From NCBI RefSeq assembly GCF_003703975.1, contig NZ_QTJY01000002.1, forward strand, positions 1 to 64,000: a stretch of DNA of 64,000 nt, given 5' to 3'. The position numbers and the translations under genes are program-made. Source of the stretch: Larkinella soli. GTDB taxonomy: Bacteria > Bacteroidota > Bacteroidia > Cytophagales > Spirosomataceae. Every line of letters starts with the position of its first letter. Position 1 is the stretch's first letter. Shown here in pieces: positions 1 through 64,000 of this stretch. Below the pieces are notes generated by a model, which worked only from the letters and a program-made list of their open reading frames with translations, had not been told where the DNA came from and ran no database searches.

Positions 1-51
1 AGCCATCAGGACCATCAAGAGGCACAGGAAGAAGATAACTTGTTCTTTCAT
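1..51 (-). CDS. N-terminus of a secreted or membrane protein, cut by the window edge
   Basis: Reading leftwards from position 51 an ATG opens a frame with no stop up to the window edge. The 17 visible residues are Met-Lys-Glu-Gln followed by an unbroken hydrophobic run rich in Val, Ile, Phe and Leu, which is what a signal peptide or first membrane helix looks like. Nothing of the mature protein is visible, so no function can be given. A promoter-like motif lies about 145 bases upstream at 197-204. Seventeen codons could also occur by chance; the charge-then-hydrophobic pattern is the only support. Confidence 0.45.
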   Translation of the reverse strand, partial: MKEQVIFFLCLLMVLMA

Positions 52-389
52 AATCACTTGCCGAAAAATAGAACCTTTAATAAAGGCCGTTCCGAAGTTC
101 CGTTGCCCTTGAAGCGGAACCTGACCTGCAAATTGCCTGCGGTCGAATCCAGCCGGGTACCCGGAAGCCGGCGGTGGGCCGATCCAAAATCGAGGACAAA
201 GGTAGCCGTCTGCCATGGGGGTGTGAAATAGCCCTTTGGAGCTAATTTGTCAGGCAGACGGCCGGATTGGTGCCGGTTCCGTTTCGAATGGGAAGGACGA
301 TGACTTACCGGCGGATCGCCGTGTGGGGCAGAGAGGATAGCACCTGGATTCCATTCATACCATCCGATCACTTCCCCCTTCCGGCGGCT
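52..389. other. Intergenic region, 338 bp
   Basis: No credible gene is seen here. Short frames on both strands lack a recognisable domain, signal peptide or sensible start. Apart from the TACCTTTG motif on the minus strand at 197-204, no repeat or strong hairpin was noticed. Confidence 0.5.
197..204 (-). promoter_or_regulatory. Bacteroidota -7 motif TACCTTTG
   Basis: On the minus strand the bases read TACCTTTG, an exact match to the phylum's TAnnTTTG -7 element. It points towards the truncated gene starting at 51. No TTG was found at the expected -33 spacing, so the call rests on one half of the promoter only. Confidence 0.35.
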
Positions 390-1217
390 TTAAAAACCGG
401 TGATCAGATCGACCAGGGCCTGAGGCCGCGAAAAGAAAGGGGAATGACTCGTGGACAGCGGCACGATCTGGCGGGTAGGCCTATTTTTGGCCATCTCCGT
501 CATATCTCCATTTCGGGCTTCCGTACAGCGAATGTAATACTTAGGAATGACCCCGTACACCGCATCGCTGACCTGAACGGGCGTAGCCAGTGGGGCAACG
601 GGCTGCCGGCCAAGGTTGGCTTTGGCAAACGCGATATCCCCGGCCGAACAGTCATGGTACAGAAAGTGGGCCACCGTAGCCGTATCCAGCCTGAAGGTGG
701 TCTGGTCCTGGCTGAAGATGAAACTGTCCGCAAATGCGGGTTCTCCCGTAGGCAGGGGTGGTAAAAACGTGGCGGCCAGCGAAAATACCGATTCTCCGTT
801 CTTGGGCAGGAAGGCATCCAGAAAAATCAGTTTCTCCACCTTGGCAGTGCCCAGCCGCTCAGCCGCCTGAGCAATCGTCACCCCGCCCGAAGAATGCCCC
901 ACCAGAATCACAGGGCCGGCCTGGGCCTGAGCCATGGCCACTACCTTGTGCACATAATCTTCCAGGGTAACGGTTTCGGCCGGGGTCTGGTCGTCGCCAT
1001 GGCCCGGCAGGTCGATGGCCTGCACCCGGTGGCCCCGGGCCTGAATAAGGGGCACGACCTTCTTCCAGGCCCATGCCCCGTGGGCGGCTCCATGGACCAG
1101 CAGGTACGTTTTGGGGGCACCCGATTTCGGGCTTTCACGAGCATCTTTACAGGCGATCAGCAGAATCAGGAAAAATAGGATCTCAGTGGCCCAAATGGGC
1201 AGAACTATGGTTTTCAT
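390..1217 (-). CDS. Alpha/beta hydrolase lipoprotein (plant-methylesterase/HNL-like family)
   Basis: A 275-residue alpha/beta hydrolase of the family that includes plant methylesterases (SABP2) and hydroxynitrile lyases. I chose the ATG at 1217, which gives a clean lipoprotein signal (LIAC, lipidated Cys23); a TTG at 1244 would add nine residues. The oxyanion HG motif (VHGAAHGAW) is at about 41-49, nucleophile elbow GHS109SGG, and His258 in SHSPFF. The canonical acid seen as CTED in SABP2 reads CTEA here, so the third triad residue is absent or displaced, perhaps to the Asp of NGD nearby. It follows the glycosyltransferase by 42 bases and is likely its last operon partner. It is a clear paralogue of the hydrolase at 3481-4245, but exported. 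Substrate unknown. Confidence 0.8.
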   Translation of the reverse strand: MKTIVLPIWATEILFFLILLIACKDARESPKSGAPKTYLLVHGAAHGAWAWKKVVPLIQARGHRVQAIDLPGHGDDQTPAETVTLEDYVHKVVAMAQAQAGPVILVGHSSGGVTIAQAAERLGTAKVEKLIFLDAFLPKNGESVFSLAATFLPPLPTGEPAFADSFIFSQDQTTFRLDTATVAHFLYHDCSAGDIAFAKANLGRQPVAPLATPVQVSDAVYGVIPKYYIRCTEARNGDMTEMAKNRPTRQIVPLSTSHSPFFSRPQALVDLITGF

Positions 1218-1259
1218 CAGTTTAAAATCTAAGAATTGATTCAATACACAGGCTCCTGG

Positions 1260-2594
1260 TCAGACAGCCCTCGATAGGGTTTGGCGGACTGGAAAGCGGG
1301 AAACGATTTCCTGGATATAGTACTCACAGAGTTGATTCGGGTCGTACCGGGCAAATTCCTGCCGCAGCCGTGCGCCATTCTCCCGGTACACCGGATTCCG
1401 CCAGATTTCGTGGGCGCCCTGCCGGATCTGCCGGGGGCTGGGCGTCTCCGTACCCAGATTGACGCCGAGCTTGAAATAACCGATGCGGGCTACAATTTCA
1501 TTTTTTCCTTCGTGCTTGCCGGCCGCCAGGATGGGTACGCCGTAGTTCAGGCTCAGCAGGACACTTCCATAACCTCCGCAGCTGACAAACAGATCGGTAT
1601 GCGGCAGGGTGGCCGCATAGTCGATAAAGTCGGCGATGATGATATTGGCCTGCCGGTATCGGGCCTGCAATGCCTCCGTGTGCTGCCCCCCGGTGGCCAC
1701 CAGCAGCAAATACGGCTCGTCTTTGAAGGCTTCCAGCGAGGGTATAATTAGCTTCTGCGGGTCTTTATTATCGACCGTTCCCTGGGAAATCAGCACCACT
1801 TTCTGATACCGGCGGGCCTGTTCGGCGTAGGGAAAGGCAGGGGTAGCCGTCTTCCGGTAAGGCAGCAGCGGTCCCACGAACCGCACCTTCGGACTCAGGT
1901 CCCGGCGAACATATTCAAAGCCGGGAACCCCACTCTGCAGGTACAGCGCCGGGTAGCGCGGCAGCATGTCCAGAATCGTATCGGTCATGGACGGTAACCC
2001 ATAGGGGCGAATCAGTTCATTGTAGTAGGCCCTACTGTCGGCAAAAATCAGCCGGGGGAAGATCAGCCGAAGCAGGGCGTCACGCATTCGAATCAGCGGA
2101 CCATGGCCCGGGGTTAGCCCTAAGGTGGCCGGAGGCAAATCGCGGGAGGTTTCCGTCAGGGGGGCAATGCCCAGCACGATGGCCGGTTTATGCAGCACCT
2201 CCTGAATCAGATGAAAGGCCAGGAAGCCCGAATCACACAGCAGCACGTCGAAGTCGAACGTACCCTGGAGTTGTTTCACATCGGTCAGATTCCCAGGGAC
2301 GTTGCTCAAAAACAAATGCCGGATGTCAAATTTGATCCGGGCCAGGGCCCCCTGAATCTTCAGCCGTTCGGGCAGCAACTCATTGAGGTTATTCTGGTGG
2401 ATCTCCCGGGCTGCCTGAAAGGGGTAGAACGGAAGGCCCAGGTCCGCGACCCGCCTTTTATAGCGAGCCCCCGTGTACCACCGGACATCGTGTCCCTGCT
2501 GTTTAAGGTACATGGCCAGGCCGGTCAGGGGATTGAAATGCCCATCGGCGGGCACGGTGGCCATCAGGATTTTGTATTTGGGTGTGGTTTTCAT
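1260..2594 (-). CDS. MGT/UGT-type glycosyltransferase (GT1 family)
   Basis: A 444-residue cytoplasmic GT-B glycosyltransferase resembling macrolide and sterol UDP/NDP-sugar transferases. The N-terminal acceptor domain opens with the usual pattern, ATVPADGHFNPLTGLA, containing the catalytic-type His of GHxxP. The C-terminal donor domain carries SQGTVDNKD, then DFIDYAATLPHTDLFV and SCGGYGSVLLSLNYGVP at about 335-360. In most relatives the phosphate-binding motif is HGG; here it is CGG, so the usual His is replaced by Cys. Family members glycosylate small lipophilic acceptors such as terpenoids, flavonoids, sterols or antibiotics. The gene lies 51 bases after a small membrane protein gene and 42 bases before a lipoprotein esterase, consistent with a small-molecule conjugation and deconjugation cluster (inference). 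Confidence 0.8.
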   Translation of the reverse strand: MKTTPKYKILMATVPADGHFNPLTGLAMYLKQQGHDVRWYTGARYKRRVADLGLPFYPFQAAREIHQNNLNELLPERLKIQGALARIKFDIRHLFLSNVPGNLTDVKQLQGTFDFDVLLCDSGFLAFHLIQEVLHKPAIVLGIAPLTETSRDLPPATLGLTPGHGPLIRMRDALLRLIFPRLIFADSRAYYNELIRPYGLPSMTDTILDMLPRYPALYLQSGVPGFEYVRRDLSPKVRFVGPLLPYRKTATPAFPYAEQARRYQKVVLISQGTVDNKDPQKLIIPSLEAFKDEPYLLLVATGGQHTEALQARYRQANIIIADFIDYAATLPHTDLFVSCGGYGSVLLSLNYGVPILAAGKHEGKNEIVARIGYFKLGVNLGTETPSPRQIRQGAHEIWRNPVYRENGARLRQEFARYDPNQLCEYYIQEIVSRFPVRQTLSRAV

Positions 2595-2645
2595 CGTATC
2601 AGGGGTAAAACCGGGTTCGGTTTCTATGATCCGGTTGATAATCAG

Positions 2646-3263
2646 TCACAAAAGCGTCTGGTGTTTTGGGTGGCCGCTGGATTGTACCGAACCCGTCGTC
2701 CGGCCGATGCAATGCCCCAGCAAGGCCCAGATCAGGCCCCACAACCCAATTAACAGACGGGGAGGATGGCCGGTGATCACCAGCACCGGAAACATGACGG
2801 CGAAAGGATAGAGTCCCGTCAGCAGGGGTACCCAGCGTTGCCTGCCCCGCCAGACCCCCGCCCGCAGGACGACGAGGCCCACGAGCACCATGCCCACCGC
2901 GTTCAAAATAGCGCCCAATTGGGGCAGCGGAAGCGGCAGCAGCGTCATTACCGTCGGAGTAGGCAGCAAGGCCGTTGCGCCATAACACAGTTGGCCTGCC
3001 AGCGGAATAACCAGCAGCATTTTGCCGGAGGGGGATCGGCCCAGGGCGTCCGACATCAGTAAGCCATGGAGGCCGCCGACAAATCCTGCCTGGGAGAGAA
3101 AAAACAGCGACCGCAGCAGGTAGTCATGCTGTTCAAAAAAAAGCCGGAGGTCGGCCGGGAAGTCCTTGACGGCTCCCATGGTGCAAAGGCTCACGGTAAA
3201 TAATAGGCCTCCGACGGTGCAGGCAACACCCAGTTTTGAAAGGATTGATTGTTTTGTTTTCAT
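2646..3263 (-). CDS. Small polytopic membrane protein, family not recognised
   Basis: A 205-residue protein with about six hydrophobic segments (for example LGVACTVGGLLFTVSLC near residue 10-27 and LLIGLWGLIWALLGHCIG near 170-187), so an inner-membrane protein. No catalytic or transport motif is recognised. The N-terminal segment followed by a soluble stretch and then paired helices loosely resembles DUF4345-type proteins, but I cannot confirm that. It is probably the first gene of the unit that continues with the glycosyltransferase 51 bases downstream; a terminator-like hairpin separates it from the upstream hydrolase. The C-terminus is polar and His/Gly-rich. Confidence 0.65.
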   Translation of the reverse strand: MKTKQSILSKLGVACTVGGLLFTVSLCTMGAVKDFPADLRLFFEQHDYLLRSLFFLSQAGFVGGLHGLLMSDALGRSPSGKMLLVIPLAGQLCYGATALLPTPTVMTLLPLPLPQLGAILNAVGMVLVGLVVLRAGVWRGRQRWVPLLTGLYPFAVMFPVLVITGHPPRLLIGLWGLIWALLGHCIGRTTGSVQSSGHPKHQTLL

Positions 3264-3339
3264 GATGATTCAAAGGGATGTGTGGATAAACCGGCCATGG
3301 GCAGGCCTGCCGGGAAGGCCGTAAATTGACTGATTTCGA

Positions 3340-3390
3340 GGAAAAGCCCCCCGGTGGCCCCCAACCAGCGCACGCCAGCCGGGGGCTTCG
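3340..3390 (-). terminator. Rho-independent terminator after the 3481-4245 hydrolase gene
   Basis: On the minus strand a GC-rich hairpin (GAAGCCCCCGG paired with CCGGGGGGCTT, one bulge) is followed by GCTTTTCC. It lies about 90 bases past the stop of the hydrolase gene, dividing the AraC-hydrolase pair from the membrane protein-glycosyltransferase-hydrolase set. Confidence 0.6.
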
Positions 3391-3480
3391 ATTATTACGG
3401 TTATCTATATACGTTAACCGGAAAATTCTTTCACAGACCCATCCCCGGGGCCTGGTTCGGGAAGGGAGCCGGTTCGCGGC

Positions 3481-4245
3481 CTATTCGATTTCGGTTAAGA
3501 TCTTTACCAGGCTTTCCGGCATGGAAAGGAAAGGAGAATGGCCGCCGGCCAGCTTGTACACTTTCTTACAAGGCACCCGGGTCGACAGGAAGGTCTTGTC
3601 CATGTCCTTACTTTGGGTGCAAAGAATGAAGTATTTCGGGACCACACCGTACCGCTCCTCCGTCAAACGAAGCGGAGTAGCCAGCGGAGCGATCGGTTCT
3701 GAGGAAAGCCGGGCTACGGCAAACTGTTGATCTTCCCGGGAGCAATCGTGATAGAACAGCCCGGCCGCCAGGGCCGGATTCACGAAATTGGTCTGATGAT
3801 CCTCCGCTGTCAGAATCCCCTCGACCAGCGTAGGATGGCCGTCGGTACCGGGCGGCAACTGCTTCAGGGTAGCCTCGACCAGAGAGAACAGCGAGTCACC
3901 GTCTCGGGGCAGGAAAGCATCCAGGTAAATGAGGGCCGCAATCTTCTTTGGGCCTATCTTCTCGGCGGCCTGGGAAATGACGATACCCGCCATCGAATGC
4001 CCGACTAAAATGACCGGACCTTCCTGCTCCCGGGTGAGGTGTACGACCGCATCGACGTAATCCTCCAAACACACCGTAGAGGCCGGTTCGGTACGGGCTC
4101 CGTGGGCCGGCAGATCGAGGGCAATGGCCCGGTGGCCCCCGGCCTCGAGCAATGGAATTACTTTATGCCAGCACCAGGCTCCGTGCCAGGCTCCGTGGAT
4201 CAGCAGGTACGTTTTCCCTGATCCGAAAAAATTACTGTTTGTCAT
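3481..4245 (-). CDS. Alpha/beta hydrolase (plant-methylesterase/HNL-like family), cytoplasmic paralogue
   Basis: A 254-residue alpha/beta hydrolase without a signal peptide. Motifs: IHGAWHGAWCW at about 16-26, nucleophile elbow GHS84MAG, and His236 in GGHSPF. As in its neighbour at 390-1217, the Asp normally found as CTED is not there: the segment reads CTQS, with KDMD just after as a possible substitute. The two proteins align over their whole length (shared EDYVD/H, GPVILVGHS, LDAFLP, FYHDCS, PLATP), so one arose from the other by duplication, one copy then gaining or losing export. It is 107 bases downstream of the AraC regulator, which may control it. Substrate unknown; ester or small-molecule hydrolysis is the family expectation. 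Confidence 0.8.
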   Translation of the reverse strand: MTNSNFFGSGKTYLLIHGAWHGAWCWHKVIPLLEAGGHRAIALDLPAHGARTEPASTVCLEDYVDAVVHLTREQEGPVILVGHSMAGIVISQAAEKIGPKKIAALIYLDAFLPRDGDSLFSLVEATLKQLPPGTDGHPTLVEGILTAEDHQTNFVNPALAAGLFYHDCSREDQQFAVARLSSEPIAPLATPLRLTEERYGVVPKYFILCTQSKDMDKTFLSTRVPCKKVYKLAGGHSPFLSMPESLVKILTEIE

Positions 4246-4352
4246 AGATCGATAAAATTGGAGTGGACAATCGATTCATGCCGAAGGGGCATGAATCACG
4301 CCACAAAATTGCAGGAGATCGAACAATGAAAGGTGGTAAAAAAAGGACATTG

Positions 4353-5225
4353 TTAAGCCACCAGCAAAGACGACTCTGCCCGGCTTTTATAAAGCTCCTG
4401 GGTAAGGCCGAGCTTTCGCTCCGGCGACCGGCTTTCCAGAAGGTGAAATTCGGTGGGCGTAGACCGGGTAAACTCTTTGTAATCTTTGACCAGGTGCTGG
4501 TAATCGTAGTAGCCGCAGTCATAGGCAATCTGCAGCCAGTCCCGATCAGGGAAAGCGTTCCGGGTATGAAAGGCTTTGGTGAAGCGAATGATTCTCAGAT
4601 AGGCTTTCGGATTCAGGCCCGTTCGCTCGTAGAACTTTCGGGTAAACTGCTTGGGAGACAGGCAGGACTCATCGGCCAGCCGGTCAATCGACGCGTTGCC
4701 GCCGGATTGGATCATCCACTGGCTTACGGTATCGAGCCGGTGCCCCTCTCTGGGGGCCCGAAGGATCAGGGAACTGACGAACCGGTCGGCAATGACGACC
4801 ATCTGCTCGTAGCTGGCGGCCTGTTGCAATTGCTCCAGGATCAGCAGAATCCGGCTTGAAAAGATCACCTCCGCGTCCAGGTATCGATCCGTAAGCTCGA
4901 AGGCGGAAATTCCGGTGAGTCGAAACAAGGCGGTGGGCTGAAAAGCAATGTTGAAGGTCATGAAATCCCGACCCATCAGATATCGATTGATCACCGAAGT
5001 CTGCTGGCCGGCCAGAACCACCGGATAGCGATAGTCTTTTTTGGGAGCGTCGCCCACCTGGATTAGCTCCCGTTCGCGAAGAAAGAAATGAAGACAGACT
5101 TCGGGCCTGGGCGAATACGCTTTCAGGATCGGTTCCGGCGCGTTCACGAATCCGAAATGAACGATCCGGTAGCATTGCACAAACTCGCTCAGCGAAGGAT
5201 GGGGAGCAATATCTTTCAGAATCAT
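4353..5225 (-). CDS. AraC-family transcriptional regulator
   Basis: A 290-residue regulator. The N-terminal about 150 residues form a ligand or sensor domain of the DUF6597/AraC-binding type (HPSLSEFVQCYRIVHFG near the start). The C-terminal about 100 residues hold two helix-turn-helix units: IDRLADESCLSPKQFTRKF and LQIAYDCGYYDYQHLVKDYK followed by FTRSTPTEFH, the classic AraC signature. It has its own promoter (5288-5318) and lies directly upstream of the hydrolase gene on the same strand, so local control of the hydrolase/glycosyltransferase genes is the simplest reading. The inducer is unknown. Confidence 0.85.
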   Translation of the reverse strand: MILKDIAPHPSLSEFVQCYRIVHFGFVNAPEPILKAYSPRPEVCLHFFLRERELIQVGDAPKKDYRYPVVLAGQQTSVINRYLMGRDFMTFNIAFQPTALFRLTGISAFELTDRYLDAEVIFSSRILLILEQLQQAASYEQMVVIADRFVSSLILRAPREGHRLDTVSQWMIQSGGNASIDRLADESCLSPKQFTRKFYERTGLNPKAYLRIIRFTKAFHTRNAFPDRDWLQIAYDCGYYDYQHLVKDYKEFTRSTPTEFHLLESRSPERKLGLTQELYKSRAESSLLVA

Positions 5226-5640
5226 GCCGGGTGTCGGATAGGCCGTGCAGAATCGTTACGATCCGGAAACAGCTTGTTTTTCAGCCACTAAGGTACAAGG
5301 CATTACCGCCCTGGCCAATAGTCCTTTTCTACTATTTGTTGGCGGAGATCCAGGTCTTCCGAAGTTTACAACTACCTAAGAACCAGTTTATCCAGAAACC
5401 AGGTATTTTCCTTTACGACTCTTCCCGCACCTCATTTCGGTCAAGCCGACCGTCGCAGCCTGAACCGGGATCAGGGGAGTGACCCGGCAGGTGGATGGAA
5501 TTCGTCCCGAGCTGAATCAACAGGAAGCGACTATCTATGGTTGGGTCAGCGGCTTTTCCCCCATCATAAGAAAGGTAAGCGGTAATATTTTTTTAAGTGG
5601 AAATTCTAAAGTGGCTGCGGAATGGCCAGCGGTTAACGAG
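5226..5640. other. Intergenic region between araC gene and transposase remnant
   Basis: Apart from the regulator's promoter at 5288-5318, no supported gene is seen. Two short plus-strand frames (83 and 61 codons) have no domain, no export signal and unlikely starts. Composition is near the local average. Confidence 0.45.
5288..5318 (-). promoter_or_regulatory. Promoter of the AraC-family gene
   Basis: On the minus strand TTG (5318-5316) is followed after 20 bases by TACCTTAG (5295-5288), one mismatch from TAnnTTTG. Spacing and order fit the Bacteroidota sigma-70 promoter; predicted start of transcription is about 55 bases before the ATG. Confidence 0.55.
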
Positions 5641-5644
5641 TCAT

Positions 5645-5870
5645 CAGGCCGGGCAGCAAGTTGAAGACGATATCGATAAGTCCTTTTTCAGCATTCTTTA
5701 TAAGGGATGGCAAGTAGCCTGAAATCTCCACCAACTGGCTGGTGAACCTGGTATTCGGTCGCTGTGATAAATGACACGACAGCCCTGCCGCCGGTCGTTA
5801 AAGCGCTCAAGCGTGGTCGGGATGAAACGAAAGCAGGAAAACTTTTGAATGTTGTGGTCGGGGCCTTTGT
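5645..5870 (-). pseudogene. Decayed IS3-like transposase (OrfB DDE-domain fragment)
   Basis: Minus-strand translation gives VIYHSDR, matching the conserved HSDRG block of IS3-family OrfB. After a one-base frame change the next reading frame continues with RFTSQLVEISGYLPSLI, the expected follow-on block (QYTSxxF...HGIxPSM in intact relatives). So a frameshifted fragment of the catalytic core is present, without start or intact C-terminus. No terminal repeats were found. The call rests on two short blocks in the right order and spacing. Confidence 0.5.
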
Positions 5871-5910
5871 TGCGGTGATGATAGTGGTAACGGCTGTGCA
5901 GTACAGGAAA

Positions 5911-5936
5911 TAAAAAGCCCCTCGGGGTGAGGGGCT
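5911..5936 (-). terminator. Rho-independent terminator of the type IX-secreted protein gene
   Basis: On the minus strand AGCCCCTC-ACCCC-GAGGGGCT forms a perfect 8-bp stem followed by TTTTTATTT, 28 bases after the stop codon of the 5965-9399 gene. Confidence 0.8.
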
Positions 5937-5964
5937 GCCAGGTTTTAATTTTATTTACTCCCAT

Positions 5965-8900
5965 TTAAGGTTTCACCACCTTAAGTGTTACCGACTTTGA
6001 ACCACTGACTGTTCGCAGGAAGAGTAGACCGGAAGCGACGCCTTTTAAGGGGATGTGTTGCTGCTCAACGGAACCGGCCTGTTCCACCAACTGCTCAGTG
6101 AGCAAGCGGCCCTCCGTGTTGATCAGTTGAAAACGCAGAGGCTGCCCCTTAGCTCCGCGTACCTCTACCTGCACTTGCTGATAGACGGGATTCCCCAGCA
6201 CCGTCACCTGAAGTTCCGGTCCGGTTTCTGCCGACAACCGGGCTGCGGGCGCACATTGGAGCGGCTTAGGCGATCCCTTAAGGGTATAAGTGCTGCCCAG
6301 TACTTTCGCGCTAATCTGCCGACGGACATTGTCCTTCAAACCCACCGGCGTGGTGAAATTGTACGCATGCACCCCGTTGCCCTTGCCCGCATTCCTCAAG
6401 TCGTCGCGGTAGATGTTGGCTTCCGTGGTCCCGATGGCGACGCCGTCGGCGAAAAACTGCACCGTCAGCGGGGTATTTGGTTTGTTGCGGTCCCAGACCC
6501 AGCCCCGAATCGAACCGCATTCGACCTTATCGAGAAAGCCTTCAAAGTTGCCCGTCACCGCCGGCGGGGTGGAAGAACCCGGCGCTACGACCAGCGTCAA
6601 ACCCACCGAAGCGGTTTTCTGACCATCACTGCCGCTGTAGCTCAGGAGAAAGGTGCCTTCCGTTGTGGGAGAGCCGCTGATGGTGCGGGAAGCGGCTGTA
6701 AATTGAAGCCCGCCCGGCAACCCGGTCAGTGCATACGTCAGGGGCTGGCCTTCGGGATCGGTGAAGGTCGGTAGCGTGGTAGTGAAGTCCACGCCCACGG
6801 TTGCCGACAGCGGCCCGGTTGTCGGGCCGACGGGTGGCTGATTAACCACCGTGTTGCTAACCGGACACGTCAACTTAATGGGGGAACCTTTCAGGATGTA
6901 GTCGGTCCCCTGGACTTTGGCCGAAATGCGCAGTTCCGAGCCGGTTTTGGCTGCTTCAGGCGTGGGGAAGATATACCCGTGTTCGCCGTTGCCTTTTCCT
7001 GCCTCCTTCAGGTCCTGGCGGAAGTTTTTGGCTTCGGTCGTTCCGATGGAGGTGTTTTCGGCGAAAAATTCGACGGTTAACGGCGTGTTGGGTCGGTTTC
7101 GGTCCCAGACCCAGCCGCGCATTTCCTGGCAATTGACGGTCGTTAAAAACCCTTCGAAATTACCGGTTGTCACCGGCGGTGCCGTCACCGTGACGGTGGC
7201 ACTGGCGGGCGGACTGACGCAGCTTCCCACCTGACAAACTGCCGAATAGACAAAAACGCCCGTGGCGGAGGTCGGTACACTGACGCCCCCGGTTCCGGTG
7301 GTACTGCCGGGCCCCGTCCACTGCAAGGTGCCTGAACAATTGGTAGCGTTTAAGGAAACCGCCGGGGCTCCCTGGGTGACGGATACGCTGGTGGACCCAC
7401 CGGCCGACCAGTTAGGGGCTGCCAGAGCGGTTTGGGAACTCACCACCGTAACGGCCGTGGCTGAACCGCCGGAATTGGTAGCCGTTACCGTATAACTGCC
7501 GGGTAGATTGACCGTTGTGGAGGGATTACCAGAACCGCTGGAAATCGTACCGTTGGGCCCCTTAATGGTATAACTAACGCCCGTTGCCGTAGTGGCTGCC
7601 GTTAAGGTAACCACCGTTTTGGAGCAGGTTAGTGGGCCGTCGTTCCGGAACGTCAGGTCGGTGGGCGGGGGTACGCTGACATCCAGCACAGTCACGTTGA
7701 CCGTGGAGGCAATGCTGGTGCAGCCGCCGGTGGTGCAGGTGGCCAGATAGGTGACGGTGCCGGCCTGATCGGTGGCTACGGGGATGATGGAACCCTGGCC
7801 GCTGGTGCCGTTGGTGGCGCTCCAGTTGACGGTTCCTCCGCAGTATTTCCCCTGGAGATTGATGTCGGAAGCGCCTTTGGTCACGGTGAGGGAGGTGGCT
7901 CCGGTGGTGGTTTGCAGATAAACATTGGGGTTGGATTCATCCACCCCGATATCGATCCTTCCGTTGTTCAGGCGGTCGGCCAGACCGGGCAGATTCGCCA
8001 GATCGGGCCAGCGCTGGAGGAGGGTGTTGTCGCCCCGGTCTGAAAACATCGTGTTGCAGGAACTCGTTTCAGGGGAGCCGTTTGCCAGGTTGAGCAGGTG
8101 CCGGCCCGGATCGGTCGGCCCGCCGTATACGAAAGGTTCACCCGGGCTATAGCCCTGTCCGGGTTGCGGATCGATATCGACATCATGATCCGGAATACCG
8201 CTTCCGAAAATGGAGTGTGAGAGCGTTACGCCCTCCGTAAAACCGACCGGCCAGCCGGTCTGGGCAGAATAAACCGAGTTCGCGAATCGATTCAGATAAC
8301 AGTTCACCAGTTCCGATCGGCCCCCACCGAACACGTTGGCGAGGATATAAAAGGGGCCGTTGGGCGAGGGAACATTCGGAAACGCCCCGCAATTTTCCAA
8401 TCTGCAATTGACGACCCGGGTGGTCGAAGCGGCATTTCCGGCATTGATCATTAAGGCACAGACTACCCCCCAGTCAAAGGCAGGAGTCACGGAAAGGGGA
8501 AATATCCGGAGGTTAGAAAAATGGCAATTATAAAAGACCAGATCGGCATCTCCCGAATTTCGGCCGATATTTAAAACGGCTCCTGTCATGGTGTAATCCC
8601 CATAGGACGGACTCAATAGGCACTGTACCATGCGCAAATTGGCCTGGGCTCCGGGTCCATAGGCAAAGTTGGTTACCATGCCCCCCACGAAGCTGCTGCC
8701 GGCTACGTCTACCGTACAATGGGTAACGGTCGGTTTCGAGCTCCCGTTATAGGCGAAATTCATAACGGCATTTCCGAACTGGAGCAGCCCGGCGGCATTG
8801 ATTTCGGTCTCTCCGATACCAAACACATCTGTGATGGCCGTGGGCTTGATATTACCAGGAATTCCGGGTCCCCCTGCATTGGGATCGTAATAAGGCTCTC

Positions 8901-9399
8901 CGGTAATGACGTGGTCGGTATAGGCACCCACCAGATGAAATCCATCCACCAGCGTTTCTTCATCGGCATTGAAGAAGGCAACCACATAATGATTGTAACT
9001 GGAAGTCCGCAGGCGGCTTATCCCTCCGCTCCGGGACTCTATGTTGTCTTCGTGTCCGGCAAACCCGCCAAAGACCTTTACTCCGCTCGAAACGATGAAA
9101 CACATTGAGCCTACTTCTTTCAGCTTTTCAAACGTAGGATTTGCCAGATCGCTCACCCTAAAGGGCCAGTAAACGCCTTCCTTCACCCAGACCTGATCGC
9201 CGGCTTTTGCCTTCTTTAAAGCCGTCATCATCGAGGTAGTCGTACTCCAGGACTGTCCGTCGTTCACCGCTGAACTGTCCGGGCTCACATACCAGGTCTT
9301 GCCCTGGGCAAGGGCCGCGAACGAACCAAGCCATAACAGGCCCAGCAGAAGCCAGCCCCGACCCCGTTGGGACTGACCAAACCGTACATGTGTTGTCAT
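5965..9399 (-). CDS. Type IX-secreted surface protein: beta-helix, Ig-like and two GW-x-x-D modules
   Basis: A 1144-residue exported protein if it starts at the ATG at 9399, which leads straight into a signal peptide (WLLLGLLWLGSFAALAQ); an ATG at 9456 would add an unlikely polar extension. After the signal comes a right-handed parallel beta-helix of pectate-lyase or polymorphic-outer-membrane type (TWYVSPDSSAVNDGQSW onward, to about residue 480). Then come Cys- and Thr-rich Ig-like repeats, a module starting GNFEGFL with GWVWDRNRPNTPL (about 7168-6860), a putative Ig domain of the He_PIG type, and a second GWVWDRN module (about 6556-6250). The last 75 residues, ending in VTLKVVKP, are a Por-secretion type A C-terminal domain, so it should be exported by the type IX system and surface-anchored. 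Function could be adhesion or polysaccharide binding; no lyase residues were identified. Confidence 0.85.
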   Translation of the reverse strand: MTTHVRFGQSQRGRGWLLLGLLWLGSFAALAQGKTWYVSPDSSAVNDGQSWSTTTSMMTALKKAKAGDQVWVKEGVYWPFRVSDLANPTFEKLKEVGSMCFIVSSGVKVFGGFAGHEDNIESRSGGISRLRTSSYNHYVVAFFNADEETLVDGFHLVGAYTDHVITGEPYYDPNAGGPGIPGNIKPTAITDVFGIGETEINAAGLLQFGNAVMNFAYNGSSKPTVTHCTVDVAGSSFVGGMVTNFAYGPGAQANLRMVQCLLSPSYGDYTMTGAVLNIGRNSGDADLVFYNCHFSNLRIFPLSVTPAFDWGVVCALMINAGNAASTTRVVNCRLENCGAFPNVPSPNGPFYILANVFGGGRSELVNCYLNRFANSVYSAQTGWPVGFTEGVTLSHSIFGSGIPDHDVDIDPQPGQGYSPGEPFVYGGPTDPGRHLLNLANGSPETSSCNTMFSDRGDNTLLQRWPDLANLPGLADRLNNGRIDIGVDESNPNVYLQTTTGATSLTVTKGASDINLQGKYCGGTVNWSATNGTSGQGSIIPVATDQAGTVTYLATCTTGGCTSIASTVNVTVLDVSVPPPTDLTFRNDGPLTCSKTVVTLTAATTATGVSYTIKGPNGTISSGSGNPSTTVNLPGSYTVTATNSGGSATAVTVVSSQTALAAPNWSAGGSTSVSVTQGAPAVSLNATNCSGTLQWTGPGSTTGTGGVSVPTSATGVFVYSAVCQVGSCVSPPASATVTVTAPPVTTGNFEGFLTTVNCQEMRGWVWDRNRPNTPLTVEFFAENTSIGTTEAKNFRQDLKEAGKGNGEHGYIFPTPEAAKTGSELRISAKVQGTDYILKGSPIKLTCPVSNTVVNQPPVGPTTGPLSATVGVDFTTTLPTFTDPEGQPLTYALTGLPGGLQFTAASRTISGSPTTEGTFLLSYSGSDGQKTASVGLTLVVAPGSSTPPAVTGNFEGFLDKVECGSIRGWVWDRNKPNTPLTVQFFADGVAIGTTEANIYRDDLRNAGKGNGVHAYNFTTPVGLKDNVRRQISAKVLGSTYTLKGSPKPLQCAPAARLSAETGPELQVTVLGNPVYQQVQVEVRGAKGQPLRFQLINTEGRLLTEQLVEQAGSVEQQHIPLKGVASGLLFLRTVSGSKSVTLKVVKP

Positions 9400-9699
9400 A
9401 AAATTGGACTGATTAGTGGAGCGGACGAAGCCGCAGGTTAACTTCCCAAAGGTCAATTCAGGCCGGGAGACGGGCTATCAATTATCTCCCAAAGGCTATA
9501 AACCTGATCCCATTTTGTTTTTTACGGGGCAAATCGGGAATTCTGGGAGGAATTTGATAGCCTTTGGGAGAAATTTGATAGACCCTTCTTGGTAAAGCGG
9601 CCAACTTTGTGCCCATCTTCCTGCGGCACTCCATGGATCTGGGCTTCAGGAACGAAGACAAATTATCTCAAATCGAACCATTACTAAACCAACCCGATT
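9400..9699. other. Divergent intergenic region with operator-like inverted repeat
   Basis: This 300-bp gap separates the type IX-secreted protein gene (minus) from the peroxiredoxin gene (plus). It is more AT-rich than the flanks and holds the inverted repeat at 9475-9581. A CAACTTTG at 9602-9609, one base off TAnnTTTG, might be the peroxiredoxin -7 element, but no correctly spaced TTG was found. Confidence 0.45.
9475..9581. repeat. 25-bp imperfect inverted repeat, operator-like
   Basis: Arms at 9475-9499 and 9557-9581 match at 23 of 25 positions when one is reverse-complemented; the shared core is CTCCCAAAGGCTAT. The 57-base spacer is too long for a terminator. The right arm also sits in a short direct repeat of AATTTGATAG. 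Placement between two divergent genes suggests a binding site for a dimeric regulator. Confidence 0.6.
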
Positions 9700-10335
9700 A
9701 TGGCACTTCGATTAGGCGACACAGCTCCCGATTTTACCGCAGAAACCACCGGGGGGACCATTCACTTTCACGAATGGCTTGGAAATTCCTGGGGAATGAT
9801 CTTCTCGCACCCTGCCGATTTTACACCCGTCTGCACCACGGAATTAGGACGTACGGCTTCCCTGAAGGAGGAATTTGACAGGCGGGGTGTCAAGGTCATC
9901 GCCGTCAGCGTTGATCCGCTCGAATCGCATTCCGAGTGGATCAGGGATATCAATGAAACGCAGCAAACCACCGTCAACTTTCCGCTGATTGCCGACCCGG
10001 ACCGCACCGTGGCCGAACTCTACGACATGATTCATCCGAACGCCAGTGAGAAAGCCACCGTGCGATCGGTATTCGTCATTGGTCCCGACAAGAAAATCAA
10101 GCTGACGCTGACGTACCCGGCCTCAACGGGTCGCAATTTCAATGAGCTTCTGCGCGTGATCGACTCCCTGCAGCTGACGGCTTCCTATCAGGTCGCGACG
10201 CCCGCCGACTGGCAAGCCGGTCAGGATTGCATTGTGGTACCCGCCGTCAGTACGGAAGAGGCCATGAAGAAATTTCCCAAAGGCGTCACGGTCGTCAAAC
10301 CGTACCTGCGCACTACCCCTCAGCCGAATTTGTAA
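9700..10335 (+). CDS. 1-Cys peroxiredoxin (Prx6 family)
   Basis: A 211-residue cytoplasmic peroxiredoxin that reduces peroxides through a peroxidatic cysteine. The Prx6-type active site PVC45TTE is present, with the upstream HPADFTP and the downstream Arg in VRSVFVIGPDKKI. The long C-terminal dimerisation arm (WQAGQDCIVVPAVS...GVTVVKPYLR) is characteristic of the 1-Cys Prx6 subfamily and its length is normal. It is transcribed towards the hybrid sensor gene, and the two coding regions overlap by 23 bases at their 3' ends. Confidence 0.93.
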   Translation: MALRLGDTAPDFTAETTGGTIHFHEWLGNSWGMIFSHPADFTPVCTTELGRTASLKEEFDRRGVKVIAVSVDPLESHSEWIRDINETQQTTVNFPLIADPDRTVAELYDMIHPNASEKATVRSVFVIGPDKKIKLTLTYPASTGRNFNELLRVIDSLQLTASYQVATPADWQAGQDCIVVPAVSTEEAMKKFPKGVTVVKPYLRTTPQPNL

Positions 10336-13300
10336 ACGGCGGTTTGCGAGTTCGGGAAGCCGCAAACTCGGTTGGCGTCTGTTGGTAGAGTTCCCGAAAG
10401 CATTTGGTGAAGTAAGCCGGGCTTTCGAAACCGACCCGGTAAGCCGTCTCGGAGCTGTTGTAGCCCTGTTCCAAGTAATTCGTCGCCCGTTTGAGCCGGT
10501 AGGTTCGAATCAGTTCACTGGCCGACATGCCGGTTAGGGCCTTCAGTTTACGGTGCAGACTCATCCGGCTCATCCGGGCCAGTTTGATGAGCTGGTCGGC
10601 CCCGAAACTGGAGTCGTCGAGGTGGTTTTCAATCAGTCCGTAAATGGTATCAATAAAAGGGTCGGTCGTTTCGGAGGCCGACTCGGTTAACAACGGTTCC
10701 GGGTGAATGAGCGTGGCCCGAATCCACTCGCGCAGCTTCCGGCGCTGTTCCAGCAGGTTCCGGACCCGCAGCTGCAGCTCCTGGAGGTGAAACGGTTTCG
10801 TGATGTAGTCATCAGCCCCCAGTTTCAGGCCCGTAATCCGACTGTCGTGTGAGGATTTGGCCGTTAGTAGAACGACAGGGATGTGGCTGGTTCGCTGGTC
10901 GCTTTTCAGGTTCTGGCAGAAGGTATAGCCATCCATTACCGGCATCAGCACATCGCTGATGATCAGATCAGGAATCAACTGAACGGCCTTTTCAAGTCCA
11001 TCGGCTCCGTGGGCGGCCCGATGAACCTGATAACCGTCGGGTAAACTATCGATGATGAATTCGGCCAGTTCGTCATTGTCTTCCACCAGCAGGAGAATGG
11101 GCTCCTCTTCCGAACGGTTTTCAATAGGGTCCAAAACCGGCTTCTGGGAGGAGTTCAGGTCTTTATTGAAAGAAAGAGCCGGGCGATACGGAAGTTGGAC
11201 GGTAAACGTGGTTCCGCCACCGACCTCACTGACCACGTCGATCCGGCCTTTCTGAAGTTCAACCAGTTCTTTAACCAGCGCCAGGCCGATGCCGGTGCCT
11301 TCCTGCCGGCGGGTGCTGGAATCGTCGACCTGATAAAACCGGTCGAAAATGTAGGGCAGTTTGTCGGCGGGAATGCCTATACCCGTATCGGCCACGGTCA
11401 ACGTCACCGCCGGCGCCAGTCCGACGGTGATGGCGCCACCCGCCGGGGTAAACTTCAGGGCGTTCATAATCAGGTTGTACGCAATTCGTTCCAGCTTATG
11501 GACGTCGAAAAAATACTCGTCGTGGAGATCGGCACTTTCGAACCGCAGCTGAATCGATTTGGCCTCGGCCTGGGGGGCAAACGACTGCACGATCTGTTCG
11601 ATGAGAAAAACCGGGTTGCCCCGCGCTTCTTCCACCTGTACTGCCTGCGCATCCAGCCTGGTGAGATCCATCAGTTGATTGACCAGTCCCAGCAGTTGAT
11701 GCGCATTCCGGTGGATGGTGGCCACCCGGCGCAGGTTTTCGGGATCGTTCAGGGTTTGGCTCAATTGTTCGGCCGGGGCCAGAATCAACGTCAACGGGGT
11801 TCGGAATTCATGGGTTATATTCGAAAAAAACCGCGTTTTCATCTCATCGACGGTTTTGAGTTGTTCCGCTTCTTTTTGTTTGAGATACGCGCGAAACAAG
11901 GCAACGGCAATACCGCCGATCGTCAGGGTATAAAAGAGATAAGCCCACCACGTCGCCCAGAAAGGCGGGTGAATCGTGATCGTCATCGTGCGAATGTGCG
12001 TGCTCCAGACGCCCGATGTATTGGAACCGTTTAAGTTGAGTGCGTAGGTTCCCGGACTCAGGTTCGTGTAAATGGCTTCGGGTCGCTCGGCGATGATCCA
12101 GTCTTTGTCGATTCCCTCGAGCTGGTAGCGATAGCGTAACCGGTCGTGGCTGTTGTATTGCAGGGCGGCAAACTCCACCGTCAGAAAGTTCTGATCGTAG
12201 GGCAGATCCAGGTGCTGAACCAACTGAACGGGAATCGAATCAATTGGCGATCCGGGCCCAGGTTCAACCCGCCGGTTGTTGATTTGTATCCCCGTAACTT
12301 CGATCTGCGGTTGGTAGGTGTCATCCCTGATCTGGCTGGGATAAAAATCAATCGTGCCTGCCATGCCGCCCAGAATGATCCGATCGTCCGGCAAGTGAAG
12401 AAAATGAAACCGGTTGAACTCGTCGCCCGGCAGTCCGTCTTCGTGGGTAAAGGTCCGTGTCCGGAACGTCCGGCGGTTCAGGCGGCACAGGCCCTGATTG
12501 GTGGCCACCCACAGGTTTCCCCGTTGATCGGGAATGGCGGCATAAATCACATTGTTTGGTAAACCGTCCCGTTTGGCCAGCCGTCGGCAGGTACCCGTGC
12601 GTTTGTCAAACCGGCAAAGCCCGCTCCCGTAGGTGCCAATCCAGAGAACGTGGTGATCGGCGGGATCCGCAAACAGGCATAACAACTTATCACTGCTCAG
12701 GGACCCCGGTTGTTGCGGGTTGTGGGCAAACTGCCGGATCTGCCCGGTGGCTCGATCGACCCGGTACAACCCGTCGGTTGCCGTTGCTAACCAGGCGGCC
12801 TGCTCATCGACTACCATTTGCAGAATCTTAGCCTGGATTTTCGGTCCGAGTGGATGCGGAAACAACTTCCATTCGCCTTGCTCAAACCACCGGAGTTCCA
12901 GCGCATGGACACACCAGACCCGGCCGGACGGATCGGTTGCCAGGGGGGCCAGTTTCTCTTCCCAACCAAGATGCCCTTTGAAGGGAAATGAAACAGGTTT
13001 CAGTTGTTTGGTCGCCAGATCGATCTGATAAAACGGCACATCCGTAACGTTATACCAGAGCTTACCGGCCCCGTCGACTGTATACCGAAAATTATAAGAC
13101 CATTGCCCCTCCCCAGGCGGATAATAGGGAGTCCGATCGGCGGGTAGGCCCAGGTGCCGTCTCAACAAATCATTCCCAAAATCAGATGCATAAGGCCGGG
13201 CGTGGAATAAGCCGGTTTTGAGGTTGTATTTCCGGACGCCTTGCCCGTTTGTGCCAATCCAGAGCACATCGGATCGATCAACAAACAGGCTTTGGGAACG

Positions 13301-14269
13301 GTCGATCTCTTTCGGCTCAATGACTAACTGGGGGCCCTCTTGTTCATTAAACCGAAAGACCAGGTTGTTCTGATCAAAATAATCATTTCCCTGACTGTCG
13401 GAGGTGGCGTGGGAACCGTACCACCAGGCGCCCGGATCAGCGACCACCGGTAGCGGAAACGAGCGAAACTGCCCGGTTTGGGGCCGAAAAACCGTCGCAT
13501 GTTGTTTGGACAGAATCAGTAGATCGCCATTCCGACGCAGGTGCAGTCCTTTGAGATCATTGTCAGGGATGGAATTCGGATTGCCGGGCTGATGTCGGTA
13601 ATGCGTAAATTGGCCCGTTCGCTCCTCAAACCGATCCAGTCCATCGCTCGTAGCCAGCCAGATGGTTCCCTGCCGGTCCTGAACGATTGCTTGAATGGTG
13701 TCATTTCCAAGCGATTGAGGTTGGTCGGGCCGATGATGGAACCGGCGGACGGTATTCTTCGCCCGATCGACCAGGGCTAAGCCACCCTGGCGGAACGAGA
13801 GCCACAGACGATTCTGCCGATCCGGGAACGAATAGTGCAGGGTATCACGACCAAAATGGCGCTGGTAAAAAGGCTGACGCGTGTAATTGATGAATTTTTC
13901 CCGTTGCGGATCGAAAAGATCGATTTCGCCCTGATCGTCACTGATCCAGAGTTGGCCCTGCTGATCCAGTTTTAAATCAACCAACGCGGACGATGACAAC
14001 GATGGTTTCCCATCTGCCGTAGGCTGAAAAACAGTGAATCGCTGTCCATCGTAACGGCAAAGGCCGTCGCGGGTAGCCATCCAGATAAATCCCTGGTGGT
14101 CCTGAACAATGGAGGGGACAAAAGCCTGGGGCAGTCCCTGCCGGTCAGTAAGGATTTCTGGGGGTGGTAAATAGGAAGATTGCGCGACCAGACCCCCTGA
14201 ATTCCCAAGCAGAAAAGCCAGGCATACACCAACTAGATACAGCTCTTTCAGACGATCGACACCAGCCAT
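10313..14269 (-). CDS. Hybrid two-component system regulator (HTCS), beta-propeller sensor
   Basis: A 1318-residue one-protein two-component system. Order of parts: signal peptide; periplasmic Reg_prop beta-propeller repeats (about 40-660, with recurring motifs such as DRQGTIWLATSDGLDRF and DQRGNLWVATNQGLCRL); Y_Y_Y domain (about 690-755, ending LSPGTYALNLNGSN); a transmembrane helix at about 770-793; HisKA with phospho-acceptor His820 in THEFRTPLT; HATPase (DTGIGIPADKLPYIFDRFYQ); receiver domain with Asp1106 in SDVLMPVMDGY; and a C-terminal AraC-type helix-turn-helix (YRVGFESPAYFTKCF). Family members usually sense oligosaccharides and switch on an adjacent polysaccharide utilisation locus. 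No SusC/SusD pair is seen here, so its target is unclear; the type IX-secreted protein gene behind a palindromic site is a candidate. Confidence 0.93.
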   Translation of the reverse strand: MAGVDRLKELYLVGVCLAFLLGNSGGLVAQSSYLPPPEILTDRQGLPQAFVPSIVQDHQGFIWMATRDGLCRYDGQRFTVFQPTADGKPSLSSSALVDLKLDQQGQLWISDDQGEIDLFDPQREKFINYTRQPFYQRHFGRDTLHYSFPDRQNRLWLSFRQGGLALVDRAKNTVRRFHHRPDQPQSLGNDTIQAIVQDRQGTIWLATSDGLDRFEERTGQFTHYRHQPGNPNSIPDNDLKGLHLRRNGDLLILSKQHATVFRPQTGQFRSFPLPVVADPGAWWYGSHATSDSQGNDYFDQNNLVFRFNEQEGPQLVIEPKEIDRSQSLFVDRSDVLWIGTNGQGVRKYNLKTGLFHARPYASDFGNDLLRRHLGLPADRTPYYPPGEGQWSYNFRYTVDGAGKLWYNVTDVPFYQIDLATKQLKPVSFPFKGHLGWEEKLAPLATDPSGRVWCVHALELRWFEQGEWKLFPHPLGPKIQAKILQMVVDEQAAWLATATDGLYRVDRATGQIRQFAHNPQQPGSLSSDKLLCLFADPADHHVLWIGTYGSGLCRFDKRTGTCRRLAKRDGLPNNVIYAAIPDQRGNLWVATNQGLCRLNRRTFRTRTFTHEDGLPGDEFNRFHFLHLPDDRIILGGMAGTIDFYPSQIRDDTYQPQIEVTGIQINNRRVEPGPGSPIDSIPVQLVQHLDLPYDQNFLTVEFAALQYNSHDRLRYRYQLEGIDKDWIIAERPEAIYTNLSPGTYALNLNGSNTSGVWSTHIRTMTITIHPPFWATWWAYLFYTLTIGGIAVALFRAYLKQKEAEQLKTVDEMKTRFFSNITHEFRTPLTLILAPAEQLSQTLNDPENLRRVATIHRNAHQLLGLVNQLMDLTRLDAQAVQVEEARGNPVFLIEQIVQSFAPQAEAKSIQLRFESADLHDEYFFDVHKLERIAYNLIMNALKFTPAGGAITVGLAPAVTLTVADTGIGIPADKLPYIFDRFYQVDDSSTRRQEGTGIGLALVKELVELQKGRIDVVSEVGGGTTFTVQLPYRPALSFNKDLNSSQKPVLDPIENRSEEEPILLLVEDNDELAEFIIDSLPDGYQVHRAAHGADGLEKAVQLIPDLIISDVLMPVMDGYTFCQNLKSDQRTSHIPVVLLTAKSSHDSRITGLKLGADDYITKPFHLQELQLRVRNLLEQRRKLREWIRATLIHPEPLLTESASETTDPFIDTIYGLIENHLDDSSFGADQLIKLARMSRMSLHRKLKALTGMSASELIRTYRLKRATNYLEQGYNSSETAYRVGFESPAYFTKCFRELYQQTPTEFAASRTRKPPFTNSAEG

Positions 14270-14642
14270 TAAATTTTTCTAGAAATAGAACAACGAAACG
14301 TTGCTAAAATACCAGAAAAATAAATAGTTGCCCATATTTGCGTAGGTGAACGTCTGAACTTGTATTACTTTGAATATACACATAGCCATTTTGGCAATCT
14401 AGAAAACAAATGGGGGAAGTGCCAAGATAAGTTTGGTTGAAGTTTTTCCTGTCTTAGCCCCCTAAATGGTTGGACAAAATTGTAAACACAGGCAGTTCAC
14501 CGCTGCGATTTAGTCCTTTAATTTAGGAATCATGCGTAATTCACGAAGAACGTTCACCCGCGCAGCGGCCGCCCGGAAGATCGGTATTCCAACGTTCAGG
14601 AATCGCTTCGAGACGGGCATTCCGGAATTTGTCGGAAGGATA
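14270..14642. other. AT-rich intergenic region upstream of the HTCS gene
   Basis: No supported gene. The stretch to about 14510 is AT-rich and should hold the HTCS promoter, though no convincing TTG/TAnnTTTG pair was found. A small palindrome, CAACG-AAA-CGTTG, lies near 14293. From about 14520 the sequence may already belong to the decayed insertion element. Confidence 0.4.
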
Positions 14643-14827
14643 CTAACACGGGCCACCCCGCTTTCTGCTCCCTGTTGAAGAAGTGGCGATGGAAATACCT
14701 GACGAAAAGAAAAGCAGAACTGAAAGGTTTGTATCCACGGGTGGATCCCTATCTGCAACTGGAGAAAAAGTATGGCATCAGTAAAGCCATGATAAATCGG
14801 TGTGTGCTAAAGTATCAAGCGCAATAA
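14643..14827 (+). pseudogene. IS3-like OrfA remnant
   Basis: The plus-strand frame has no proper start and ends at a TAA at 14825. Its last part reads LEKKYGISKAMINRCVLKYQ, the helix-turn-helix typical of IS3-family OrfA proteins (EKYGIS...L..WVKKY). The upstream part is not recognisable. It is followed within 100 bases by an OrfB C-terminal remnant, the normal OrfA-OrfB order with most of OrfB deleted. Confidence 0.5.
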
Positions 14828-14866
14828 CAGGCTAAACTAAAAGACGTGGGCTTATCTTCAGATCCC

Positions 14867-15055
14867 ATGAAGCCCAAACCCAATCAACCGCCCAGTCTGG
14901 AGCCTCAGGCTGGCCTGATTTATAGTTCATTACGCTCCCATAGCAGTTGTGACATGCTGACCCCACAGCAAGCCCATCAGCAAAGGGGCGATTTGCGAAG
15001 ACGCTGGAAGAATTACTATAAGAAAGGGGAAATAGACCTGGAAGTTGCCAACTGA
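14867..15055 (+). pseudogene. IS3-like OrfB C-terminal remnant
   Basis: The frame reads LIYSSLRSHSSCDMLTPQQA followed by HQQRGDLRRRWKNYY, matching the C-terminal end of IS3-family integrases of this phylum (YNxxRPHxSxxxLTPxQAH...RRWKNY). The DDE catalytic residues lie upstream and are missing, so this is a dead fragment. A sequence resembling IS3 ends, GTAAACTTATTTTAGGAC, occurs about 70 bases downstream near 15124-15141. Confidence 0.6.
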
Positions 15056-15512
15056 CTTTTAGTTGAGATACTGTAAACAGATGGTAGGATTACAAGCATG
15101 AACTAATAAATTCACTTCGAAACCGTAAACTTATTTTAGGACGCCCAAAGCCAAAGTCCCCATCCGTGGAGAGACTACCTATCGATACGAATGATGGATT
15201 AAGCTATATAGTAAATCAAGTATTTATACGCTACCATAAATTACCGGCAACACGTAAATTTATTTCATAATCATCTCCTGATTTTAGGGCGCTGTTGGCT
15301 TCCGGGTACCTTACGGTACCTTTCGTTTCCTGCTGCCGAGAAAAGGTCGGCTTCTTTCCGTGGGTTCGAACCCCTGATCCATCCTTTTTTACGGCACCAT
15401 AGGTCTGCTTTTTCTTCTCTCGGCGTTCCGGTAAAAACGAGTTTGCCGGCATCTGCTCTTTCTGTCTACTTCAAGATCGTTTGGTTCTTTTTTGTCCTTC
15501 CTCTTAAAACGA
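15056..15512. other. Intergenic region after the IS3-like remnant
   Basis: Holds the possible right end of the insertion element near 15124-15141 and, further on, GGTACC-TTAC-GGTACC near 15304 and a T-arm-like GGTTCGAACCC near 15363. No complete gene or tRNA could be built from it. The minus-strand frame at 15231-15452 has no recognisable content. Confidence 0.4.
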
Positions 15513-16853
15513 ATGATTATGAAATCACTTGTGAACAAGCACCTATTTGGTGCTCAACGGTGGATTGTCCTTCTATTAATCGGTGTGTTGTCTCGTTGCC
15601 AGCTGGCAGATCATGGGGTACCCAAGCCTGGCGAGGAAAGTGCGGATCTGGTGTACGGCTGGTATAAATTTATGACTAAACTCCAATTGCCCGTCTCTCC
15701 TCAGCCGGTGGTATTCATCCAAAACCGAGCCTTTGCCTACATTGGCATCGGCCTCTATGAATCCATCCAGCCCGGCATTAAAAACGCTACCAGTTTATCC
15801 AAAATGCTGTATCAAATGCCCGATATGCCCCAGGCCGACTTGTCCAAAGACTATCTGTGGAATGCCTCAGCCAACGCTGCCCTGGCAAGTATGTTTAGAC
15901 TGTTCCTGGGCAGTTTGACCACGGTCAATAAGGCCAGTATCGATTCGATGGAAGCGGTGAATTATAACCGTCTCCGGTTAACGACCTCCGAGGAGGTGCT
16001 TCAACGCTCGCAAGCCTTTGGCCGTTCGGTGGCTACGGCGATCTACAACTGGTCAACGACCGATAACTTCATATTAACCAGTGAAGGGTATACACCGCTG
16101 AACGAGCCCTGGGCCTGGGTGCCGACTCCGCCTAACTTCGCTGCACCGGTTGGGGCCAATTTACAGTCCTCCAGACCTTTCTTAGCCTACAGCCTCACCG
16201 CCACGGCCCCTGCGTTACCCATCCCGTACTCGGAAGACCCCTCCTCTGAATTTTATAAAGCGGCAAAGGAGGTGTACGACCTTGGCGTCACCTTAACGGA
16301 CGAGCAAAAAGCGATCGCCAACTGGTGGGCCGATGCCGGTGGTTCAGGGGTAGGCGTGCCTGCTCCCTACCATATCCTATCGATTGTCACCCGGGTCCTT
16401 GAAGATCGGCATGCTGGGCTTTGGAAGGCCGTAGAAGTGTATGCCAAAACAGGGATAGCGATCAAAGATGGACCGATCACTACTTTCAGAGCCAAATACC
16501 AGTATAACCTGCTGAGACCCATTACTTACATCCGGCGACACCTGGATGCCAACTGGCTCTCTTATCTGGTCAATCCTCCCTATCCGGATTATCCCTCCGG
16601 GCTAATCAGCAACTATGGCCCGGTTGTTCAGGTATTAATTCGGGAGTTTGGTGATATTCCAGTAACGGATGATGCATATGCGTGGCGGGGTTTACCGGCC
16701 CGCCAGTTTAACTCGCTATCCGACTTGCTGGCCCAGGCCGCCGTTTCCAGAGTTTACGCCGGCATTCACTACCGATCCACCCAGAATGCCTCCATAGAGA
16801 TAGGAAAAAAATTAGGCGATGAGATAGCAAAGCTTCGCCTGGTAGGCCCGTAG
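15513..16853 (+). CDS. PAP2 / vanadium-haloperoxidase-like exported protein with altered active site
   Basis: A 446-residue exported protein of the PAP2/vanadium-dependent haloperoxidase superfamily. I start it at the ATG at 15513; an upstream TTG at 15492 is less likely. A signal segment (WIVLLLIGVLSRC) precedes the mature part; the residue before the Cys is Arg, so lipidation is doubtful. The phosphate/vanadate motif set is visible: KYQYNLLRP, then PDYPSGLISNYG, then SRVYAGIHYRS. In active members the middle motif is PSGH; here the His is Leu (codon CTA), so the general acid-base of the mechanism is missing although Lys, Arg, Ser-Gly and the last His remain. Activity may be lost or changed. 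It stands alone, between the insertion-element remnant and a convergent operon. Confidence 0.8.
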   Translation: MIMKSLVNKHLFGAQRWIVLLLIGVLSRCQLADHGVPKPGEESADLVYGWYKFMTKLQLPVSPQPVVFIQNRAFAYIGIGLYESIQPGIKNATSLSKMLYQMPDMPQADLSKDYLWNASANAALASMFRLFLGSLTTVNKASIDSMEAVNYNRLRLTTSEEVLQRSQAFGRSVATAIYNWSTTDNFILTSEGYTPLNEPWAWVPTPPNFAAPVGANLQSSRPFLAYSLTATAPALPIPYSEDPSSEFYKAAKEVYDLGVTLTDEQKAIANWWADAGGSGVGVPAPYHILSIVTRVLEDRHAGLWKAVEVYAKTGIAIKDGPITTFRAKYQYNLLRPITYIRRHLDANWLSYLVNPPYPDYPSGLISNYGPVVQVLIREFGDIPVTDDAYAWRGLPARQFNSLSDLLAQAAVSRVYAGIHYRSTQNASIEIGKKLGDEIAKLRLVGP

Positions 16854-17245
16854 TATAAAAACCCATCCAATCCCACTAAGTGGTTTATACGTTGGTTCTG
16901 AAAAAACGTATGGCGCTAATTAGTCAGCGCCATACGTTCAATTATGCATTGAAAGGCAGGCACCTATGCACTTGGTAGTTATGGTGAAATTTGTTCATTT
17001 CAATAATAATACAAACCTTAAGCCGACGCTAACTTCAGAGTTAGCTTATGAAAGTTCAACAGCCCTCACAGTTCACTGGGAAATCTAACCCCAAATGAAG
17101 TCGGAATCCAGGTGAAAAAGGAAGGAAAATACAAACCCGATTTTCCAGCTTTGACAGTCCAAGATTTAGGCTAAGTTCATCCTTCACCCTCAACTACAGG
17201 CGCTGAAGCGCCTGTTTCGCTCGCTCACACAAGCGCATCGGCTTA
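16854..17245. other. Convergent intergenic region
   Basis: Between the haloperoxidase-like gene and the AtuA operon. It contains the bidirectional terminator at 16905-16938 and a small hairpin, CAGGCGC-TGAA-GCGCCTG, at 17197-17214. No gene is supported in the remainder. Confidence 0.5.
16905..16938. terminator. Bidirectional terminator between convergent units
   Basis: A perfect 13-bp stem (AACGTATGGCGCT / AGCGCCATACGTT) with an 8-base loop. Read on minus it is followed by TTTTTTC, a good U-tract for the AtuA operon; read on plus it ends the haloperoxidase-like transcript with a weaker tail. Confidence 0.7.
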
Positions 17246-17557
17246 TCAAACCTCTATAACCATCTCTAAAAAAGCATAACTTAAGCTTTTGCCATGCGTA
17301 TCCATAGTAAGTGAAGTTGTAACACCACCCGTCAATGCCTGCTGGCAGATAAACTGAAGGGCAGGTAAGTTCGGCAATTCGTATCGCACAATTTCCCCGT
17401 CAACAATAGATTGGAAGTGTTCCTTGACGGCTTTTGCCGTAACCTGTTCGCACAGAAGTGCATAATCTTTTACCTGAAAAGGAATCAGCGAGAGGGTCAG
17501 CGTATTTCCTTTGTCACCCGCCCGGCTGTGGGCGATATCGTAAAGCTTGATTTTCAT
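17246..17557 (-). CDS. AtuA-like ferredoxin-fold domain protein
   Basis: A 103-residue protein matching the small AtuA-like domain that is usually the C-terminal part of acyclic terpene utilisation (AtuA) proteins. The conserved opening (YDIAHSRAGDKGNTLTLSLI) is clear, and the C-terminus has the typical ALTGGVTTSLTMDTHGKSL. Its ATG overlaps the stop of the AtuA gene by four bases, so the two are translationally coupled and very likely form one complex. Reaction unknown. Confidence 0.8.
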   Translation of the reverse strand: MKIKLYDIAHSRAGDKGNTLTLSLIPFQVKDYALLCEQVTAKAVKEHFQSIVDGEIVRYELPNLPALQFICQQALTGGVTTSLTMDTHGKSLSYAFLEMVIEV

Positions 17558-18876
17558 ATTTGGAAGACCGTTACCTGAGGAATGATTTGATGGCGACCGA
17601 TGAGCGTCGATACAATGCCGACCACTTCATGTACGTATTTCCGTGCTCCTCCCCCGCCGGCGGGACCGTTGGTATAGAGCGCTTCTACTTCTTCGCCTAT
17701 TAAAGCAGCCTGTTGGGCAGTGGAAGCACGAGCGGCTATCCGTAGTCGGATTTCGTACGGATCCTGATAAGCGCCAAAAATGGTTCGATGCACCGACGTA
17801 CTGCCTATATAATCGATGCGAAAATCAGTAAAATGATCCTGTAACCGTTCCTGTATAATGGATCCGGCCAGTTTAGCCCGGCCCAGTGCGTTCGAGCCGG
17901 CGTATGAAATTTCGCCTTCTCCGATAAAACCGGCATCGTAGCCCACGCTTACCTTGTACGTGTCAGGGCGAGGCTGGCCCCGTCCGCCCGTCGCTTTCAC
18001 CTGATTGGGGCCGGTTTCTTCCAAACGTACCTGCGTAAAATCGGCTACTACATCCGGGGTGATGTACCGGCCCGGATCCATCACTTCGTATAAGAGTTGC
18101 TCTTTAGCCGTAGCAGTGGTCAACAAGCCTCCCGTTCCTGCAACTTTACCAAATACAGCGGTCCCATCGGACGTGACATCCGCAAATGGATGGCCCAGAT
18201 GCGCCAGATCAGCTACGTCTTTTCTGCCGGGATCAGCGAAATAACCACCGGTTAGCTGACCCGCACATTCCAGCAGATGGCCAATGACTGTCCCCTGACC
18301 GATCTGATCGGCATCGTCCAGCGACCAGCCGAACTCATGAACCAGTGGTGCAACAAACAGGGAGGGGTCGGCGACTCGTCCTGTGATGATGATGTGGGCA
18401 TCGGTAGCCAGGGCCGGTAAAATAGCATCCGTCCCTAAATAGGCATTGGCTGAAATCAGTGGACCGGATGTTTTCAATGGCTCGCCGGTTTCCAACGCGG
18501 GTTCGTCACCGGAAAGCTGCTGAAACACATCGTCTCCCGTAATCGCGGCAACGGTTAAGCGCAGGTTGAGCCGGCGGGCGATCTCACCAATTTTCCCGGC
18601 GGCGGCCAGTGGATTAGCGGCTCCCATATTGGTAATCAGGCGTACCTTCTTTTCCAGCAGATGGGGAAGAAGGCTTTCTATTCTGCGCTCCAGCAGCGGG
18701 TCATAGCCGCCAGTCGGGTCCTGCCGTTTCCGCTTCTGGGCCAGGGCAATGGTCCGTTCGGCCAGACATTCCAGAACCAGATAGTCCAATTGACCCTGTT
18801 GCACCAGAATCAAAGCCGGTTCGAGCCGGTCGCCGGAAAAACCGGCCCCACAGCCGATGCGTATTTTCTCTTTCAT
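17554..18876 (-). CDS. AtuA-family protein (DUF1446)
   Basis: A 440-residue protein of the AtuA/DUF1446 family, named from acyclic terpene catabolism in Pseudomonas but of uncertain biochemistry. I start it at the ATG at 18876, giving MKEKIRIGCGAGFSGDRLEP, the standard N-terminus; the open frame further upstream lies inside the transporter gene. Motifs include DYLVLECLAERTIALAQ, TNMGAANPLAAAGK, GRVADPSLFVAPLVHEFGW and VTGGYFADPG-like LTGGYFADPG. The start overlaps the transporter stop by four bases (ATGA) and the end overlaps the small AtuA-like gene by four. In many bacteria the two AtuA parts are one protein; here they are split. Confidence 0.85.
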   Translation of the reverse strand: MKEKIRIGCGAGFSGDRLEPALILVQQGQLDYLVLECLAERTIALAQKRKRQDPTGGYDPLLERRIESLLPHLLEKKVRLITNMGAANPLAAAGKIGEIARRLNLRLTVAAITGDDVFQQLSGDEPALETGEPLKTSGPLISANAYLGTDAILPALATDAHIIITGRVADPSLFVAPLVHEFGWSLDDADQIGQGTVIGHLLECAGQLTGGYFADPGRKDVADLAHLGHPFADVTSDGTAVFGKVAGTGGLLTTATAKEQLLYEVMDPGRYITPDVVADFTQVRLEETGPNQVKATGGRGQPRPDTYKVSVGYDAGFIGEGEISYAGSNALGRAKLAGSIIQERLQDHFTDFRIDYIGSTSVHRTIFGAYQDPYEIRLRIAARASTAQQAALIGEEVEALYTNGPAGGGGARKYVHEVVGIVSTLIGRHQIIPQVTVFQI

Positions 18877-20168
18877 AAATGAATCGACCCGGTTAAAAGA
18901 GCGGCCAGCGTCATCACGAGGGTGGTGCCGAATGCCCATTTCAGAATAAACCGCTGGTGGTCTCCCAGGTCTACTTCGGCCAGGCCTACCAGCAGAAAGG
19001 TTGACGCCGTGAGCGGACTCACCGGAAAACCCACCGTCATCTGTCCCAGCAAAGCCGCCCGCCCGATTTCCAGTGGGTCGATACCAAACTGCACAGCGGT
19101 ATGGCTCAATATAGGTACGACCCCAAAGTAGTACGCATCCGGGGTGAAAAGTAAACTGGACGGCATACTGGTCACGGCGGTGAGGGTCGGTAGCCAATTG
19201 GCGTGCTGTTGAGGAATGAGCGCTATTAGCGACGTTGCCATGGCATCAATCATTCTGGACCCCGTCAGGATGCCCGAGAATACCCCGGCTGCGAAAATCA
19301 TACTCGACACCATGAAGATGTTGTTACCGTGGCTCCGCAGCACTTTCTGCTGGTCGGCCAGCTTTGGATAGTTGAACACCAGCGCCACGACGGCGGCTAC
19401 CACAAACAGGGCCGGTGCTGGAAACCAGCCTTTCATTAACGCAACAATTAACCCTACCGTCAGCATCGCGTTTAGCCAGAAGAGCTTTGGGCGTCGGAAC
19501 TGCCGTTGCTCTTCGGTCAGGTTTTCGTGATAAACATACTGAAGGTCGACAATTCCTAAACGTTTCCGCTCTTTTAAACCAAACCAGTACGCTACCACCA
19601 GCACCCAGCCGATACCGGCCAGAATAGCCGGAATATTCGGGTTGAACAGCTGCGTTGCATCCGTTTTCAGGGTGGATATGGCTCGTGCCGAGGTACCCGA
19701 CCACGGCACCAGGTGCAGCGGCCCGACGCTCAGCGCAACCATACCGGGCAATATAAGCCGGTTGATCTTCAATTGTTTATAAATGGGCAAAAATGCCGAC
19801 ATGACAATCATGAACGTAGCCGTGCCATCGCCGTCGAGGTGGACAATCATCGTCAGAAGGGCCGTGCCGACAATCACTTTCAGCGGATCGCCTTTCACGT
19901 AACGGATGATACCGGCGATGATAGGGTCAAACAGGCCGGCGTCGAGCATGGTAGCGAAGTACAGCACGGCAAACATCAGCAGGATACCCGTAGGGGCAAC
20001 CTGCTTCATCCCAGCAAGAATCATTTCGCCCAATTCTTTGGGACTAAAGCCGGCACAAAGACCGAAGACCAAAGGGACCAGTACCAGTGCCGTCAGCACG
20101 GATAACCGTTTGGTAATGATCAGGAAAAGAAAGATGCCAATGGTGGCAAAGCCAAAGAAAGAGAGCAC
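18873..20168 (-). CDS. CitMHS-family citrate/organic acid transporter
   Basis: A 431-residue inner-membrane transporter with about 11-12 hydrophobic segments. Motifs LTMIVHLDGDGTATFMI, VGPLHLVPWSGTSARA and MPSSLLFTPDAYYFGVVP are those of the CitMHS (metal-citrate/proton symporter) family. The start codon is GTG at 20168; no in-frame ATG occurs early enough. It is the first gene of a three-gene operon, coupled to the AtuA pair by an ATGA overlap. That linkage suggests that the AtuA proteins act on a tri- or dicarboxylate or branched hydroxy-acid brought in by this carrier (inference). Confidence 0.88.
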   Translation of the reverse strand: MLSFFGFATIGIFLFLIITKRLSVLTALVLVPLVFGLCAGFSPKELGEMILAGMKQVAPTGILLMFAVLYFATMLDAGLFDPIIAGIIRYVKGDPLKVIVGTALLTMIVHLDGDGTATFMIVMSAFLPIYKQLKINRLILPGMVALSVGPLHLVPWSGTSARAISTLKTDATQLFNPNIPAILAGIGWVLVVAYWFGLKERKRLGIVDLQYVYHENLTEEQRQFRRPKLFWLNAMLTVGLIVALMKGWFPAPALFVVAAVVALVFNYPKLADQQKVLRSHGNNIFMVSSMIFAAGVFSGILTGSRMIDAMATSLIALIPQQHANWLPTLTAVTSMPSSLLFTPDAYYFGVVPILSHTAVQFGIDPLEIGRAALLGQMTVGFPVSPLTASTFLLVGLAEVDLGDHQRFILKWAFGTTLVMTLAALLTGSIHL

Positions 20169-20361
20169 TGTATACGTTTTTTAGTTGATTACTGTTTAGG
20201 CTCTTCTACCCCTCCGCTATGGTTTGGAACCCGTCAGAAAATTTGTTTACAATATAGTGATCTGTTCCAGGAAAAGCGGACATTGAAAAGTAAAGGATGC
20301 GGGACGGTCCGCCGTTGCGGGCAAGAAGACAACCGCACAGGCGGCCCTGTCCTTCCGACCG

Positions 20362-20429
20362 CACAGCCCCTAAGAGCTTGTTTGGGGAAGGGTTTTTGCC
20401 CTTCCCCAAACAAGCTCTTAGGGGCTGTG
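20362..20429. repeat. Perfect 31-bp inverted repeat, 6-base loop
   Basis: Arms at 20362-20392 and 20399-20429 are exact reverse complements around TTTTTG. The arm contains TAAGAGCTTGTTTGG followed by GGAAGGG. It is far longer than a typical terminator stem, and its core resembles insertion-sequence terminal repeats, so it may be a minimal remnant of joined ends or a MITE-like element; a bidirectional terminator is the alternative. Confidence 0.75.
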
Positions 20430-20624
20430 ATCAAAGCCCAAATCCTGGACAGTCAAAACTGATGTTGACTGTTTGCACTACAACAATCTGAAAAGGAAAA
20501 AGCCTCTAAAGCAACTCCTACCCTGAGTAAAAGCTTTCTGCAAAGAGTTCTGGAGTCGGCTGTGGGGAATGCTATGGAAGCCGTGGACGAAACGATCTGG
20601 CTAAATGTTTGCAAATTGTTTGCA

Positions 20625-20665
20625 AAGAAAAAAGCCACTTCGCTTTTAGTTGTCGCTAAGTGGCT
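20625..20665 (-). terminator. Terminator of the CAT-anticodon tRNA transcript
   Basis: On the minus strand AGCCACTT pairs with AAGTGGCT across a 17-base loop and is followed by TTTTTTCTTT, starting 12 bases after the tRNA 3' end. Confidence 0.7.
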
Positions 20666-20676
20666 GTCTTTCCAAG

Positions 20677-20750
20677 TGGGCCCAGCAGGGCTCGAACCTG
20701 CGACCACCTGATTATGAGTCAGATGCTCTAACCGACTGAGCTATGGGCCC
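20677..20750 (-). tRNA. tRNA with CAT anticodon (elongator Met or lysidine-type Ile2)
   Basis: A 74-nt cloverleaf on minus. Acceptor GGGCCCA pairs with TGGGCCC, discriminator A; D-arm GCTC/GAGC; anticodon stem TCTGA/TCAGG around CTCATAA, anticodon CAT; T-arm GCAGG-TTCGAGC-CCTGC. The 3' CCA is not encoded. A CAT anticodon outside the initiator can be methionine or, after lysidine modification by TilS, isoleucine (AUA). The GGGCC acceptor resembles tRNA-Ile of this phylum, but bases alone do not decide. It has a textbook promoter and its own terminator. Confidence 0.93.
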
Positions 20751-20797
20751 CTGCCGGAGAACCGGCCTCCCCGCCGGACCGGCCGGCGAAGAGAGCG

Positions 20798-20827
20798 CAA
20801 ATATACGAAATCGCCTGACCATCTCAA
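20798..20827 (-). promoter_or_regulatory. tRNA gene promoter, TTG-N19-TATATTTG
   Basis: On the minus strand TTG (20827-20825), a 19-base spacer and TATATTTG (20805-20798) match the Bacteroidota promoter exactly. Transcription would begin about 40 bases before the tRNA. This is the best promoter in the window and supports the phylum assignment. Confidence 0.85.
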
Positions 20828-20890
20828 GCAACGCACCCATTTCGGACGCCGACCGGCGGGTTTTCCGAAACAATCTTGCCGTCTTTCTGG

Positions 20891-20898
20891 TATATTTG
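20891..20898 (+). promoter_or_regulatory. -7 element TATATTTG of the HD-protein gene
   Basis: An exact TAnnTTTG on plus, 25 bases before the proposed TTG start of the HD gene. A TTG at the ideal -33 distance is missing. If this is the promoter, starts upstream of about 20905 are ruled out. Confidence 0.5.
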
Positions 20899-20922
20899 CC
20901 GGGAAACCTGTCTCCCAGCGGT

Positions 20923-22176
20923 TTGTCGGCTCAGAACAAAAAGAAGATTCTCAACGATCCCGTTTACGGGTTCATCACCATTCCGAACGAACTGGTTTTC
21001 GATCTGGTGGAGCATCCTTATTTTCAGCGCCTTCGCCGGATCAAACAGCTCGGTCTGTCGGAACTGGTTTACCCCGGCGCCCTGCATACGCGCTTCCACC
21101 ATGCCCTCGGGGCCATGCACCTGATGGGGCAGGCCATCCAGACGCTCCGCGGCAAAGGCCATAAGATCAACGACCGCGAATGCGAAGCGGCCCAGATCGC
21201 CATCCTGCTGCACGACATCGGTCACGGTCCCTTCTCGCACGTGCTGGAATATACCATTCTGGAAAACGTGCCGCACGAACGGCTTTCGCTGCTGCTCATG
21301 CACCAACTCAACAAACCGTTCCGGGGGGCGCTGGACCTGGCCATCCAGATGTTCGAAGGCACCTACAAACGACCTTTCTTCCACCAGCTCGTCTCCAGCC
21401 AGCTCGACATGGACCGCATGGATTACCTGAACCGGGACTCCTTCTACACCGGCGTCGCCGAAGGAACCATCGGAGCCGACCGCATCATCAAGATGCTCGA
21501 CCTGGTCGACGACCAGCTGGCCATCGAAGACAAAGGCATCCTCAGCATCGAAAATTTTCTCAGCTCCCGGCGCATCATGTACTGGCAGGTGTACCTGCAC
21601 AAAACATCGCTCTGCGCCGAGTCGATGCTGGTCCAGATCATCCGCCGGGCCAAATTCCTGCTGTCGCAGGGTGAAGAGGTATTTGCCTCCCCCGCCCTGA
21701 ACACGTTCCTGTCGCGCAGCGTCACGCTGACCGATTTCGAGCAGCATTCCGAATACCTGGCGGCTTTTGCCCAGCTCGACGACTACGACATCTGGTCGTG
21801 CATCAAATTCTGGAGCCGCCACCCCGACCGGGTTCTGTCCACGCTCTGCCGGATGCTGCTGGAAAGACGGCTCTTCAAGATCATGCTCTCCGACCAGCCC
21901 TTTGCCGGGGAGCTGGTCCGGGAAATCGAGCGGCAGTTACTCGAAAAGGGCATCCGGGAAGACGAACTGAGCTATTTTCTGGTCGAAGGGGTGGCCACCA
22001 ACGCCGGCTATCTGCCTTCCGTCGACAACATTCACATCAAATTCAGGGACGACCGCGTCATCGACATCGCCGACGCTTCCGACCTGCCCAATATCAAGGC
22101 CCTGACCAATATGGTTCGCCGATACTATGTGTGCTGGGCGAAAAACCTCTTGCAACAGCCGGTTTGGTTGGTATAG
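20923..22176 (+). CDS. HD-domain phosphohydrolase (dGTPase-like)
   Basis: A 417-residue cytoplasmic HD-superfamily protein, probably a metal-dependent nucleotide triphosphohydrolase or phosphohydrolase. The HD metal set is present: HTRFHHALGAMHLM, then LLHDIGHGPFSH, then DMDRMDYLNRD. There is no ATG before residue 60 of the conserved region, and the open frame runs back into the tRNA, so a TTG start is needed. I chose TTG at 20923, which gives MSAQNKKKILNDPVYGFI, the expected N-terminus, and lies just after the -7 motif. A TTG at 20896 overlaps the -7 motif. It precedes the lipid A genes but has no obvious link to them. Confidence 0.88.
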   Translation: MSAQNKKKILNDPVYGFITIPNELVFDLVEHPYFQRLRRIKQLGLSELVYPGALHTRFHHALGAMHLMGQAIQTLRGKGHKINDRECEAAQIAILLHDIGHGPFSHVLEYTILENVPHERLSLLLMHQLNKPFRGALDLAIQMFEGTYKRPFFHQLVSSQLDMDRMDYLNRDSFYTGVAEGTIGADRIIKMLDLVDDQLAIEDKGILSIENFLSSRRIMYWQVYLHKTSLCAESMLVQIIRRAKFLLSQGEEVFASPALNTFLSRSVTLTDFEQHSEYLAAFAQLDDYDIWSCIKFWSRHPDRVLSTLCRMLLERRLFKIMLSDQPFAGELVREIERQLLEKGIREDELSYFLVEGVATNAGYLPSVDNIHIKFRDDRVIDIADASDLPNIKALTNMVRRYYVCWAKNLLQQPVWLV

Positions 22177-22198
22177 TCCAATTAGTTGCCTACCTTAG
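22168..22198 (+). promoter_or_regulatory. Promoter of the lpxD-lpxC/fabZ-lpxA operon
   Basis: TTG at 22168-22170, 20-base spacer, TACCTTAG at 22191-22198, one mismatch from consensus and identical to the -7 of the AraC gene promoter. It overlaps the end of the HD gene and predicts a leader of about 45 bases. Confidence 0.55.
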
Positions 22199-22250
22199 CG
22201 GCCGGAACATCTGAGTCACGCACAGCTCCCACGACGACTACGTCAACTCT

Positions 22251-23321
22251 ATGGAATTTACAGTAAAGCAGATTGCTGCCCTGATCGGCGGAACAGTTGA
22301 GGGTAACGAATCTCTGAAAATCAATCAACTGTCTAAAATTGAAGAAGGTCAGGAAGGCAGCATCTCTTTTTTAGCGAATCCGAAATACGAGCCTTTTCTA
22401 TATTCCACTTCCGCATCCGCCGTGATCGTCGACCGGTCTTTCCAGCCCAAACAGCCGGTCCGGGCGACTTTGATTTTCGTGGATAACTCCTATTCTTCCT
22501 TCACAAAACTACTGGAAACGGTCAATCAGCTCCGGCATTCGAAAAAAGAAGGCGTCGAACAACCCTCCTGGCTGGGGAGCGATTCGGAGGTAGGAGAACG
22601 CATTTACCGGGGCGCTTTTTCCTATATCGGAAGCCGCTGCAAGCTCGGAAACGACGTCAGCATCCACCCCCACGCCTACGTCGGCCATAACGTAACCATC
22701 GGCGACAATACCGTCATCCACCCCGGCGCCCGGATTCTGGACAATACCGTCATTGGAAAGAATTGCGTGATCAAGGCCAATGCCGTCATCGGCTCCGAAG
22801 GGTTCGGCTTCGCTCCTCAGGCCGACGGAACTTACACCTCCATTCCCCAGCTGGGGAATGTGGTCATCGAGGACGACGTGAGCATCGGCGCCAACACCAC
22901 CATCGACTGCGCCACGATGGGCTCGACGGTCATTCGGCAGGGCGTCAAGCTCGATAATCTGATCCAGGTGGCCCACAACGTCGAAATCGGCCGGAATACG
23001 GTCATCGCGGCCCAGACCGGCGTGGCCGGCTCCACCAAAATCGGCGAGGGCTGCGTGATTGCCGGCCAGGTCGGGGTGGTCGGGCACATCCAGATTGCCG
23101 ACCGTACCAAAATCGGTGCCCAGTCAGGGATCGGAAAGACCATCCGGAAGGAAGGAACGTCCCTCAGCGGCTCCCCGGCTTTCGAGCTGACGGAGAACCT
23201 CCGTTCCCTGGCCGTTTTCCGAAAACTGCCCATGCTGGAAAAGAAAATCCTCGAACTGGAAAACAGAACTAACAATACCGCAGATAACCGGCCTCTGCCG
23301 TCTAACGGCAATGCTGAATGA
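22251..23321 (+). CDS. lpxD: UDP-3-O-acylglucosamine N-acyltransferase
   Basis: A 356-residue enzyme that adds the second acyl chain, from acyl-ACP, to the glucosamine N of UDP-3-O-acyl-glucosamine in lipid A synthesis. The N-terminal uridine-binding domain (about 1-100, [15 protein letters not shown]) is followed by a left-handed beta-helix built of hexapeptide repeats ([20 protein letters not shown] onward). The active-site His lies in the segment around VAHNVEIG. Length is normal. First gene of lpxD-lpxC/fabZ-lpxA, with 27 bases to the next gene; promoter at 22168-22198. Confidence 0.95.
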
Positions 23322-23348
23322 CGCGATGCCAAGACGATCTTTTAAAGT

Positions 23349-24743
23349 ATGAATACCAAACAGCAAACGATCCAGAAAGCGGTCTCGGTCTCGGGCGTAG
23401 GGTTGCATACGGGCGTATCGGCCACGATGACGTTCCTGCCCGCCCCGGCCAATCATGGATATAAATTTCAGCGGATCGACCTGCCCGGTCAGCCCGTCGT
23501 GGACGCCGACGTCGACAACGTCGTGGACCTGTCGCGCGGCACGACCATCGAGCAGAACGGCGCCCGGGTCCATACCGTCGAGCATGCGCTGGCGGCCCTG
23601 GTCGGTCTGCAGCTGGACAACATCCTTATTCAGCTCGACGGTCCCGAACCGCCCATCATGGACGGCAGCTCGATGAAGTTCGTCGAAGCCTTGCAGGACG
23701 CCGGAATCGAGGAACAGAACGCCTACCGTAACTACTTCGAAATCAACGAGTACGTTCATTATAAAAACCCCGAAAAGGACATCGAGATTGCGGCCCTGCC
23801 CCTGAACGATTACCGCCTGACGGTCATGGTCGACTACAATTCGAGGGTCATTACCAGCCAGCACGCCTTTCTCAACGACATCAGCCAGTTTCCGTCGCAG
23901 ATCGCCATGTGCCGGACCTTCGTGTTCCTGCACGAACTGGAAATGCTTTACAAACAGGACCTTATCAAGGGAGGTGACCTGACGAACGCCATCGTCATCG
24001 TCGACCGCGAAGTCCGCGACGGCGAGCTGGACTACCTGGCCGAGCTGCTCAACAAGCCGAAGGTCAGCGTCAACAAGAAAGAGGGCATCCTGAACAACCT
24101 CGACCTGCACTTCCCCAACGAAATGGCCCGCCACAAGCTCCTCGATCTGGTGGGGGACCTGGCCCTCGTCGGTCGGCCCATCAAGGCCCAGATCCTGGCG
24201 GCCCGGCCCGGCCATGCCGCCAACGTGGCTTTTGCCAAAAAGATCAAGAAGCTGATCCAGAAGAACGCATCCAACAATATCCCGCAATACGACCCGCAGC
24301 AGCCGCCGGTCTATGATCACCATAAAATCGCGAGCCTGCTCCCCCACCGCTATCCGTTCCAGATGATCGACAAGATCATCGCGCTGGACGAGAGCAGCGT
24401 GGTCGGCATCAAGAACGTGACCATGAACGAACAGTATTTCATGGGCCACTTCCCCGGCAACCCGGTGATGCCCGGTGTGCTTCAGCTCGAAGCCATGGCC
24501 CAGACGGGCGGAATCCTGGTGCTCAGCACGGTTCCCGATCCGGAAAATTACTGGCCCTACCTGATCGGAATCGAAAACTGCCGCTTCCGCCGTAACGTCG
24601 TTCCGGGTGACACCGTCATTTTCCGGTGCGAGTTCATCTCCCCCATGAAACGGGGCATCGTGAAGATGTCCGGTCGGGGGTATGTCGCCGGGCAGCTCGT
24701 CTGCGAAGCTGAAATGATTGCCAGCCTTGTCAAAAAGAAATGA
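23349..24743 (+). CDS. lpxC-fabZ: Fused LpxC deacetylase / FabZ dehydratase
   Basis: A 464-residue bifunctional protein. The first about 310 residues are LpxC, the zinc UDP-3-O-acyl-GlcNAc deacetylase that commits flux to lipid A; the zinc ligands are visible as His79 in TVEHALAAL and the His/Asp of RHKLLDLVGD. The last about 150 residues are FabZ, the 3-hydroxyacyl-ACP dehydratase of fatty acid synthesis, with HRYPFQMIDKI and the hot-dog active site GHFPGNPVMPGVLQLEAMAQ. This fusion is a hallmark of Bacteroidota. FabZ and LpxC compete for the same hydroxyacyl-ACP pool, so fusion fixes their ratio. Confidence 0.96.
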   Translation: MNTKQQTIQKAVSVSGVGLHTGVSATMTFLPAPANHGYKFQRIDLPGQPVVDADVDNVVDLSRGTTIEQNGARVHTVEHALAALVGLQLDNILIQLDGPEPPIMDGSSMKFVEALQDAGIEEQNAYRNYFEINEYVHYKNPEKDIEIAALPLNDYRLTVMVDYNSRVITSQHAFLNDISQFPSQIAMCRTFVFLHELEMLYKQDLIKGGDLTNAIVIVDREVRDGELDYLAELLNKPKVSVNKKEGILNNLDLHFPNEMARHKLLDLVGDLALVGRPIKAQILAARPGHAANVAFAKKIKKLIQKNASNNIPQYDPQQPPVYDHHKIASLLPHRYPFQMIDKIIALDESSVVGIKNVTMNEQYFMGHFPGNPVMPGVLQLEAMAQTGGILVLSTVPDPENYWPYLIGIENCRFRRNVVPGDTVIFRCEFISPMKRGIVKMSGRGYVAGQLVCEAEMIASLVKKK

Positions 24744-24759
24744 GTTAACGCACACCTGA

Positions 24760-25554
24760 ATGATCCAACCACTTGCATACGTTCACCCGGAGGCTAAAAT
24801 TGCCCAGAACGTTGTCATTGAGCCATTCGCAATTATTCATAAAGACGTGGAAATCGGCGAGGGCACCTGGATCGGTTCCCACGCCGTGATCAACGAAGGG
24901 GCCCGCATCGGCAGGAACTGCCGCATCTTTCCCGGCGTGGTCATCTCCGCCATCCCCCAGGATCTGAAGTTTAAAGGCGAATACACGCTCACCTTCGTCG
25001 GCGACAATACGACCATCCGGGAGTATGCCACCGTCAGCCGGGGAACGGAAGAACACTGGCGCACCGAAATCGGAAGCAACTGCCTGATTATGGCCTACGC
25101 CCACGTCGCCCACGACTGCCGGATCGGAAACTACTGCCTCATCGGCAATACCGTGCAGATGGCCGGCCACGTCCACCTCGGCGACTGGGCCATCATCAGT
25201 GCCTTCAGCGCCGTACACCAGTTCGCCAAGATCGGCGTCCATGCCTTCATCTCCGGCGGGTCGCTGGTCCGCAAGGACGTTCCGCCCTTCTCGAAAGCCG
25301 CCCGCGAACCGCTGACCTACGCCGGGATTAACTCCGTCGGGCTGCGCCGGCGCGGTTACACCAACGAGCAGATCAACCAGATTCAGGAAATCTACCGCTA
25401 TATCTACCTTCGCGGTCTCAATAACGCCGAGGCCCTGGCCCGGATCGACCTGGAGCTGCCTCCCTCCGACGAGCGCGACGAAATCGTCAACTTTATCCGC
25501 AACTCCGAACGCGGCATCATGAAAGGGCCGTCCGGAAGAGAAGTGGTCGAATAA
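24760..25554 (+). CDS. lpxA: UDP-N-acetylglucosamine O-acyltransferase
   Basis: A 264-residue enzyme for the first step of lipid A synthesis, transfer of a 3-hydroxyacyl chain from ACP to the 3-OH of UDP-GlcNAc. A hexapeptide-repeat left-handed helix starts at residue 1 (IQPLAYVHPEAKIAQNVVIE); the catalytic His is in AHVAHDCRIG, and the C-terminal helical domain begins at GINSVGLRRRGY. Length is standard. It starts 16 bases after lpxC-fabZ and is followed by a strong terminator, so it ends the lpx operon. Confidence 0.95.
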   Translation: MIQPLAYVHPEAKIAQNVVIEPFAIIHKDVEIGEGTWIGSHAVINEGARIGRNCRIFPGVVISAIPQDLKFKGEYTLTFVGDNTTIREYATVSRGTEEHWRTEIGSNCLIMAYAHVAHDCRIGNYCLIGNTVQMAGHVHLGDWAIISAFSAVHQFAKIGVHAFISGGSLVRKDVPPFSKAAREPLTYAGINSVGLRRRGYTNEQINQIQEIYRYIYLRGLNNAEALARIDLELPPSDERDEIVNFIRNSERGIMKGPSGREVVE

Positions 25555-25568
25555 ATGCCCTTTTCCCC

Positions 25569-25609
25569 GGCCCGGGTCGGATACGCCGTATCCGACCCGG
25601 GCCTTTTCC
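25569..25609 (+). terminator. Strong terminator after lpxA
   Basis: A perfect 15-bp stem (GGCCCGGGTCGGATA / TATCCGACCCGGGCC) with a 5-base loop and a following TTTTCC, 14 bases past the lpxA stop. It sits just before the ABC ATPase start, so that gene needs read-through or its own promoter. Confidence 0.85.
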
Positions 25610-25618
25610 TGAACCACC

Positions 25619-26233
25619 ATGCGGATTGTTGCGGAACAACTGGGCAAACGGTTTCGGCGCGAATGGATTTTCCGAAACGTCGACCTGACCCTCGAAAGCG
25701 GAAACAGCTATACCTTCATCGGTCCGAACGGAAGCGGGAAGTCCACCCTGCTCCAGACGCTGACCGGGGTGCTGCCCTCCTCGGAAGGGGCGATTCGCTA
25801 TGAACGCCAGGGCCGGCCGCTGGAGATCGACGACTGGTTCCGGCACATCGTCATTGCCGCCCCCTACCTCGAACTCATCGAAGAACTCACGCTGGATGAA
25901 CTGCTCACGTTTCACCAGTCGTTCAAACCGTTCAAAGACAACCTCTCTCCCCACGACCTTGCCGACCGGATGCGGCTCGGCCACGCCCGGCACAAGGAAA
26001 TCAAAGCCTATTCGTCCGGTATGAAGCAGCGCGTCAAACTGGGCCTCGCCTTCTTTTCCGAAGCCCGGATCGTGGTGCTGGACGAACCTACCTCCAACCT
26101 CGACAAACACGGGATCGCCTGGTACCACGAACACGTCCGTCAGTTGTCGTCACAACTGCTGCTTATCGGCTCCAACCAGCCCGACGAATACGATTTCTGC
26201 CCCAATACCGTTGACATCATGCAGTGGAAATAA
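25619..26233 (+). CDS. ABC transporter ATP-binding protein
   Basis: A 204-residue ABC ATPase: Walker A GPNGSGKST, signature SSGMKQRV, Walker B IVVLDEPTSNLD. The switch His is less usual, the segment after Walker B ending in LLIGSNQPDEY. It is shorter than most (about 220-240). No permease gene is adjacent, so its membrane partner must be elsewhere. It starts 16 bases after the lpxA terminator's U-tract. A link to lipid A or envelope transport is suggested only by position. Confidence 0.85.
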   Translation: MRIVAEQLGKRFRREWIFRNVDLTLESGNSYTFIGPNGSGKSTLLQTLTGVLPSSEGAIRYERQGRPLEIDDWFRHIVIAAPYLELIEELTLDELLTFHQSFKPFKDNLSPHDLADRMRLGHARHKEIKAYSSGMKQRVKLGLAFFSEARIVVLDEPTSNLDKHGIAWYHEHVRQLSSQLLLIGSNQPDEYDFCPNTVDIMQWK

Positions 26234-26245
26234 CCACTGCAACTC

Positions 26246-26274
26246 TTTGCATCCATCCGGAGTCCTGTAGTTTG
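26246..26274 (+). promoter_or_regulatory. Possible promoter of the SBBP/PKD surface protein gene
   Basis: TTTG at 26246-26249, an 18-base spacer, then TAGTTTG at 26268-26274, a -7 element one base short of TAnnTTTG. It would give a leader of about 80 bases. Confidence 0.4.
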
Positions 26275-26361
26275 GGTGCGATCATGTAGAAGACCGGTCC
26301 TCTTTCTTCGCACGTATCGAGGTATTTTCTATATTGAACCCTGTTTTCCTGATGGCGGTGT

Positions 26362-29300
26362 ATGTGTCGAAACGTTTACTTCTGGGTACTTTTTCTGTGC
26401 ACGATCCTTTCCACCCGAACCCAGGCCTTCGAAGCGCCGGGGGCTACGGTGCGATTTGTCGAAAATAAGGGCCAGTGGCCCGCGGAGGTGCTTTTCCGGG
26501 CCGAACTTCCGGGCGGCCTTCTCTTTCTGAAGAAAAATTCGCTGCATTATGTCTTCTACGACTCGCAGGCGCTGGATGACATCCACACCGGAAGCCCGGC
26601 CGTAGCGACCGGCCCGGCGGTGCCGGCCGCCCGTGTCGGCGCACCGGTCGTTGCCGGAGAACCGCCGATTCGGGGGCACGGGGTCGAAATGCGGATCGAG
26701 AACAGTCTGCCCTCGGTTCAGGTGCAAAGCAAAAACCTGATTTCCAGCCATCATAACTTCTTTCTGGGCAGCGATCCGTCGCGCTGGGCAAGCGGGGTCT
26801 CGTCGTTCGGGGAAGTGATCTACCGGGGTATCTATCCCGGCATCGACCTGCGGGTATTCGCCTACTATCAGACGCTGAAATACGAGTTTCTGGTCCGGCC
26901 CGGCGCCGATCCTTCGGTGATCCGGCTGCTCTATGAGGGGGCCACTTCCGTCACGAAGGAACAGGATCAACTCGTAATCGGCACCAGCCTGCTGCCCTTC
27001 CGGGAGGCCAAACCGTACTGTTTTACGGAGAAGAACGGCAAGCCCACCGAAGTCCCTTCCGCCTGGAAGGTGAACGGCCGGACGGCCTCCTTCGACCTGC
27101 CCAACGGCTACGATACCAGCCTGCCCCTCACCATCGACCCCTCCCTCATTTTCTCCACCTATTCCGGCTCGACGAGCGACAACTGGGGTCACACGGCCAC
27201 CTACGACGCCGAGGGGAACCTGTACACGGCCGGGGTGGTGTTCGGGGCCGGCCTGAACCCGACCACCGGCGCCTTCCAGACCAAATTCGGCGGGGAACTG
27301 GACGTGTCGGTTCTGAAGTTCAGCCCCGACGGCCGCCAGCTGCTGTATGCCGCCTACCTCGGCGGCACCACCGGCGAAACCCCGCATAGCCTGATCGTCA
27401 ACAGCAAAAACGAACTGCTCATCTACGGGGTCACTTCCTCCGACAATTTTCCGGTAACGGGCGGCTACAGCCGGAAGTTTTCGGGCGGCAGCCAATATAT
27501 CCCGGTGGGCAATACCGCCCCCGAACCCGGTTCCAGCCTGATTCAGTCCATCTACTTCAAGACCGGCACGGACCTGTTCGTGGCCCGGATCAGCCCGGAC
27601 GGAAAGACGCTGCGGAGCAGCACCTACCTCGGCGGCACGGGCAACGACGGCATCAACGACGCCCGCCAGTATCTGACGATCAGCAACTACGGCGACGACC
27701 TGCGGGGCGAAATCGTGGTCGATCAGAACGATAACGTGTTCGTCGCCACCGTCACCTATTCTTCCGACTTTCCCGTTACGGCCAATGCGCCCCAGAACCG
27801 GCGGCAGGGCCCGGCCGACGCAGTACTGATCCAGCTGAACCCCGATCTTAGCCAGCTGGTGTGGAGCACGTATTTCGGGGGGACGGGTTACGACGTGGCC
27901 TTCGCCCTCCGGCGCGGGAACTCAGGAGCAATCTATGCGGTGGGCGTCACCCGCAGTTCGGACCTGCCCGGCACGGCCGGTGCCCTGAAACCCGCTCTGG
28001 GCGGGAGTGAAGACGGTTTTCTGGTCAAATTCTCCGGCAACCGGCTGGAACGGGCCACTTACCTCGGCACCGAAGCGGAGGATGCGGCCTATCTCATCGA
28101 TCTCGACGCCGAAGAGAATCCGCACGTCTTTGGCCTGACGCGGGGCCGGTATCCGGTTTCGGGTCAGGTGTATCAGAACGCAGGCAGCGGCCAGTTCATT
28201 CATGCGCTGGATGCCGGTCTCGGCCGCACGGTTTTCTCCACGGTGGTCGGCTCCGGACGAGGCATGCCGGATATTTCCCCAACGGCGTTTCTGGTTAACG
28301 AATGCGGTAATATGTACCTCTCAGGCTGGGGTGGAGCGGTCAATGCACGCTCCGGCCACGCGGGCACCAGCACCGCAGGGCTACCGACCACCGCCGGCGC
28401 CTACCGGACCACCACCGACGGCAGCAACTACTGGATCGGCCTGCTCGAACAGGGCGCCAAATCGTTGCTGTACGGCACGTTCTTCGGAAGCGAGGGCGCC
28501 AACCTCCGGGGCGACCACGTCGACGGGGGAACCTCCCGCTTCGACAAGAGCGGGGTCATCTACCATGCCGCCTGCGCCTGCGGAGGCACGTTTATACCGG
28601 CCACTCCGCAGGCCTGGTCGCCCACGAACCGGAGCAACAACTGCAACAACGCGGCTTTCAAGTTCGACATCGACCGCCTGAAGGCGGCTTTCGACGCGTT
28701 TCAGGGCGGGCAAAAGGACAAGATCGAAGGCTGTTTGCCCCTGACCCTCAACTTCGTCAACACGAGCGAAGGTGGTAAAAACTACGAATGGGATTTCGGC
28801 GGCACCGGCACCTCGACCAGCGGGGGCCAGGTTAGCCACACGTTCGACAAACCCGGCGAGTATACGGTCAAACTGACGGCCTATAACCCCCTCACCTGCA
28901 AGCGGGTGGACGTGGCCCAGAAGGTCGTGAAGGTCTTTCCGGCCGACTTCAGAATCAACAGCGATACGACCATCTGCGCCGAAAAGCCGGTGCAACTGCT
29001 GGCTTCGGGCGGCAAGACCTACGAATGGACGCCCGTGCAGGGGCTGAGCAGCGCCACGGTCGCCAATCCCATCGTCAAACCCACAAAAACCACCACCTAT
29101 ACCGTCAAAATGACGAATGAATTCGGCTGTACGGCTCAGAAAAGCGTCACCGTGAAGACCGACGACTCCTACCGGCCCACGGCCGCCGTCCGGATCGGGT
29201 CGGAATGCGGGCAGCCGATGAAACTCGAACTCGGCAACCAGACTTCCGGCGCCGACTCCTACCAGTGGAGCATGGGCAACGGCGACACCCTCCGGACCAA

Positions 29301-29643
29301 CCCGCCGGGAACGTATCAGTATCCGCAGTCGGGCAGCTATGAGATCATCGTTACGGCCCGGAAAGGCGCCTGCACCCTGTCGGTTTCCGTACCGGTGGAG
29401 GTCGAGAACCTGAGCGAGATTCCCAACGTGGTCACGGCTAACAACGACGGGAAGAACGACGTGTTCGTGGTCGGCTTTGCCGGCGCGAAGCTGGAAATTT
29501 TTAACCGCTGGGGTAAACCCATCTACCGCAGCGACAACTACGCCAACGACTGGGGCCGCGACGTCCCGGACGGTTTATACTATTACCTGCTCACGACGCC
29601 CCGCGGTACCAAATGTAAGGGCTGGGTCGAAGTGCTGGAGTAA
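26362..29643 (+). CDS. SBBP/PKD surface protein with type B (gliding-motility) C-terminal domain
   Basis: A 1093-residue exported protein. A signal peptide (FWVLFLCTILSTRTQA) leads into a DUF7948-type N-terminal domain (VRFVENKGQWPAEVLFRAEL; SSFGEVIYRGIYPGIDLRVF). Next come SBBP-type seven-bladed propeller repeats (FSTYSGSTSDNWGHTATYDA, YLGGTGNDG, YFGGTGYDVAFAL and others, about 270-760), a PKD domain (YEWDFGGTGTSTSG, about 800-870), two further Ig-like domains, and a C-terminal gliding-motility domain (IPNVVTANNDGKNDVF ... IFNRWGKPIYRSDNY). The last is the type B signal for the type IX system. Probably a large surface or adhesion protein; exact role unknown. Confidence 0.9.
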   Translation: MCRNVYFWVLFLCTILSTRTQAFEAPGATVRFVENKGQWPAEVLFRAELPGGLLFLKKNSLHYVFYDSQALDDIHTGSPAVATGPAVPAARVGAPVVAGEPPIRGHGVEMRIENSLPSVQVQSKNLISSHHNFFLGSDPSRWASGVSSFGEVIYRGIYPGIDLRVFAYYQTLKYEFLVRPGADPSVIRLLYEGATSVTKEQDQLVIGTSLLPFREAKPYCFTEKNGKPTEVPSAWKVNGRTASFDLPNGYDTSLPLTIDPSLIFSTYSGSTSDNWGHTATYDAEGNLYTAGVVFGAGLNPTTGAFQTKFGGELDVSVLKFSPDGRQLLYAAYLGGTTGETPHSLIVNSKNELLIYGVTSSDNFPVTGGYSRKFSGGSQYIPVGNTAPEPGSSLIQSIYFKTGTDLFVARISPDGKTLRSSTYLGGTGNDGINDARQYLTISNYGDDLRGEIVVDQNDNVFVATVTYSSDFPVTANAPQNRRQGPADAVLIQLNPDLSQLVWSTYFGGTGYDVAFALRRGNSGAIYAVGVTRSSDLPGTAGALKPALGGSEDGFLVKFSGNRLERATYLGTEAEDAAYLIDLDAEENPHVFGLTRGRYPVSGQVYQNAGSGQFIHALDAGLGRTVFSTVVGSGRGMPDISPTAFLVNECGNMYLSGWGGAVNARSGHAGTSTAGLPTTAGAYRTTTDGSNYWIGLLEQGAKSLLYGTFFGSEGANLRGDHVDGGTSRFDKSGVIYHAACACGGTFIPATPQAWSPTNRSNNCNNAAFKFDIDRLKAAFDAFQGGQKDKIEGCLPLTLNFVNTSEGGKNYEWDFGGTGTSTSGGQVSHTFDKPGEYTVKLTAYNPLTCKRVDVAQKVVKVFPADFRINSDTTICAEKPVQLLASGGKTYEWTPVQGLSSATVANPIVKPTKTTTYTVKMTNEFGCTAQKSVTVKTDDSYRPTAAVRIGSECGQPMKLELGNQTSGADSYQWSMGNGDTLRTNPPGTYQYPQSGSYEIIVTARKGACTLSVSVPVEVENLSEIPNVVTANNDGKNDVFVVGFAGAKLEIFNRWGKPIYRSDNYANDWGRDVPDGLYYYLLTTPRGTKCKGWVEVLE

Positions 29644-29660
29644 CCTATGCAGGTTTTGTT

Positions 29661-29668
29661 TATCTTTG
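29661..29668 (+). promoter_or_regulatory. -7 element TATCTTTG before the DUF4920 gene
   Basis: Exact TAnnTTTG 26 bases before the ATG at 29695. No TTG occurs at the ideal -33 position. Confidence 0.5.
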
Positions 29669-29694
29669 AAAGAGTTAACCACTTCATTATCCGC

Positions 29695-30147
29695 ATGAAA
29701 ACGATCCTTTCTTTCGCCCTGGCCCTCGGTTTGATCTACAGCGCAGCCGCACAGGACAACCTCGGCTATTACGGCAAAAAAATTACGCCCGACAACGCGG
29801 TTCCGGCCGCCGACCTGACCAAAAAACTAGGTTCCGATAAAGAGATCAATACCAAAGTCGAGGGCACGGTGGAGTCCGTTTGCCAGATGAAAGGCTGCTG
29901 GATGAAGGTCAAAACCGCCGATAACCAAACCATGCTGGTGCGGTTCCGGGATTACGGTTTCTTCGTTCCGAAAGACATTGCCGGCAAAAAGGTGATTTTT
30001 GAAGGCACCGCCCAGACGACCACCACCTCCGTGGCCGAACTGCGCCATTATGCCGAAGACGCCGGCAAGAGCAGGGAAGAAATCGCCAAAATCACCCAGC
30101 CTGAAAAGGCCGTTACCTTCGTGGCCGACGGGGTGATCGTCAAATAA
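29695..30147 (+). CDS. DUF4920 exported protein
   Basis: A 150-residue exported protein. The start at 29695 gives a signal peptide ([20 protein letters not shown]); the open frame begins earlier at 29647 but that part overlaps the promoter motif. The conserved DUF4920 core [19 protein letters not shown], with two Cys separated by four residues, is present, as are [17 protein letters not shown] and the C-terminal [14 protein letters not shown]. The Cys pair and OB-like fold suggest metal or redox handling, but no function is established. It is one base away from the following amidohydrolase gene, so the two are co-transcribed. Confidence 0.85.
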
Positions 30148-30148
30148 G

Positions 30149-31432
30149 ATGAAAAACAGCCGCCTTACCCACCTCCTTTTTCTCCTTCTTTCGACTTCTC
30201 CCCTGTTTGCCCAGCGCACGCTGCTGCACTGCGGGAGCCTGCTCGACGGGGTCGGCAGCGATCTCCAGCGGGAGGTGACCGTGGTCGTGGAGGGCAATAA
30301 AATTGCCGCCGTTCAGAAAGGCTATACCCGCCCGACGGGTTCGGACCGTGTGGTCGACCTGAAGACCAAAACCGTACTGCCGGGCCTGATCGATATGCAC
30401 GTCCACCTGGAATTCGAAACCCGCCGGGGTGGCGCCGTCGATAATTTTACCCAGAATGTGCCGGATGTGGCCTTTCTGGCCGCCCGACACGCCCGCACCA
30501 CCCTCCTGGCCGGCTTTACCACCGTTCGCGACCTCGGCGGCACCGGCGTCAACGTCGCCCTTCGCAACGCCGTGAACCGGGGGCTGGTCGAGGGGCCGCG
30601 CATCCTGACATCAGGCAAATCCATCGCCACTACCGGCGGCCATGCCGACCCGACCAATGGTTATCGGAGAGACCTCATGGGCGATCCCGGCCCGAAAGAG
30701 GGAGTCATCAACGGCCCGGAAGACGCCCGGAAAGCCGTTCGTCAGCGGTACAAGGAAGGTGCCGACCTGATCAAGATTACGGCCACCGGCGGGGTGCTGA
30801 GCAACGCCAAAGACGGCTCCGGCCCGCAGTTTACGGAAGAGGAAGTCCGGGCCGTCGTGGAAGCGGCCAAAGATTACGGGTTTGCCGTGGCGGCCCACGC
30901 CCACGGCGCCGAAGGCATGAAACGCGCCATCCGCGCCGGGGTGACGACCATCGAACACGGCACCTTCATGGACGACGAAGCCATCGCTCTCTTCAAAAAA
31001 CACGGTACCTACTTCGTTCCGACCATCATCGCCGGAAAAACCGTGGCCGACTCCGCCCGCATTTTCGGCTACTACCCGGCGCTGGTGACGCCCAAAGCCC
31101 TGGCGATCGGGCCGAAGATTCAGGATACGTTCGCCAAAGCGTATAAAGCGGGGGTCAAAATTTCGTTCGGAACCGATGCGGGCGTGTTCGTCCACGGCTA
31201 CAACGCCAAAGAATTTGAATACATGGTGGAAGCCGGGATGCCTCCGCTGGAAGCCATCCGCTCGGCCACGACCGTCAATGCGGAGCTGCTCGGGATGAAG
31301 GCCCAGATCGGCTCAATCGAAGCCGGGAAGCTGGCCGACCTGATCGCCGTGGACCAGAACCCGATTCAGAACATCAAAACGCTCCAGCAGGTCCGGTTCG
31401 TGATGAAAGACGGGAAGATTTATAAGGAATAA
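30149..31432 (+). CDS. Secreted amidohydrolase (imidazolonepropionase/prolidase-like)
   Basis: A 427-residue metal-dependent amidohydrolase with a signal peptide ([14 protein letters not shown]), so periplasmic or exported. The TIM-barrel metal motifs are present: HxH in DMHVHLEFE, Lys in [11 protein letters not shown], His in [13 protein letters not shown], His in [10 protein letters not shown], and Asp in [11 protein letters not shown]. This subfamily includes Xaa-Pro and Xaa-Arg dipeptidases and organophosphate-type enzymes; substrate cannot be read from the sequence. The last gene of a two-gene unit with the DUF4920 protein, ended by the bidirectional terminator at 31436-31470. Confidence 0.88.
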
Positions 31433-31435
31433 AAA

Positions 31436-31470
31436 AGAAGGTCCGGGTTGTCTCCCCGGACCTTTTGTTT
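31436..31470. terminator. Bidirectional terminator between amidohydrolase gene and uxaC
   Basis: A 10-bp stem AAGGTCCGGG / CCCGGACCTT with a 7-base loop; TTTTGTTT follows on plus and CTTTTTTATT on minus. It serves both convergent genes. Confidence 0.85.
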
Positions 31471-32881
31471 AAAACCCGAAATAGCTTTCGGCGTTGCGGT
31501 AACAGATGTCCTGCACCAGCTTGCCGATCCATTCGACATCGTTCGGAAGCTCGCCGTTTTCGACATCCCGGCCGAACAGGTTGCAGAGAATCCGACGGAA
31601 ATATTCATGCCGGGGATACGACAGGAAGCTGCGTGAATCAGTCAGCATCCCGACGAACCGGCTCAGCAACCCCATGTTGGACAGGGCGTTGATCTGCCGC
31701 TCCATACCGTCCTTCTGATCCAGGAACCACCAGCCCGACCCGAACTGTATCTTGCCCGGCATTGAGCCGTCGTTGAAGTTGCCGATCATGGTCGCCATGA
31801 TCTCATTGTCGGCCGGATTGAGGTTGTAGAGGATGGTTTTGGCAAGCTGGTTCCGGTCGTCGAGCCGGCCCAGGAACCGCGCCAGCGGGCGGGCCTGCCT
31901 GAAGTCGCCGATGCTGTCCCAGCCGGTATCCGGGCCTAAGGTTCTCAGCATCCGCTGGTTATTGTTCCGTAGCGCGCCCAGGTGAAACTGCTGCGTCCAG
32001 CCTTTTTCCCAATCCCACTCCGCAAACCGGTCCAGCATGAAGGATTTGAACTGGAGCTTTTCGGTTTTACTCATCGGCACGTCGAACAGCAGCTTCTGGA
32101 AGATGATCCGGACGACGGACTCCGTATAGGGCTGGGCGTAGACGGTTTCCAGGCCGTGGTCGGATAGGCGGCAGCCCATCGAAGCGAAATAGTCATGCCG
32201 CTGTTTCAGGCACTCCAGGTAGTCGTCCAGGGTGCGGATCTCGCGGTTACAGACCTCCGCCGTCCGGCTCACATACGCCTGAAACGTAGCCACATCGTCG
32301 GCCGCCATCGCCTTGTCGGGCCGGAACGTGGGCAGCACCCGGACGCCGAAATCGGCGTCTGCGATGGTTCTATGGTGTTCCAGCGAGTCCAGCGGGTCGT
32401 CGGTGGTGCAGACCACCCGGACGTTGAAATGCTTCAGCAGGGTTCGCGTCGAGAGGCCGGGCAACTGTTCCGTACAGGCGTCGTAGACCTCGCGGGCGGT
32501 ATTTTTATTCAATACCGTTTCGACCCCGAACGGATTTTTGAGTTCCATGTGGGTCCAGTGGTACAGCGGGTTCCGCATGGTGTAGGGTACGGTTTCGGCC
32601 CACTTCTCAAACTTCTCATAGTCCGAAGCGTCGCCGGTGCAGTAGCGTTCCGGTATGCCGTTGGTCCGCATGGCCCGCCATTTATAGTGATCGCCATAGA
32701 GCCAGATCTGGGTCAGGTTCTCGAACCGCCGGTCGGCCGCAATCTGATCGGGCGGCAGGTGGCAGTGATAATCGATGATCGGCATGGCCCGGGCATACTC
32801 GTGATAGAGCCGCCGGGCGGTTTCGGTCTGGAGCAGAAAGTCCTCATCCAGAAACGATTTGATGGTATTGTCGACAATCAT
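31469..32881 (-). CDS. uxaC: Uronate (glucuronate) isomerase
   Basis: A 470-residue cytoplasmic isomerase, amidohydrolase superfamily, that converts D-glucuronate to D-fructuronate and D-galacturonate to D-tagaturonate. Characteristic features: DYHCHLPPDQIAADRRFENL near the N-terminus, GDHYKWRAMR, LKNPFGVETVLN, and the closing NLFGRDVENGELP ... DICYRNAESYF. Length is standard. It follows uxuA by 72 bases on the same strand and is the entry step of the local hexuronate pathway. Confidence 0.95.
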   Translation of the reverse strand: MIVDNTIKSFLDEDFLLQTETARRLYHEYARAMPIIDYHCHLPPDQIAADRRFENLTQIWLYGDHYKWRAMRTNGIPERYCTGDASDYEKFEKWAETVPYTMRNPLYHWTHMELKNPFGVETVLNKNTAREVYDACTEQLPGLSTRTLLKHFNVRVVCTTDDPLDSLEHHRTIADADFGVRVLPTFRPDKAMAADDVATFQAYVSRTAEVCNREIRTLDDYLECLKQRHDYFASMGCRLSDHGLETVYAQPYTESVVRIIFQKLLFDVPMSKTEKLQFKSFMLDRFAEWDWEKGWTQQFHLGALRNNNQRMLRTLGPDTGWDSIGDFRQARPLARFLGRLDDRNQLAKTILYNLNPADNEIMATMIGNFNDGSMPGKIQFGSGWWFLDQKDGMERQINALSNMGLLSRFVGMLTDSRSFLSYPRHEYFRRILCNLFGRDVENGELPNDVEWIGKLVQDICYRNAESYFGF

Positions 32882-32953
32882 GGGGGTGTCAGGCTGGTTT
32901 TTCCGTGAAAAGCCGGGTGGGCCGCGGTTTTACCCAAACCGGCGCGTTCGGCT

Positions 32954-34144
32954 TCAGAGATTACTTCGTTCGATGCCCAGCATCAACCCCCGGAGTTCGG
33001 CCAGACCGCGGAGACGGCCGATGGCCGTATAGCCGGGGTTGGTCCGTTTGCCCGAATTGAGGTCGTCGAGCATCTTGTGGCCGTGGTCCGGGCGGAACGG
33101 CATCCGCAGGTCGGTTCTGCCCTCCTCCTCCCGGCGTCGCTGCTCCCCGAGCAGGGCACTCATGACGCCGAACATATCGACGTCGCCGGCCAGGTGGTCG
33201 GCTTCGTAGAAGTTGCCGAGTTCATCCCGCTTCGTACTCCGCAGGTGGATGAAATGAATCTGCGGCCCCAGCCGATCGACCATCCCGATCAGATCGTTAT
33301 CGGGCCGGACGCCGTAGGAGCCGGTGCAGAAACACAGGCCGTTGGCCTCCATCGGGGCAGCGTCCAGTAATTGCCGGGCGTCGGATTCCGTACTGACTAC
33401 CCGGGGCAATCCCAGGATCGGGTACGGCGGATCGTCGGGGTGAATCGCCAGCCGGACGCCCGCATCCTGCGCCACCGGGGCGATTTCCCGCAGGAAGGCA
33501 TACAGGTTTTCCCGCAGTTCGCGGTCCCCGATGTGTCTGTAGACGTCGAGCGCAGCCTGAAACTGCTCCACGGTATAGCTCTCTTCCGAGCCAGGCAGTC
33601 CGGCGATGATGTTCCGCTGGAGTTTGCGGGCTCCGGCTTCGTCGAGGGCCTCGTAGCAGGCTCTGGCGCGCTGGATTTGTTCCGGGGAATAATGGGCTTC
33701 GGCCCCCGGCCGTTTCAGGATATAGAGTTCGAATGCCGCAAATTCGGCCGCGTCGAAGCGGAGGGCCGTCGAGCCGTCGGGCATCGGGAAGTCAAGGTCC
33801 GTCCGCGTCCAGTCCAGCACCGGCATGAAATTGTAGCAGACCGTGTCGATGCCGCAGGCGGCCAGATTGACGATGGATTCCTTATAGTTTTCGATATACT
33901 GCTGAACGCCCTCGGTCCGGGTCTTGACGGCCTCGTTGACCGGGATACTTTCGACGACCGACCACGTCAGGCCGGCCCGTTCGATTTCGGCTTTCCGGTT
34001 CCGGATTTCTTCGACGGTCCAGACCTGACCGTTCGGGATGTGGTGGAGGGCCGTGACGACGCCGGTGGCTCCGGCCTGTCGGACATCGGCGAGACTTACG
34101 GGGTCGGTGGGGCCAAACCAGCGCCAGGTTTGTTCTAATGCCAT
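32954..34144 (-). CDS. uxuA: Mannonate dehydratase
   Basis: A 396-residue TIM-barrel metalloenzyme that dehydrates D-mannonate to 2-keto-3-deoxy-D-gluconate. Family hallmarks: [20 protein letters not shown] at the N-terminus, [67 protein letters not shown] and [12 protein letters not shown]. It is divergently transcribed from the ExuT-like transporter with 110 bases between them, so a shared control region is likely. Confidence 0.95.
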
Positions 34145-34209
34145 AGATGGGATGTTTTGATTGAAAAGGAAGGCGGCAAAATGCTCTACTCTTTTTTTCC
34201 GCTTTTCGG

Positions 34210-34217
34210 TAGGTTTG
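34210..34217 (+). promoter_or_regulatory. -7 element TAGGTTTG of the hexuronate transporter operon
   Basis: Exact TAnnTTTG, 37 bases before the ATG at 34255, in the divergent uxuA/transporter gap. No correctly placed TTG was found, which might mean activator dependence. Confidence 0.5.
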
Positions 34218-34254
34218 CAGCCGAAATGCCTTATTGGAGAACAGGTAACTCACT

Positions 34255-35601
34255 TTGTCCATGACCTCCGTCCCTTCCGGAAACTTTCGCTGGCGTATTG
34301 TCCTGCTGTTGTTTTTCGCGACGACGATCAACTACATCGATCGCCAGGTGCTTTCCTTTACGATGATCGACGAAGAATTCCGGCGGGAGATGATGGACAT
34401 TCCGGAGGGCCAGAGCCTGACGCAGGGTGAGCAGGACGAGTTCAAGGTGCTGTACAGCTACGTCGATACGGCCTTCAAGGTGGCCTACGCGCTCGGGTTT
34501 CTGCTGATCGGCTGGCTTGTCGACCGGGTCGGCACGAAGCGCGGCTTTTCCATCGCCATCGTCCTCTGGAGCATTGCGGGGGTGCTGAACGCCTTCATCG
34601 GATCGCTACGGGGCCTGAGCCTCGTCCGGTTCATGCTGGGCATCGGCGAAGCGGGCAACTTCCCCTCGGCCATGAAGTCGGTGGCGGAGTGGTTTCCGAA
34701 GAAGGAACGGTCGTTTGCGGCCGGCCTGTTCAATGCCGGGGCCAACGTCGGTGTCATCGCCACGGCCGCCCTGGTTCCCTGGCTGACGATTCAGTATGGC
34801 TGGCGGTTTTCGTTTATCGCCACCGGGGTGCTGGGTTTTCTGGTGCTGATCGCCTGGCTGCGGACCTACCGCCCTCCTGAAGAACACCCCTCCGTCAGCC
34901 GGCAGGAACTGGCTTATATTCAGCAGGATCATGAGGAGGAAGTGCCCGAAGAGAAGCTGTCGTGGTGGCGGCTGCTGGGTTTCCGGCAGACCTGGGCCTT
35001 CATCGTCGGCAAGTTCATGTGCGACCCGATCTGGTGGTTTTACCTGACCTGGCTCCCCGACTTTTTCAACAGCAGCGAATCCCTCGACCACCGGCTCGAC
35101 CTGAAAAACGTCGGCCTGCCGTTCCTGGTCATCTATATCGTTTCCGACGGGGGCAGCGTCCTGTTCGGCTGGCTGTCGTCCAAATTCATTCACCTCGGCT
35201 GGTCGGTGAACCGGGCCCGCAAGACCACCATGCTGATCTGCGCCCTCTGCGTGCTGCCGATCTTCTTTGCGGCCCAGACCAACAGCATTTACGTGGCCAT
35301 CGCCCTGATTTCGCTCGCAACGGCGGCACACCAGGGCTGGGCCGCCAATTTGTATACCTTTGCCTCGGATATGTTCCCGAAAAGTGCGGTGGCTTCGGTT
35401 ACCGGCATCGGCGGGATGTTCGGTGCGGTCGGCGGTATCGTGCTGGCGGCCGTAGCGGGCAATATCCGGGTCAATTTCGGCTACCTGCCCCTGTTCCTGA
35501 TCGCCAGTTCGACCTACCTGATCGCGCTGGTCATCATCCACTCGCTGAGCCCGAAACTGGAACCGGTGAACAAGAAGGAACTGGAGAGCCTGGGAGTTTG
35601 A
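34255..35601 (+). CDS. exuT: MFS hexuronate transporter (ExuT-like, anion:cation symporter family)
   Basis: A 448-residue major facilitator with 12 hydrophobic segments. The ACS-family signature NYIDRQVLSFTMIDEEF is in the first helix-loop, and RFMLGIGEAGNFPSAMKSVAEWFPKKERSFAAGLFNAG in two parts covers helix 4 and its loop. Position beside uxuA, uxaC, uxaB and the KDG genes makes hexuronate uptake by proton symport the likely job. First gene of the plus-strand operon; a repeat-rich 142-bp gap follows. Confidence 0.88.
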   Translation: MSMTSVPSGNFRWRIVLLLFFATTINYIDRQVLSFTMIDEEFRREMMDIPEGQSLTQGEQDEFKVLYSYVDTAFKVAYALGFLLIGWLVDRVGTKRGFSIAIVLWSIAGVLNAFIGSLRGLSLVRFMLGIGEAGNFPSAMKSVAEWFPKKERSFAAGLFNAGANVGVIATAALVPWLTIQYGWRFSFIATGVLGFLVLIAWLRTYRPPEEHPSVSRQELAYIQQDHEEEVPEEKLSWWRLLGFRQTWAFIVGKFMCDPIWWFYLTWLPDFFNSSESLDHRLDLKNVGLPFLVIYIVSDGGSVLFGWLSSKFIHLGWSVNRARKTTMLICALCVLPIFFAAQTNSIYVAIALISLATAAHQGWAANLYTFASDMFPKSAVASVTGIGGMFGAVGGIVLAAVAGNIRVNFGYLPLFLIASSTYLIALVIIHSLSPKLEPVNKKELESLGV

Positions 35602-35618
35602 GGAATTGTTGAGTGAAT

Positions 35619-35746
35619 GAATTGTTGAATGATTGAATAAAGCTCCGCAGTGCCGAAAATGGCAACGCCAATTCAATCATTCCATTATTCAACAATTCAA
35701 CAATTCAATTAATCAATCATTCAACAAATCAACAATTCAACAATTG
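35619..35746. repeat. ATTCAACA-type repeat cluster at the exuT-kdgK junction
   Basis: An AT-rich array of related words (ATTCAACA, ATTCAATCATTC) runs from 35671 to 35746, preceded at 35619-35638 by a reverse-complement copy (GAATTGTTGAATGATTGAAT). The copy can pair with 35671-35698 (8-base interruption) or with 35711-35736, forming alternative hairpins. It lies right up to the start codon of the kinase gene, in strong contrast to the GC-rich flanks. Confidence 0.75.
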
Positions 35747-36739
35747 TTTTCCGTCGTCACCTTCGGCGAGGTCATGATGCGGCTCTGTCCGCCGGGCTTC
35801 GCAAAATTTGAACAGGCCCATTCCCTGAACGTCGTTTACGGCGGTACGGAAGCCAACGTGGCCGTTTCCCTGGCCTGTTTCGGTTGCCGGACTACCCACA
35901 TCACCCGCTTCCCTGACCACGCGCTGGGCCGTTCGGCGGCCGCCACGCTGCGGTATCACGGGGTCGACACGTCCTACATCCGGTATGGAGAGGGCCGTCT
36001 GGGGTTGTATTTTCTGGAAACCGGGGCCGTCAGCCGCGCCAGCCAGATCATCTATGACCGCTATGACTCGGCTTTTTCGCTGATCAAACCCGGCGACGTC
36101 GACTGGGAAACGGTGCTTCAGGGCGCCGACTGGTTCCACTGGTCGGGCATCACCCCGGCCCTTTCGCAGAACGCCACCGACTGCCTGGCCGAAGGCATCC
36201 GGACCGCCAACCGGCTGGGTGTAACCGTGTCGGGCGACATTTATTTCCGGAGCAACCTCTGGAAGTACGGCAAGCGCCCGCAGGACGTTCTGCCCGAACT
36301 GACCGCCGGCTGCGACCTCGTGCTGGGCAATCGCCAGAATTTCGATGAACTTTATGGGGTAAAAGCTGAAACATTCGAGGAAGCGTGTAAGGGCATGAAG
36401 GTGATATTCCCCCGAATTCGTTACTTTACGGATACCGAGCGCCAGTCGGTCAGTGCCTCGCATAACCGGCTGACCGCAAAAATTTTTGACGGCACGACCA
36501 CCATTTCGTCCCGGGAGTACGACATTACCCACATCGTCGACCGGATCGGGGGCGGAGACGCTTATCTGGCCGGACTGATCTACGGAATGCTGCATTCGGA
36601 CGACCTGCAGTTTGCGGTCGAGTTCGGCGCGGCCGCTTCGGCGCTCAAGCATACCGTCGAAGGCGACGCCAACCTGGTTTCGGCGGAAGAAGTGGAAGCG
36701 CTGGTGGGCGGGGATACCTCCGGGCGGCTGAGACGCTGA
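35744..36739 (+). CDS. kdgK: 2-keto-3-deoxygluconate kinase (PfkB family)
   Basis: A 331-residue ribokinase-fold sugar kinase, phosphorylating KDG to KDPG. No ATG occurs before the fold begins; the TTG at 35744 gives MFSVVTFGEVMMRLCPPGF, exactly the start of the first beta strand. The ATG at 35774 would delete that strand, and the upstream frame to 35633 merely translates the repeat array. The kinase motif appears as IVDRIGGGDAYLAGLIYG with catalytic Asp; sugar-site NVVYGGTEANVAVSLA is present. It lies between the transporter and the aldolase. Confidence 0.9.
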   Translation: MFSVVTFGEVMMRLCPPGFAKFEQAHSLNVVYGGTEANVAVSLACFGCRTTHITRFPDHALGRSAAATLRYHGVDTSYIRYGEGRLGLYFLETGAVSRASQIIYDRYDSAFSLIKPGDVDWETVLQGADWFHWSGITPALSQNATDCLAEGIRTANRLGVTVSGDIYFRSNLWKYGKRPQDVLPELTAGCDLVLGNRQNFDELYGVKAETFEEACKGMKVIFPRIRYFTDTERQSVSASHNRLTAKIFDGTTTISSREYDITHIVDRIGGGDAYLAGLIYGMLHSDDLQFAVEFGAAASALKHTVEGDANLVSAEEVEALVGGDTSGRLRR

Positions 36740-36836
36740 CCCAAACCGGCAGGATCGGATTTAATAGTAGGAATCAGTACAAAACCTCTCCGGTGGAAGC
36801 ACCTGATCGTTTTTGCCGGGAAGGAGGAAATACCAT

Positions 36837-37505
36837 ATGGCTCGATTTTCACGTTTAGACGTCTACCAGACCATCCGGCAAACGCCGGTGGTTCCCGTGT
36901 TTTACCATGCCGACCCGGAGGTTTGCCGGGAGGTGCTGGGGGCCTGCTACCGCGCCGGCATCCGGGCTTTCGAGTTCACCAACCGGGGCGATTTTGCCCA
37001 CGAACTGTTTGCCGAACTCAATAAACTGGCCGCCCGGGAGTATCCGGAGATGATCCTCGGCGCCGGCACCCTGGTGGAAGCGCCCACCGCGGCCCACTAC
37101 ATCCAGCTGGGGGCGAATTTCATCGTCGGGCCTTCTTTTCACGAATCCATCGCCCGCGTCTGCAACCGCCGGAAGGTGGCCTATCTGCCGGGTTGTGCGA
37201 CCCTGACCGAGATTTCGGCCGCCGAGGAAATGGGGGTCGAGATCGTGAAGGTCTTCCCCGGCGACACCGTCGGGCCGGGTTTCGTCAAAGCCGTAAAGGG
37301 ACCGATGCCGTGGACGAGCATCATGGTGACCGGGGGCGTCGAACCGACGACCGAAAGCCTGAAAACCTGGTTCGGGGCCGGCGTCACCGCCGTCGGGATC
37401 GGCTCGCAGCTGTTTCCGAAAGAAGCCCTGAAAAACCGTCAGTTCGACCAGATTGAAACCAAAGCGAGGGAAGTCGTCGCCATTCTGTCTTCTCTGAATT
37501 CATAA
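36837..37505 (+). CDS. eda: KDPG (2-keto-3-deoxy-6-phosphogluconate) aldolase
   Basis: A 222-residue class I aldolase cleaving KDPG to pyruvate and glyceraldehyde-3-phosphate. The start at 36837 has a strong Shine-Dalgarno (AAGGAGGA, 36821-36828), uncommon in this phylum; an ATG at 36813 precedes it and is rejected. Motifs: AGIRAFEFTNRGD, GAGTLVEAPTAAHYIQLGAN, and the Schiff-base Lys in VEIVKVFPGDTVGPGF. The C-terminal phosphate site is in MVTGGVEPTTES. It completes the lower part of the hexuronate route. Confidence 0.93.
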   Translation: MARFSRLDVYQTIRQTPVVPVFYHADPEVCREVLGACYRAGIRAFEFTNRGDFAHELFAELNKLAAREYPEMILGAGTLVEAPTAAHYIQLGANFIVGPSFHESIARVCNRRKVAYLPGCATLTEISAAEEMGVEIVKVFPGDTVGPGFVKAVKGPMPWTSIMVTGGVEPTTESLKTWFGAGVTAVGIGSQLFPKEALKNRQFDQIETKAREVVAILSSLNS

Positions 37506-37529
37506 TTTTATTTGCCCAGCTCTACGACC

Positions 37530-39041
37530 ATGACACGACTGAACCGTTCCAGCCACCAGGCTCCCACCCCCCCCGAGCGCGTCCTGCAATTCGGCACCGG
37601 CGTCCTGCTCCGCGGATTGCCGGATTACCTGATCCACCAGGCCAACGCCCAGGGCCTTTTCAACGGCAGTATCGTCGTGGTGAAGTCGACCGGGGGGGCC
37701 ACCGACGAGTTTGCGGAGCAGGACGGTCTGTATACGGTCGTGTCCCGGGGGATTCATAAAGGCCGGCCGGTCGACGAAAAAACGGTGGTTTCGGCCATCA
37801 GCCGGGTTCTTTCCGCCAAAGACGACTGGAAAGCCGTGCTGGACGTCGCCAAAAAGCCGACCCTGCAAATCATCATCTCCAATACCACCGAAGTCGGTAT
37901 TCAGTATGTCGAGGAAAGTATCTTTCAGAGCCCGCCCCAATCTTATCCCGGCAAGCTAACGGCCTTCCTATACGAACGCTTCAAGAACTTCGGCGGCAGC
38001 CGCAATAAGGGCATGGTGGTGATCCCGACGGAGCTGATCACCGACAACGGCCTGAAGCTGCGCGACATCGTCGAGAAGGTGGCAAAGCACAATGAACTGG
38101 GCCGCCTGTTCATGAAGTGGCTGAAATACCACGTCCGTTTCTGCAATTCGCTGGTCGACCGGATCGTTCCCGGAAAGCCGGATGCAGCCACCCACGAGCA
38201 GTTGCTCGAGGAACTGGGCTATCAGGACCGCTTGCTCATCATGGCCGAGCCGTACCGGCTCTGGGCCATCGAGGGCGACGACCGCGTCCGGAGTATGCTG
38301 ACCTTCGCCAAAGCCGACGAGAACATCATCATCGACGAAGACATTACCTTCTACCGGGAGCGGAAACTCCGGGTGCTGAACGGCGGGCATTCCATCAGCG
38401 TTCCGCTGGCCTACCTGCTGGGGCTGGAAACCGTCAGTGAAATGATGCAGCACCCGCTGATGAGCCGGTATGTGGAGGAGGTCATTACGCAGGAGATCGT
38501 TCCGACCCTGCCGGAATGGATGATCCCGGAAGAGAACCCCGAAGCCGTCCGCGAGTTTGCCGCCGATGTGCTCGACCGCTTCCGCAACCCGACCATCGAG
38601 CACCTTCTGCTCAGCATCACCCTGCAGGAGACGTCGAAAATGAGAGCCCGCAACCTGCCGACGATTCAGCGCTATGCCGAAAAATTCGAGCAGTTTCCGC
38701 AGCGCATGGCCCTGGGCTTTGCGGCTTACCTGCTGTTCATGAAGGCCGTCCGGACTGAAGAAGGAGCGTTCTGGGGCGAAATTTCGGCTAAGGGCGGAAT
38801 TCTCTCCTACCCTATCCGCGACGACCACGCCGACTATTTCTACAAACTCTGGCAGCAGGTAGACGTCCATGATGCGGCCTCGGTCCGCAATTTCGTGCAG
38901 ACGGTCTGCGCCGATACCATGTTGTGGGAAACGGATCTGAGCCAGATCGCCGGCTTCGGCGACGCGGTGGCCGAACACCTCAGCAACCTGCTGACCCTAG
39001 GGGTGGAAGCCACCCTCGAACGGCAGTGGGTGACGGCCTGA
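37530..39041 (+). CDS. uxaB: Tagaturonate reductase / altronate oxidoreductase (mannitol dehydrogenase family)
   Basis: A 503-residue NAD-dependent long-chain dehydrogenase. I start it at the ATG at 37530; a TTG at 37512 adds six residues. N-terminal Rossmann motif LQFGTGVLLRGLPDYLI; central GMVVIPTELITDNG and the C-terminal-domain Lys/Asn set in LRVLNGGHSISVPLAYLLG. Length and motifs fit UxaB, reducing tagaturonate to altronate; a fructuronate reductase (UxuB) is the alternative within this family. The local dehydratase is UxuA, for mannonate, so either this enzyme also makes mannonate or altronate dehydratase lies elsewhere. Confidence 0.87.
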   Translation: MTRLNRSSHQAPTPPERVLQFGTGVLLRGLPDYLIHQANAQGLFNGSIVVVKSTGGATDEFAEQDGLYTVVSRGIHKGRPVDEKTVVSAISRVLSAKDDWKAVLDVAKKPTLQIIISNTTEVGIQYVEESIFQSPPQSYPGKLTAFLYERFKNFGGSRNKGMVVIPTELITDNGLKLRDIVEKVAKHNELGRLFMKWLKYHVRFCNSLVDRIVPGKPDAATHEQLLEELGYQDRLLIMAEPYRLWAIEGDDRVRSMLTFAKADENIIIDEDITFYRERKLRVLNGGHSISVPLAYLLGLETVSEMMQHPLMSRYVEEVITQEIVPTLPEWMIPEENPEAVREFAADVLDRFRNPTIEHLLLSITLQETSKMRARNLPTIQRYAEKFEQFPQRMALGFAAYLLFMKAVRTEEGAFWGEISAKGGILSYPIRDDHADYFYKLWQQVDVHDAASVRNFVQTVCADTMLWETDLSQIAGFGDAVAEHLSNLLTLGVEATLERQWVTA

Positions 39042-39043
39042 GT

Positions 39044-39808
39044 TCAGGACCAGCGGCTGAGAAACTGATTGAAGGCATCCTTGTACTGATCACTCACCGG
39101 AATGGTGGCCTGACCGATCTGGATGGTGTTGCGCGTTACGGCTTCGATTTTGTCCAGCGCCACGATGAACGAGCGGTGAACCCGCATGAACCGCCGGGGA
39201 GGCAGCTTGTCTTCCAGTGCCTTCAGGCTCGTTAGGGAAAGAAGCGGCCGGTTCACTCCCTCGGACCGGTCTTTCCGGAGGTGGACTTTAACATAGTCTT
39301 TCAGCCCTTCGATATACAGAATATCATTGAAGGCGATCCGGACCAGGTGGTATTCGACCTTCAGAAACAGGTATTCGTCTTCAGGTTCGGGGGCGGCCGC
39401 CGGAGCCAGGGCCGGAGCGGTATTGCGGTTGATCAGATCGAAATAGGTTCTTGCCTTATTGGCGGCCCGCAGAAACTCCTCATAGTTGAACGGTTTCAGC
39501 AGGTAATCCAGCGCATCCACCCGGTAACCCTCCAGGGCAAAATGATTGTAAGCCGTGGTGAAGATAATGCGCGGACTCGTTCCCGTCGGATTTTTCTCCA
39601 TCACCCGCGCCAGTTCCATGCCGGTCAGGTCGGGCATCTGAATATCCAGAAAGACCAGGTCTATAGGCTCGGCATGCAGGGCCTGAAGCGCTTCCACTGC
39701 GCTGCTGTACCGGCCGATAAGGTTCAGGAAAGGCGTTTTTTCGATAAACGTGCAAACCAGGCCCAGGGCCAGGGGTTCGTCGTCGACGGCAATGCAATTC
39801 AAGGTCAT
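39044..39808 (-). CDS. LytTR-family response regulator
   Basis: A 254-residue response regulator: receiver domain (about 1-125) with acidic pocket DDE near residue 9-11 and phospho-Asp in LVFLDIQMPDLTG, Lys in YLLKPFNYEEF; then an Ala/Pro-rich linker; then a LytTR DNA-binding domain (about 150-254) with YIEGLKDYVKVHL and RFMRVHRSFIVALDKIE. It is co-transcribed with the histidine kinase, whose stop overlaps its start by four bases. The stop is three bases from the uxaB stop, so the two units converge with no room for a terminator. Confidence 0.93.
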   Translation of the reverse strand: MTLNCIAVDDEPLALGLVCTFIEKTPFLNLIGRYSSAVEALQALHAEPIDLVFLDIQMPDLTGMELARVMEKNPTGTSPRIIFTTAYNHFALEGYRVDALDYLLKPFNYEEFLRAANKARTYFDLINRNTAPALAPAAAPEPEDEYLFLKVEYHLVRIAFNDILYIEGLKDYVKVHLRKDRSEGVNRPLLSLTSLKALEDKLPPRRFMRVHRSFIVALDKIEAVTRNTIQIGQATIPVSDQYKDAFNQFLSRWS

Positions 39809-40869
39809 GACAGATTGAGTGACAGGTGAACCAGGTACTCGTGATCCCTCGTCTCGGGAATCACCGACAACTGGTACCGGTCAGGGTACAGCAGATCGAG
39901 CCGACGGCGCGTATTGGCAAGACCGATGCCGTTGCCCATTTCCAGCGAGGGGTTTTTCTCCGGAAAGATCGTGTTTCGTACCTCCATTTCCAATTGCTGT
40001 CCCTGCTGGCGGATGCCGATAAAGATGCGGCTGGGCAGTAGGGCGCTGACCCCGTGCTTGAAGGCATTTTCCACGAAAGGCAAAAGCAGCATGGGAGCGA
40101 CCGGCACGTCGCTGAGCGGTTTAGGCTGTTCGAGCGTCACGTTCACCTTGTCGGTCAGGCGGAGCTGCATGAGCTGGATATAATCCTGAACGAAGGAAAT
40201 TTCCTTGCTGAGGGTGGTAGTGTCGCTGCCGGTTTCATACAGGACGTACCGCATCATGCGCGAAAGCCGGTGCAGGGCTTCGCGGGCGGCTTCGACGTCG
40301 ATCAGCGTCAGGGCGTAAATATTATTCAGGGTATTGAAGAAAAAGTGCGGGTTGATCTGCGCCTTCAGAAACAGCAGTTCGGAACCGATCCGGGCCTGTT
40401 CGAGGCTCTGGCGCAGCTGGGCGTCGTCCTGCCATTTCTGCACGACGGCGACGCTGGTGCTGGTACCAAGGATCAGCAGCGTCGTCAGGATACTTGGCTG
40501 AACCCAGCCGTACCGCTTGACGCGCCCTCCGCCGTCGGGATGAAATGCCTTATGGACCAGTTCCGAGAGGTTAAAGCCGCGTTCGACGCCCCAGAGACAC
40601 AGGATGACCAGCGTAGCGGTTCCCAGAACGGAAAGGATATACAGGGAGTTCCGGTCGCGGAACAGCAGCCGCGGCACCAGAACCTTGGAGTTCAGGTAAA
40701 AAGCGCCGATCAGAAGGCTAAAGTAGATTCCCTGTTTGACCCAGAAAAGCGTAGGCATGGAAACCTCCCAGCTCAGTGGCTGATAGACGAGCAGCGCAAA
40801 GCCCAGAAGCCCCCAACCCAGCATGTGGATCAACAGAGGAAAGTCGCGACGCAGTTTGATGAATGCCAT
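39805..40869 (-). CDS. LytS/YehU-type sensor histidine kinase
   Basis: A 354-residue membrane kinase. About four hydrophobic segments cover the first 150 residues (HMLGWGLLGFALLVY, FSLLIGAFYLNS, ILSVLGTATLVILCLWG, LTTLLILGTSTSVAVV), followed by a His_kinase domain whose phospho-acceptor is in FLKAQINPHFFFNTLNNIY and a HATPase with PMLLLPFVENAFKHG and NGIGLANTRRRL. ATGA overlap with the LytTR regulator shows coupled expression. No extracellular sensor domain; the signal is probably membrane-borne. It is divergent from the TonB-type receptor, a possible target. Confidence 0.92.
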   Translation of the reverse strand: MAFIKLRRDFPLLIHMLGWGLLGFALLVYQPLSWEVSMPTLFWVKQGIYFSLLIGAFYLNSKVLVPRLLFRDRNSLYILSVLGTATLVILCLWGVERGFNLSELVHKAFHPDGGGRVKRYGWVQPSILTTLLILGTSTSVAVVQKWQDDAQLRQSLEQARIGSELLFLKAQINPHFFFNTLNNIYALTLIDVEAAREALHRLSRMMRYVLYETGSDTTTLSKEISFVQDYIQLMQLRLTDKVNVTLEQPKPLSDVPVAPMLLLPFVENAFKHGVSALLPSRIFIGIRQQGQQLEMEVRNTIFPEKNPSLEMGNGIGLANTRRRLDLLYPDRYQLSVIPETRDHEYLVHLSLNLS

Positions 40870-40920
40870 TGGGATAGGATTGATTTACGGTAGCGTTCAG
40901 GTTTTTCGGAAAAGTACAAA

Positions 40921-40949
40921 ACAACCTGGTCTCAATGCAACCAGGTTGT
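40921..40949 (-). terminator. Terminator-like hairpin upstream of the histidine kinase gene
   Basis: A perfect 10-bp stem, ACAACCTGGT / ACCAGGTTGT with a 9-base loop, followed on minus by TTTGTACTTTT. It sits only 52 bases before the kinase start, so it ends some transcript from further upstream or acts as a leader element. Confidence 0.55.
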
Positions 40950-41164
40950 CCAACTACCATCTCTATAAAAATTCGACATTATATCTAGGTGAGACCCGTC
41001 AGGATAGGCCTGCACCGAATGTAACGCCTAATCGCAATGCAATCTTACGACACAATCGATGATTCCGGGAAGTCAAATCGACTAATTGCCCGGCTGTCCC
41101 GACCAATGGCCCAATTTTGCCTATTAACCTCTCCCAGACCTGAAACCCGGCCATTCTCCGTATA

Positions 41165-41202
41165 AAACGCCTGTTTTCCTGCCGATTGGAAAACAGGCGT
41201 TT
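41165..41202 (-). terminator. Terminator-like hairpin, minus strand
   Basis: A perfect 15-bp stem (AAACGCCTGTTTTCC / GGAAAACAGGCGTTT) with an 8-base loop, followed on minus by TATACGG after the terminal T run. No annotated minus-strand gene lies upstream of it. Confidence 0.55.
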
Positions 41203-41325
41203 CGGATTCATCGGTAAAAAACCGGGAACCGGCGATGTTCGTGGCTCCTTAGTCTATTGTGTTTTTTTATGTTGCAATAAGGCTGTTGTTTTGAACTGCT
41301 TTTTATTTCCAAATCGCGTCCCGAC

Positions 41326-44025
41326 ATGAAAAAGCTTTCCAGCCTCCTGTTCTTCAGTCTGATGTTTCTGGCAGTACTGCCCTCCTTTGCCCAGTTCCCC
41401 ATGGGTGGTCCCGGCGGAGGAGGAGGCTCGCGGGGCGGTCAGGGCCGGTTCGGACAGCCCGGACAGGGTGATCAGAAAGAAAAGACCTTCATTCCCGGTA
41501 CGGCCGACGACGACCAGCCGCGCGGGAACGGCAAAATCTCCGGTATCCTGATGGACTCCACGTCCAGCAAACCGGTCGAATACGCCACCATCGCCCTCCT
41601 CAATACGAAAACCGGCAAACCCGTCGACGGAACCACGGCCGACGGCAAAGGGAAATTTACCCTGAACCGGCTTGCGCCCGGCGAATACCGGCTTCAGTAT
41701 TCCTTCCTGGGTTACCAGAATAAGACCTCCGCTATCATTAAAATAGAAAAAGGCTCCGACATCAACGTAGGCGTCGTGAAGCTGTCGCAGGACGTCCGGA
41801 CGCTGAACGAAGTGACCGTCACGGGCCAGGCCGCGCTGATCGAGGAAAAAGTGGACCGGCTGGTTTACAACGCCGACAAGGATATTGCCGCCAAGGGCGG
41901 GGACGCCACCGACATTATGCGGAAGGTGCCGATGCTGACCGTCGACCTCGACGGCAACGTCAGCCTGCGGGGCAGCCAGAACGTGCGGGTGCTGATCAAC
42001 AACAAGCCCTCCACGATCGTCGCCAGCAGCGTGGCCGACGCTCTCAAGCAGATTCCCGCCGACATGATCAAATCGGTGGAGGTCATCACCTCCCCTTCGG
42101 CCAAATACGACGCGGAAGGATCGGCCGGGATCATCAACATCATTACGAAAAAGAACACCCTTCAGGGCGCCACGCTGAATTTCGACCTGGGAACGGGGAA
42201 CCGCAGTTCGAACCTGAACCTTAACGCCAGCTACCGGCAGGGTAAGATGGGGTTCAACCTCGGCGGTTTCGGTCGGGCCATGTACAACGTGAAAGGGGCC
42301 TTCTATAACAACCAGACCACCTTCGGCCAGTACCGCACCACCACGACCGTTCAGACGGCCGACACCCGCAACCACGGCATTTTCGGAAACTACCAGTTCG
42401 GCTGGGATTACGACATCGACAAGAACACCGCCCTTTCGGCCAGCGTCCGGTACGGTATCCGGAACATGATCAACGTCCAGAACAACCTCCAGACCCAGAC
42501 CTTCATCGGCCTGCTGTCGAGTATCTCGGGCCGGAACGTCGAATCCAAGAATCTGTCGGGAACCGTCGACGCCAACGTCAGCTACACCAAGACCTACAAG
42601 ACCAACCAGGAACTGAGCGTTCTGGGGCTTTACAGCCGCAACAACAACACGAACAACTTCGTGGCCGACCTGCTCAACGGCGTCGATATGCACACGATCA
42701 CGGGCCGCCAGCGGAACGACAACCTGAGCTACAATCAGGAATCGACCCTCCAGATCGACTACCAGACCCCCCTCCGGCGAAATCAGCTGCTGGAGTTCGG
42801 CGGGAAGGGCATTTTCCGGAACGTGAACAGCGATTATAAGTATTACATCGCCAACGGCGACAACGAAAACTACCAGGTCAGCTCGCTCCAGCCGGCCAAC
42901 ACCCTGGACTACGACCAGAACATCACCGCTGCCTATGTGGCCTATACGTATGCCAGCAAAACCAAATGGACCTTCAAGGCCGGCGGCCGGTATGAATATA
43001 CGTTCATCAACGCCCGCTTCAGTCAGGAGCAGGACGGCGGTCAGCTCAGCGACATTCCGGACTACGGTGTTTTTGTACCGAGCGTAAACCTCTCCAAGTC
43101 CATCAAGGGCGGCAAGATCATCAAGGTGGGCTATAACCGCCGGATTCAGCGGCCCGGTATCCAGTTCCTGAACCCGAACATCAACTCGGCCAACCCGACC
43201 AACATCAGCCAGGGGAACCCCTACCTCCGGCCCGAATACACCGACAACGTCGAACTGGGGATGAGCGGTCAGATCAAGAAATTCTATCTGAACGCCACCC
43301 TGTTTGCCCGCCGGTCGAACAACAACATCACCAGCGTCCGCGATACGGCCACGCGCAACATCGGCAACGTGACGAACCCGGTGTATCAGCAGATCATCAA
43401 TACGACCTACCAGAACATCGGCTACGAGGATGCCTACGGGGTCAACCTGTTCACGAACGTAACGCTGTTCTCGAAATGGCAGATCGGCGGGGGCCTCGAC
43501 CTGTATCACACCTTCCTGACCAACAACAACGACATCGGCATCTACGGCGCGTCGAACCAGGGCTGGGTGGTGTCGGGCCGGCTGTTCACGAACGTAACCC
43601 TGAAGAACGGCTGGGGCATCCAGGGCTTCGGGGGCGGTCGGGGCCGTCAGATCACGCTTCAGGGCTACCAGGGCAGCTTCGCCTTCTATAACCTCGGCGT
43701 CAAGAAGGATTTCAACAACAAACGGGGCAGCATCGGGATAGCCGCCGAAAACTTCTTCAATCACCCGTTCAAGGTTCGGTCGGAGTCAAGTTCTCCGATT
43801 CTCTCCCAGTACAGCGTCAACAGCATGTATAACGCCGGCGTCCGGGTGAACTTCAGCTACCGTCTCGGCAAGATGAGCTTCGACGGCTCGGGCTTCAGCA
43901 TCGGCCGTCGCCGGAAATCCATCAACAACGACGACGTCAAGAGCGGTGGCGACAGCGACGCGGGCGGTGCGGCCCAGCCCCAGCAGCAACAGGGCGGCCA
44001 GGGTGGCGGACGTCCGCGGCAATGA
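41326..44025 (+). CDS. TonB-dependent-receptor-type outer membrane protein (CarboxypepD_reg / OMP_b-brl_3)
   Basis: An 899-residue outer-membrane protein. Signal peptide (SLLFFSLMFLAVLPSFA), then a Gly-rich linker at about 28-50, a carboxypeptidase-regulatory Ig-like domain (KISGILMDSTSSKPVEYATI ... LRYSFLGYQ-like LQYSFLGYQNK, about 65-150), a TonB plug domain (LNEVTVTGQAALIEEKVDRL; LRGSQNVRVLINNKPS; GSAGIINIITKKN), and a C-terminal barrel of the OMP_b-brl_3 type. The C-terminus is Gln/Gly-rich rather than ending in the usual aromatic residue. No SusD partner is adjacent, so it is not a standard SusCD pair. Ligand unknown. Confidence 0.9.
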   Translation: MKKLSSLLFFSLMFLAVLPSFAQFPMGGPGGGGGSRGGQGRFGQPGQGDQKEKTFIPGTADDDQPRGNGKISGILMDSTSSKPVEYATIALLNTKTGKPVDGTTADGKGKFTLNRLAPGEYRLQYSFLGYQNKTSAIIKIEKGSDINVGVVKLSQDVRTLNEVTVTGQAALIEEKVDRLVYNADKDIAAKGGDATDIMRKVPMLTVDLDGNVSLRGSQNVRVLINNKPSTIVASSVADALKQIPADMIKSVEVITSPSAKYDAEGSAGIINIITKKNTLQGATLNFDLGTGNRSSNLNLNASYRQGKMGFNLGGFGRAMYNVKGAFYNNQTTFGQYRTTTTVQTADTRNHGIFGNYQFGWDYDIDKNTALSASVRYGIRNMINVQNNLQTQTFIGLLSSISGRNVESKNLSGTVDANVSYTKTYKTNQELSVLGLYSRNNNTNNFVADLLNGVDMHTITGRQRNDNLSYNQESTLQIDYQTPLRRNQLLEFGGKGIFRNVNSDYKYYIANGDNENYQVSSLQPANTLDYDQNITAAYVAYTYASKTKWTFKAGGRYEYTFINARFSQEQDGGQLSDIPDYGVFVPSVNLSKSIKGGKIIKVGYNRRIQRPGIQFLNPNINSANPTNISQGNPYLRPEYTDNVELGMSGQIKKFYLNATLFARRSNNNITSVRDTATRNIGNVTNPVYQQIINTTYQNIGYEDAYGVNLFTNVTLFSKWQIGGGLDLYHTFLTNNNDIGIYGASNQGWVVSGRLFTNVTLKNGWGIQGFGGGRGRQITLQGYQGSFAFYNLGVKKDFNNKRGSIGIAAENFFNHPFKVRSESSSPILSQYSVNSMYNAGVRVNFSYRLGKMSFDGSGFSIGRRRKSINNDDVKSGGDSDAGGAAQPQQQQGGQGGGRPRQ

Positions 44026-44035
44026 TTCCAGAAAC

Positions 44036-44066
44036 TTTGAAATGAAACTCAAAATCAGTACCTTTT
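44036..44066 (+). promoter_or_regulatory. Promoter of the YceI-family gene
   Basis: TTTG at 44036-44039, a 19-base spacer and TACCTTTT at 44059-44066 (one base off TAnnTTTG). Predicted leader is about 18-20 bases. Confidence 0.6.
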
Positions 44067-44091
44067 TCCATCTAAAACCTTTCCTTCTATT

Positions 44092-44745
44092 ATGAGAACC
44101 AAACCATTCGTCGCCGGGCTTTTAGCCGTTGCTTTGCTGGCAGGCAGCCCGATCATGCAAACCGCAACCGCCGGAGGGAACGACCGTGGACCGGGCAAGG
44201 CCGTCGCGAAAACAACCACCTATTCCGTCGATACCGAAAAGAGCACACTGGTCTGGAATGCCAAAAAGGTGGGGGGCGAACACACGGGGAACATGAAACT
44301 TTCCAAAGGGGAGATTACGGCCAACGGAAATAAACTGACCGGCGGTACCTTCGTCGCCGACGTGACGACCCTGACCGAGAACAAGAACAACGAGCGCGTG
44401 GTCAACCACCTGAAGTCCGACGACTTCTTCGCCGTGGAGAAAAACCCGACGGCTACGTTCAAGATCACGAAGGTAACCCCAATTGCCAACGCCAAAGCCG
44501 GTGAGCCGAACTATACGGTCACGGGCGACATGACCATCAAGGGCAACACGAACCCGCTGACCTTCCCGGCCGTGGTGAAAATCACGAACGAGGACGTCGA
44601 GGCTTCGGCCCAACTGGAAGTCAACCGGATTCCGTTCGACATCAAATACCGGGCCGCCATCATCGGCACTGCGGCCGACAAGATCATCGACGATAACTTT
44701 ACGCTCGACCTGAAGCTGTTCGCCAAGAAATCGAAACCGATGTAA
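44092..44745 (+). CDS. YceI-family exported protein
   Basis: A 217-residue exported protein with signal peptide (FVAGLLAVALLAGSPIMQTATA) and a YceI lipocalin-like fold: TYSVDTEKSTLVWNAKKVGG, GGTFVADVTTLTENK, VVNHLKSDDFF, TGDMTIKGNTNPLTFP and the C-terminal IIDDNFTLDLKLFAK. Family members bind isoprenoid quinones or lipids in the periplasm; some are stress-linked. It has its own promoter and is followed after 62 bases by the dioxygenase-like gene. Confidence 0.9.
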   Translation: MRTKPFVAGLLAVALLAGSPIMQTATAGGNDRGPGKAVAKTTTYSVDTEKSTLVWNAKKVGGEHTGNMKLSKGEITANGNKLTGGTFVADVTTLTENKNNERVVNHLKSDDFFAVEKNPTATFKITKVTPIANAKAGEPNYTVTGDMTIKGNTNPLTFPAVVKITNEDVEASAQLEVNRIPFDIKYRAAIIGTAADKIIDDNFTLDLKLFAKKSKPM

Positions 44746-44800
44746 GCCTGCTTCCGGAACGGCCGTCGGTATAAAACCGCTCAACGAACCAACTGACTGA

Positions 44801-46618
<1,818 letters not shown>

Positions 46619-46661
46619 AGCCAGGGTTTTACCCCGCGAACCCTATCCGGTAAACGTCGGT

Positions 46662-47087
46662 TCAGTACCGGGTCAGGCGGTTGTTGTTTCCCCGTCCGTC
46701 CACCGAATATTTACCGGCCCCAAGAAAAAACAGCGTCCCGTAAATCAGGAGGTACAGGATGGGCATTTCCCTTTTGAAGAAGGGATCGGCGGAATGGGCG
46801 AAGAAGATGACCACCAGCATATTGATTATCAGCAGAAGAGCCGCCAGACGGGTTTGAAACCCGATCAGCAGGAGCAGCGAGCCGCCGAATTCGGCCAGCA
46901 TGGACAAAACCAGTGAAGGGGCGGTGCCGATGCCGATGGGGTCGGCGAATTCGAAATTGCCGTTCAGGATCTTGGTCAGCTTGGGGACACCATGCGTCAG
47001 CATGAGCCCTGCAACCCCGATACGCAAAAACAACAGCCAGATCTGCACTCCCGACGGCTTCGCACTGGTTCCTAATAGTGGTTTCAT
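46662..47087 (-). CDS. DoxX-family membrane protein
   Basis: A 141-residue inner-membrane protein with four hydrophobic helices (WLLFLRIGVAGLMLTHGVPK, LVLSMLAEFGGSLLLLIG, RLAALLLIINMLVVIFFAH, PILYLLIYGTLFFLGAGKYS). The GLMLTHGVPKL and AEFGGSLLLLIGFQTRLAA motifs are those of DoxX/DoxD proteins, often part of oxidoreductase complexes or stress responses. It stands alone on minus, convergent with the esterase gene. Confidence 0.9.
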   Translation of the reverse strand: MKPLLGTSAKPSGVQIWLLFLRIGVAGLMLTHGVPKLTKILNGNFEFADPIGIGTAPSLVLSMLAEFGGSLLLLIGFQTRLAALLLIINMLVVIFFAHSADPFFKREMPILYLLIYGTLFFLGAGKYSVDGRGNNNRLTRY

Positions 47088-47129
47088 AGAAAGACCATTT
47101 TACTGAATGAGGGTATTTTCCCAATAAAC

Positions 47130-47227
47130 ACTTCTGAGCCTCATCTGTTCAGGGAACGGGTACAGATCAATGATAGGCTCCAGTAATCCTTTCTTCGGAA
47201 GACGGCCTGAAAGCCGTCTTTTTATTT
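47130..47227 (+). ncRNA. Candidate structured RNA ending in an intrinsic terminator
   Basis: Nested pairings on plus: GAGCCT (47136-47141) with AGGCTC (47175-47180), enclosing ATCTGT (47143-47148) with ACAGAT (47162-47167), followed by the terminator at 47199-47227. No protein-coding gene on plus ends here, the next gene start lies 176 bases beyond, and the neighbour on the left is transcribed away. No family match recognised and no promoter confirmed. Confidence 0.35.
47199..47227 (+). terminator. Orphan intrinsic terminator
   Basis: AAGACGGC-CTGAAA-GCCGTCTT, a perfect 8-bp stem, followed by TTTATTT. It faces plus, where no gene lies upstream within the gap; see the RNA candidate at 47130-47227. 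On minus no T-run follows. Confidence 0.75.
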
Positions 47228-47402
47228 ACAGTTAAATCATTCTTATTAAGAGATTCAGGGGCTATTCATCAAATTTTTAAATAAGTTTTCTTGCGGATAT
47301 ATCTAAATTTTAAAATGGAATTTTTTAGAGAATTTGATCCTGATTCATACTGATTTTGAAATCTTTTATACATTTAGCGCCTTTATTTTATTCGGAGGCC
47401 TG

Positions 47403-48053
47403 ATGCAACCATTTAGTTATAGAAGTATACCTGTTTCTATATTAGGTATCGTTTCCAATCGTTTTATTGCCTCTTATGTTTCCAGTATTGCGAAAGAAAT
47501 TTCGGTGCAGAGCCGGATCGTCTTCAGCAGGCTGGACGCGGTCTCGATGCTGGAACGCCGACGGGCGGACTGGGTACTGGCCGACAGTACCTTCGCTGAG
47601 TCCGATCTATTCGAACTGATCGACGACCTGAGGCTGATTCAGCCGGACCTTCGCCTGCTGGTGCTGGTTGATAACACGGCGATGGAAAAAGAGTCTGCCG
47701 ACCGCCTGATTCACAGTCTGAAGCCGGATGTCATCTGCGGCTTTCACGACCTACCGCTCTGTCTCCAAAGCATTTCCCTGCGAAAACGTCTGCTACCCTC
47801 CCTCCCTAAACACGCTCTTCCTGACCCGTTTCCCGGCTGGAAAGAACTCAGTGAGCGCGAAAAGGAAGTCCTTCGTAAACTGGCTGAAGGCAAATCGACC
47901 TCCGAAACGGCAATGGAGCTGAACATCAGCCCGAAGACCGTGGAGAACCACAAAACCAGCATCTCGGCCAAGCTGTATGTGAACGGGGGGCCGGGGTCGC
48001 TGCTGCGTTTTATCATGAAAAACAGCGTAACGATCTTGTCGACCAAAGAGTAA
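47403..48053 (+). CDS. LuxR-type regulator with degenerate receiver domain
   Basis: A 216-residue regulator. The ATG at 47403 has a good ribosome site (GGAGG at 47395-47399); an upstream TTG at 47334 is less likely. The first about 125 residues resemble a receiver fold: an Asp aligns with the phospho-site (ADWVLADSTF), but the acidic pair at the first strand and the conserved Thr and Lys are not seen, so phospho-signalling is doubtful. The C-terminal LuxR/GerE helix-turn-helix is clear (LSEREKEVLRKLAEGKST, LNISPKTVENHKTSI). It lies 117 bases before the giant repeat protein, its probable target. Confidence 0.85.
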   Translation: MQPFSYRSIPVSILGIVSNRFIASYVSSIAKEISVQSRIVFSRLDAVSMLERRRADWVLADSTFAESDLFELIDDLRLIQPDLRLLVLVDNTAMEKESADRLIHSLKPDVICGFHDLPLCLQSISLRKRLLPSLPKHALPDPFPGWKELSEREKEVLRKLAEGKSTSETAMELNISPKTVENHKTSISAKLYVNGGPGSLLRFIMKNSVTILSTKE

Positions 48054-48170
48054 GTTCAGTTACCAAATTAAGGAACCAACCCTACCTTACGCTCCATCCT
48101 CGCTCATTAATAAAGGAGAAAACCAGGAGAGTTTTGCCGTGAATTAAAACACGGTTTTCCCTTTGTTAAA

Positions 48171-51100
48171 ATGAAGAGAAGTCTCTACCTTGCAGGGCGA
48201 TATCGCCATTTTTTTACCAATTTATTATTAGTTTTAACTCTTTGTTTACAGTCTTTTAAAACTGTTAACATCTGCACCTCTTTTTCAGCCTCGGATCGAT
48301 TTAAACCGTCGAACGACGGCTCTTTAAGTATGGACGTGAATCGAATCAGGACAGGGACCATTCCCGGTTTTGCGGGCGAATTCCTCAAACCGACGCCTTT
48401 TACGCCGTATACTACGCGGTTCGGCGGTGGGGTGCGCGATCTTGACCCGATTCGGTTCACCCTGACTGCGTCCGAGGCTCGGATTCGGGTCGGGCAGCCG
48501 TTGATGCTGACCATTACCGCCCAGTACCGGGCCTTGCATCCGGGCCTTCTTGCCACCCTTCCCGGCTTTGACGCCTTCCGGCTGCGTGTGATTTTTCCCG
48601 AGGGTTTCGAATCGACCGGCGGTACCTACGTGGACGGGGTGCAGGGCCAACTCTCTCCCTCCCATCCTATTGTTACCTATACCATAGCAGGCCGGTTTTC
48701 ACGGCACGTTCCGGATGCAACCTTCCGGTTGTTGCGCGGCTCGGACCGGACAGATGGGAACAGTCTGTATATAGAAAAAAGCCGGTTGACGCTCCGGTTC
48801 CAGGCCTCCGCGGAGCCGGATTCCCGGGCGGCCCGGATCGCGGCCGTTTCCAACGGAGAAGGCCATATCGATAATGCAGGTTGCTCAGGCGTGAACGGCT
48901 GGGCCGCCGACCGGAACAATCTCAATACCTCGATCCCGGTCGATTTTTACATCGATGGAACTTATGCCGGCTCCACCACCGCGTCGAATTACCGAAACGA
49001 CATAGCCGGTTATCTGGGCGACAACGGAAACCACGGCTTCAGCTGGTCGGTCCCGGCCGGATTTCAGACGGGGGGCAATCACACCGTAGAAGCCCGATTC
49101 GGCGGAACCTCTCAGGGGCTGAACAGTGGTCCGAAAACCTATACTTGCGCCACGGTTTCCGCCTGCAATTTTGCCGTTTCGGCGACACTCAATACCGCTA
49201 CCCCCTCCTGTGGAGCCGGGGTCTCGTTGAACGCCCCCTGTACCGGAACCGACTGCGGCAGTGTTTCCTATACCTGGAACAACGGCCAGAATGGGCAGCA
49301 GATCAACATCACCGCCCCCGCCAGCAACACCAGCGTCACGTATTCGGTAACGGCCTCTAAAGCCGGCTGTACGGCCAAAACCGCCCAGACGACGCTGACC
49401 GTTTCGGGCTGCGGCAGTAGCGGCAACAGTCCCCTACTCAACGGCGAAGGCCACATCGACAACGCCGGCTGTTCGACCATTAGCGGCTGGGCCGCCGACC
49501 GCGGCCGTCCCAACACGGCCGTCAGCGTTGACTTCTACATCGACGGCACCCTGGCCGGTACGGTGCCGGCCAACCAGTATCGCAACGATCTGGCGGTGGC
49601 TCTGGGCGATAACGGCAATCATGGTTTTAACTGGTCAGTACCCACGGGCTTTCAGGCCGGCGGCAGTCATGTAGTGGAAGCCCGTTTTTCAGGCTCCACC
49701 CAAGGATTGAACAGCGGCCCCAAGACCTACAGCTGTGCCTCGGTATCGGGTTGTAACTTCAGCGTCAGTGCTACCGCCAGCACGGCTACGCCCGCTTGTG
49801 GGGCCGGCTTTACCCTGAATGCGCCCTGCACCGGACCAGACTGTAGTGGAATCAATTACAGCTGGAACACCAGCCAATCCGGCCAGCAGGTTAGCCAGAC
49901 TGCCCCAACCACCAATTCCAGTGTTACCTATACGGTGACGGCAACCCGGACAGGCTGTTCGGCTAAAACCGCTCAGACGATCATTACCGTGAACGGGTGC
50001 CCTTCGCCGGTCCAGGTGATCAGTGGAGAGGGGCATATCGATAATGCCAGTTGCTCGACCGTGAATGGCTGGGCAGCCGATCGGGCACGCTTGAACACGT
50101 CGATCCCGGTCGACTTTTATATCGACGGTGCCTTTGCCGGCTCGACGACTGCCGGCCAGTACCGGGGTGACATTGCCGGCTACCTGGGAGACAACGGAAA
50201 CCACGGCTTCAGCTGGCCGGTCCCGGCGGGATTCCAGACCGGCGGCAACCACACGGTTGAGGCTCGGTATGGTAGCACGTCTCAGGGTTTGAACAGTGGG
50301 CCCAGGACCTTTGCCTGTACCGGCACCTCCACCAACTGCAACTTCGCCGTCTCGGCTACGGCCAGCACCGGCACACCCGCCTGTGGAGCCGGTGTCACCC
50401 TGAACGCTCCATGCACAGGGACAGATTGCGGCAGTGTTTCCTACAGCTGGAATACAGGCCAGAACAGTCAGCAGATCACCACCACGGCACCGGCGAGCAA
50501 CACCAGCGTCACCTATTCAGTGACGGCTTCGAAAGCCGGCTGTACCAGCAAAACCGCCCAGACGACATTGACCGTGTCCGGCTGCGGTAGCAGTGCCCCG
50601 ATCAACGGAGAAGGCCACATCGACAATGCCGGCTGCACCAGCGTCAACGGCTGGGCCGCCGACCGCGCCCGGCCGAACACGCTCATCAGCGTCGATTTCT
50701 ACATCGACGGCACGCTGGCCGGCACGGTGCCGGCCAATCAGTACCGCCACGATCTGGCCGTGGCCCTGGGTGACAACGGCAACCACGGCTTCAGCTGGCC
50801 GGTGCCGGCGGGTTTCCAGACCGGAGGCACCCATGTGGTGGAGGCTCGCTTCAGCGGTACAAGTCAGGGCCTGAACAGTGGAGCGAAGACTTACAGTTGT
50901 GCCTCGATTTCGGGTTGTAATTTTAACGTCTCGGCTACCGCAAATACGGCCAGCGCATCCTGCGGAGCAGCTATTACCCTGAACGCACCTTGTACAGGAA
51001 ATGACTGCGGAAACGTCGCTTATAGCTGGAATACGGGTCAAAGCGGTCAGCAGGTAACCACCACAGCACAAAACGCAAACGGAACGGTAACCTATTCAGT

Positions 51101-52985
51101 TTCGGCCGCAAAAAGCGGTTGCACTGTCAAAACGGCTCAGGTAGGGGTCACGATAAACGGATGCAATTCAACCAGTTCCTACCAGCCAATGGGCCGGGCA
51201 GGTACCCGCCGGGACCAGTTTTTCATTTCAAAGTCATCGCCGGAGAATGGCACTATTTCCATCACGGATATTTCCAATTATTCCGGCCCTGGCGGGGAGT
51301 ACAGGGCTCTTTACTTTGTCAATGATACGTATGTAGGACAGGCATTGAACGGTTACAAACTTCCTGTCAACGGAAAGTTTGTTATTGATAAACTGATTTC
51401 CAAAGCCCCTGTTTCTACTGTAAACGGCTATCAGCGAGTAGAAAATCTAACACAGCATGATGACCAGATCCCCAATCTGATTTTAAGCTGGCATCAGGAA
51501 ATTATTGACACGCAGGATCCAAGAACCGCCATTCCTGGGGAGCAGCCGATTGGAAACGGGGTATTACTACCGCTCCAACCTGAATGGTTACTTAAAACCA
51601 ATACCTGGTGTGCTCAAGCCGTTAAAGATGCCCCGTTGCCGGCAATACCGACACCGATGGGTAAATACTACGGTGGTCTTGTTCAGGAAGGGAAAAACTT
51701 TTCCCTGGAAGAGCATCGGCAAAAAGGATGGAATGTTTTTAACCTTTCTTCAGCAGCAGATCATGAAAGGCAGGAAATACCTGGAATTAGCGGCTACAAT
51801 AATGCCCTGGCACAAATTGGAGAATCCTTTAATCCCAGTTCTTTTGATCAGGGAAGAAGGGTAGCTGAACATCTTGGTTCTCGTTTTGCTCGCCTTCAGA
51901 TTGACCAGATGGAGGAGGGACACCTTCCTTATGAGAGTCCGGCCTATATCGGAATGTATGAACGATTAAGGGAGATTAACGAGGGAGATAACCGAAATGT
52001 GCTGTTATTCGGTGGATATGGCCAGGCTAATGTTCGCTATGGGATTATCCGGAATTTTTCACCTGCGGAAGGAGGTCAGCGCGATCCAATGAACTTCTCC
52101 AATTTTGTCCAACGATACCAGAACCAGGCTGAAGCTCGAAATAGATTTAACGGAACACCCGACCGATTCTATGAAAACCGGTTTGCCGGAAAATCATTTC
52201 ATAGCATTGGAATGCAGCAATTGATACAATTTTATCCCCAAACGGTTAATGAGGTCGACGTTCCCTATGTCAAACTACATGAAGTCGATATCATGCTAAA
52301 ACAGGACCCTGGACGCCGGCCAATCGGTTTTCTCTGGCCTTGGCGAGAATATGCAGGTGGTCCTGCCGGAGGTCAGAACAGCTACCAATGGGAACATATT
52401 ACAACCAATCCACAGGGAATTCTTACCAAAATCGGGCATAGTAGCTGTGGTTTAATCGCGCCTGAAATATTTGCCTTCGACATGATGGTTCGGGGAATAG
52501 GCTTGGTATTCTGGAATAACTATAGTTTCTGGACAGACGACCCGAATGCGATTACCGGTAACGATATCATTTCATGGAATCCGACCATCCCTGGTACGCC
52601 GTTTAACTATATCTCTGAAGCCAGCCCCAGAAAACCTGCAACCCCCTTAATTGGGTATGATGCCGCCCATGTCGGCAAGGATAAGGCTTTGAAGGCTTTA
52701 CAGTTTTTAGGAACCTCAGAGCCCGAATGGAAATACATAAGGTACTCTGAAGATAACGGAAATTCCTGGAGAGAAGCCCCTGAGCATGCCATTCTGTTAA
52801 ATGCGAAGGATTATAAGCCTATGGTAATGCAATTGCGAAATTCTGCAAACGGACGTCGAGTGATATGGACATTTGACCCTTACTGCCCTCCTAATATTAC
52901 CAAGCAGTTAAAGGTTGATCTTGGCGATAAGATGCTTGATGTTCCACTTAAAGGAAACTTTTTGCACTTAATTTTAATAAATTAA
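48171..52985 (+). CDS. Giant exported repeat protein with unrecognised C-terminal region
   Basis: 1604 residues. Signal peptide near the start (FFTNLLLVLTLCLQSF), an N-terminal beta domain (about 60-228), then four tandem units of about 194 residues beginning at residues 229, 425, 619 and 813. Each unit has a GEGHIDNAGC...GWAADR module and a Cys-rich Ig-like module (CNFxVSATxxTxxxxCG, NAPCTGxDCG). From about residue 1010 the character changes: lower GC and no repeats. That 600-residue region (RRDQFFISKSSPENG, FARLQIDQMEEGHLPYESPA, RPIGFLWPWREYAGGP, GIGLVFWNNYSFW) is not one I recognise; Trp-rich patches and a terminal beta-rich part recall carbohydrate-active enzymes. There is no clear type IX C-terminal domain, so anchoring is unexplained. 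Confidence 0.85.
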   Translation: MKRSLYLAGRYRHFFTNLLLVLTLCLQSFKTVNICTSFSASDRFKPSNDGSLSMDVNRIRTGTIPGFAGEFLKPTPFTPYTTRFGGGVRDLDPIRFTLTASEARIRVGQPLMLTITAQYRALHPGLLATLPGFDAFRLRVIFPEGFESTGGTYVDGVQGQLSPSHPIVTYTIAGRFSRHVPDATFRLLRGSDRTDGNSLYIEKSRLTLRFQASAEPDSRAARIAAVSNGEGHIDNAGCSGVNGWAADRNNLNTSIPVDFYIDGTYAGSTTASNYRNDIAGYLGDNGNHGFSWSVPAGFQTGGNHTVEARFGGTSQGLNSGPKTYTCATVSACNFAVSATLNTATPSCGAGVSLNAPCTGTDCGSVSYTWNNGQNGQQINITAPASNTSVTYSVTASKAGCTAKTAQTTLTVSGCGSSGNSPLLNGEGHIDNAGCSTISGWAADRGRPNTAVSVDFYIDGTLAGTVPANQYRNDLAVALGDNGNHGFNWSVPTGFQAGGSHVVEARFSGSTQGLNSGPKTYSCASVSGCNFSVSATASTATPACGAGFTLNAPCTGPDCSGINYSWNTSQSGQQVSQTAPTTNSSVTYTVTATRTGCSAKTAQTIITVNGCPSPVQVISGEGHIDNASCSTVNGWAADRARLNTSIPVDFYIDGAFAGSTTAGQYRGDIAGYLGDNGNHGFSWPVPAGFQTGGNHTVEARYGSTSQGLNSGPRTFACTGTSTNCNFAVSATASTGTPACGAGVTLNAPCTGTDCGSVSYSWNTGQNSQQITTTAPASNTSVTYSVTASKAGCTSKTAQTTLTVSGCGSSAPINGEGHIDNAGCTSVNGWAADRARPNTLISVDFYIDGTLAGTVPANQYRHDLAVALGDNGNHGFSWPVPAGFQTGGTHVVEARFSGTSQGLNSGAKTYSCASISGCNFNVSATANTASASCGAAITLNAPCTGNDCGNVAYSWNTGQSGQQVTTTAQNANGTVTYSVSAAKSGCTVKTAQVGVTINGCNSTSSYQPMGRAGTRRDQFFISKSSPENGTISITDISNYSGPGGEYRALYFVNDTYVGQALNGYKLPVNGKFVIDKLISKAPVSTVNGYQRVENLTQHDDQIPNLILSWHQEIIDTQDPRTAIPGEQPIGNGVLLPLQPEWLLKTNTWCAQAVKDAPLPAIPTPMGKYYGGLVQEGKNFSLEEHRQKGWNVFNLSSAADHERQEIPGISGYNNALAQIGESFNPSSFDQGRRVAEHLGSRFARLQIDQMEEGHLPYESPAYIGMYERLREINEGDNRNVLLFGGYGQANVRYGIIRNFSPAEGGQRDPMNFSNFVQRYQNQAEARNRFNGTPDRFYENRFAGKSFHSIGMQQLIQFYPQTVNEVDVPYVKLHEVDIMLKQDPGRRPIGFLWPWREYAGGPAGGQNSYQWEHITTNPQGILTKIGHSSCGLIAPEIFAFDMMVRGIGLVFWNNYSFWTDDPNAITGNDIISWNPTIPGTPFNYISEASPRKPATPLIGYDAAHVGKDKALKALQFLGTSEPEWKYIRYSEDNGNSWREAPEHAILLNAKDYKPMVMQLRNSANGRRVIWTFDPYCPPNITKQLKVDLGDKMLDVPLKGNFLHLILIN
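48855..51170 (+). repeat. Four tandem ~585-bp coding repeats
   Basis: Repeat starts at 48855, 49443, 50025 and 50607 (spacings 588, 582 and 582). Copies share long near-identical DNA runs as well as protein. Units 1 and 3 share the variant around FAGSTTAxQYR, units 2 and 4 share LAGTVPANQYR, so the array looks like a doubled two-unit block. Such an array can expand or contract by recombination. Confidence 0.9.
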
Positions 52986-53000
52986 TATTTGTTTGTATAG

Positions 53001-53042
53001 GCAAAATTTGCGGAATCAAGTTATTGAAACCGCAAATTTTGC
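53001..53042 (+). terminator. Terminator-like hairpin after the giant repeat gene
   Basis: A perfect 13-bp stem (GCAAAATTTGCGG / CCGCAAATTTTGC) with a 16-base loop, 16 bases after the stop codon. The following TCATCCTTTT is a weak U-tract, so it may be a partial terminator or mRNA-stabilising hairpin. Confidence 0.55.
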
Positions 53043-53054
53043 TCATCCTTTTAA

Positions 53055-54263
53055 TTGTTATCCATGGAAAATCAAATTGCGAATAATAGATTAATTTCTT
53101 CTATATATGATTTATTTTTTGGCCGTCGTTGGAAGGTAAAGACTTCTTTTTTATGTTGCTTTTTATGTTTGCTTTTGAATAATCCGGACTATTATAGCTT
53201 CTGTTCGCATACTAGCTTTCACCCGGAGTTCAAAGACTTTGAATATAACTGGACTGCCCTCTACCAGCAGATCCAGGATCCATTTAGCGTACACCTTCAT
53301 AAAATAACTTCCCATCAATCCAAAAGAACTTTTCGATTGACCCCGATTTTTTTGGGAAAAATCTCACCTTTTAAAACAGCTCTTGGCAAAATCATAACTC
53401 TTTTTGCTATTCAACATTTATTGGGCTTACTCTTCTTCTACCTTTTTGCTCATCTTATTTATTCCATCACAAAAGATGCTCTATTTTCCTTTCTCTGCAC
53501 ACTCGGAACGTCACTATTCTATCTTGGAAATGCTTTCTTCTGGGATACTTATGGCTGGTTTGACGGGTTCGCGTATTTTCTATTATTGGCCGGGATGATT
53601 GGGATTGTTAATAAAAAGTACTTTTTAACATTTATATTACTTTCTTTTGCTTATTGGACGGATGAACGTGCCATTATTATCTCTCCTTGTTTGTTATTAT
53701 GGGATTTGATGTATCATTATAACTTCCCTCAAAATAAAGATAGCATAAAAATATCTCCATTTGCTATATTATATCCATTTTCCCTTATGATCTATATTAG
53801 CGCCCGACAGTTTTTATCTTTTACTTATGATATGCATACACCTATGGGATTCAATGCACTCGTCGGACCAAAGATGATTTTAATAAATATGCAAGCAATG
53901 CCTTTTTCATTAATTGGGGTATTCGAAGGTTATTGGATATTTATTATACGCTTAGGATTTTTGCTTTTTAAGGATCGGAACCTCAAGCTGCTCTTAACCT
54001 TGGGAATAATATTTTCAGCTTCTACTATTATTTCCTACTGTGTAATCGATGTTACTCGTAGTATGACCTATACTTTTCCTCTTCTAATTATTGCCATGTT
54101 TTGGTGCTATAAAAGTCGAGGTTCTGAAAACCTAAATAAATTATCCTTTCTTGCCACCTGCGTGTCATTCATTGTACCTGACTTGTTCTTTCTGGGCAAA
54201 AGTCCGGTCGTCATGTTCAATTATTTTCAATTAAAAACTCTGCTGGGCGGGTTGTTCTCATAA
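53055..54263 (+). CDS. AT-rich polytopic membrane protein, possibly GT-C-like
   Basis: A 402-residue protein with about nine or ten hydrophobic segments. After the first helix is a roughly 60-residue polar loop containing FKDFEYNWTALYQQ and SKRTFRLTPIF, then helices to the end. A short loop reads YWTDERAIIISP. A first long periplasmic loop with acidic residues is typical of GT-C glycosyltransferases and O-antigen-type proteins, but no diagnostic motif is present, so the role is unproven. Base composition is strikingly unlike the window: a sample line at 53641 is about one third GC, against about two thirds in the receptor gene. This points to recent transfer. It follows the giant repeat gene by 69 bases on the same strand. 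Confidence 0.75.
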   Translation: MLSMENQIANNRLISSIYDLFFGRRWKVKTSFLCCFLCLLLNNPDYYSFCSHTSFHPEFKDFEYNWTALYQQIQDPFSVHLHKITSHQSKRTFRLTPIFLGKISPFKTALGKIITLFAIQHLLGLLFFYLFAHLIYSITKDALFSFLCTLGTSLFYLGNAFFWDTYGWFDGFAYFLLLAGMIGIVNKKYFLTFILLSFAYWTDERAIIISPCLLLWDLMYHYNFPQNKDSIKISPFAILYPFSLMIYISARQFLSFTYDMHTPMGFNALVGPKMILINMQAMPFSLIGVFEGYWIFIIRLGFLLFKDRNLKLLLTLGIIFSASTIISYCVIDVTRSMTYTFPLLIIAMFWCYKSRGSENLNKLSFLATCVSFIVPDLFFLGKSPVVMFNYFQLKTLLGGLFS

Positions 54264-54286
54264 AGTATTCGAACATCCCGCCCAGC
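54242..54286. terminator. Bidirectional terminator overlapping the membrane protein stop
   Basis: GCTGGGCGGG-t-TGTTC pairs with GAACA-t-CCCGCCCAGC across a 13-base loop, 15 pairs with one T-T mismatch. GAGTTTTACT follows on plus and GAGTTTTTAA on minus. The left arm lies inside the last codons of the AT-rich gene, giving its C-terminus an abruptly GC-rich end. Confidence 0.75.
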
Positions 54287-54308
54287 TGAGTTTTACTACG
54301 TCTACTCT

Positions 54309-55853
54309 TCAAAACTGATACATCACCTTGAGCCGCACGCCGGCCGACATCTGGTTCAGGCTGTTAGGTCGGGTACGGAAGGGCGTCCAGATGTAGGGGC
54401 TGGCCTGAAACGCCCAGTGGCTTAGCGCTTTTTCAATCCCGATGCTCCACTGCCAACTGTTATAATACTTTTTGTCGCTATCTGAATAGAATTCCTTCTG
54501 CTTGAAGTCATACGGCCCCACCCGATGGGTAAAGCCGATGTACTCACGGGGTTGAAGGCTTAGGCTCGCCCCTACCGCCGGGATGATATACAAACGGTTC
54601 CCCATCGGAAGCCGGTACCCCAGGGTCAGCGGCAGCTGCCAGCTGGCGGCCCTCCGGTTGATGTCCATGATCTCGAATCGCGGGTCGACCGGCACGACAT
54701 TCCCGTACTTGTGCCGGAAATCCATCTTGGTCCGGACGTTGAACTGGATGTCCGTCAGGAACTGATCACCCGAGATTTTAAGCCGGTTCAGCCCTACACC
54801 CAGTACCAGATGCTCACCCACCAGCACCTCTCCGGCCAGCCCGATATTCCACTGGCCCAGGCCCAGCTCCGTACTCGGCCCCAACCGGAACCGCACCAGT
54901 CGGGAGGGTTCTTCGACCACCGGTTGAACGGCAGGAGCGGACGAACTGCCCAGCGCCGAAGCCGAAGGCCGAATGCTCCGTGACTGCCGACGGTAGGTCT
55001 CGACAAAATACGAAGAATCAAAGGAAAGCGGCCGGCCGGCCAAAGGCTCTACCACCAGGGCGGTCCGGTTTTCCGACGGAGCCGCATTGCCGCCGTACAG
55101 GTCCGGTCGGGCATCCCGGGCATCCTCCACGAGGGAGCCGGAGTGGTTAAAGCCGGGATCAGCCCCATTCGGCCGGTTGGGATCCAGTTGGTTAGGAGTG
55201 CGTCCGCTGCCGGGATAGGTCGGCCGGTCGCTTTCGGAACGCAGCGGCTCGCGGACCGTGCCGTTCCGGTCCGCACCGGATGACCCGGTGTTTTGATTGG
55301 GAGCATTCGCAGCAAGGCCACGCTCCGGTTCCGTGACCGGCCGCAGCGGCTCCGCGGGTCCCGAGGGCTGCGAATTCCGGCGGTCAGCCTGGGTTTCCGG
55401 GTAGCGGTTTGTCTGGTCGGCAAACCGTTCAGCCGCGCCGTCGGTGGGCGGAAGCTGCGTTCGGGGCTGGACCCTTCGATCCTCCAAAGGCAAAGAAGGC
55501 AAATCGGCAGAGGGGGTCGCCCCAGCGGCCGGAACCTCTTGAACGATATAGACGGTATCCGGGCGTATTTCGGCCGGCAGCTCCCGCTGAAGGATCGCGA
55601 CCGTATCCCGTAGGGTGTCGACTTTCCGGCTCAGTTCCTGATTGGTCCGGTATTGCCAGACGGAAGTGATGACCAGACCGGCCACCGTAGCCGCACTGAC
55701 GGCAGGCATCAGCCATTGTAGGCCTCCGCCAATGGAGGGCACGCCGTGCCGACGCAGAAATGAACGGAGTTGCAGCCAATCCTTTTCGCGGAAGGGAGGG
55801 TCTACGCCCTCCAGTTTCTCTCGTATAGATTCCCCAAATTTATCTGTTTTCAT
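54309..55853 (-). CDS. Dual membrane-spanning anti-sigma-like protein (Dma type)
   Basis: A 514-residue protein that appears to span both membranes. Start at the ATG at 55853, giving a cytoplasmic N-terminus of about 44 residues (KTDKFGESIREKLEGVDPPF, KDWLQLRSFL) suited to sigma binding. One transmembrane helix follows (about 45-67, LMPAVSAATVAGLVITSVW), a short coiled coil (ELSRKVDTLRDTVAILQREL), then about 240 residues of Pro/Asn/Arg/Gly-rich disordered linker, and a C-terminal outer-membrane barrel (about 330-514) ending in VMYQF. Dual membrane-spanning anti-sigma factors have been described in Bacteroides thetaiotaomicron, where they control outer-membrane vesiculation; the layout here fits. 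Its start overlaps the ECF sigma gene by 14 bases. Confidence 0.85.
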   Translation of the reverse strand: MKTDKFGESIREKLEGVDPPFREKDWLQLRSFLRRHGVPSIGGGLQWLMPAVSAATVAGLVITSVWQYRTNQELSRKVDTLRDTVAILQRELPAEIRPDTVYIVQEVPAAGATPSADLPSLPLEDRRVQPRTQLPPTDGAAERFADQTNRYPETQADRRNSQPSGPAEPLRPVTEPERGLAANAPNQNTGSSGADRNGTVREPLRSESDRPTYPGSGRTPNQLDPNRPNGADPGFNHSGSLVEDARDARPDLYGGNAAPSENRTALVVEPLAGRPLSFDSSYFVETYRRQSRSIRPSASALGSSSAPAVQPVVEEPSRLVRFRLGPSTELGLGQWNIGLAGEVLVGEHLVLGVGLNRLKISGDQFLTDIQFNVRTKMDFRHKYGNVVPVDPRFEIMDINRRAASWQLPLTLGYRLPMGNRLYIIPAVGASLSLQPREYIGFTHRVGPYDFKQKEFYSDSDKKYYNSWQWSIGIEKALSHWAFQASPYIWTPFRTRPNSLNQMSAGVRLKVMYQF

Positions 55854-56451
55854 GGTAACGAACTGGAATCGCTGGATCAGATGGAAAAAGGTGCGGATAG
55901 GCAGACCGGATGGCCTGCTGAAGGCGCTGGCGGGATCGCAGAAAATGGGAACGGATGGTGGCTTCATTACTTTGAAGCACCTCGGCGATCTCCCGCAGGC
56001 TGTAGCCGTCCACCACGTGCATCGAAAACACGGTTCGGTAGGCCGGCGGCAGTTGCTGGACCAGCGCCAGAATCTCATCGGCCGAAATCCGGTCGATCAC
56101 ATTGTCGTCAAACGGTACGTCCTGCCCTGCTTCCAGATTGGTGCTGATATCCAGCTTATGGTATTTTCGGTAATAACTGATGGACGTGTTGATCAGAATC
56201 GTCCTGAGCCAGGCCTTGAAGGGATGCGTTGCATCGTATTGATGAAGCCGCTGAAACACTTTCAGAAAGCTTTCATTCAGTACCTCCTCAGCCTCCTCCA
56301 CGGTGGCTGAATACCGCAGGCAGATACTCTTGGCATACCCGTAAAATTTTTTGAACAATACCCGCTGAGCCTGGGCGTCATGCGAGCGGCAGGCTTCTAT
56401 CACACTCTCCAGGTCGTTCTCCGCAAAAGAGGGGCGCTTTCGGAACAGCAA
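55840..56451 (-). CDS. ECF-family RNA polymerase sigma factor
   Basis: A 203-residue sigma-70 factor of the extracytoplasmic-function group. Region 2: QRVLFKKFYGYAKSICLRYS, EEAEEVLNESFLKVFQRL; region 4: QLPPAYRTVFSMHVVDGYSL followed by REIAEVLQSNEATIRSHFLR. The only workable start is TTG at 56451 (an in-frame stop lies 27 bases upstream and there is no ATG). It overlaps the Dma-like protein gene, so sigma and anti-sigma are made in fixed ratio. Expected to direct envelope-stress genes. Confidence 0.92.
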   Translation of the reverse strand: MLFRKRPSFAENDLESVIEACRSHDAQAQRVLFKKFYGYAKSICLRYSATVEEAEEVLNESFLKVFQRLHQYDATHPFKAWLRTILINTSISYYRKYHKLDISTNLEAGQDVPFDDNVIDRISADEILALVQQLPPAYRTVFSMHVVDGYSLREIAEVLQSNEATIRSHFLRSRQRLQQAIRSAYPHLFPSDPAIPVRYHENR

Positions 56452-56515
56452 GGCCTTGGTAATTAAGTAAATGATTCACTCATGTTTATCCAATACGCCG
56501 GGAACCGGCCGTTCG

Positions 56516-56547
56516 TTGCAGCTCCCGGCCACTTTTTTTTATCTTTT
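56516..56547 (+). promoter_or_regulatory. Possible promoter of the SGNH-like gene
   Basis: TTG at 56516-56518, a 21-base spacer and TATCTTTT at 56540-56547, one base off TAnnTTTG. The leader would be about 90 bases. Confidence 0.4.
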
Positions 56548-56641
56548 TCCGATCCGGCCGAATTCCGCTTTTTTTTCACCGACCCCTGCAACGACAGCCG
56601 GATTCATCGAGTAATGGCGGATAAATCGTCGAACCATTCCG

Positions 56642-57307
56642 ATGAAATTTCAACTGTTAGTCATTGCCGATAGTCTTCATTACGACTACGGGCTGCACTC
56701 CCGGCAGAGTTACATCGACCAGTTCGTCCGCCGGCTGGAGCGGTGCGGCCAGGAAGTGGTGGTGACCTACCATGCTCCGCTGGCGCTGGGGACGGTCGCC
56801 GAAGTGCTGCAGCAGGTTCCTCTCGGTCGCTATGACCTCATCATACTCCAGGTAGCCAACCGCCACCTGCGGCACCCCCGGCTCCCGCTTCGGCCCACGC
56901 CGACGGAACGCCTGAGTGAATATGTCCGGCTGGGCGCACTAAGCATCACCTCCTTCGTCGGGCGCGTTCCGGCTCTTCAGGAAGTGCAGCACCATCTGGC
57001 CGCCATCTTCCGGGTCTTGTGGAGACACCGCCGGAAGGTCATTCTGCTCACCCCCTTCCCGCACCTGGAGCCGGTCAGCGGCTGGCTGCGGAAAAAAGGC
57101 AGTGCCCTGCTGAGGGAAGCAGGAAAACGAAACGGTTTTCGGGTATTCGATACGCAGTGGCTCGTCGAGCCGCGCGAAGAATATTTTATACCCGACGACC
57201 GCGAACGGCTCAACGCCGTCAGTCATGAACTCATCGGTCGACGGCTCTTCGACTTTTATCGGGAAGAACCGACGATCTCCACCGGGCGCCTGACTCTGGA
57301 CACGTAA
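56642..57307 (+). CDS. SGNH/GDSL-like hydrolase
   Basis: A 221-residue cytoplasmic protein. Features of the SGNH fold: a first block (LLVIADSLHYDYG, with Asp-Ser), a second-strand block YDLIILQVANRH, where the usual GxND motif is reduced to VANRH, and a C-terminal FIPDDRERLNAVSHELIGRR with Asp and His in the DxxH-like position (N then H). The Gly and Asn blocks are degenerate, so activity is uncertain. Homologues of this type occur beside glycosylation genes, but no such link is evident here. Confidence 0.65.
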   Translation: MKFQLLVIADSLHYDYGLHSRQSYIDQFVRRLERCGQEVVVTYHAPLALGTVAEVLQQVPLGRYDLIILQVANRHLRHPRLPLRPTPTERLSEYVRLGALSITSFVGRVPALQEVQHHLAAIFRVLWRHRRKVILLTPFPHLEPVSGWLRKKGSALLREAGKRNGFRVFDTQWLVEPREEYFIPDDRERLNAVSHELIGRRLFDFYREEPTISTGRLTLDT

Positions 57308-57364
57308 TCATCTCAATTAAAGCAATTTTCAACTACCCAACAAGTAAACAATTCCTTCAAAATC

Positions 57365-58177
57365 ATGAAAAAACCGCTTTTTATTGCACTCGCATGCATT
57401 GGACTGGGCTTATTTGGATGCGATCAGAATCAGCAGGGAGTGAGTCCGGATGCATCGACCACCACGACCCCCAGTTCGGCAAGGCTGGCGTCCGACAGCG
57501 CCGGTTTCTTCTGCAAACAGAAAATTACCAAAATCGAAACTTCCGCCCTGCCGGCCGCCGTAACCGAATACATCAGCAAGACGTACACCGGAGCGACGAT
57601 CGAGTATGCCGCCAAAGACGATCAGGGTAATTTTCTGGTGGCTATTACCCAGAAAGGAGAGAAGAAGGCGCTGCTGTTCAATGCCGACGGCTCCTTCAAC
57701 GAGGCACTGGCCCTGAAAGGCGACCGGAAGCGCGGGCCGCACGGGGGTGGCGGAAAGAAAGGCAGCCTGACGCAGATCGCCGTGACCGACCTGCCCGCAA
57801 CCATCACCAGCTATATCAATACCAACTACGCGGGAGCGGAAATTAAAACGGCCGCTAAAGACAGTACCCGGGGCTATATCGTCATGATCGTGCTGGATCA
57901 ACAGCCTAAAACGCTGCTGTTCAACAACGACGGCACCTTCAATAAGGAAGTGCAGAAACCCGTCAAGGGCAACTTCACGGCGGTGGCGGTAGCGGACCTG
58001 CCGGCTTCGGTTACCTCGTACGTCACGACGAACTACGCGAACTCGACCATCAAACAGGCCGCTAAAAACGCCGATGGTCAGATTGCGGTCTGGGTGCAGC
58101 CGGCCGGCGGGCGACCGGTGGTGCTGCTGTTCAACGCCGACGGTACCTTCAAACAGGTGGTGAAAGAACGGCACTAA
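57365..58177 (+). CDS. Lipoprotein with three PepSY-like repeats
   Basis: A 270-residue lipoprotein (lipobox LFGC, Cys19). The mature part is three tandem repeats of about 65-75 residues, each running xxxIxxxxLPAxVTxYIxTxYAGAxIxxAAKD, then a beta pair, then LLFNADGTFN. This is the PepSY-like (DUF2874) fold, associated with periplasmic inhibition or calcium-responsive roles. The repeats begin at about 55, 130 and 200. It precedes the S41 protease by 49 bases; PepSY-type domains often accompany proteases as inhibitors or chaperones, so a pair is plausible (inference). Confidence 0.82.
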   Translation: MKKPLFIALACIGLGLFGCDQNQQGVSPDASTTTTPSSARLASDSAGFFCKQKITKIETSALPAAVTEYISKTYTGATIEYAAKDDQGNFLVAITQKGEKKALLFNADGSFNEALALKGDRKRGPHGGGGKKGSLTQIAVTDLPATITSYINTNYAGAEIKTAAKDSTRGYIVMIVLDQQPKTLLFNNDGTFNKEVQKPVKGNFTAVAVADLPASVTSYVTTNYANSTIKQAAKNADGQIAVWVQPAGGRPVVLLFNADGTFKQVVKERH

Positions 58178-58226
58178 GCCGCCGGCCACCCCCGGGTACA
58201 ACCAACACATACAACCTGAAAAACCG

Positions 58227-59672
58227 ATGAAAATCAGCACGCAAAGTAACCTGGCACGGTGGTTTCTGGTTCTTTCGGCAGGAGTCATGGTATCGGCCTG
58301 CAACCGGGGGAGCGAAGTGGTCGCTCCCCAAGATACCACCTCCCCCTCCGAAAACCAGACGGTCAACGAGTGGATTCTGGAGAACATGAAGGAGGTCTAT
58401 TACTGGAACGACAAGATTCCGTCGAATCCGGATCTGACCCTTTCGCCCGACGCCTTTTTCGAGTCGATCCTGTATTCCTACGACGCATCGGTCCGGCCCG
58501 ACGGCGACCGGTTTTCTTGGATTGAAGAAGACGGGGCTGCCCTTTCCGCTTCGCTGAGCGGGGAAACCACCACGACCGGCATGGAATTCACGCTCTACCT
58601 GCGCGCCCAGAATTCTGAGGAAGTCATCGCCCAGGTGCTTTACGTGCTGCCCGGCTCACCGGCCGATAAAGCCGGTCTGAAACGGGGCGACATCATCTAT
58701 CAGGTCAACGGCCAGCGCCTGAACCGCAGCAACTACAGCAGCCTGCTGTTCGATCCGACCCGCTTTACCTTCAAACTGGCGCAGGTCAGCAACCAGGCGC
58801 TGGTCGATACCGACGAAACCCGCACGGTGACGGCCACGGTGTTCCAGGAAGACCCCGTCCTGTTGGATTCGGTCTATACCGTCAACGGCAGGACCGTCGG
58901 TTATCTGGTTTACAATCAGTTCAATCCGGCGCCCAACGGCAGCAACGGCGACGAATACGACCAAAAAGTGGATGCAGTTTTCAACGAATTCAAGGCGAAA
59001 GGGGTCAATGAACTGGTGCTGGACCTGCGCTACAATCCGGGCGGCTATACAAGCTCGTCGGCCAACCTCGCCAGCCTGATCGGGAAAGGTATCGACAACA
59101 GCAAGGTCTATTTCCGGGAGGAATGGAACCAGACGCTGACCCCGCTCCTGCAGCAGGAATACGGCGATGCGTTTTTCGTCCAGCGGTTTGTGACCAAATC
59201 CCAGAACATCGGCAGCAGCCTGAACCGGGTGTTCGTGCTGACGACCGGGCATACGGCATCGGCCAGCGAGCTGGTTATCAACGGCCTCAGGCCGTATATG
59301 ACGGTCACGACCATCGGGGAAACCACCTACGGCAAGAACGTCGGGTCCATTACCATCACCGACGATACCGGCAGGATCAAATGGGGGATGCAGCCGATCG
59401 TGTTCAAGTCGTTCAACAGCCTCGGGCAGTCGGACTACTCGGCCGGTTTCAAACCCGACATCGAAGTGGAGGAGCCGATCAACCTGCTGCCGCTCGGCGA
59501 CGTCCGGGAGGCTCTGCTGAACGAAGCGCTGTTCCGGATCACCGGAAGCCGGCCGGCCCGTCGGGCGGTGGCGGAAACAAACCCGCTTCCGGCACTCACC
59601 TCCTCCATCGAGCGGAAAGCCGCCGGAGGACGGATGGTGAAAGCGTTGAAAACGCTTAAGTTAAACTTTTGA
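58227..59672 (+). CDS. S41-family (C-terminal processing) peptidase lipoprotein
   Basis: A 481-residue lipoprotein protease (VSAC, Cys25). Order: N-terminal helical cap (WILENMKEVYYWNDKIPSNP), PDZ domain (VLPGSPADKAGLKRGDIIYQ), S41 catalytic domain with nucleophile Ser345 in GHTASASEL and catalytic Lys370 in TTYGKNVGS. LVLDLRYNPGGYTSSSANL is the typical S41 core. It acts in the periplasm or on the cell surface, trimming misfolded or processed proteins. It probably shares a transcript with the PepSY-like lipoprotein upstream. Confidence 0.92.
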   Translation: MKISTQSNLARWFLVLSAGVMVSACNRGSEVVAPQDTTSPSENQTVNEWILENMKEVYYWNDKIPSNPDLTLSPDAFFESILYSYDASVRPDGDRFSWIEEDGAALSASLSGETTTTGMEFTLYLRAQNSEEVIAQVLYVLPGSPADKAGLKRGDIIYQVNGQRLNRSNYSSLLFDPTRFTFKLAQVSNQALVDTDETRTVTATVFQEDPVLLDSVYTVNGRTVGYLVYNQFNPAPNGSNGDEYDQKVDAVFNEFKAKGVNELVLDLRYNPGGYTSSSANLASLIGKGIDNSKVYFREEWNQTLTPLLQQEYGDAFFVQRFVTKSQNIGSSLNRVFVLTTGHTASASELVINGLRPYMTVTTIGETTYGKNVGSITITDDTGRIKWGMQPIVFKSFNSLGQSDYSAGFKPDIEVEEPINLLPLGDVREALLNEALFRITGSRPARRAVAETNPLPALTSSIERKAAGGRMVKALKTLKLNF

Positions 59673-59705
59673 TGGACCGGTAGGCAGAATTTACTTCTTC
59701 CGACC

Positions 59706-60692
59706 ATGAGACGATCTCTAACCGTGTTCTGGCTTTCCGTTTCGGCGGTTTCGGGCTTCGCCCAGGGCGTACCGGATTATTACCGGCCTCCGGGGGAGCG
59801 GGCAGGTACCTACCTCTCCGAACCCGAACACCGCCTGACCGAGGAACCCGCGGCCGGCCGGCCATTCCGGAAACAGCGCCCCTGCCGGGTTTCACTGGAA
59901 CAGCTGGTGGCCCGCTACGGCGAAGCCTACATTCGTGAACGCTGGTATCTGGCTGCGGAAGGCGGGTTCCGGTCCGACCGGGGATCGCTCAGCCGGACGT
60001 TTGGGAACCTGCTCGGCACCCGGGCCACCACCCGCACCGGATGGAGTGCGCTGGTCGGCTGGGCAGGTTCCGAACGCTGGGCCGTCGAAGCCGGCTATGC
60101 CTGGATGCCGCTGCACAATACGCTGCTGATCGGGGGCAGTTCCAACCCGCTCACCCTCCGATTCGAAAACAATAAACATACGCTGATCCTTCGCGGAAAA
60201 CGGCTGATGCGGTTCGGCAGCCGGGCCGCCAGACGGGCCGGTTTCTGGCTGAGCGCCGGCATCGGGCTGGTACCGAACGACGGCCGGCAGGTGAGCCGGT
60301 TCCGGGTCGAGGGGTATCAATACAGCTATGGCGGATTCCGCCCGACGGGACCGCCCCGCGTCGATACCGTCCGGATGACCGGCCTGACCACCGTCAGCCC
60401 CCGGCTTTCGGGTCTGGCCGAATTATCGGCCGAATATAGTTTCAAAATGGGCGGTCGGGCGGAAATGAGCCTGTTTACCCGAAAATACTGGGGGTTGGGC
60501 AACTCCCTGACCACCGACCTGAGCTACCGGATCAATTCCGGCGAACCCCGATCCGCCCTCCTGAGCGCCGACGGCAGCGGATGGAGCATCGGTGTCTCCA
60601 TCCGGTATTCCTATTCCCTCCGCTACGATCTCAAAAAAATGCCCGGGATCTTCAAAGTCCGGGGCAACTCACCCAAACCGATACCACTCTAA
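59706..60692 (+). CDS. Outer-membrane barrel-like protein
   Basis: A 328-residue exported protein (signal VFWLSVSAVSGFAQG). From about residue 90 it shows alternating hydrophobic strands typical of a small outer-membrane barrel (WYLAAEGGFRSDRGSL, WSALVGWAGSERWAVEAGYA, WSIGVSIRYSYSLRYDL). The family is not recognised; the C-terminus (KPIPL) does not end in an aromatic residue, though an aromatic-rich strand ends 23 residues earlier. It lies 34 bases after the S41 protease gene, suggesting one transcript. Unusually rich in Arg. Confidence 0.65.
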   Translation: MRRSLTVFWLSVSAVSGFAQGVPDYYRPPGERAGTYLSEPEHRLTEEPAAGRPFRKQRPCRVSLEQLVARYGEAYIRERWYLAAEGGFRSDRGSLSRTFGNLLGTRATTRTGWSALVGWAGSERWAVEAGYAWMPLHNTLLIGGSSNPLTLRFENNKHTLILRGKRLMRFGSRAARRAGFWLSAGIGLVPNDGRQVSRFRVEGYQYSYGGFRPTGPPRVDTVRMTGLTTVSPRLSGLAELSAEYSFKMGGRAEMSLFTRKYWGLGNSLTTDLSYRINSGEPRSALLSADGSGWSIGVSIRYSYSLRYDLKKMPGIFKVRGNSPKPIPL

Positions 60693-60708
60693 CTCTATTT
60701 TCCCCGTA

Positions 60709-61176
60709 ATGAATCGTTCCTCCAAGGGTTCCTCCCTAAGCGTTTCCCGGCTCTCGTGCTGGATGGTCCTGCTGGTCATGGCCGCCTGCGCCCCTGAAAA
60801 CGAGCCGGCTCCCCAAACGAAAAGCACCCTGCTCAGCCGAACCTGGGAAGTGCAGTCGGCCGAATCGGCCTACGACCGTATTTCCTACCAGTTTTACGAA
60901 AAAGGCCGCAGCGACAACGATACCGACCTTTCCTCGCTCCGGCTGGTCTTCCGGTCCGACGGGACTTACACGATGCAGGACATCTCCGACACCATCGACG
61001 GCACGTGGCAGTTCGCCGGGGAAGCCGACAACCTCCTGCTCGACGGTAAAAACCACTTCACGGTTCTGAGCCTTTCCGAAACCGGCTTCAGCTTCTGGTT
61101 CCTGACGGAAAGTACCTCCCTGAACGGCACCAGCATTTCGGTGAAAACCATCTATAACCTGATTCCAGTCCATTAA
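60709..61176 (+). CDS. Lipocalin-like lipoprotein
   Basis: A 155-residue lipoprotein (lipobox MAAC, Cys27). The ATG at 60709 gives the signal; the frame upstream overlaps the preceding gene. The mature part has the lipocalin_5-like pattern of Bacteroidota: LLSRTWEVQSAESAYDRIS, LRLVFRSDGTYTMQ, DGTWQFAGEADNLLLDGKN, HFTVLSLSETGFSFWF. It probably binds a small hydrophobic ligand or is structural; no catalytic residues. Confidence 0.78.
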   Translation: MNRSSKGSSLSVSRLSCWMVLLVMAACAPENEPAPQTKSTLLSRTWEVQSAESAYDRISYQFYEKGRSDNDTDLSSLRLVFRSDGTYTMQDISDTIDGTWQFAGEADNLLLDGKNHFTVLSLSETGFSFWFLTESTSLNGTSISVKTIYNLIPVH

Positions 61177-61261
61177 TTCCGATGCGTTTCCGTGCCCCGT
61201 TACCCGCCCGACCGTGGATAACGGGTTGTTCCTTTTCCTCACTTTTTATCACTCATCCCCT

Positions 61262-62323
61262 ATGAATGTGAAAATCAGACTCAATCCTTTAGCCGAAGCT
61301 ATTTCATCTGCGGTAATTTCTCTCCGGGCTTTCCTCCGGCCCTCCCGGTTTGCGGGCTGGCTATACGCCCTGTTACTGGGCATGGGGGCCGGTTTTCTGA
61401 CCGCTTGCCAGGACGACGATGCGGTAGCCCTCCGGGGCGACTGGCGACGCCGGTCCGACTTTGAAGGCGTCGCCCGCAACGCGGCCGCCGGTTTCGTCGT
61501 CGGAAACATCGCCTACCTCGGCACCGGCGCCAATGCCGACAACGAACGGCAGAAAGATTTCTGGGGTTATGACCCCGCCCGCAACACCTGGACCCAGATG
61601 GCCGACTTCGCCGGGGTGGCCCGAAATGCCGCCGTGGGCTTCTCGGCCGGGAACAAGGGCTATCTCGGCACCGGCCTCGACGACAACAGCGACCGGCTCA
61701 AAGACTTCTGGGAGTTCGATCCGGCCACCAACCGTTGGAAACGCATCGCCGACTTCGGCGGCACCGCCCGCCGGAATGCCGTGGCTTTTTCGGTCGGCAG
61801 CAAAGGATACGTCGGCACGGGTTTCGACGGCAACTACCTGAAAGATTTCTGGTCGTATGACCCGGCCACCAACCAGTGGGCCAAAATCGCCAGCTATGGT
61901 GGGGCCAAGCGGATCGGCGCGGTCAGCTTCGTGATCGACGGGCTTGCGTATGTAGGTACCGGTAACAACAACGGCTCGGCCGAAAAAGACTGGTGGGCTT
62001 ATGACCCCGCCCAGGATCTCTGGATCGAAAAAGGCGATTTTGATAGCGACGAGCCGGTGCAGCGGAGCTACGGTGTCGGTTTTGCCGTCGATTCGCGGGG
62101 GTATGTGACGCTGGGCGACGGCAGCAATACGGTCTGGGAATATGACCCGGCCACCGACGACTGGCTGGAACTGGGCACCTTTGAAGGCACCGGACGGCAG
62201 TATGCCCTCGGCTTCAGCATCAGCGGAAAAGGCTACGTGACCACCGGCAGCAACGGCACCAGCCGCTTCGACGACCTTTGGGAATTTGACCCCAACGTAA
62301 CGCAGGATACCGATGACAACTAA
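61262..62323 (+). CDS. Kelch-repeat lipoprotein
   Basis: A 353-residue lipoprotein (LTAC, Cys49 after an unusually long N-region). The mature part is six kelch blades of about 48 residues, recurring as DFxGxARxxAVxFxxGxKGYxG followed by KDFWEYDPATNxW, forming a propeller. The ATG at 61262 is chosen over an upstream TTG at 61214. Its last 11 bases overlap the DUF4907 gene, so the two are coupled. Kelch, DUF4907 and DUF4270 genes travel together in Bacteroidota; their shared role is unknown to me. Confidence 0.85.
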   Translation: MNVKIRLNPLAEAISSAVISLRAFLRPSRFAGWLYALLLGMGAGFLTACQDDDAVALRGDWRRRSDFEGVARNAAAGFVVGNIAYLGTGANADNERQKDFWGYDPARNTWTQMADFAGVARNAAVGFSAGNKGYLGTGLDDNSDRLKDFWEFDPATNRWKRIADFGGTARRNAVAFSVGSKGYVGTGFDGNYLKDFWSYDPATNQWAKIASYGGAKRIGAVSFVIDGLAYVGTGNNNGSAEKDWWAYDPAQDLWIEKGDFDSDEPVQRSYGVGFAVDSRGYVTLGDGSNTVWEYDPATDDWLELGTFEGTGRQYALGFSISGKGYVTTGSNGTSRFDDLWEFDPNVTQDTDDN

Positions 62324-62660
62324 GCCGGCGCCCTCCCGAAACCGCCTGCTGACCAGTCAGTTCCTGGTCGGGCTGCTCGGTTTCGGGATCATCTTCGCCT
62401 ACCTCCGGCACCAGCGTGAACCACTCTACCAACTCCGGATCTTTCCCGCTTCCGGCGGCTGGGGGTATGACATTCTGGCCAATGGGTCCACGCTGATTCA
62501 TCAGGAAACCATCCCCGGAGAAACCGGACGCCGGAATTTCCGGAACGTGGAGCAGGCCCGCCGGGTGGGCAAAATAGTCATTATGAAATTGCAGCAGGGT
62601 CAGTTTCCGCCGACCGTTTCCCGTCAGGAACTGGTTCAGATGAAGGTATTGCCCCAATAA
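62313..62660 (+). CDS. DUF4907 family protein
   Basis: A 115-residue protein with one N-terminal hydrophobic segment (FLVGLLGFGIIFAYL), so membrane-anchored or exported, followed by the DUF4907 core: YQLRIFPASGGWGYDILANG, LIHQETIPGETGRRNF and a C-terminal Q-rich VIMKLQQGQFPPTVSRQE. Coupled by overlap with the kelch gene and 23 bases from the DUF4270 gene. Confidence 0.8.
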   Translation: MTTKPAPSRNRLLTSQFLVGLLGFGIIFAYLRHQREPLYQLRIFPASGGWGYDILANGSTLIHQETIPGETGRRNFRNVEQARRVGKIVIMKLQQGQFPPTVSRQELVQMKVLPQ

Positions 62661-62683
62661 CCTCCAACCAACCGTATATCCTC

Positions 62684-64000
62684 ATGAAATACCTCTTGCG
62701 TTCGGGATTGCTGCTGACGGCGGCCGGCTTCGCGCTGGCGGCCTGCCAGTCCGGTGATCCCGACATTGGTCAGGAAGTCATCAATCCCAATACCTTACAG
62801 ATGCAGTACGTGGATTCGATCACGGTCCGGACTTCCACCGTCCTCATGCCGGATTCGTTCGTCACCTCCTCGGACAGCAGTGTTCTGGTCGGGCGGTGGA
62901 ACGACCCCCGGACCGGCACGCTGACGGGCAGCGGCTTTACCTCGGTCGACTACGTGGCCAACGACCTCGGCGGCCGGAAAGGACTCCGGCTCGATTCACT
63001 GGTCCTGGAACTGGGTTATTCCTTTTCCTACGGCGATACGACGGCCGGCTTTTCGCTGAACATTCACCAGCTGACGGGTTCCCTGTCCAACAGCCAGACT
63101 TATTACAACAGCAGTTCGGCCGGCTACCAGGCCGATCCATTGATTCAGTATACATTTCGCCCAAGGCCGAACGACGGTACGAAAAAAATCCGGATGCGGA
63201 TTCCCAACGCTGTGGCGCAATCATTCTTCGACCGACTGATTGCCAAAGAGATCAACGATACCGAAACCATGACCAGCTTCTGGAAAGGGCTGGCGCTGGT
63301 GGGTCAGGCACCGGCCAATCTGTTTCTGGCGTTCCGGATGGTGGGTGAGCAGACCGGCCTGCGGTTGTACTATCACGCCAACGACATCGGCCGCACGGCT
63401 TCCAGTTTGCGGTTTCCGCTGGAGCTGGTCCGGTTCAGCCGGCTGGTCGTGGACCGGAAAGGCGCCACGCTGGAGCCGCTGCAAAAGGCCACGGATGCAG
63501 TGACCAGCGACAAAAGCGGAAAAGCTACCTGGGTCGGCGTCGGCATCGGACTACGAACCCGCATCGAATTTCCTGCCCTCGGCGATTTCATCCGACCGGA
63601 AGATTTTGTCGGGCTGAACCGGGCCGAACTGTTTATCCAGCCCATCCGGAGGGAGGTCCGCGACAATGCCCCTCCGCCGGAGCAGCTGGCCCTCTTTCAG
63701 ACCAATCGCCAGAATGAACTGATTGCGACGGTGCCGGCGGGAAGTTCGGGCGCGGAAGCGGCCACGGCCCTGTACGGGTTTCTGCCGAATGAACTGGAGT
63801 TACAGGATGGGTATATTTTCAACCTGACCCAATACATCAGCCAGGTGATCCGGAAACAAACGCCCAACCGCCCGCTCATTCTGACCGTTTCGGCCGACCG
63901 GGTAAACCTCCGGACCGTGGTCCGGCAGGTCACGCTGGGCGACCAGAAAAGCACGACCGACCGCATCCGGCTCCGGCTGCTGATGACCTCCAATTCCTGA
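62684..64000 (+). CDS. DUF4270 family lipoprotein
   Basis: A 438-residue lipoprotein (LAAC, Cys21), with the stop codon exactly at the window edge. DUF4270 features: SITVRTSTVLMPDSFVTSSD near the N-terminus, YVANDLGGRKGLRLDSLVL, SLNIHQLTGSLSNSQTYY, and the C-terminal PNRPLILTVSADRVNLRTVV. The family is beta-rich and surface or periplasmic. Third gene of the kelch-DUF4907-DUF4270 set; the operon may continue beyond the window. Confidence 0.85.
   Translation: MKYLLRSGLLLTAAGFALAACQSGDPDIGQEVINPNTLQMQYVDSITVRTSTVLMPDSFVTSSDSSVLVGRWNDPRTGTLTGSGFTSVDYVANDLGGRKGLRLDSLVLELGYSFSYGDTTAGFSLNIHQLTGSLSNSQTYYNSSSAGYQADPLIQYTFRPRPNDGTKKIRMRIPNAVAQSFFDRLIAKEINDTETMTSFWKGLALVGQAPANLFLAFRMVGEQTGLRLYYHANDIGRTASSLRFPLELVRFSRLVVDRKGATLEPLQKATDAVTSDKSGKATWVGVGIGLRTRIEFPALGDFIRPEDFVGLNRAELFIQPIRREVRDNAPPPEQLALFQTNRQNELIATVPAGSSGAEAATALYGFLPNELELQDGYIFNLTQYISQVIRKQTPNRPLILTVSADRVNLRTVVRQVTLGDQKSTTDRIRLRLLMTSNS

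What the first reader, a model, noticed from the sequence alone, without database searches (positions are those of the whole stretch)
54309..56451. ECF sigma factor fused by overlap to a Dma-type dual membrane-spanning anti-sigma factor
The protein encoded at 54309-55853 has a short cytoplasmic head, one inner-membrane helix, a coiled coil, about 240 disordered residues and an outer-membrane barrel ending in Phe. Its start lies inside the ECF gene, whose only start is TTG. Dual membrane-spanning anti-sigma factors are known from Bacteroides, where they affect vesiculation; a member in a Cytophagales-like genome with a very long Arg/Pro/Asn linker would extend the family. The linker could act as a ruler for the distance between the membranes.
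Basis: partly seen in the sequence, partly recalled or inferred. Interest (0 to 1): 0.8.

Follow-up and report, generated by a model that had tools for sequence, protein, structure and literature searches.

The report
Two-membrane anti-sigma factor with sigma partner
This gene pair looks like a known kind of bacterial alarm, in which one protein reaching from the cell interior to the outer membrane probably holds a gene-switching factor until the outer membrane is disturbed; it is a relative of a system known from gut Bacteroides, here with a longer tether and a different predicted target.

Summary
On the minus strand, 55840-56451 encodes an ECF sigma factor (TTG start); 54309-55853, overlapping it by 14 nt, encodes a 514-aa protein: short two-helix head, one transmembrane/coiled-coil helix, a mostly disordered linker of about 225 residues and an OmpA-like barrel (confident model). 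"Fused" is wrong: two overlapping genes. The Dma reading is supported: the head profile matches a second Bacteroides sigma/anti-sigma group (95.7%) and reaches Bacteroides Dma2 directly only weakly (59%), but well through intermediates (97%, 96%); reversed controls reach 16.2%. A Das2 profile ranks the sigma seventh in this genome, midway between six strong matches and the rest. All seven precede Dma-type heads and five also barrels, so this is one of five such systems here. Added: the sigma start codon is TTG in 26 of 28 testable loci; TGCAAC-N17-CGTA precedes the sigma in 26 of 26 testable loci (one hexamer mismatch allowed); a matching divergent site faces genes that include a PepSY-like lipoprotein in 15 of 20 relatives examined. 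The ruler idea is weakened: same-cell tethers span 170-282 residues. Sigma binding, membrane insertion and the signal are untested. New member of a known kind.

The parts
55840..56451 (-). ECF sigma factor, Das2-like, TTG start (56449-56451)
   Evidence: Pfam; Das2 profile rank 7 of 21 matches in the genome; TTG at the aligned codon in 26 of 28 testable loci, window included
54309..55853 (-). Dma-type anti-sigma factor, 514 aa, start overlaps the sigma gene by 14 nt
55719..55853 (-). Predicted cytoplasmic anti-sigma head, residues 1-45, two helices
   Evidence: low to middling confidence; hhalign to intermediate and Bacteroides heads
55581..55712 (-). Transmembrane helix running into a predicted coiled coil, residues 48-91
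   Evidence: one helix 48-91; hydrophobic stretch by eye
55545..55559 (-). Motif DTVYI (residues 99-103) at the start of the linker; DTVY followed by I, V or L in 27 of 30 relatives
   Evidence: more conserved than the rest of the linker
54903..55580 (-). Linker, residues 92-317, mostly low-confidence and probably disordered, with one predicted helix 280-292
54312..54902 (-). OmpA-like outer-membrane barrel, residues 318-514, read as eight membrane strands, ends in Phe
   Evidence: G505 invariant in 25 sequences
56494..56520 (-). Predicted autoregulated sigma promoter TGCAAC-N17-CGTA
56587..56613 (+). Matching divergent promoter-like site TGCAAC-N17-AGTA
   Evidence: CGTA in the 7 other same-genus loci
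56642..57307 (+). First gene of the divergent side, 221 aa, SGNH-hydrolase-like by eye only (no Pfam match at E up to 0.1)
57365..58177 (+). PepSY-like lipoprotein (lipobox LFGC by eye), predicted second gene of the divergent side
   Evidence: PF11396 E 3e-9; a relative on that side in 15 of 20 loci
56463..56483 (-). Six-codon upstream ORF (MSESFT) between promoter site and sigma start, kept within the genus

Best explanation
This is a Dma/Reo-type signalling pair. The anti-sigma factor holds its ECF sigma factor at the inner membrane with a short two-helix cytoplasmic head, crosses the inner membrane once, runs through the periplasm as a mostly disordered tether and ends as a small barrel in the outer membrane. 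When the outer membrane or barrel assembly is disturbed, the hold is lost, most likely because an unassembled or perturbed barrel leads to loss of the anti-sigma factor. The sigma factor then transcribes its own operon and the divergent genes, including a PepSY-like lipoprotein. Shown here by sequence and prediction: the architecture, homology to the Dma family, and the paired promoter-like sites. Inferred: sigma binding, outer-membrane insertion, the signal and its transmission, and that this sigma factor uses these sites.
For: Barrel and low-confidence linker predicted. A Bacteroides Dma2 control folded the same way gives head helices, a membrane helix, a low-confidence linker and eight strands, at lower confidence (mean pLDDT 55.9). 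Head profiles: window family to intermediates 97.2% (E 3e-11), intermediates to Dma2 96.1% (3e-9), window family to a second Bacteroides group 95.7% (9e-9), window family to Dma2 directly 58.9% (9e-5); reversed heads at most 16.2%. Barrels: 98.5%, 96.8% and, window family directly to Dma2, 86.4%; reversed barrels at most 3.4%. Das2 profile in this genome: six matches at 107-147 bits, the window's sigma at 83, the next at 58.9. All seven are followed by a protein whose head matches at least one Dma-type head profile at 93% or more (the window's by its family profile), and five of the seven by a barrel (86-100% to the best profile for the four others); the two others have none. Promoter: TGC[AC]AC-N17-[CA]GTA toward the sigma gene in 22 of 25 loci and divergently in 19 of 25, against 0.025 and 0.015 loci on average in 200 shuffles (the loci are related, so not independent). 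Literature: in a dma2 deletion the genes of its own operon are among the most changed, and the vesiculation phenotype needs das2 (PMC13088901, passages). P. vulgatus EcfO-Reo is induced by two antibacterial toxins, one of them a BamA inhibitor, and drives NigD lipoproteins (PMC13114119 and PMC9308784, passages).
Against: The window's sigma is the weakest of the seven Das2-like ones, as far below the six as above the rest (24 bits each way). Direct similarity to Dma2 is weak: the full-length comparison found the barrel only, at 68.5%, and the barrel of the second Bacteroides group matches the window family at only 23.5%. Some intermediate heads were trimmed by a rough rule (L042 lost its first residues, L051 kept extra ones). 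A wider use of the promoter pattern is unresolved: exact N17 sites exceed the read-backwards control in all nine genus genomes (161 to 57), but G005, which has no match to this anti-sigma, has 20 to 5, so this sigma cannot explain the excess. In this genome the seven other sites lie within long open frames; one of them is 9 nt before the L160 Dma-type gene. With spacing 15-19 there are 20 sites against 50 in the control. The divergent lipoprotein is not of the NigD family by Pfam. The head-sigma interface was not modelled.
Confidence: 0.72

Rival explanations
1. Tether as ruler: linker length sets the membrane-to-membrane distance at which the sigma factor is released.
For: In eight same-genus orthologues (window included) the tether is 247-257 residues while the linker is only 43% identical; by my count of that list 20 of 30 relatives lie at 245-270.
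Against: The other relatives run from 174 to 378, and the five Dma-type proteins of this one genome have about 170, 177, 214, 249 and 282 (boundaries by eye). A disordered chain of 250 residues has a contour of about 95 nm, so it would be slack rather than a rod (simple polymer estimate).
Confidence: 0.12
2. Barrel as ligand receptor: the barrel loops bind a specific molecule and pass a conformational signal inward, as in Fec-type systems.
For: The barrel is conserved and has loops; some sigma/anti-sigma pairs answer surface receptors (recalled).
Against: No FecR domain was found; a long disordered linker should transmit shape changes poorly (inference); the related Reo is induced by more than one toxin and, in B. 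fragilis, after oxygen exposure.
Confidence: 0.15
3. Ordinary barrel protein that only shares an operon with a sigma factor and does not inhibit it.
For: No binding was shown; the head is short and matches no Pfam anti-sigma domain.
Against: The head, helix, linker and barrel plan next to an ECF gene recurs in 12 of 16 hit genomes outside the family (by eye), and disrupting related Bacteroides/Phocaeicola genes has sigma-dependent effects (passages).
Confidence: 0.06

Closest known systems
Dma2/Das2 (BT_1558/BT_1559) of Bacteroides thetaiotaomicron; compared through loci L148-L159 in Bacteroides and close kin (B. thetaiotaomicron itself was not among them)
   Same: Head, one membrane helix, low-confidence linker, small barrel; overlapping sigma gene (14 nt here, 17 nt in 10 of 12 loci); TTG at the aligned sigma start (11 of 12 by my reading); an upstream site with TGCARC and CGT elements.
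   Different: Tether about 250 against about 121-135 residues; TGCAAC-N17-CGTA against TGCAGC-N16-CGTC in 12 of 12; no DUF4943 match in this genome; a divergent PepSY-like gene instead.
EcfO/Reo of Bacteroides fragilis and Phocaeicola vulgatus
   Same: Anti-sigma factor described as spanning cytoplasm to cell surface; surface lipoproteins in the regulon (PMC13114119 and PMC9308784, passages).
   Different: The targets there are NigD proteins; the neighbouring lipoprotein here is PepSY-like. No Reo sequence was fetched by name.
   Same: Sigma, membrane helix and barrel in one system.
   Different: There the sigma is truly fused and the short head is absent by eye; here two separate genes.

Membership tests
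Dma (dual membrane-spanning anti-sigma) | N-terminal anti-sigma domain related to Dma heads | tested here: met
   Profile comparison with intermediates 97.2%, with a second Bacteroides group 95.7%, directly with Dma2 58.9%; reversed controls at most 16.2%. Binding itself not tested.
Dma (dual membrane-spanning anti-sigma) | Single inner-membrane helix | tested here: met
   One long helix 48-91 with a hydrophobic stretch (by eye); location not shown
Dma (dual membrane-spanning anti-sigma) | Long disordered tether | tested here: met
   Residues 92-271 and 295-310 with pLDDT under 50
Dma (dual membrane-spanning anti-sigma) | C-terminal outer-membrane barrel | tested here: met
   Strands between 320 and 513, block pLDDT 90-97 except one of 75, OmpA-like
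Dma (dual membrane-spanning anti-sigma) | Adjacent sigma factor of the ECF21 family | tested here: inconclusive
   A Das2 profile ranks it seventh of 21 matches, midway between six strong ones and the rest; no ECF21 model was on hand
Dma (dual membrane-spanning anti-sigma) | Inhibits its sigma factor; loss changes vesiculation | not testable with these tools
   Needs genetics
EcfO/Reo | NigD-family lipoproteins as targets | tested here: inconclusive
   No NigD match among the three genes of the divergent side, but the whole genome was not searched for NigD
FecR-type anti-sigma | FecR domain | tested here: not met
   No such match in Pfam at E up to 1

The most novel reading that the evidence does not exclude
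One cell carries five parallel Dma-type tethers of graded length (170 to 282 residues), each with its own sigma factor, so the set could act as an array of envelope sensors with different mechanical thresholds; in this pair a conserved weak TTG start keeps the sigma factor scarcer than its ATG-started inhibitor, making the lock tight until the outer membrane is disturbed.
Probability: 0.12. Interest if true: 0.7.

Novelty: new member of a known kind. Interest (0 to 1): 0.45.

Why it matters
How a cell reads the state of its outer membrane through a single protein is an open question in Bacteroidota. The locus gives a compact testable system outside Bacteroides: a predicted promoter pair, a predicted target lipoprotein, a conserved TTG start and natural tether-length variants in one cell. 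It also indicates that Dma-type proteins are multi-copy in one genome and occur outside the window's class.

Tried and rejected
A wider regulon for TGCAAC-N17-CGTA: 60 regions were fetched, covering 7 of 8 listed sites of G000 (the eighth is the sigma promoter), 17 of 20 of G001, 20 of 21 of G003, 15 of 19 of G006 and 4 of 20 of G005. Most lay inside open frames, but so do some true sigma promoters by that rule, so the rule does not discriminate. An HD-domain gene site found in three fetched relatives (L069, L087, L111) is absent in this genome and overlaps TATATTTG, a housekeeping-type element as I recall it; dropped. Sites before a subtilase-like and other secreted-protein genes were not followed. 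The excess of exact sites over the backward control (161 to 57) stays unexplained; G005, without this anti-sigma, shows it too.

TTG start as a mark of all Dma systems: not upheld. In this genome 4 of 7 Das2-like sigma genes lack an in-frame ATG before region 2, against 4 of 42 other genes with a sigma-70 region 2 (Fisher p 0.009). Without the window's own gene, which prompted the test, it is 3 of 6 (p 0.033). The 42 include at least one that reads as a primary sigma factor. In a second Bacteroides group 12 of 12 loci have an in-frame ATG at the sigma start and 11 of 12 have no overlap. Co-variation of TGCCAC promoter variants: L030 and L034 agree, L024 and L027 do not. A Dma3-type natural fusion as a model of the head-sigma interface: the head is absent by eye. 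I did not build an artificial sigma-anti-sigma fusion for folding. VIA-align was not available.

Full report
What is there. On the minus strand two genes overlap by 14 nt. The first, 55840-56451, is an ECF sigma factor by Pfam. The second, 54309-55853, is a 514-residue protein; 50 of 99 genomes drawn as relatives, own genome included, have a match, many of them partial. Of the eight other same-genus genomes, seven have a match over all 514 residues and G005 has none.

Anatomy. AlphaFold2 on 25 of 30 relatives gives helices 5-15 and 23-36, a long helix 48-91, low confidence at 92-271 and 295-310, a short helix 280-292 and strands between 320 and 513 with block means of 90-97 except one of 75. 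DSSP lists ten strand elements; I read them as eight membrane strands with one extended hairpin. Foldseek puts OmpA membrane domains on top (E 5e-8). Mean pLDDT is 64.9 and pTM 0.44, so only the barrel is firm. Pfam sees the barrel weakly (PF13505 E 0.0075, below its cut-off). G505 is invariant and Y512 nearly so in 25 sequences; 19 of 30 relatives end in Phe (my count of the list). Twenty-seven of 30 carry DTVY followed by I, V or L after the coiled coil; residues 96-106 are 86% identical within the genus against 43% for residues 107-317.

Membership. As a yardstick I sought the Dma2 operon through its neighbour DUF4943 (7 of 295 genomes) and read the genes around it in two genomes: sigma, Dma-type protein, DUF4943 protein, further protein. 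The Dma-type protein then brought 12 loci: 10 with a Bacteroides title, one Caecibacteroides, one Candidatus Bacteroides. B. thetaiotaomicron was not among them, and DUF4858 was not tested. PMC13088901 (abstract and passages) gives the family plan: N-terminal anti-sigma domain, membrane helix, disordered tether, C-terminal barrel, with an adjacent ECF21 sigma. Full-length comparison of the window family with Dma2 found only the barrel (68.5%, E 5e-5). Heads alone gave 58.9%; through 12 intermediate loci from outside the family 97.2% and 96.1%; against a second Bacteroides group of 12 loci 95.7%; reversed heads at most 16.2%. Barrels gave 98.5%, 96.8% and, directly to Dma2, 86.4%, with reversed barrels at most 3.4%, but only 23.5% to the second Bacteroides group. 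The Dma2 control model has the same plan with eight strands, at mean pLDDT 55.9. I take this as membership by homology, with the direct link weak.

The partner. The genome has 49 matches to sigma-70 region 2, at least one of which reads as a primary sigma factor. A Das2 profile finds 21: six at 107-147 bits, the window's at 83, the next at 58.9. The window's is therefore a borderline member of the Das2-like set. Downstream of the six others, all six proteins have heads matching a Dma-type head profile at 93% or more; four of the six have barrels (L160 87.4%, L162 86.0%, L164 97.9%, L165 100% to the best profile) and two do not (L161, L163). Pfam supports the barrel above its cut-off only in L160, weakly in L165 and L162, and not in L164. 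The two ECFs ranked next precede proteins of 113 and 140 residues.

Distribution. The A1 profile hit 20 of 395 genomes of the phylum; 16 lie outside the window's family. In 12 of the 16 the hit is, by eye, a head, helix, linker and barrel ORF next to an ECF ORF; in 4 it is not. Seven of the 12 are in another class. The profile misses Bacteroides and the own paralogues, so this is a lower bound.

Promoters. A TGCAAC-like hexamer, 17 nt, then CGTA stands upstream of the sigma gene in 26 of 26 loci with enough sequence, one hexamer mismatch allowed; four loci had too little sequence. A stricter pattern occurs toward the sigma gene in 22 of 25 loci and divergently in 19 of 25, with at most one locus at any other spacing from 11 to 23, against 0.025 and 0.015 loci on average in 200 shuffles. 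The loci are related, eight of them from one genus, so they are not independent. In the window the sites are 56494-56520(-) and 56587-56613(+), the latter with AGTA; with one mismatch allowed the window has three such sites, about what shuffles give (2.93), so the case rests on conservation and position. On the divergent side lie an SGNH-like gene by eye (no Pfam match) and a PepSY-like lipoprotein (PF11396). A PepSY relative lies there in 15 of 20 relatives and an SGNH-like one in 12 of 20; in the window's own row the longest-ORF rule hid the PepSY gene. Bacteroides Das2 loci have TGCAGC-N16-CGTC in 12 of 12. Genome-wide use of the pattern stays unresolved, as told under evidence against.

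Start codon. The codon aligned with the sigma start is TTG in 26, GTG in 1 and ATG in 1 of 28 testable loci, window included. In the Bacteroides Das2 loci TTG stands at the aligned place in 11 of 12 by my reading; two of these also have an upstream in-frame ATG. The trait is not general: the second Bacteroides group has ATG in 12 of 12. That TTG keeps sigma scarce is inference.

Linker. From membrane helix to barrel, eight same-genus orthologues have 247-257 residues (SD 3.5); 30 relatives have 174-378. Five proteins in this genome have 170-282 (boundaries by eye). Dma2 has about 121-135 by a rough rule that worked for 10 of 11. Length is kept within the genus but is not a fixed membrane ruler.

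Mechanism. Inferred: the head sequesters sigma, the barrel reports on the outer membrane, and loss of a properly assembled barrel frees sigma. Support from relatives: Reo is described as spanning cytoplasm to surface and likely sensing outer-membrane stress, and the pair is induced by a toxin and by a BamA inhibitor (PMC13114119 and PMC9308784, passages). The step from barrel to head is not shown in anything I read.

Novelty. Searches listed papers on such anti-sigma factors only in Bacteroides and Phocaeicola, judged from titles, abstract starts and, for four papers (PMC13088901, PMC13114119, PMC9308784, PMC12596196), passages. The 2024 Dma1 paper is not held, so what it says on distribution could not be checked. 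I file this as a new member of a known kind.

Noticed in passing
L160 (G000:C12:203500-207800), L162, L164, L165: Four further sigma/Dma-type pairs in the same genome, with tethers of about 214, 177, 170 and 282 residues.
   Followed up: partly
L161 and L163: Two Das2-like sigma genes followed by proteins with a Dma-type head and a membrane helix but no barrel (280 and 191 aa).
   Followed up: partly
window 56463-56483 (-): Six-codon upstream ORF MSESFT just before the sigma start; start and stop kept in all eight same-genus loci (codons 2 and 4 vary); very near the presumed transcript start.
   Followed up: no
window 55545-55559 (-): DTVYI motif at the start of the linker (DTVY plus I, V or L in 27 of 30 relatives); could be a docking or cleavage site. 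Dma2 linkers carry a different conserved stretch (like SVSVTVSMSFS, by eye).
   Followed up: partly
G000:C12:204699-204725 (+), L061: An exact TGCAAC-N17-CGTA site inside another Das2-like sigma gene, 9 nt before the start of its Dma-type partner; chance or cross-regulation.
   Followed up: no
L105 (G003:C14:633000-636000): A second SGNH-like paralogue in a relative with its own TGCAAC-N17-CGTA site upstream.
   Followed up: no
nine same-genus genomes: Exact TGCAAC-N17-CGTA sites exceed the backward-read control in all nine (161 to 57), also in G005, which lacks this anti-sigma.
   Followed up: no
L202 and L203 (G736): Natural sigma-barrel fusions of the Dma3 type, two in one genome.
   Followed up: partly
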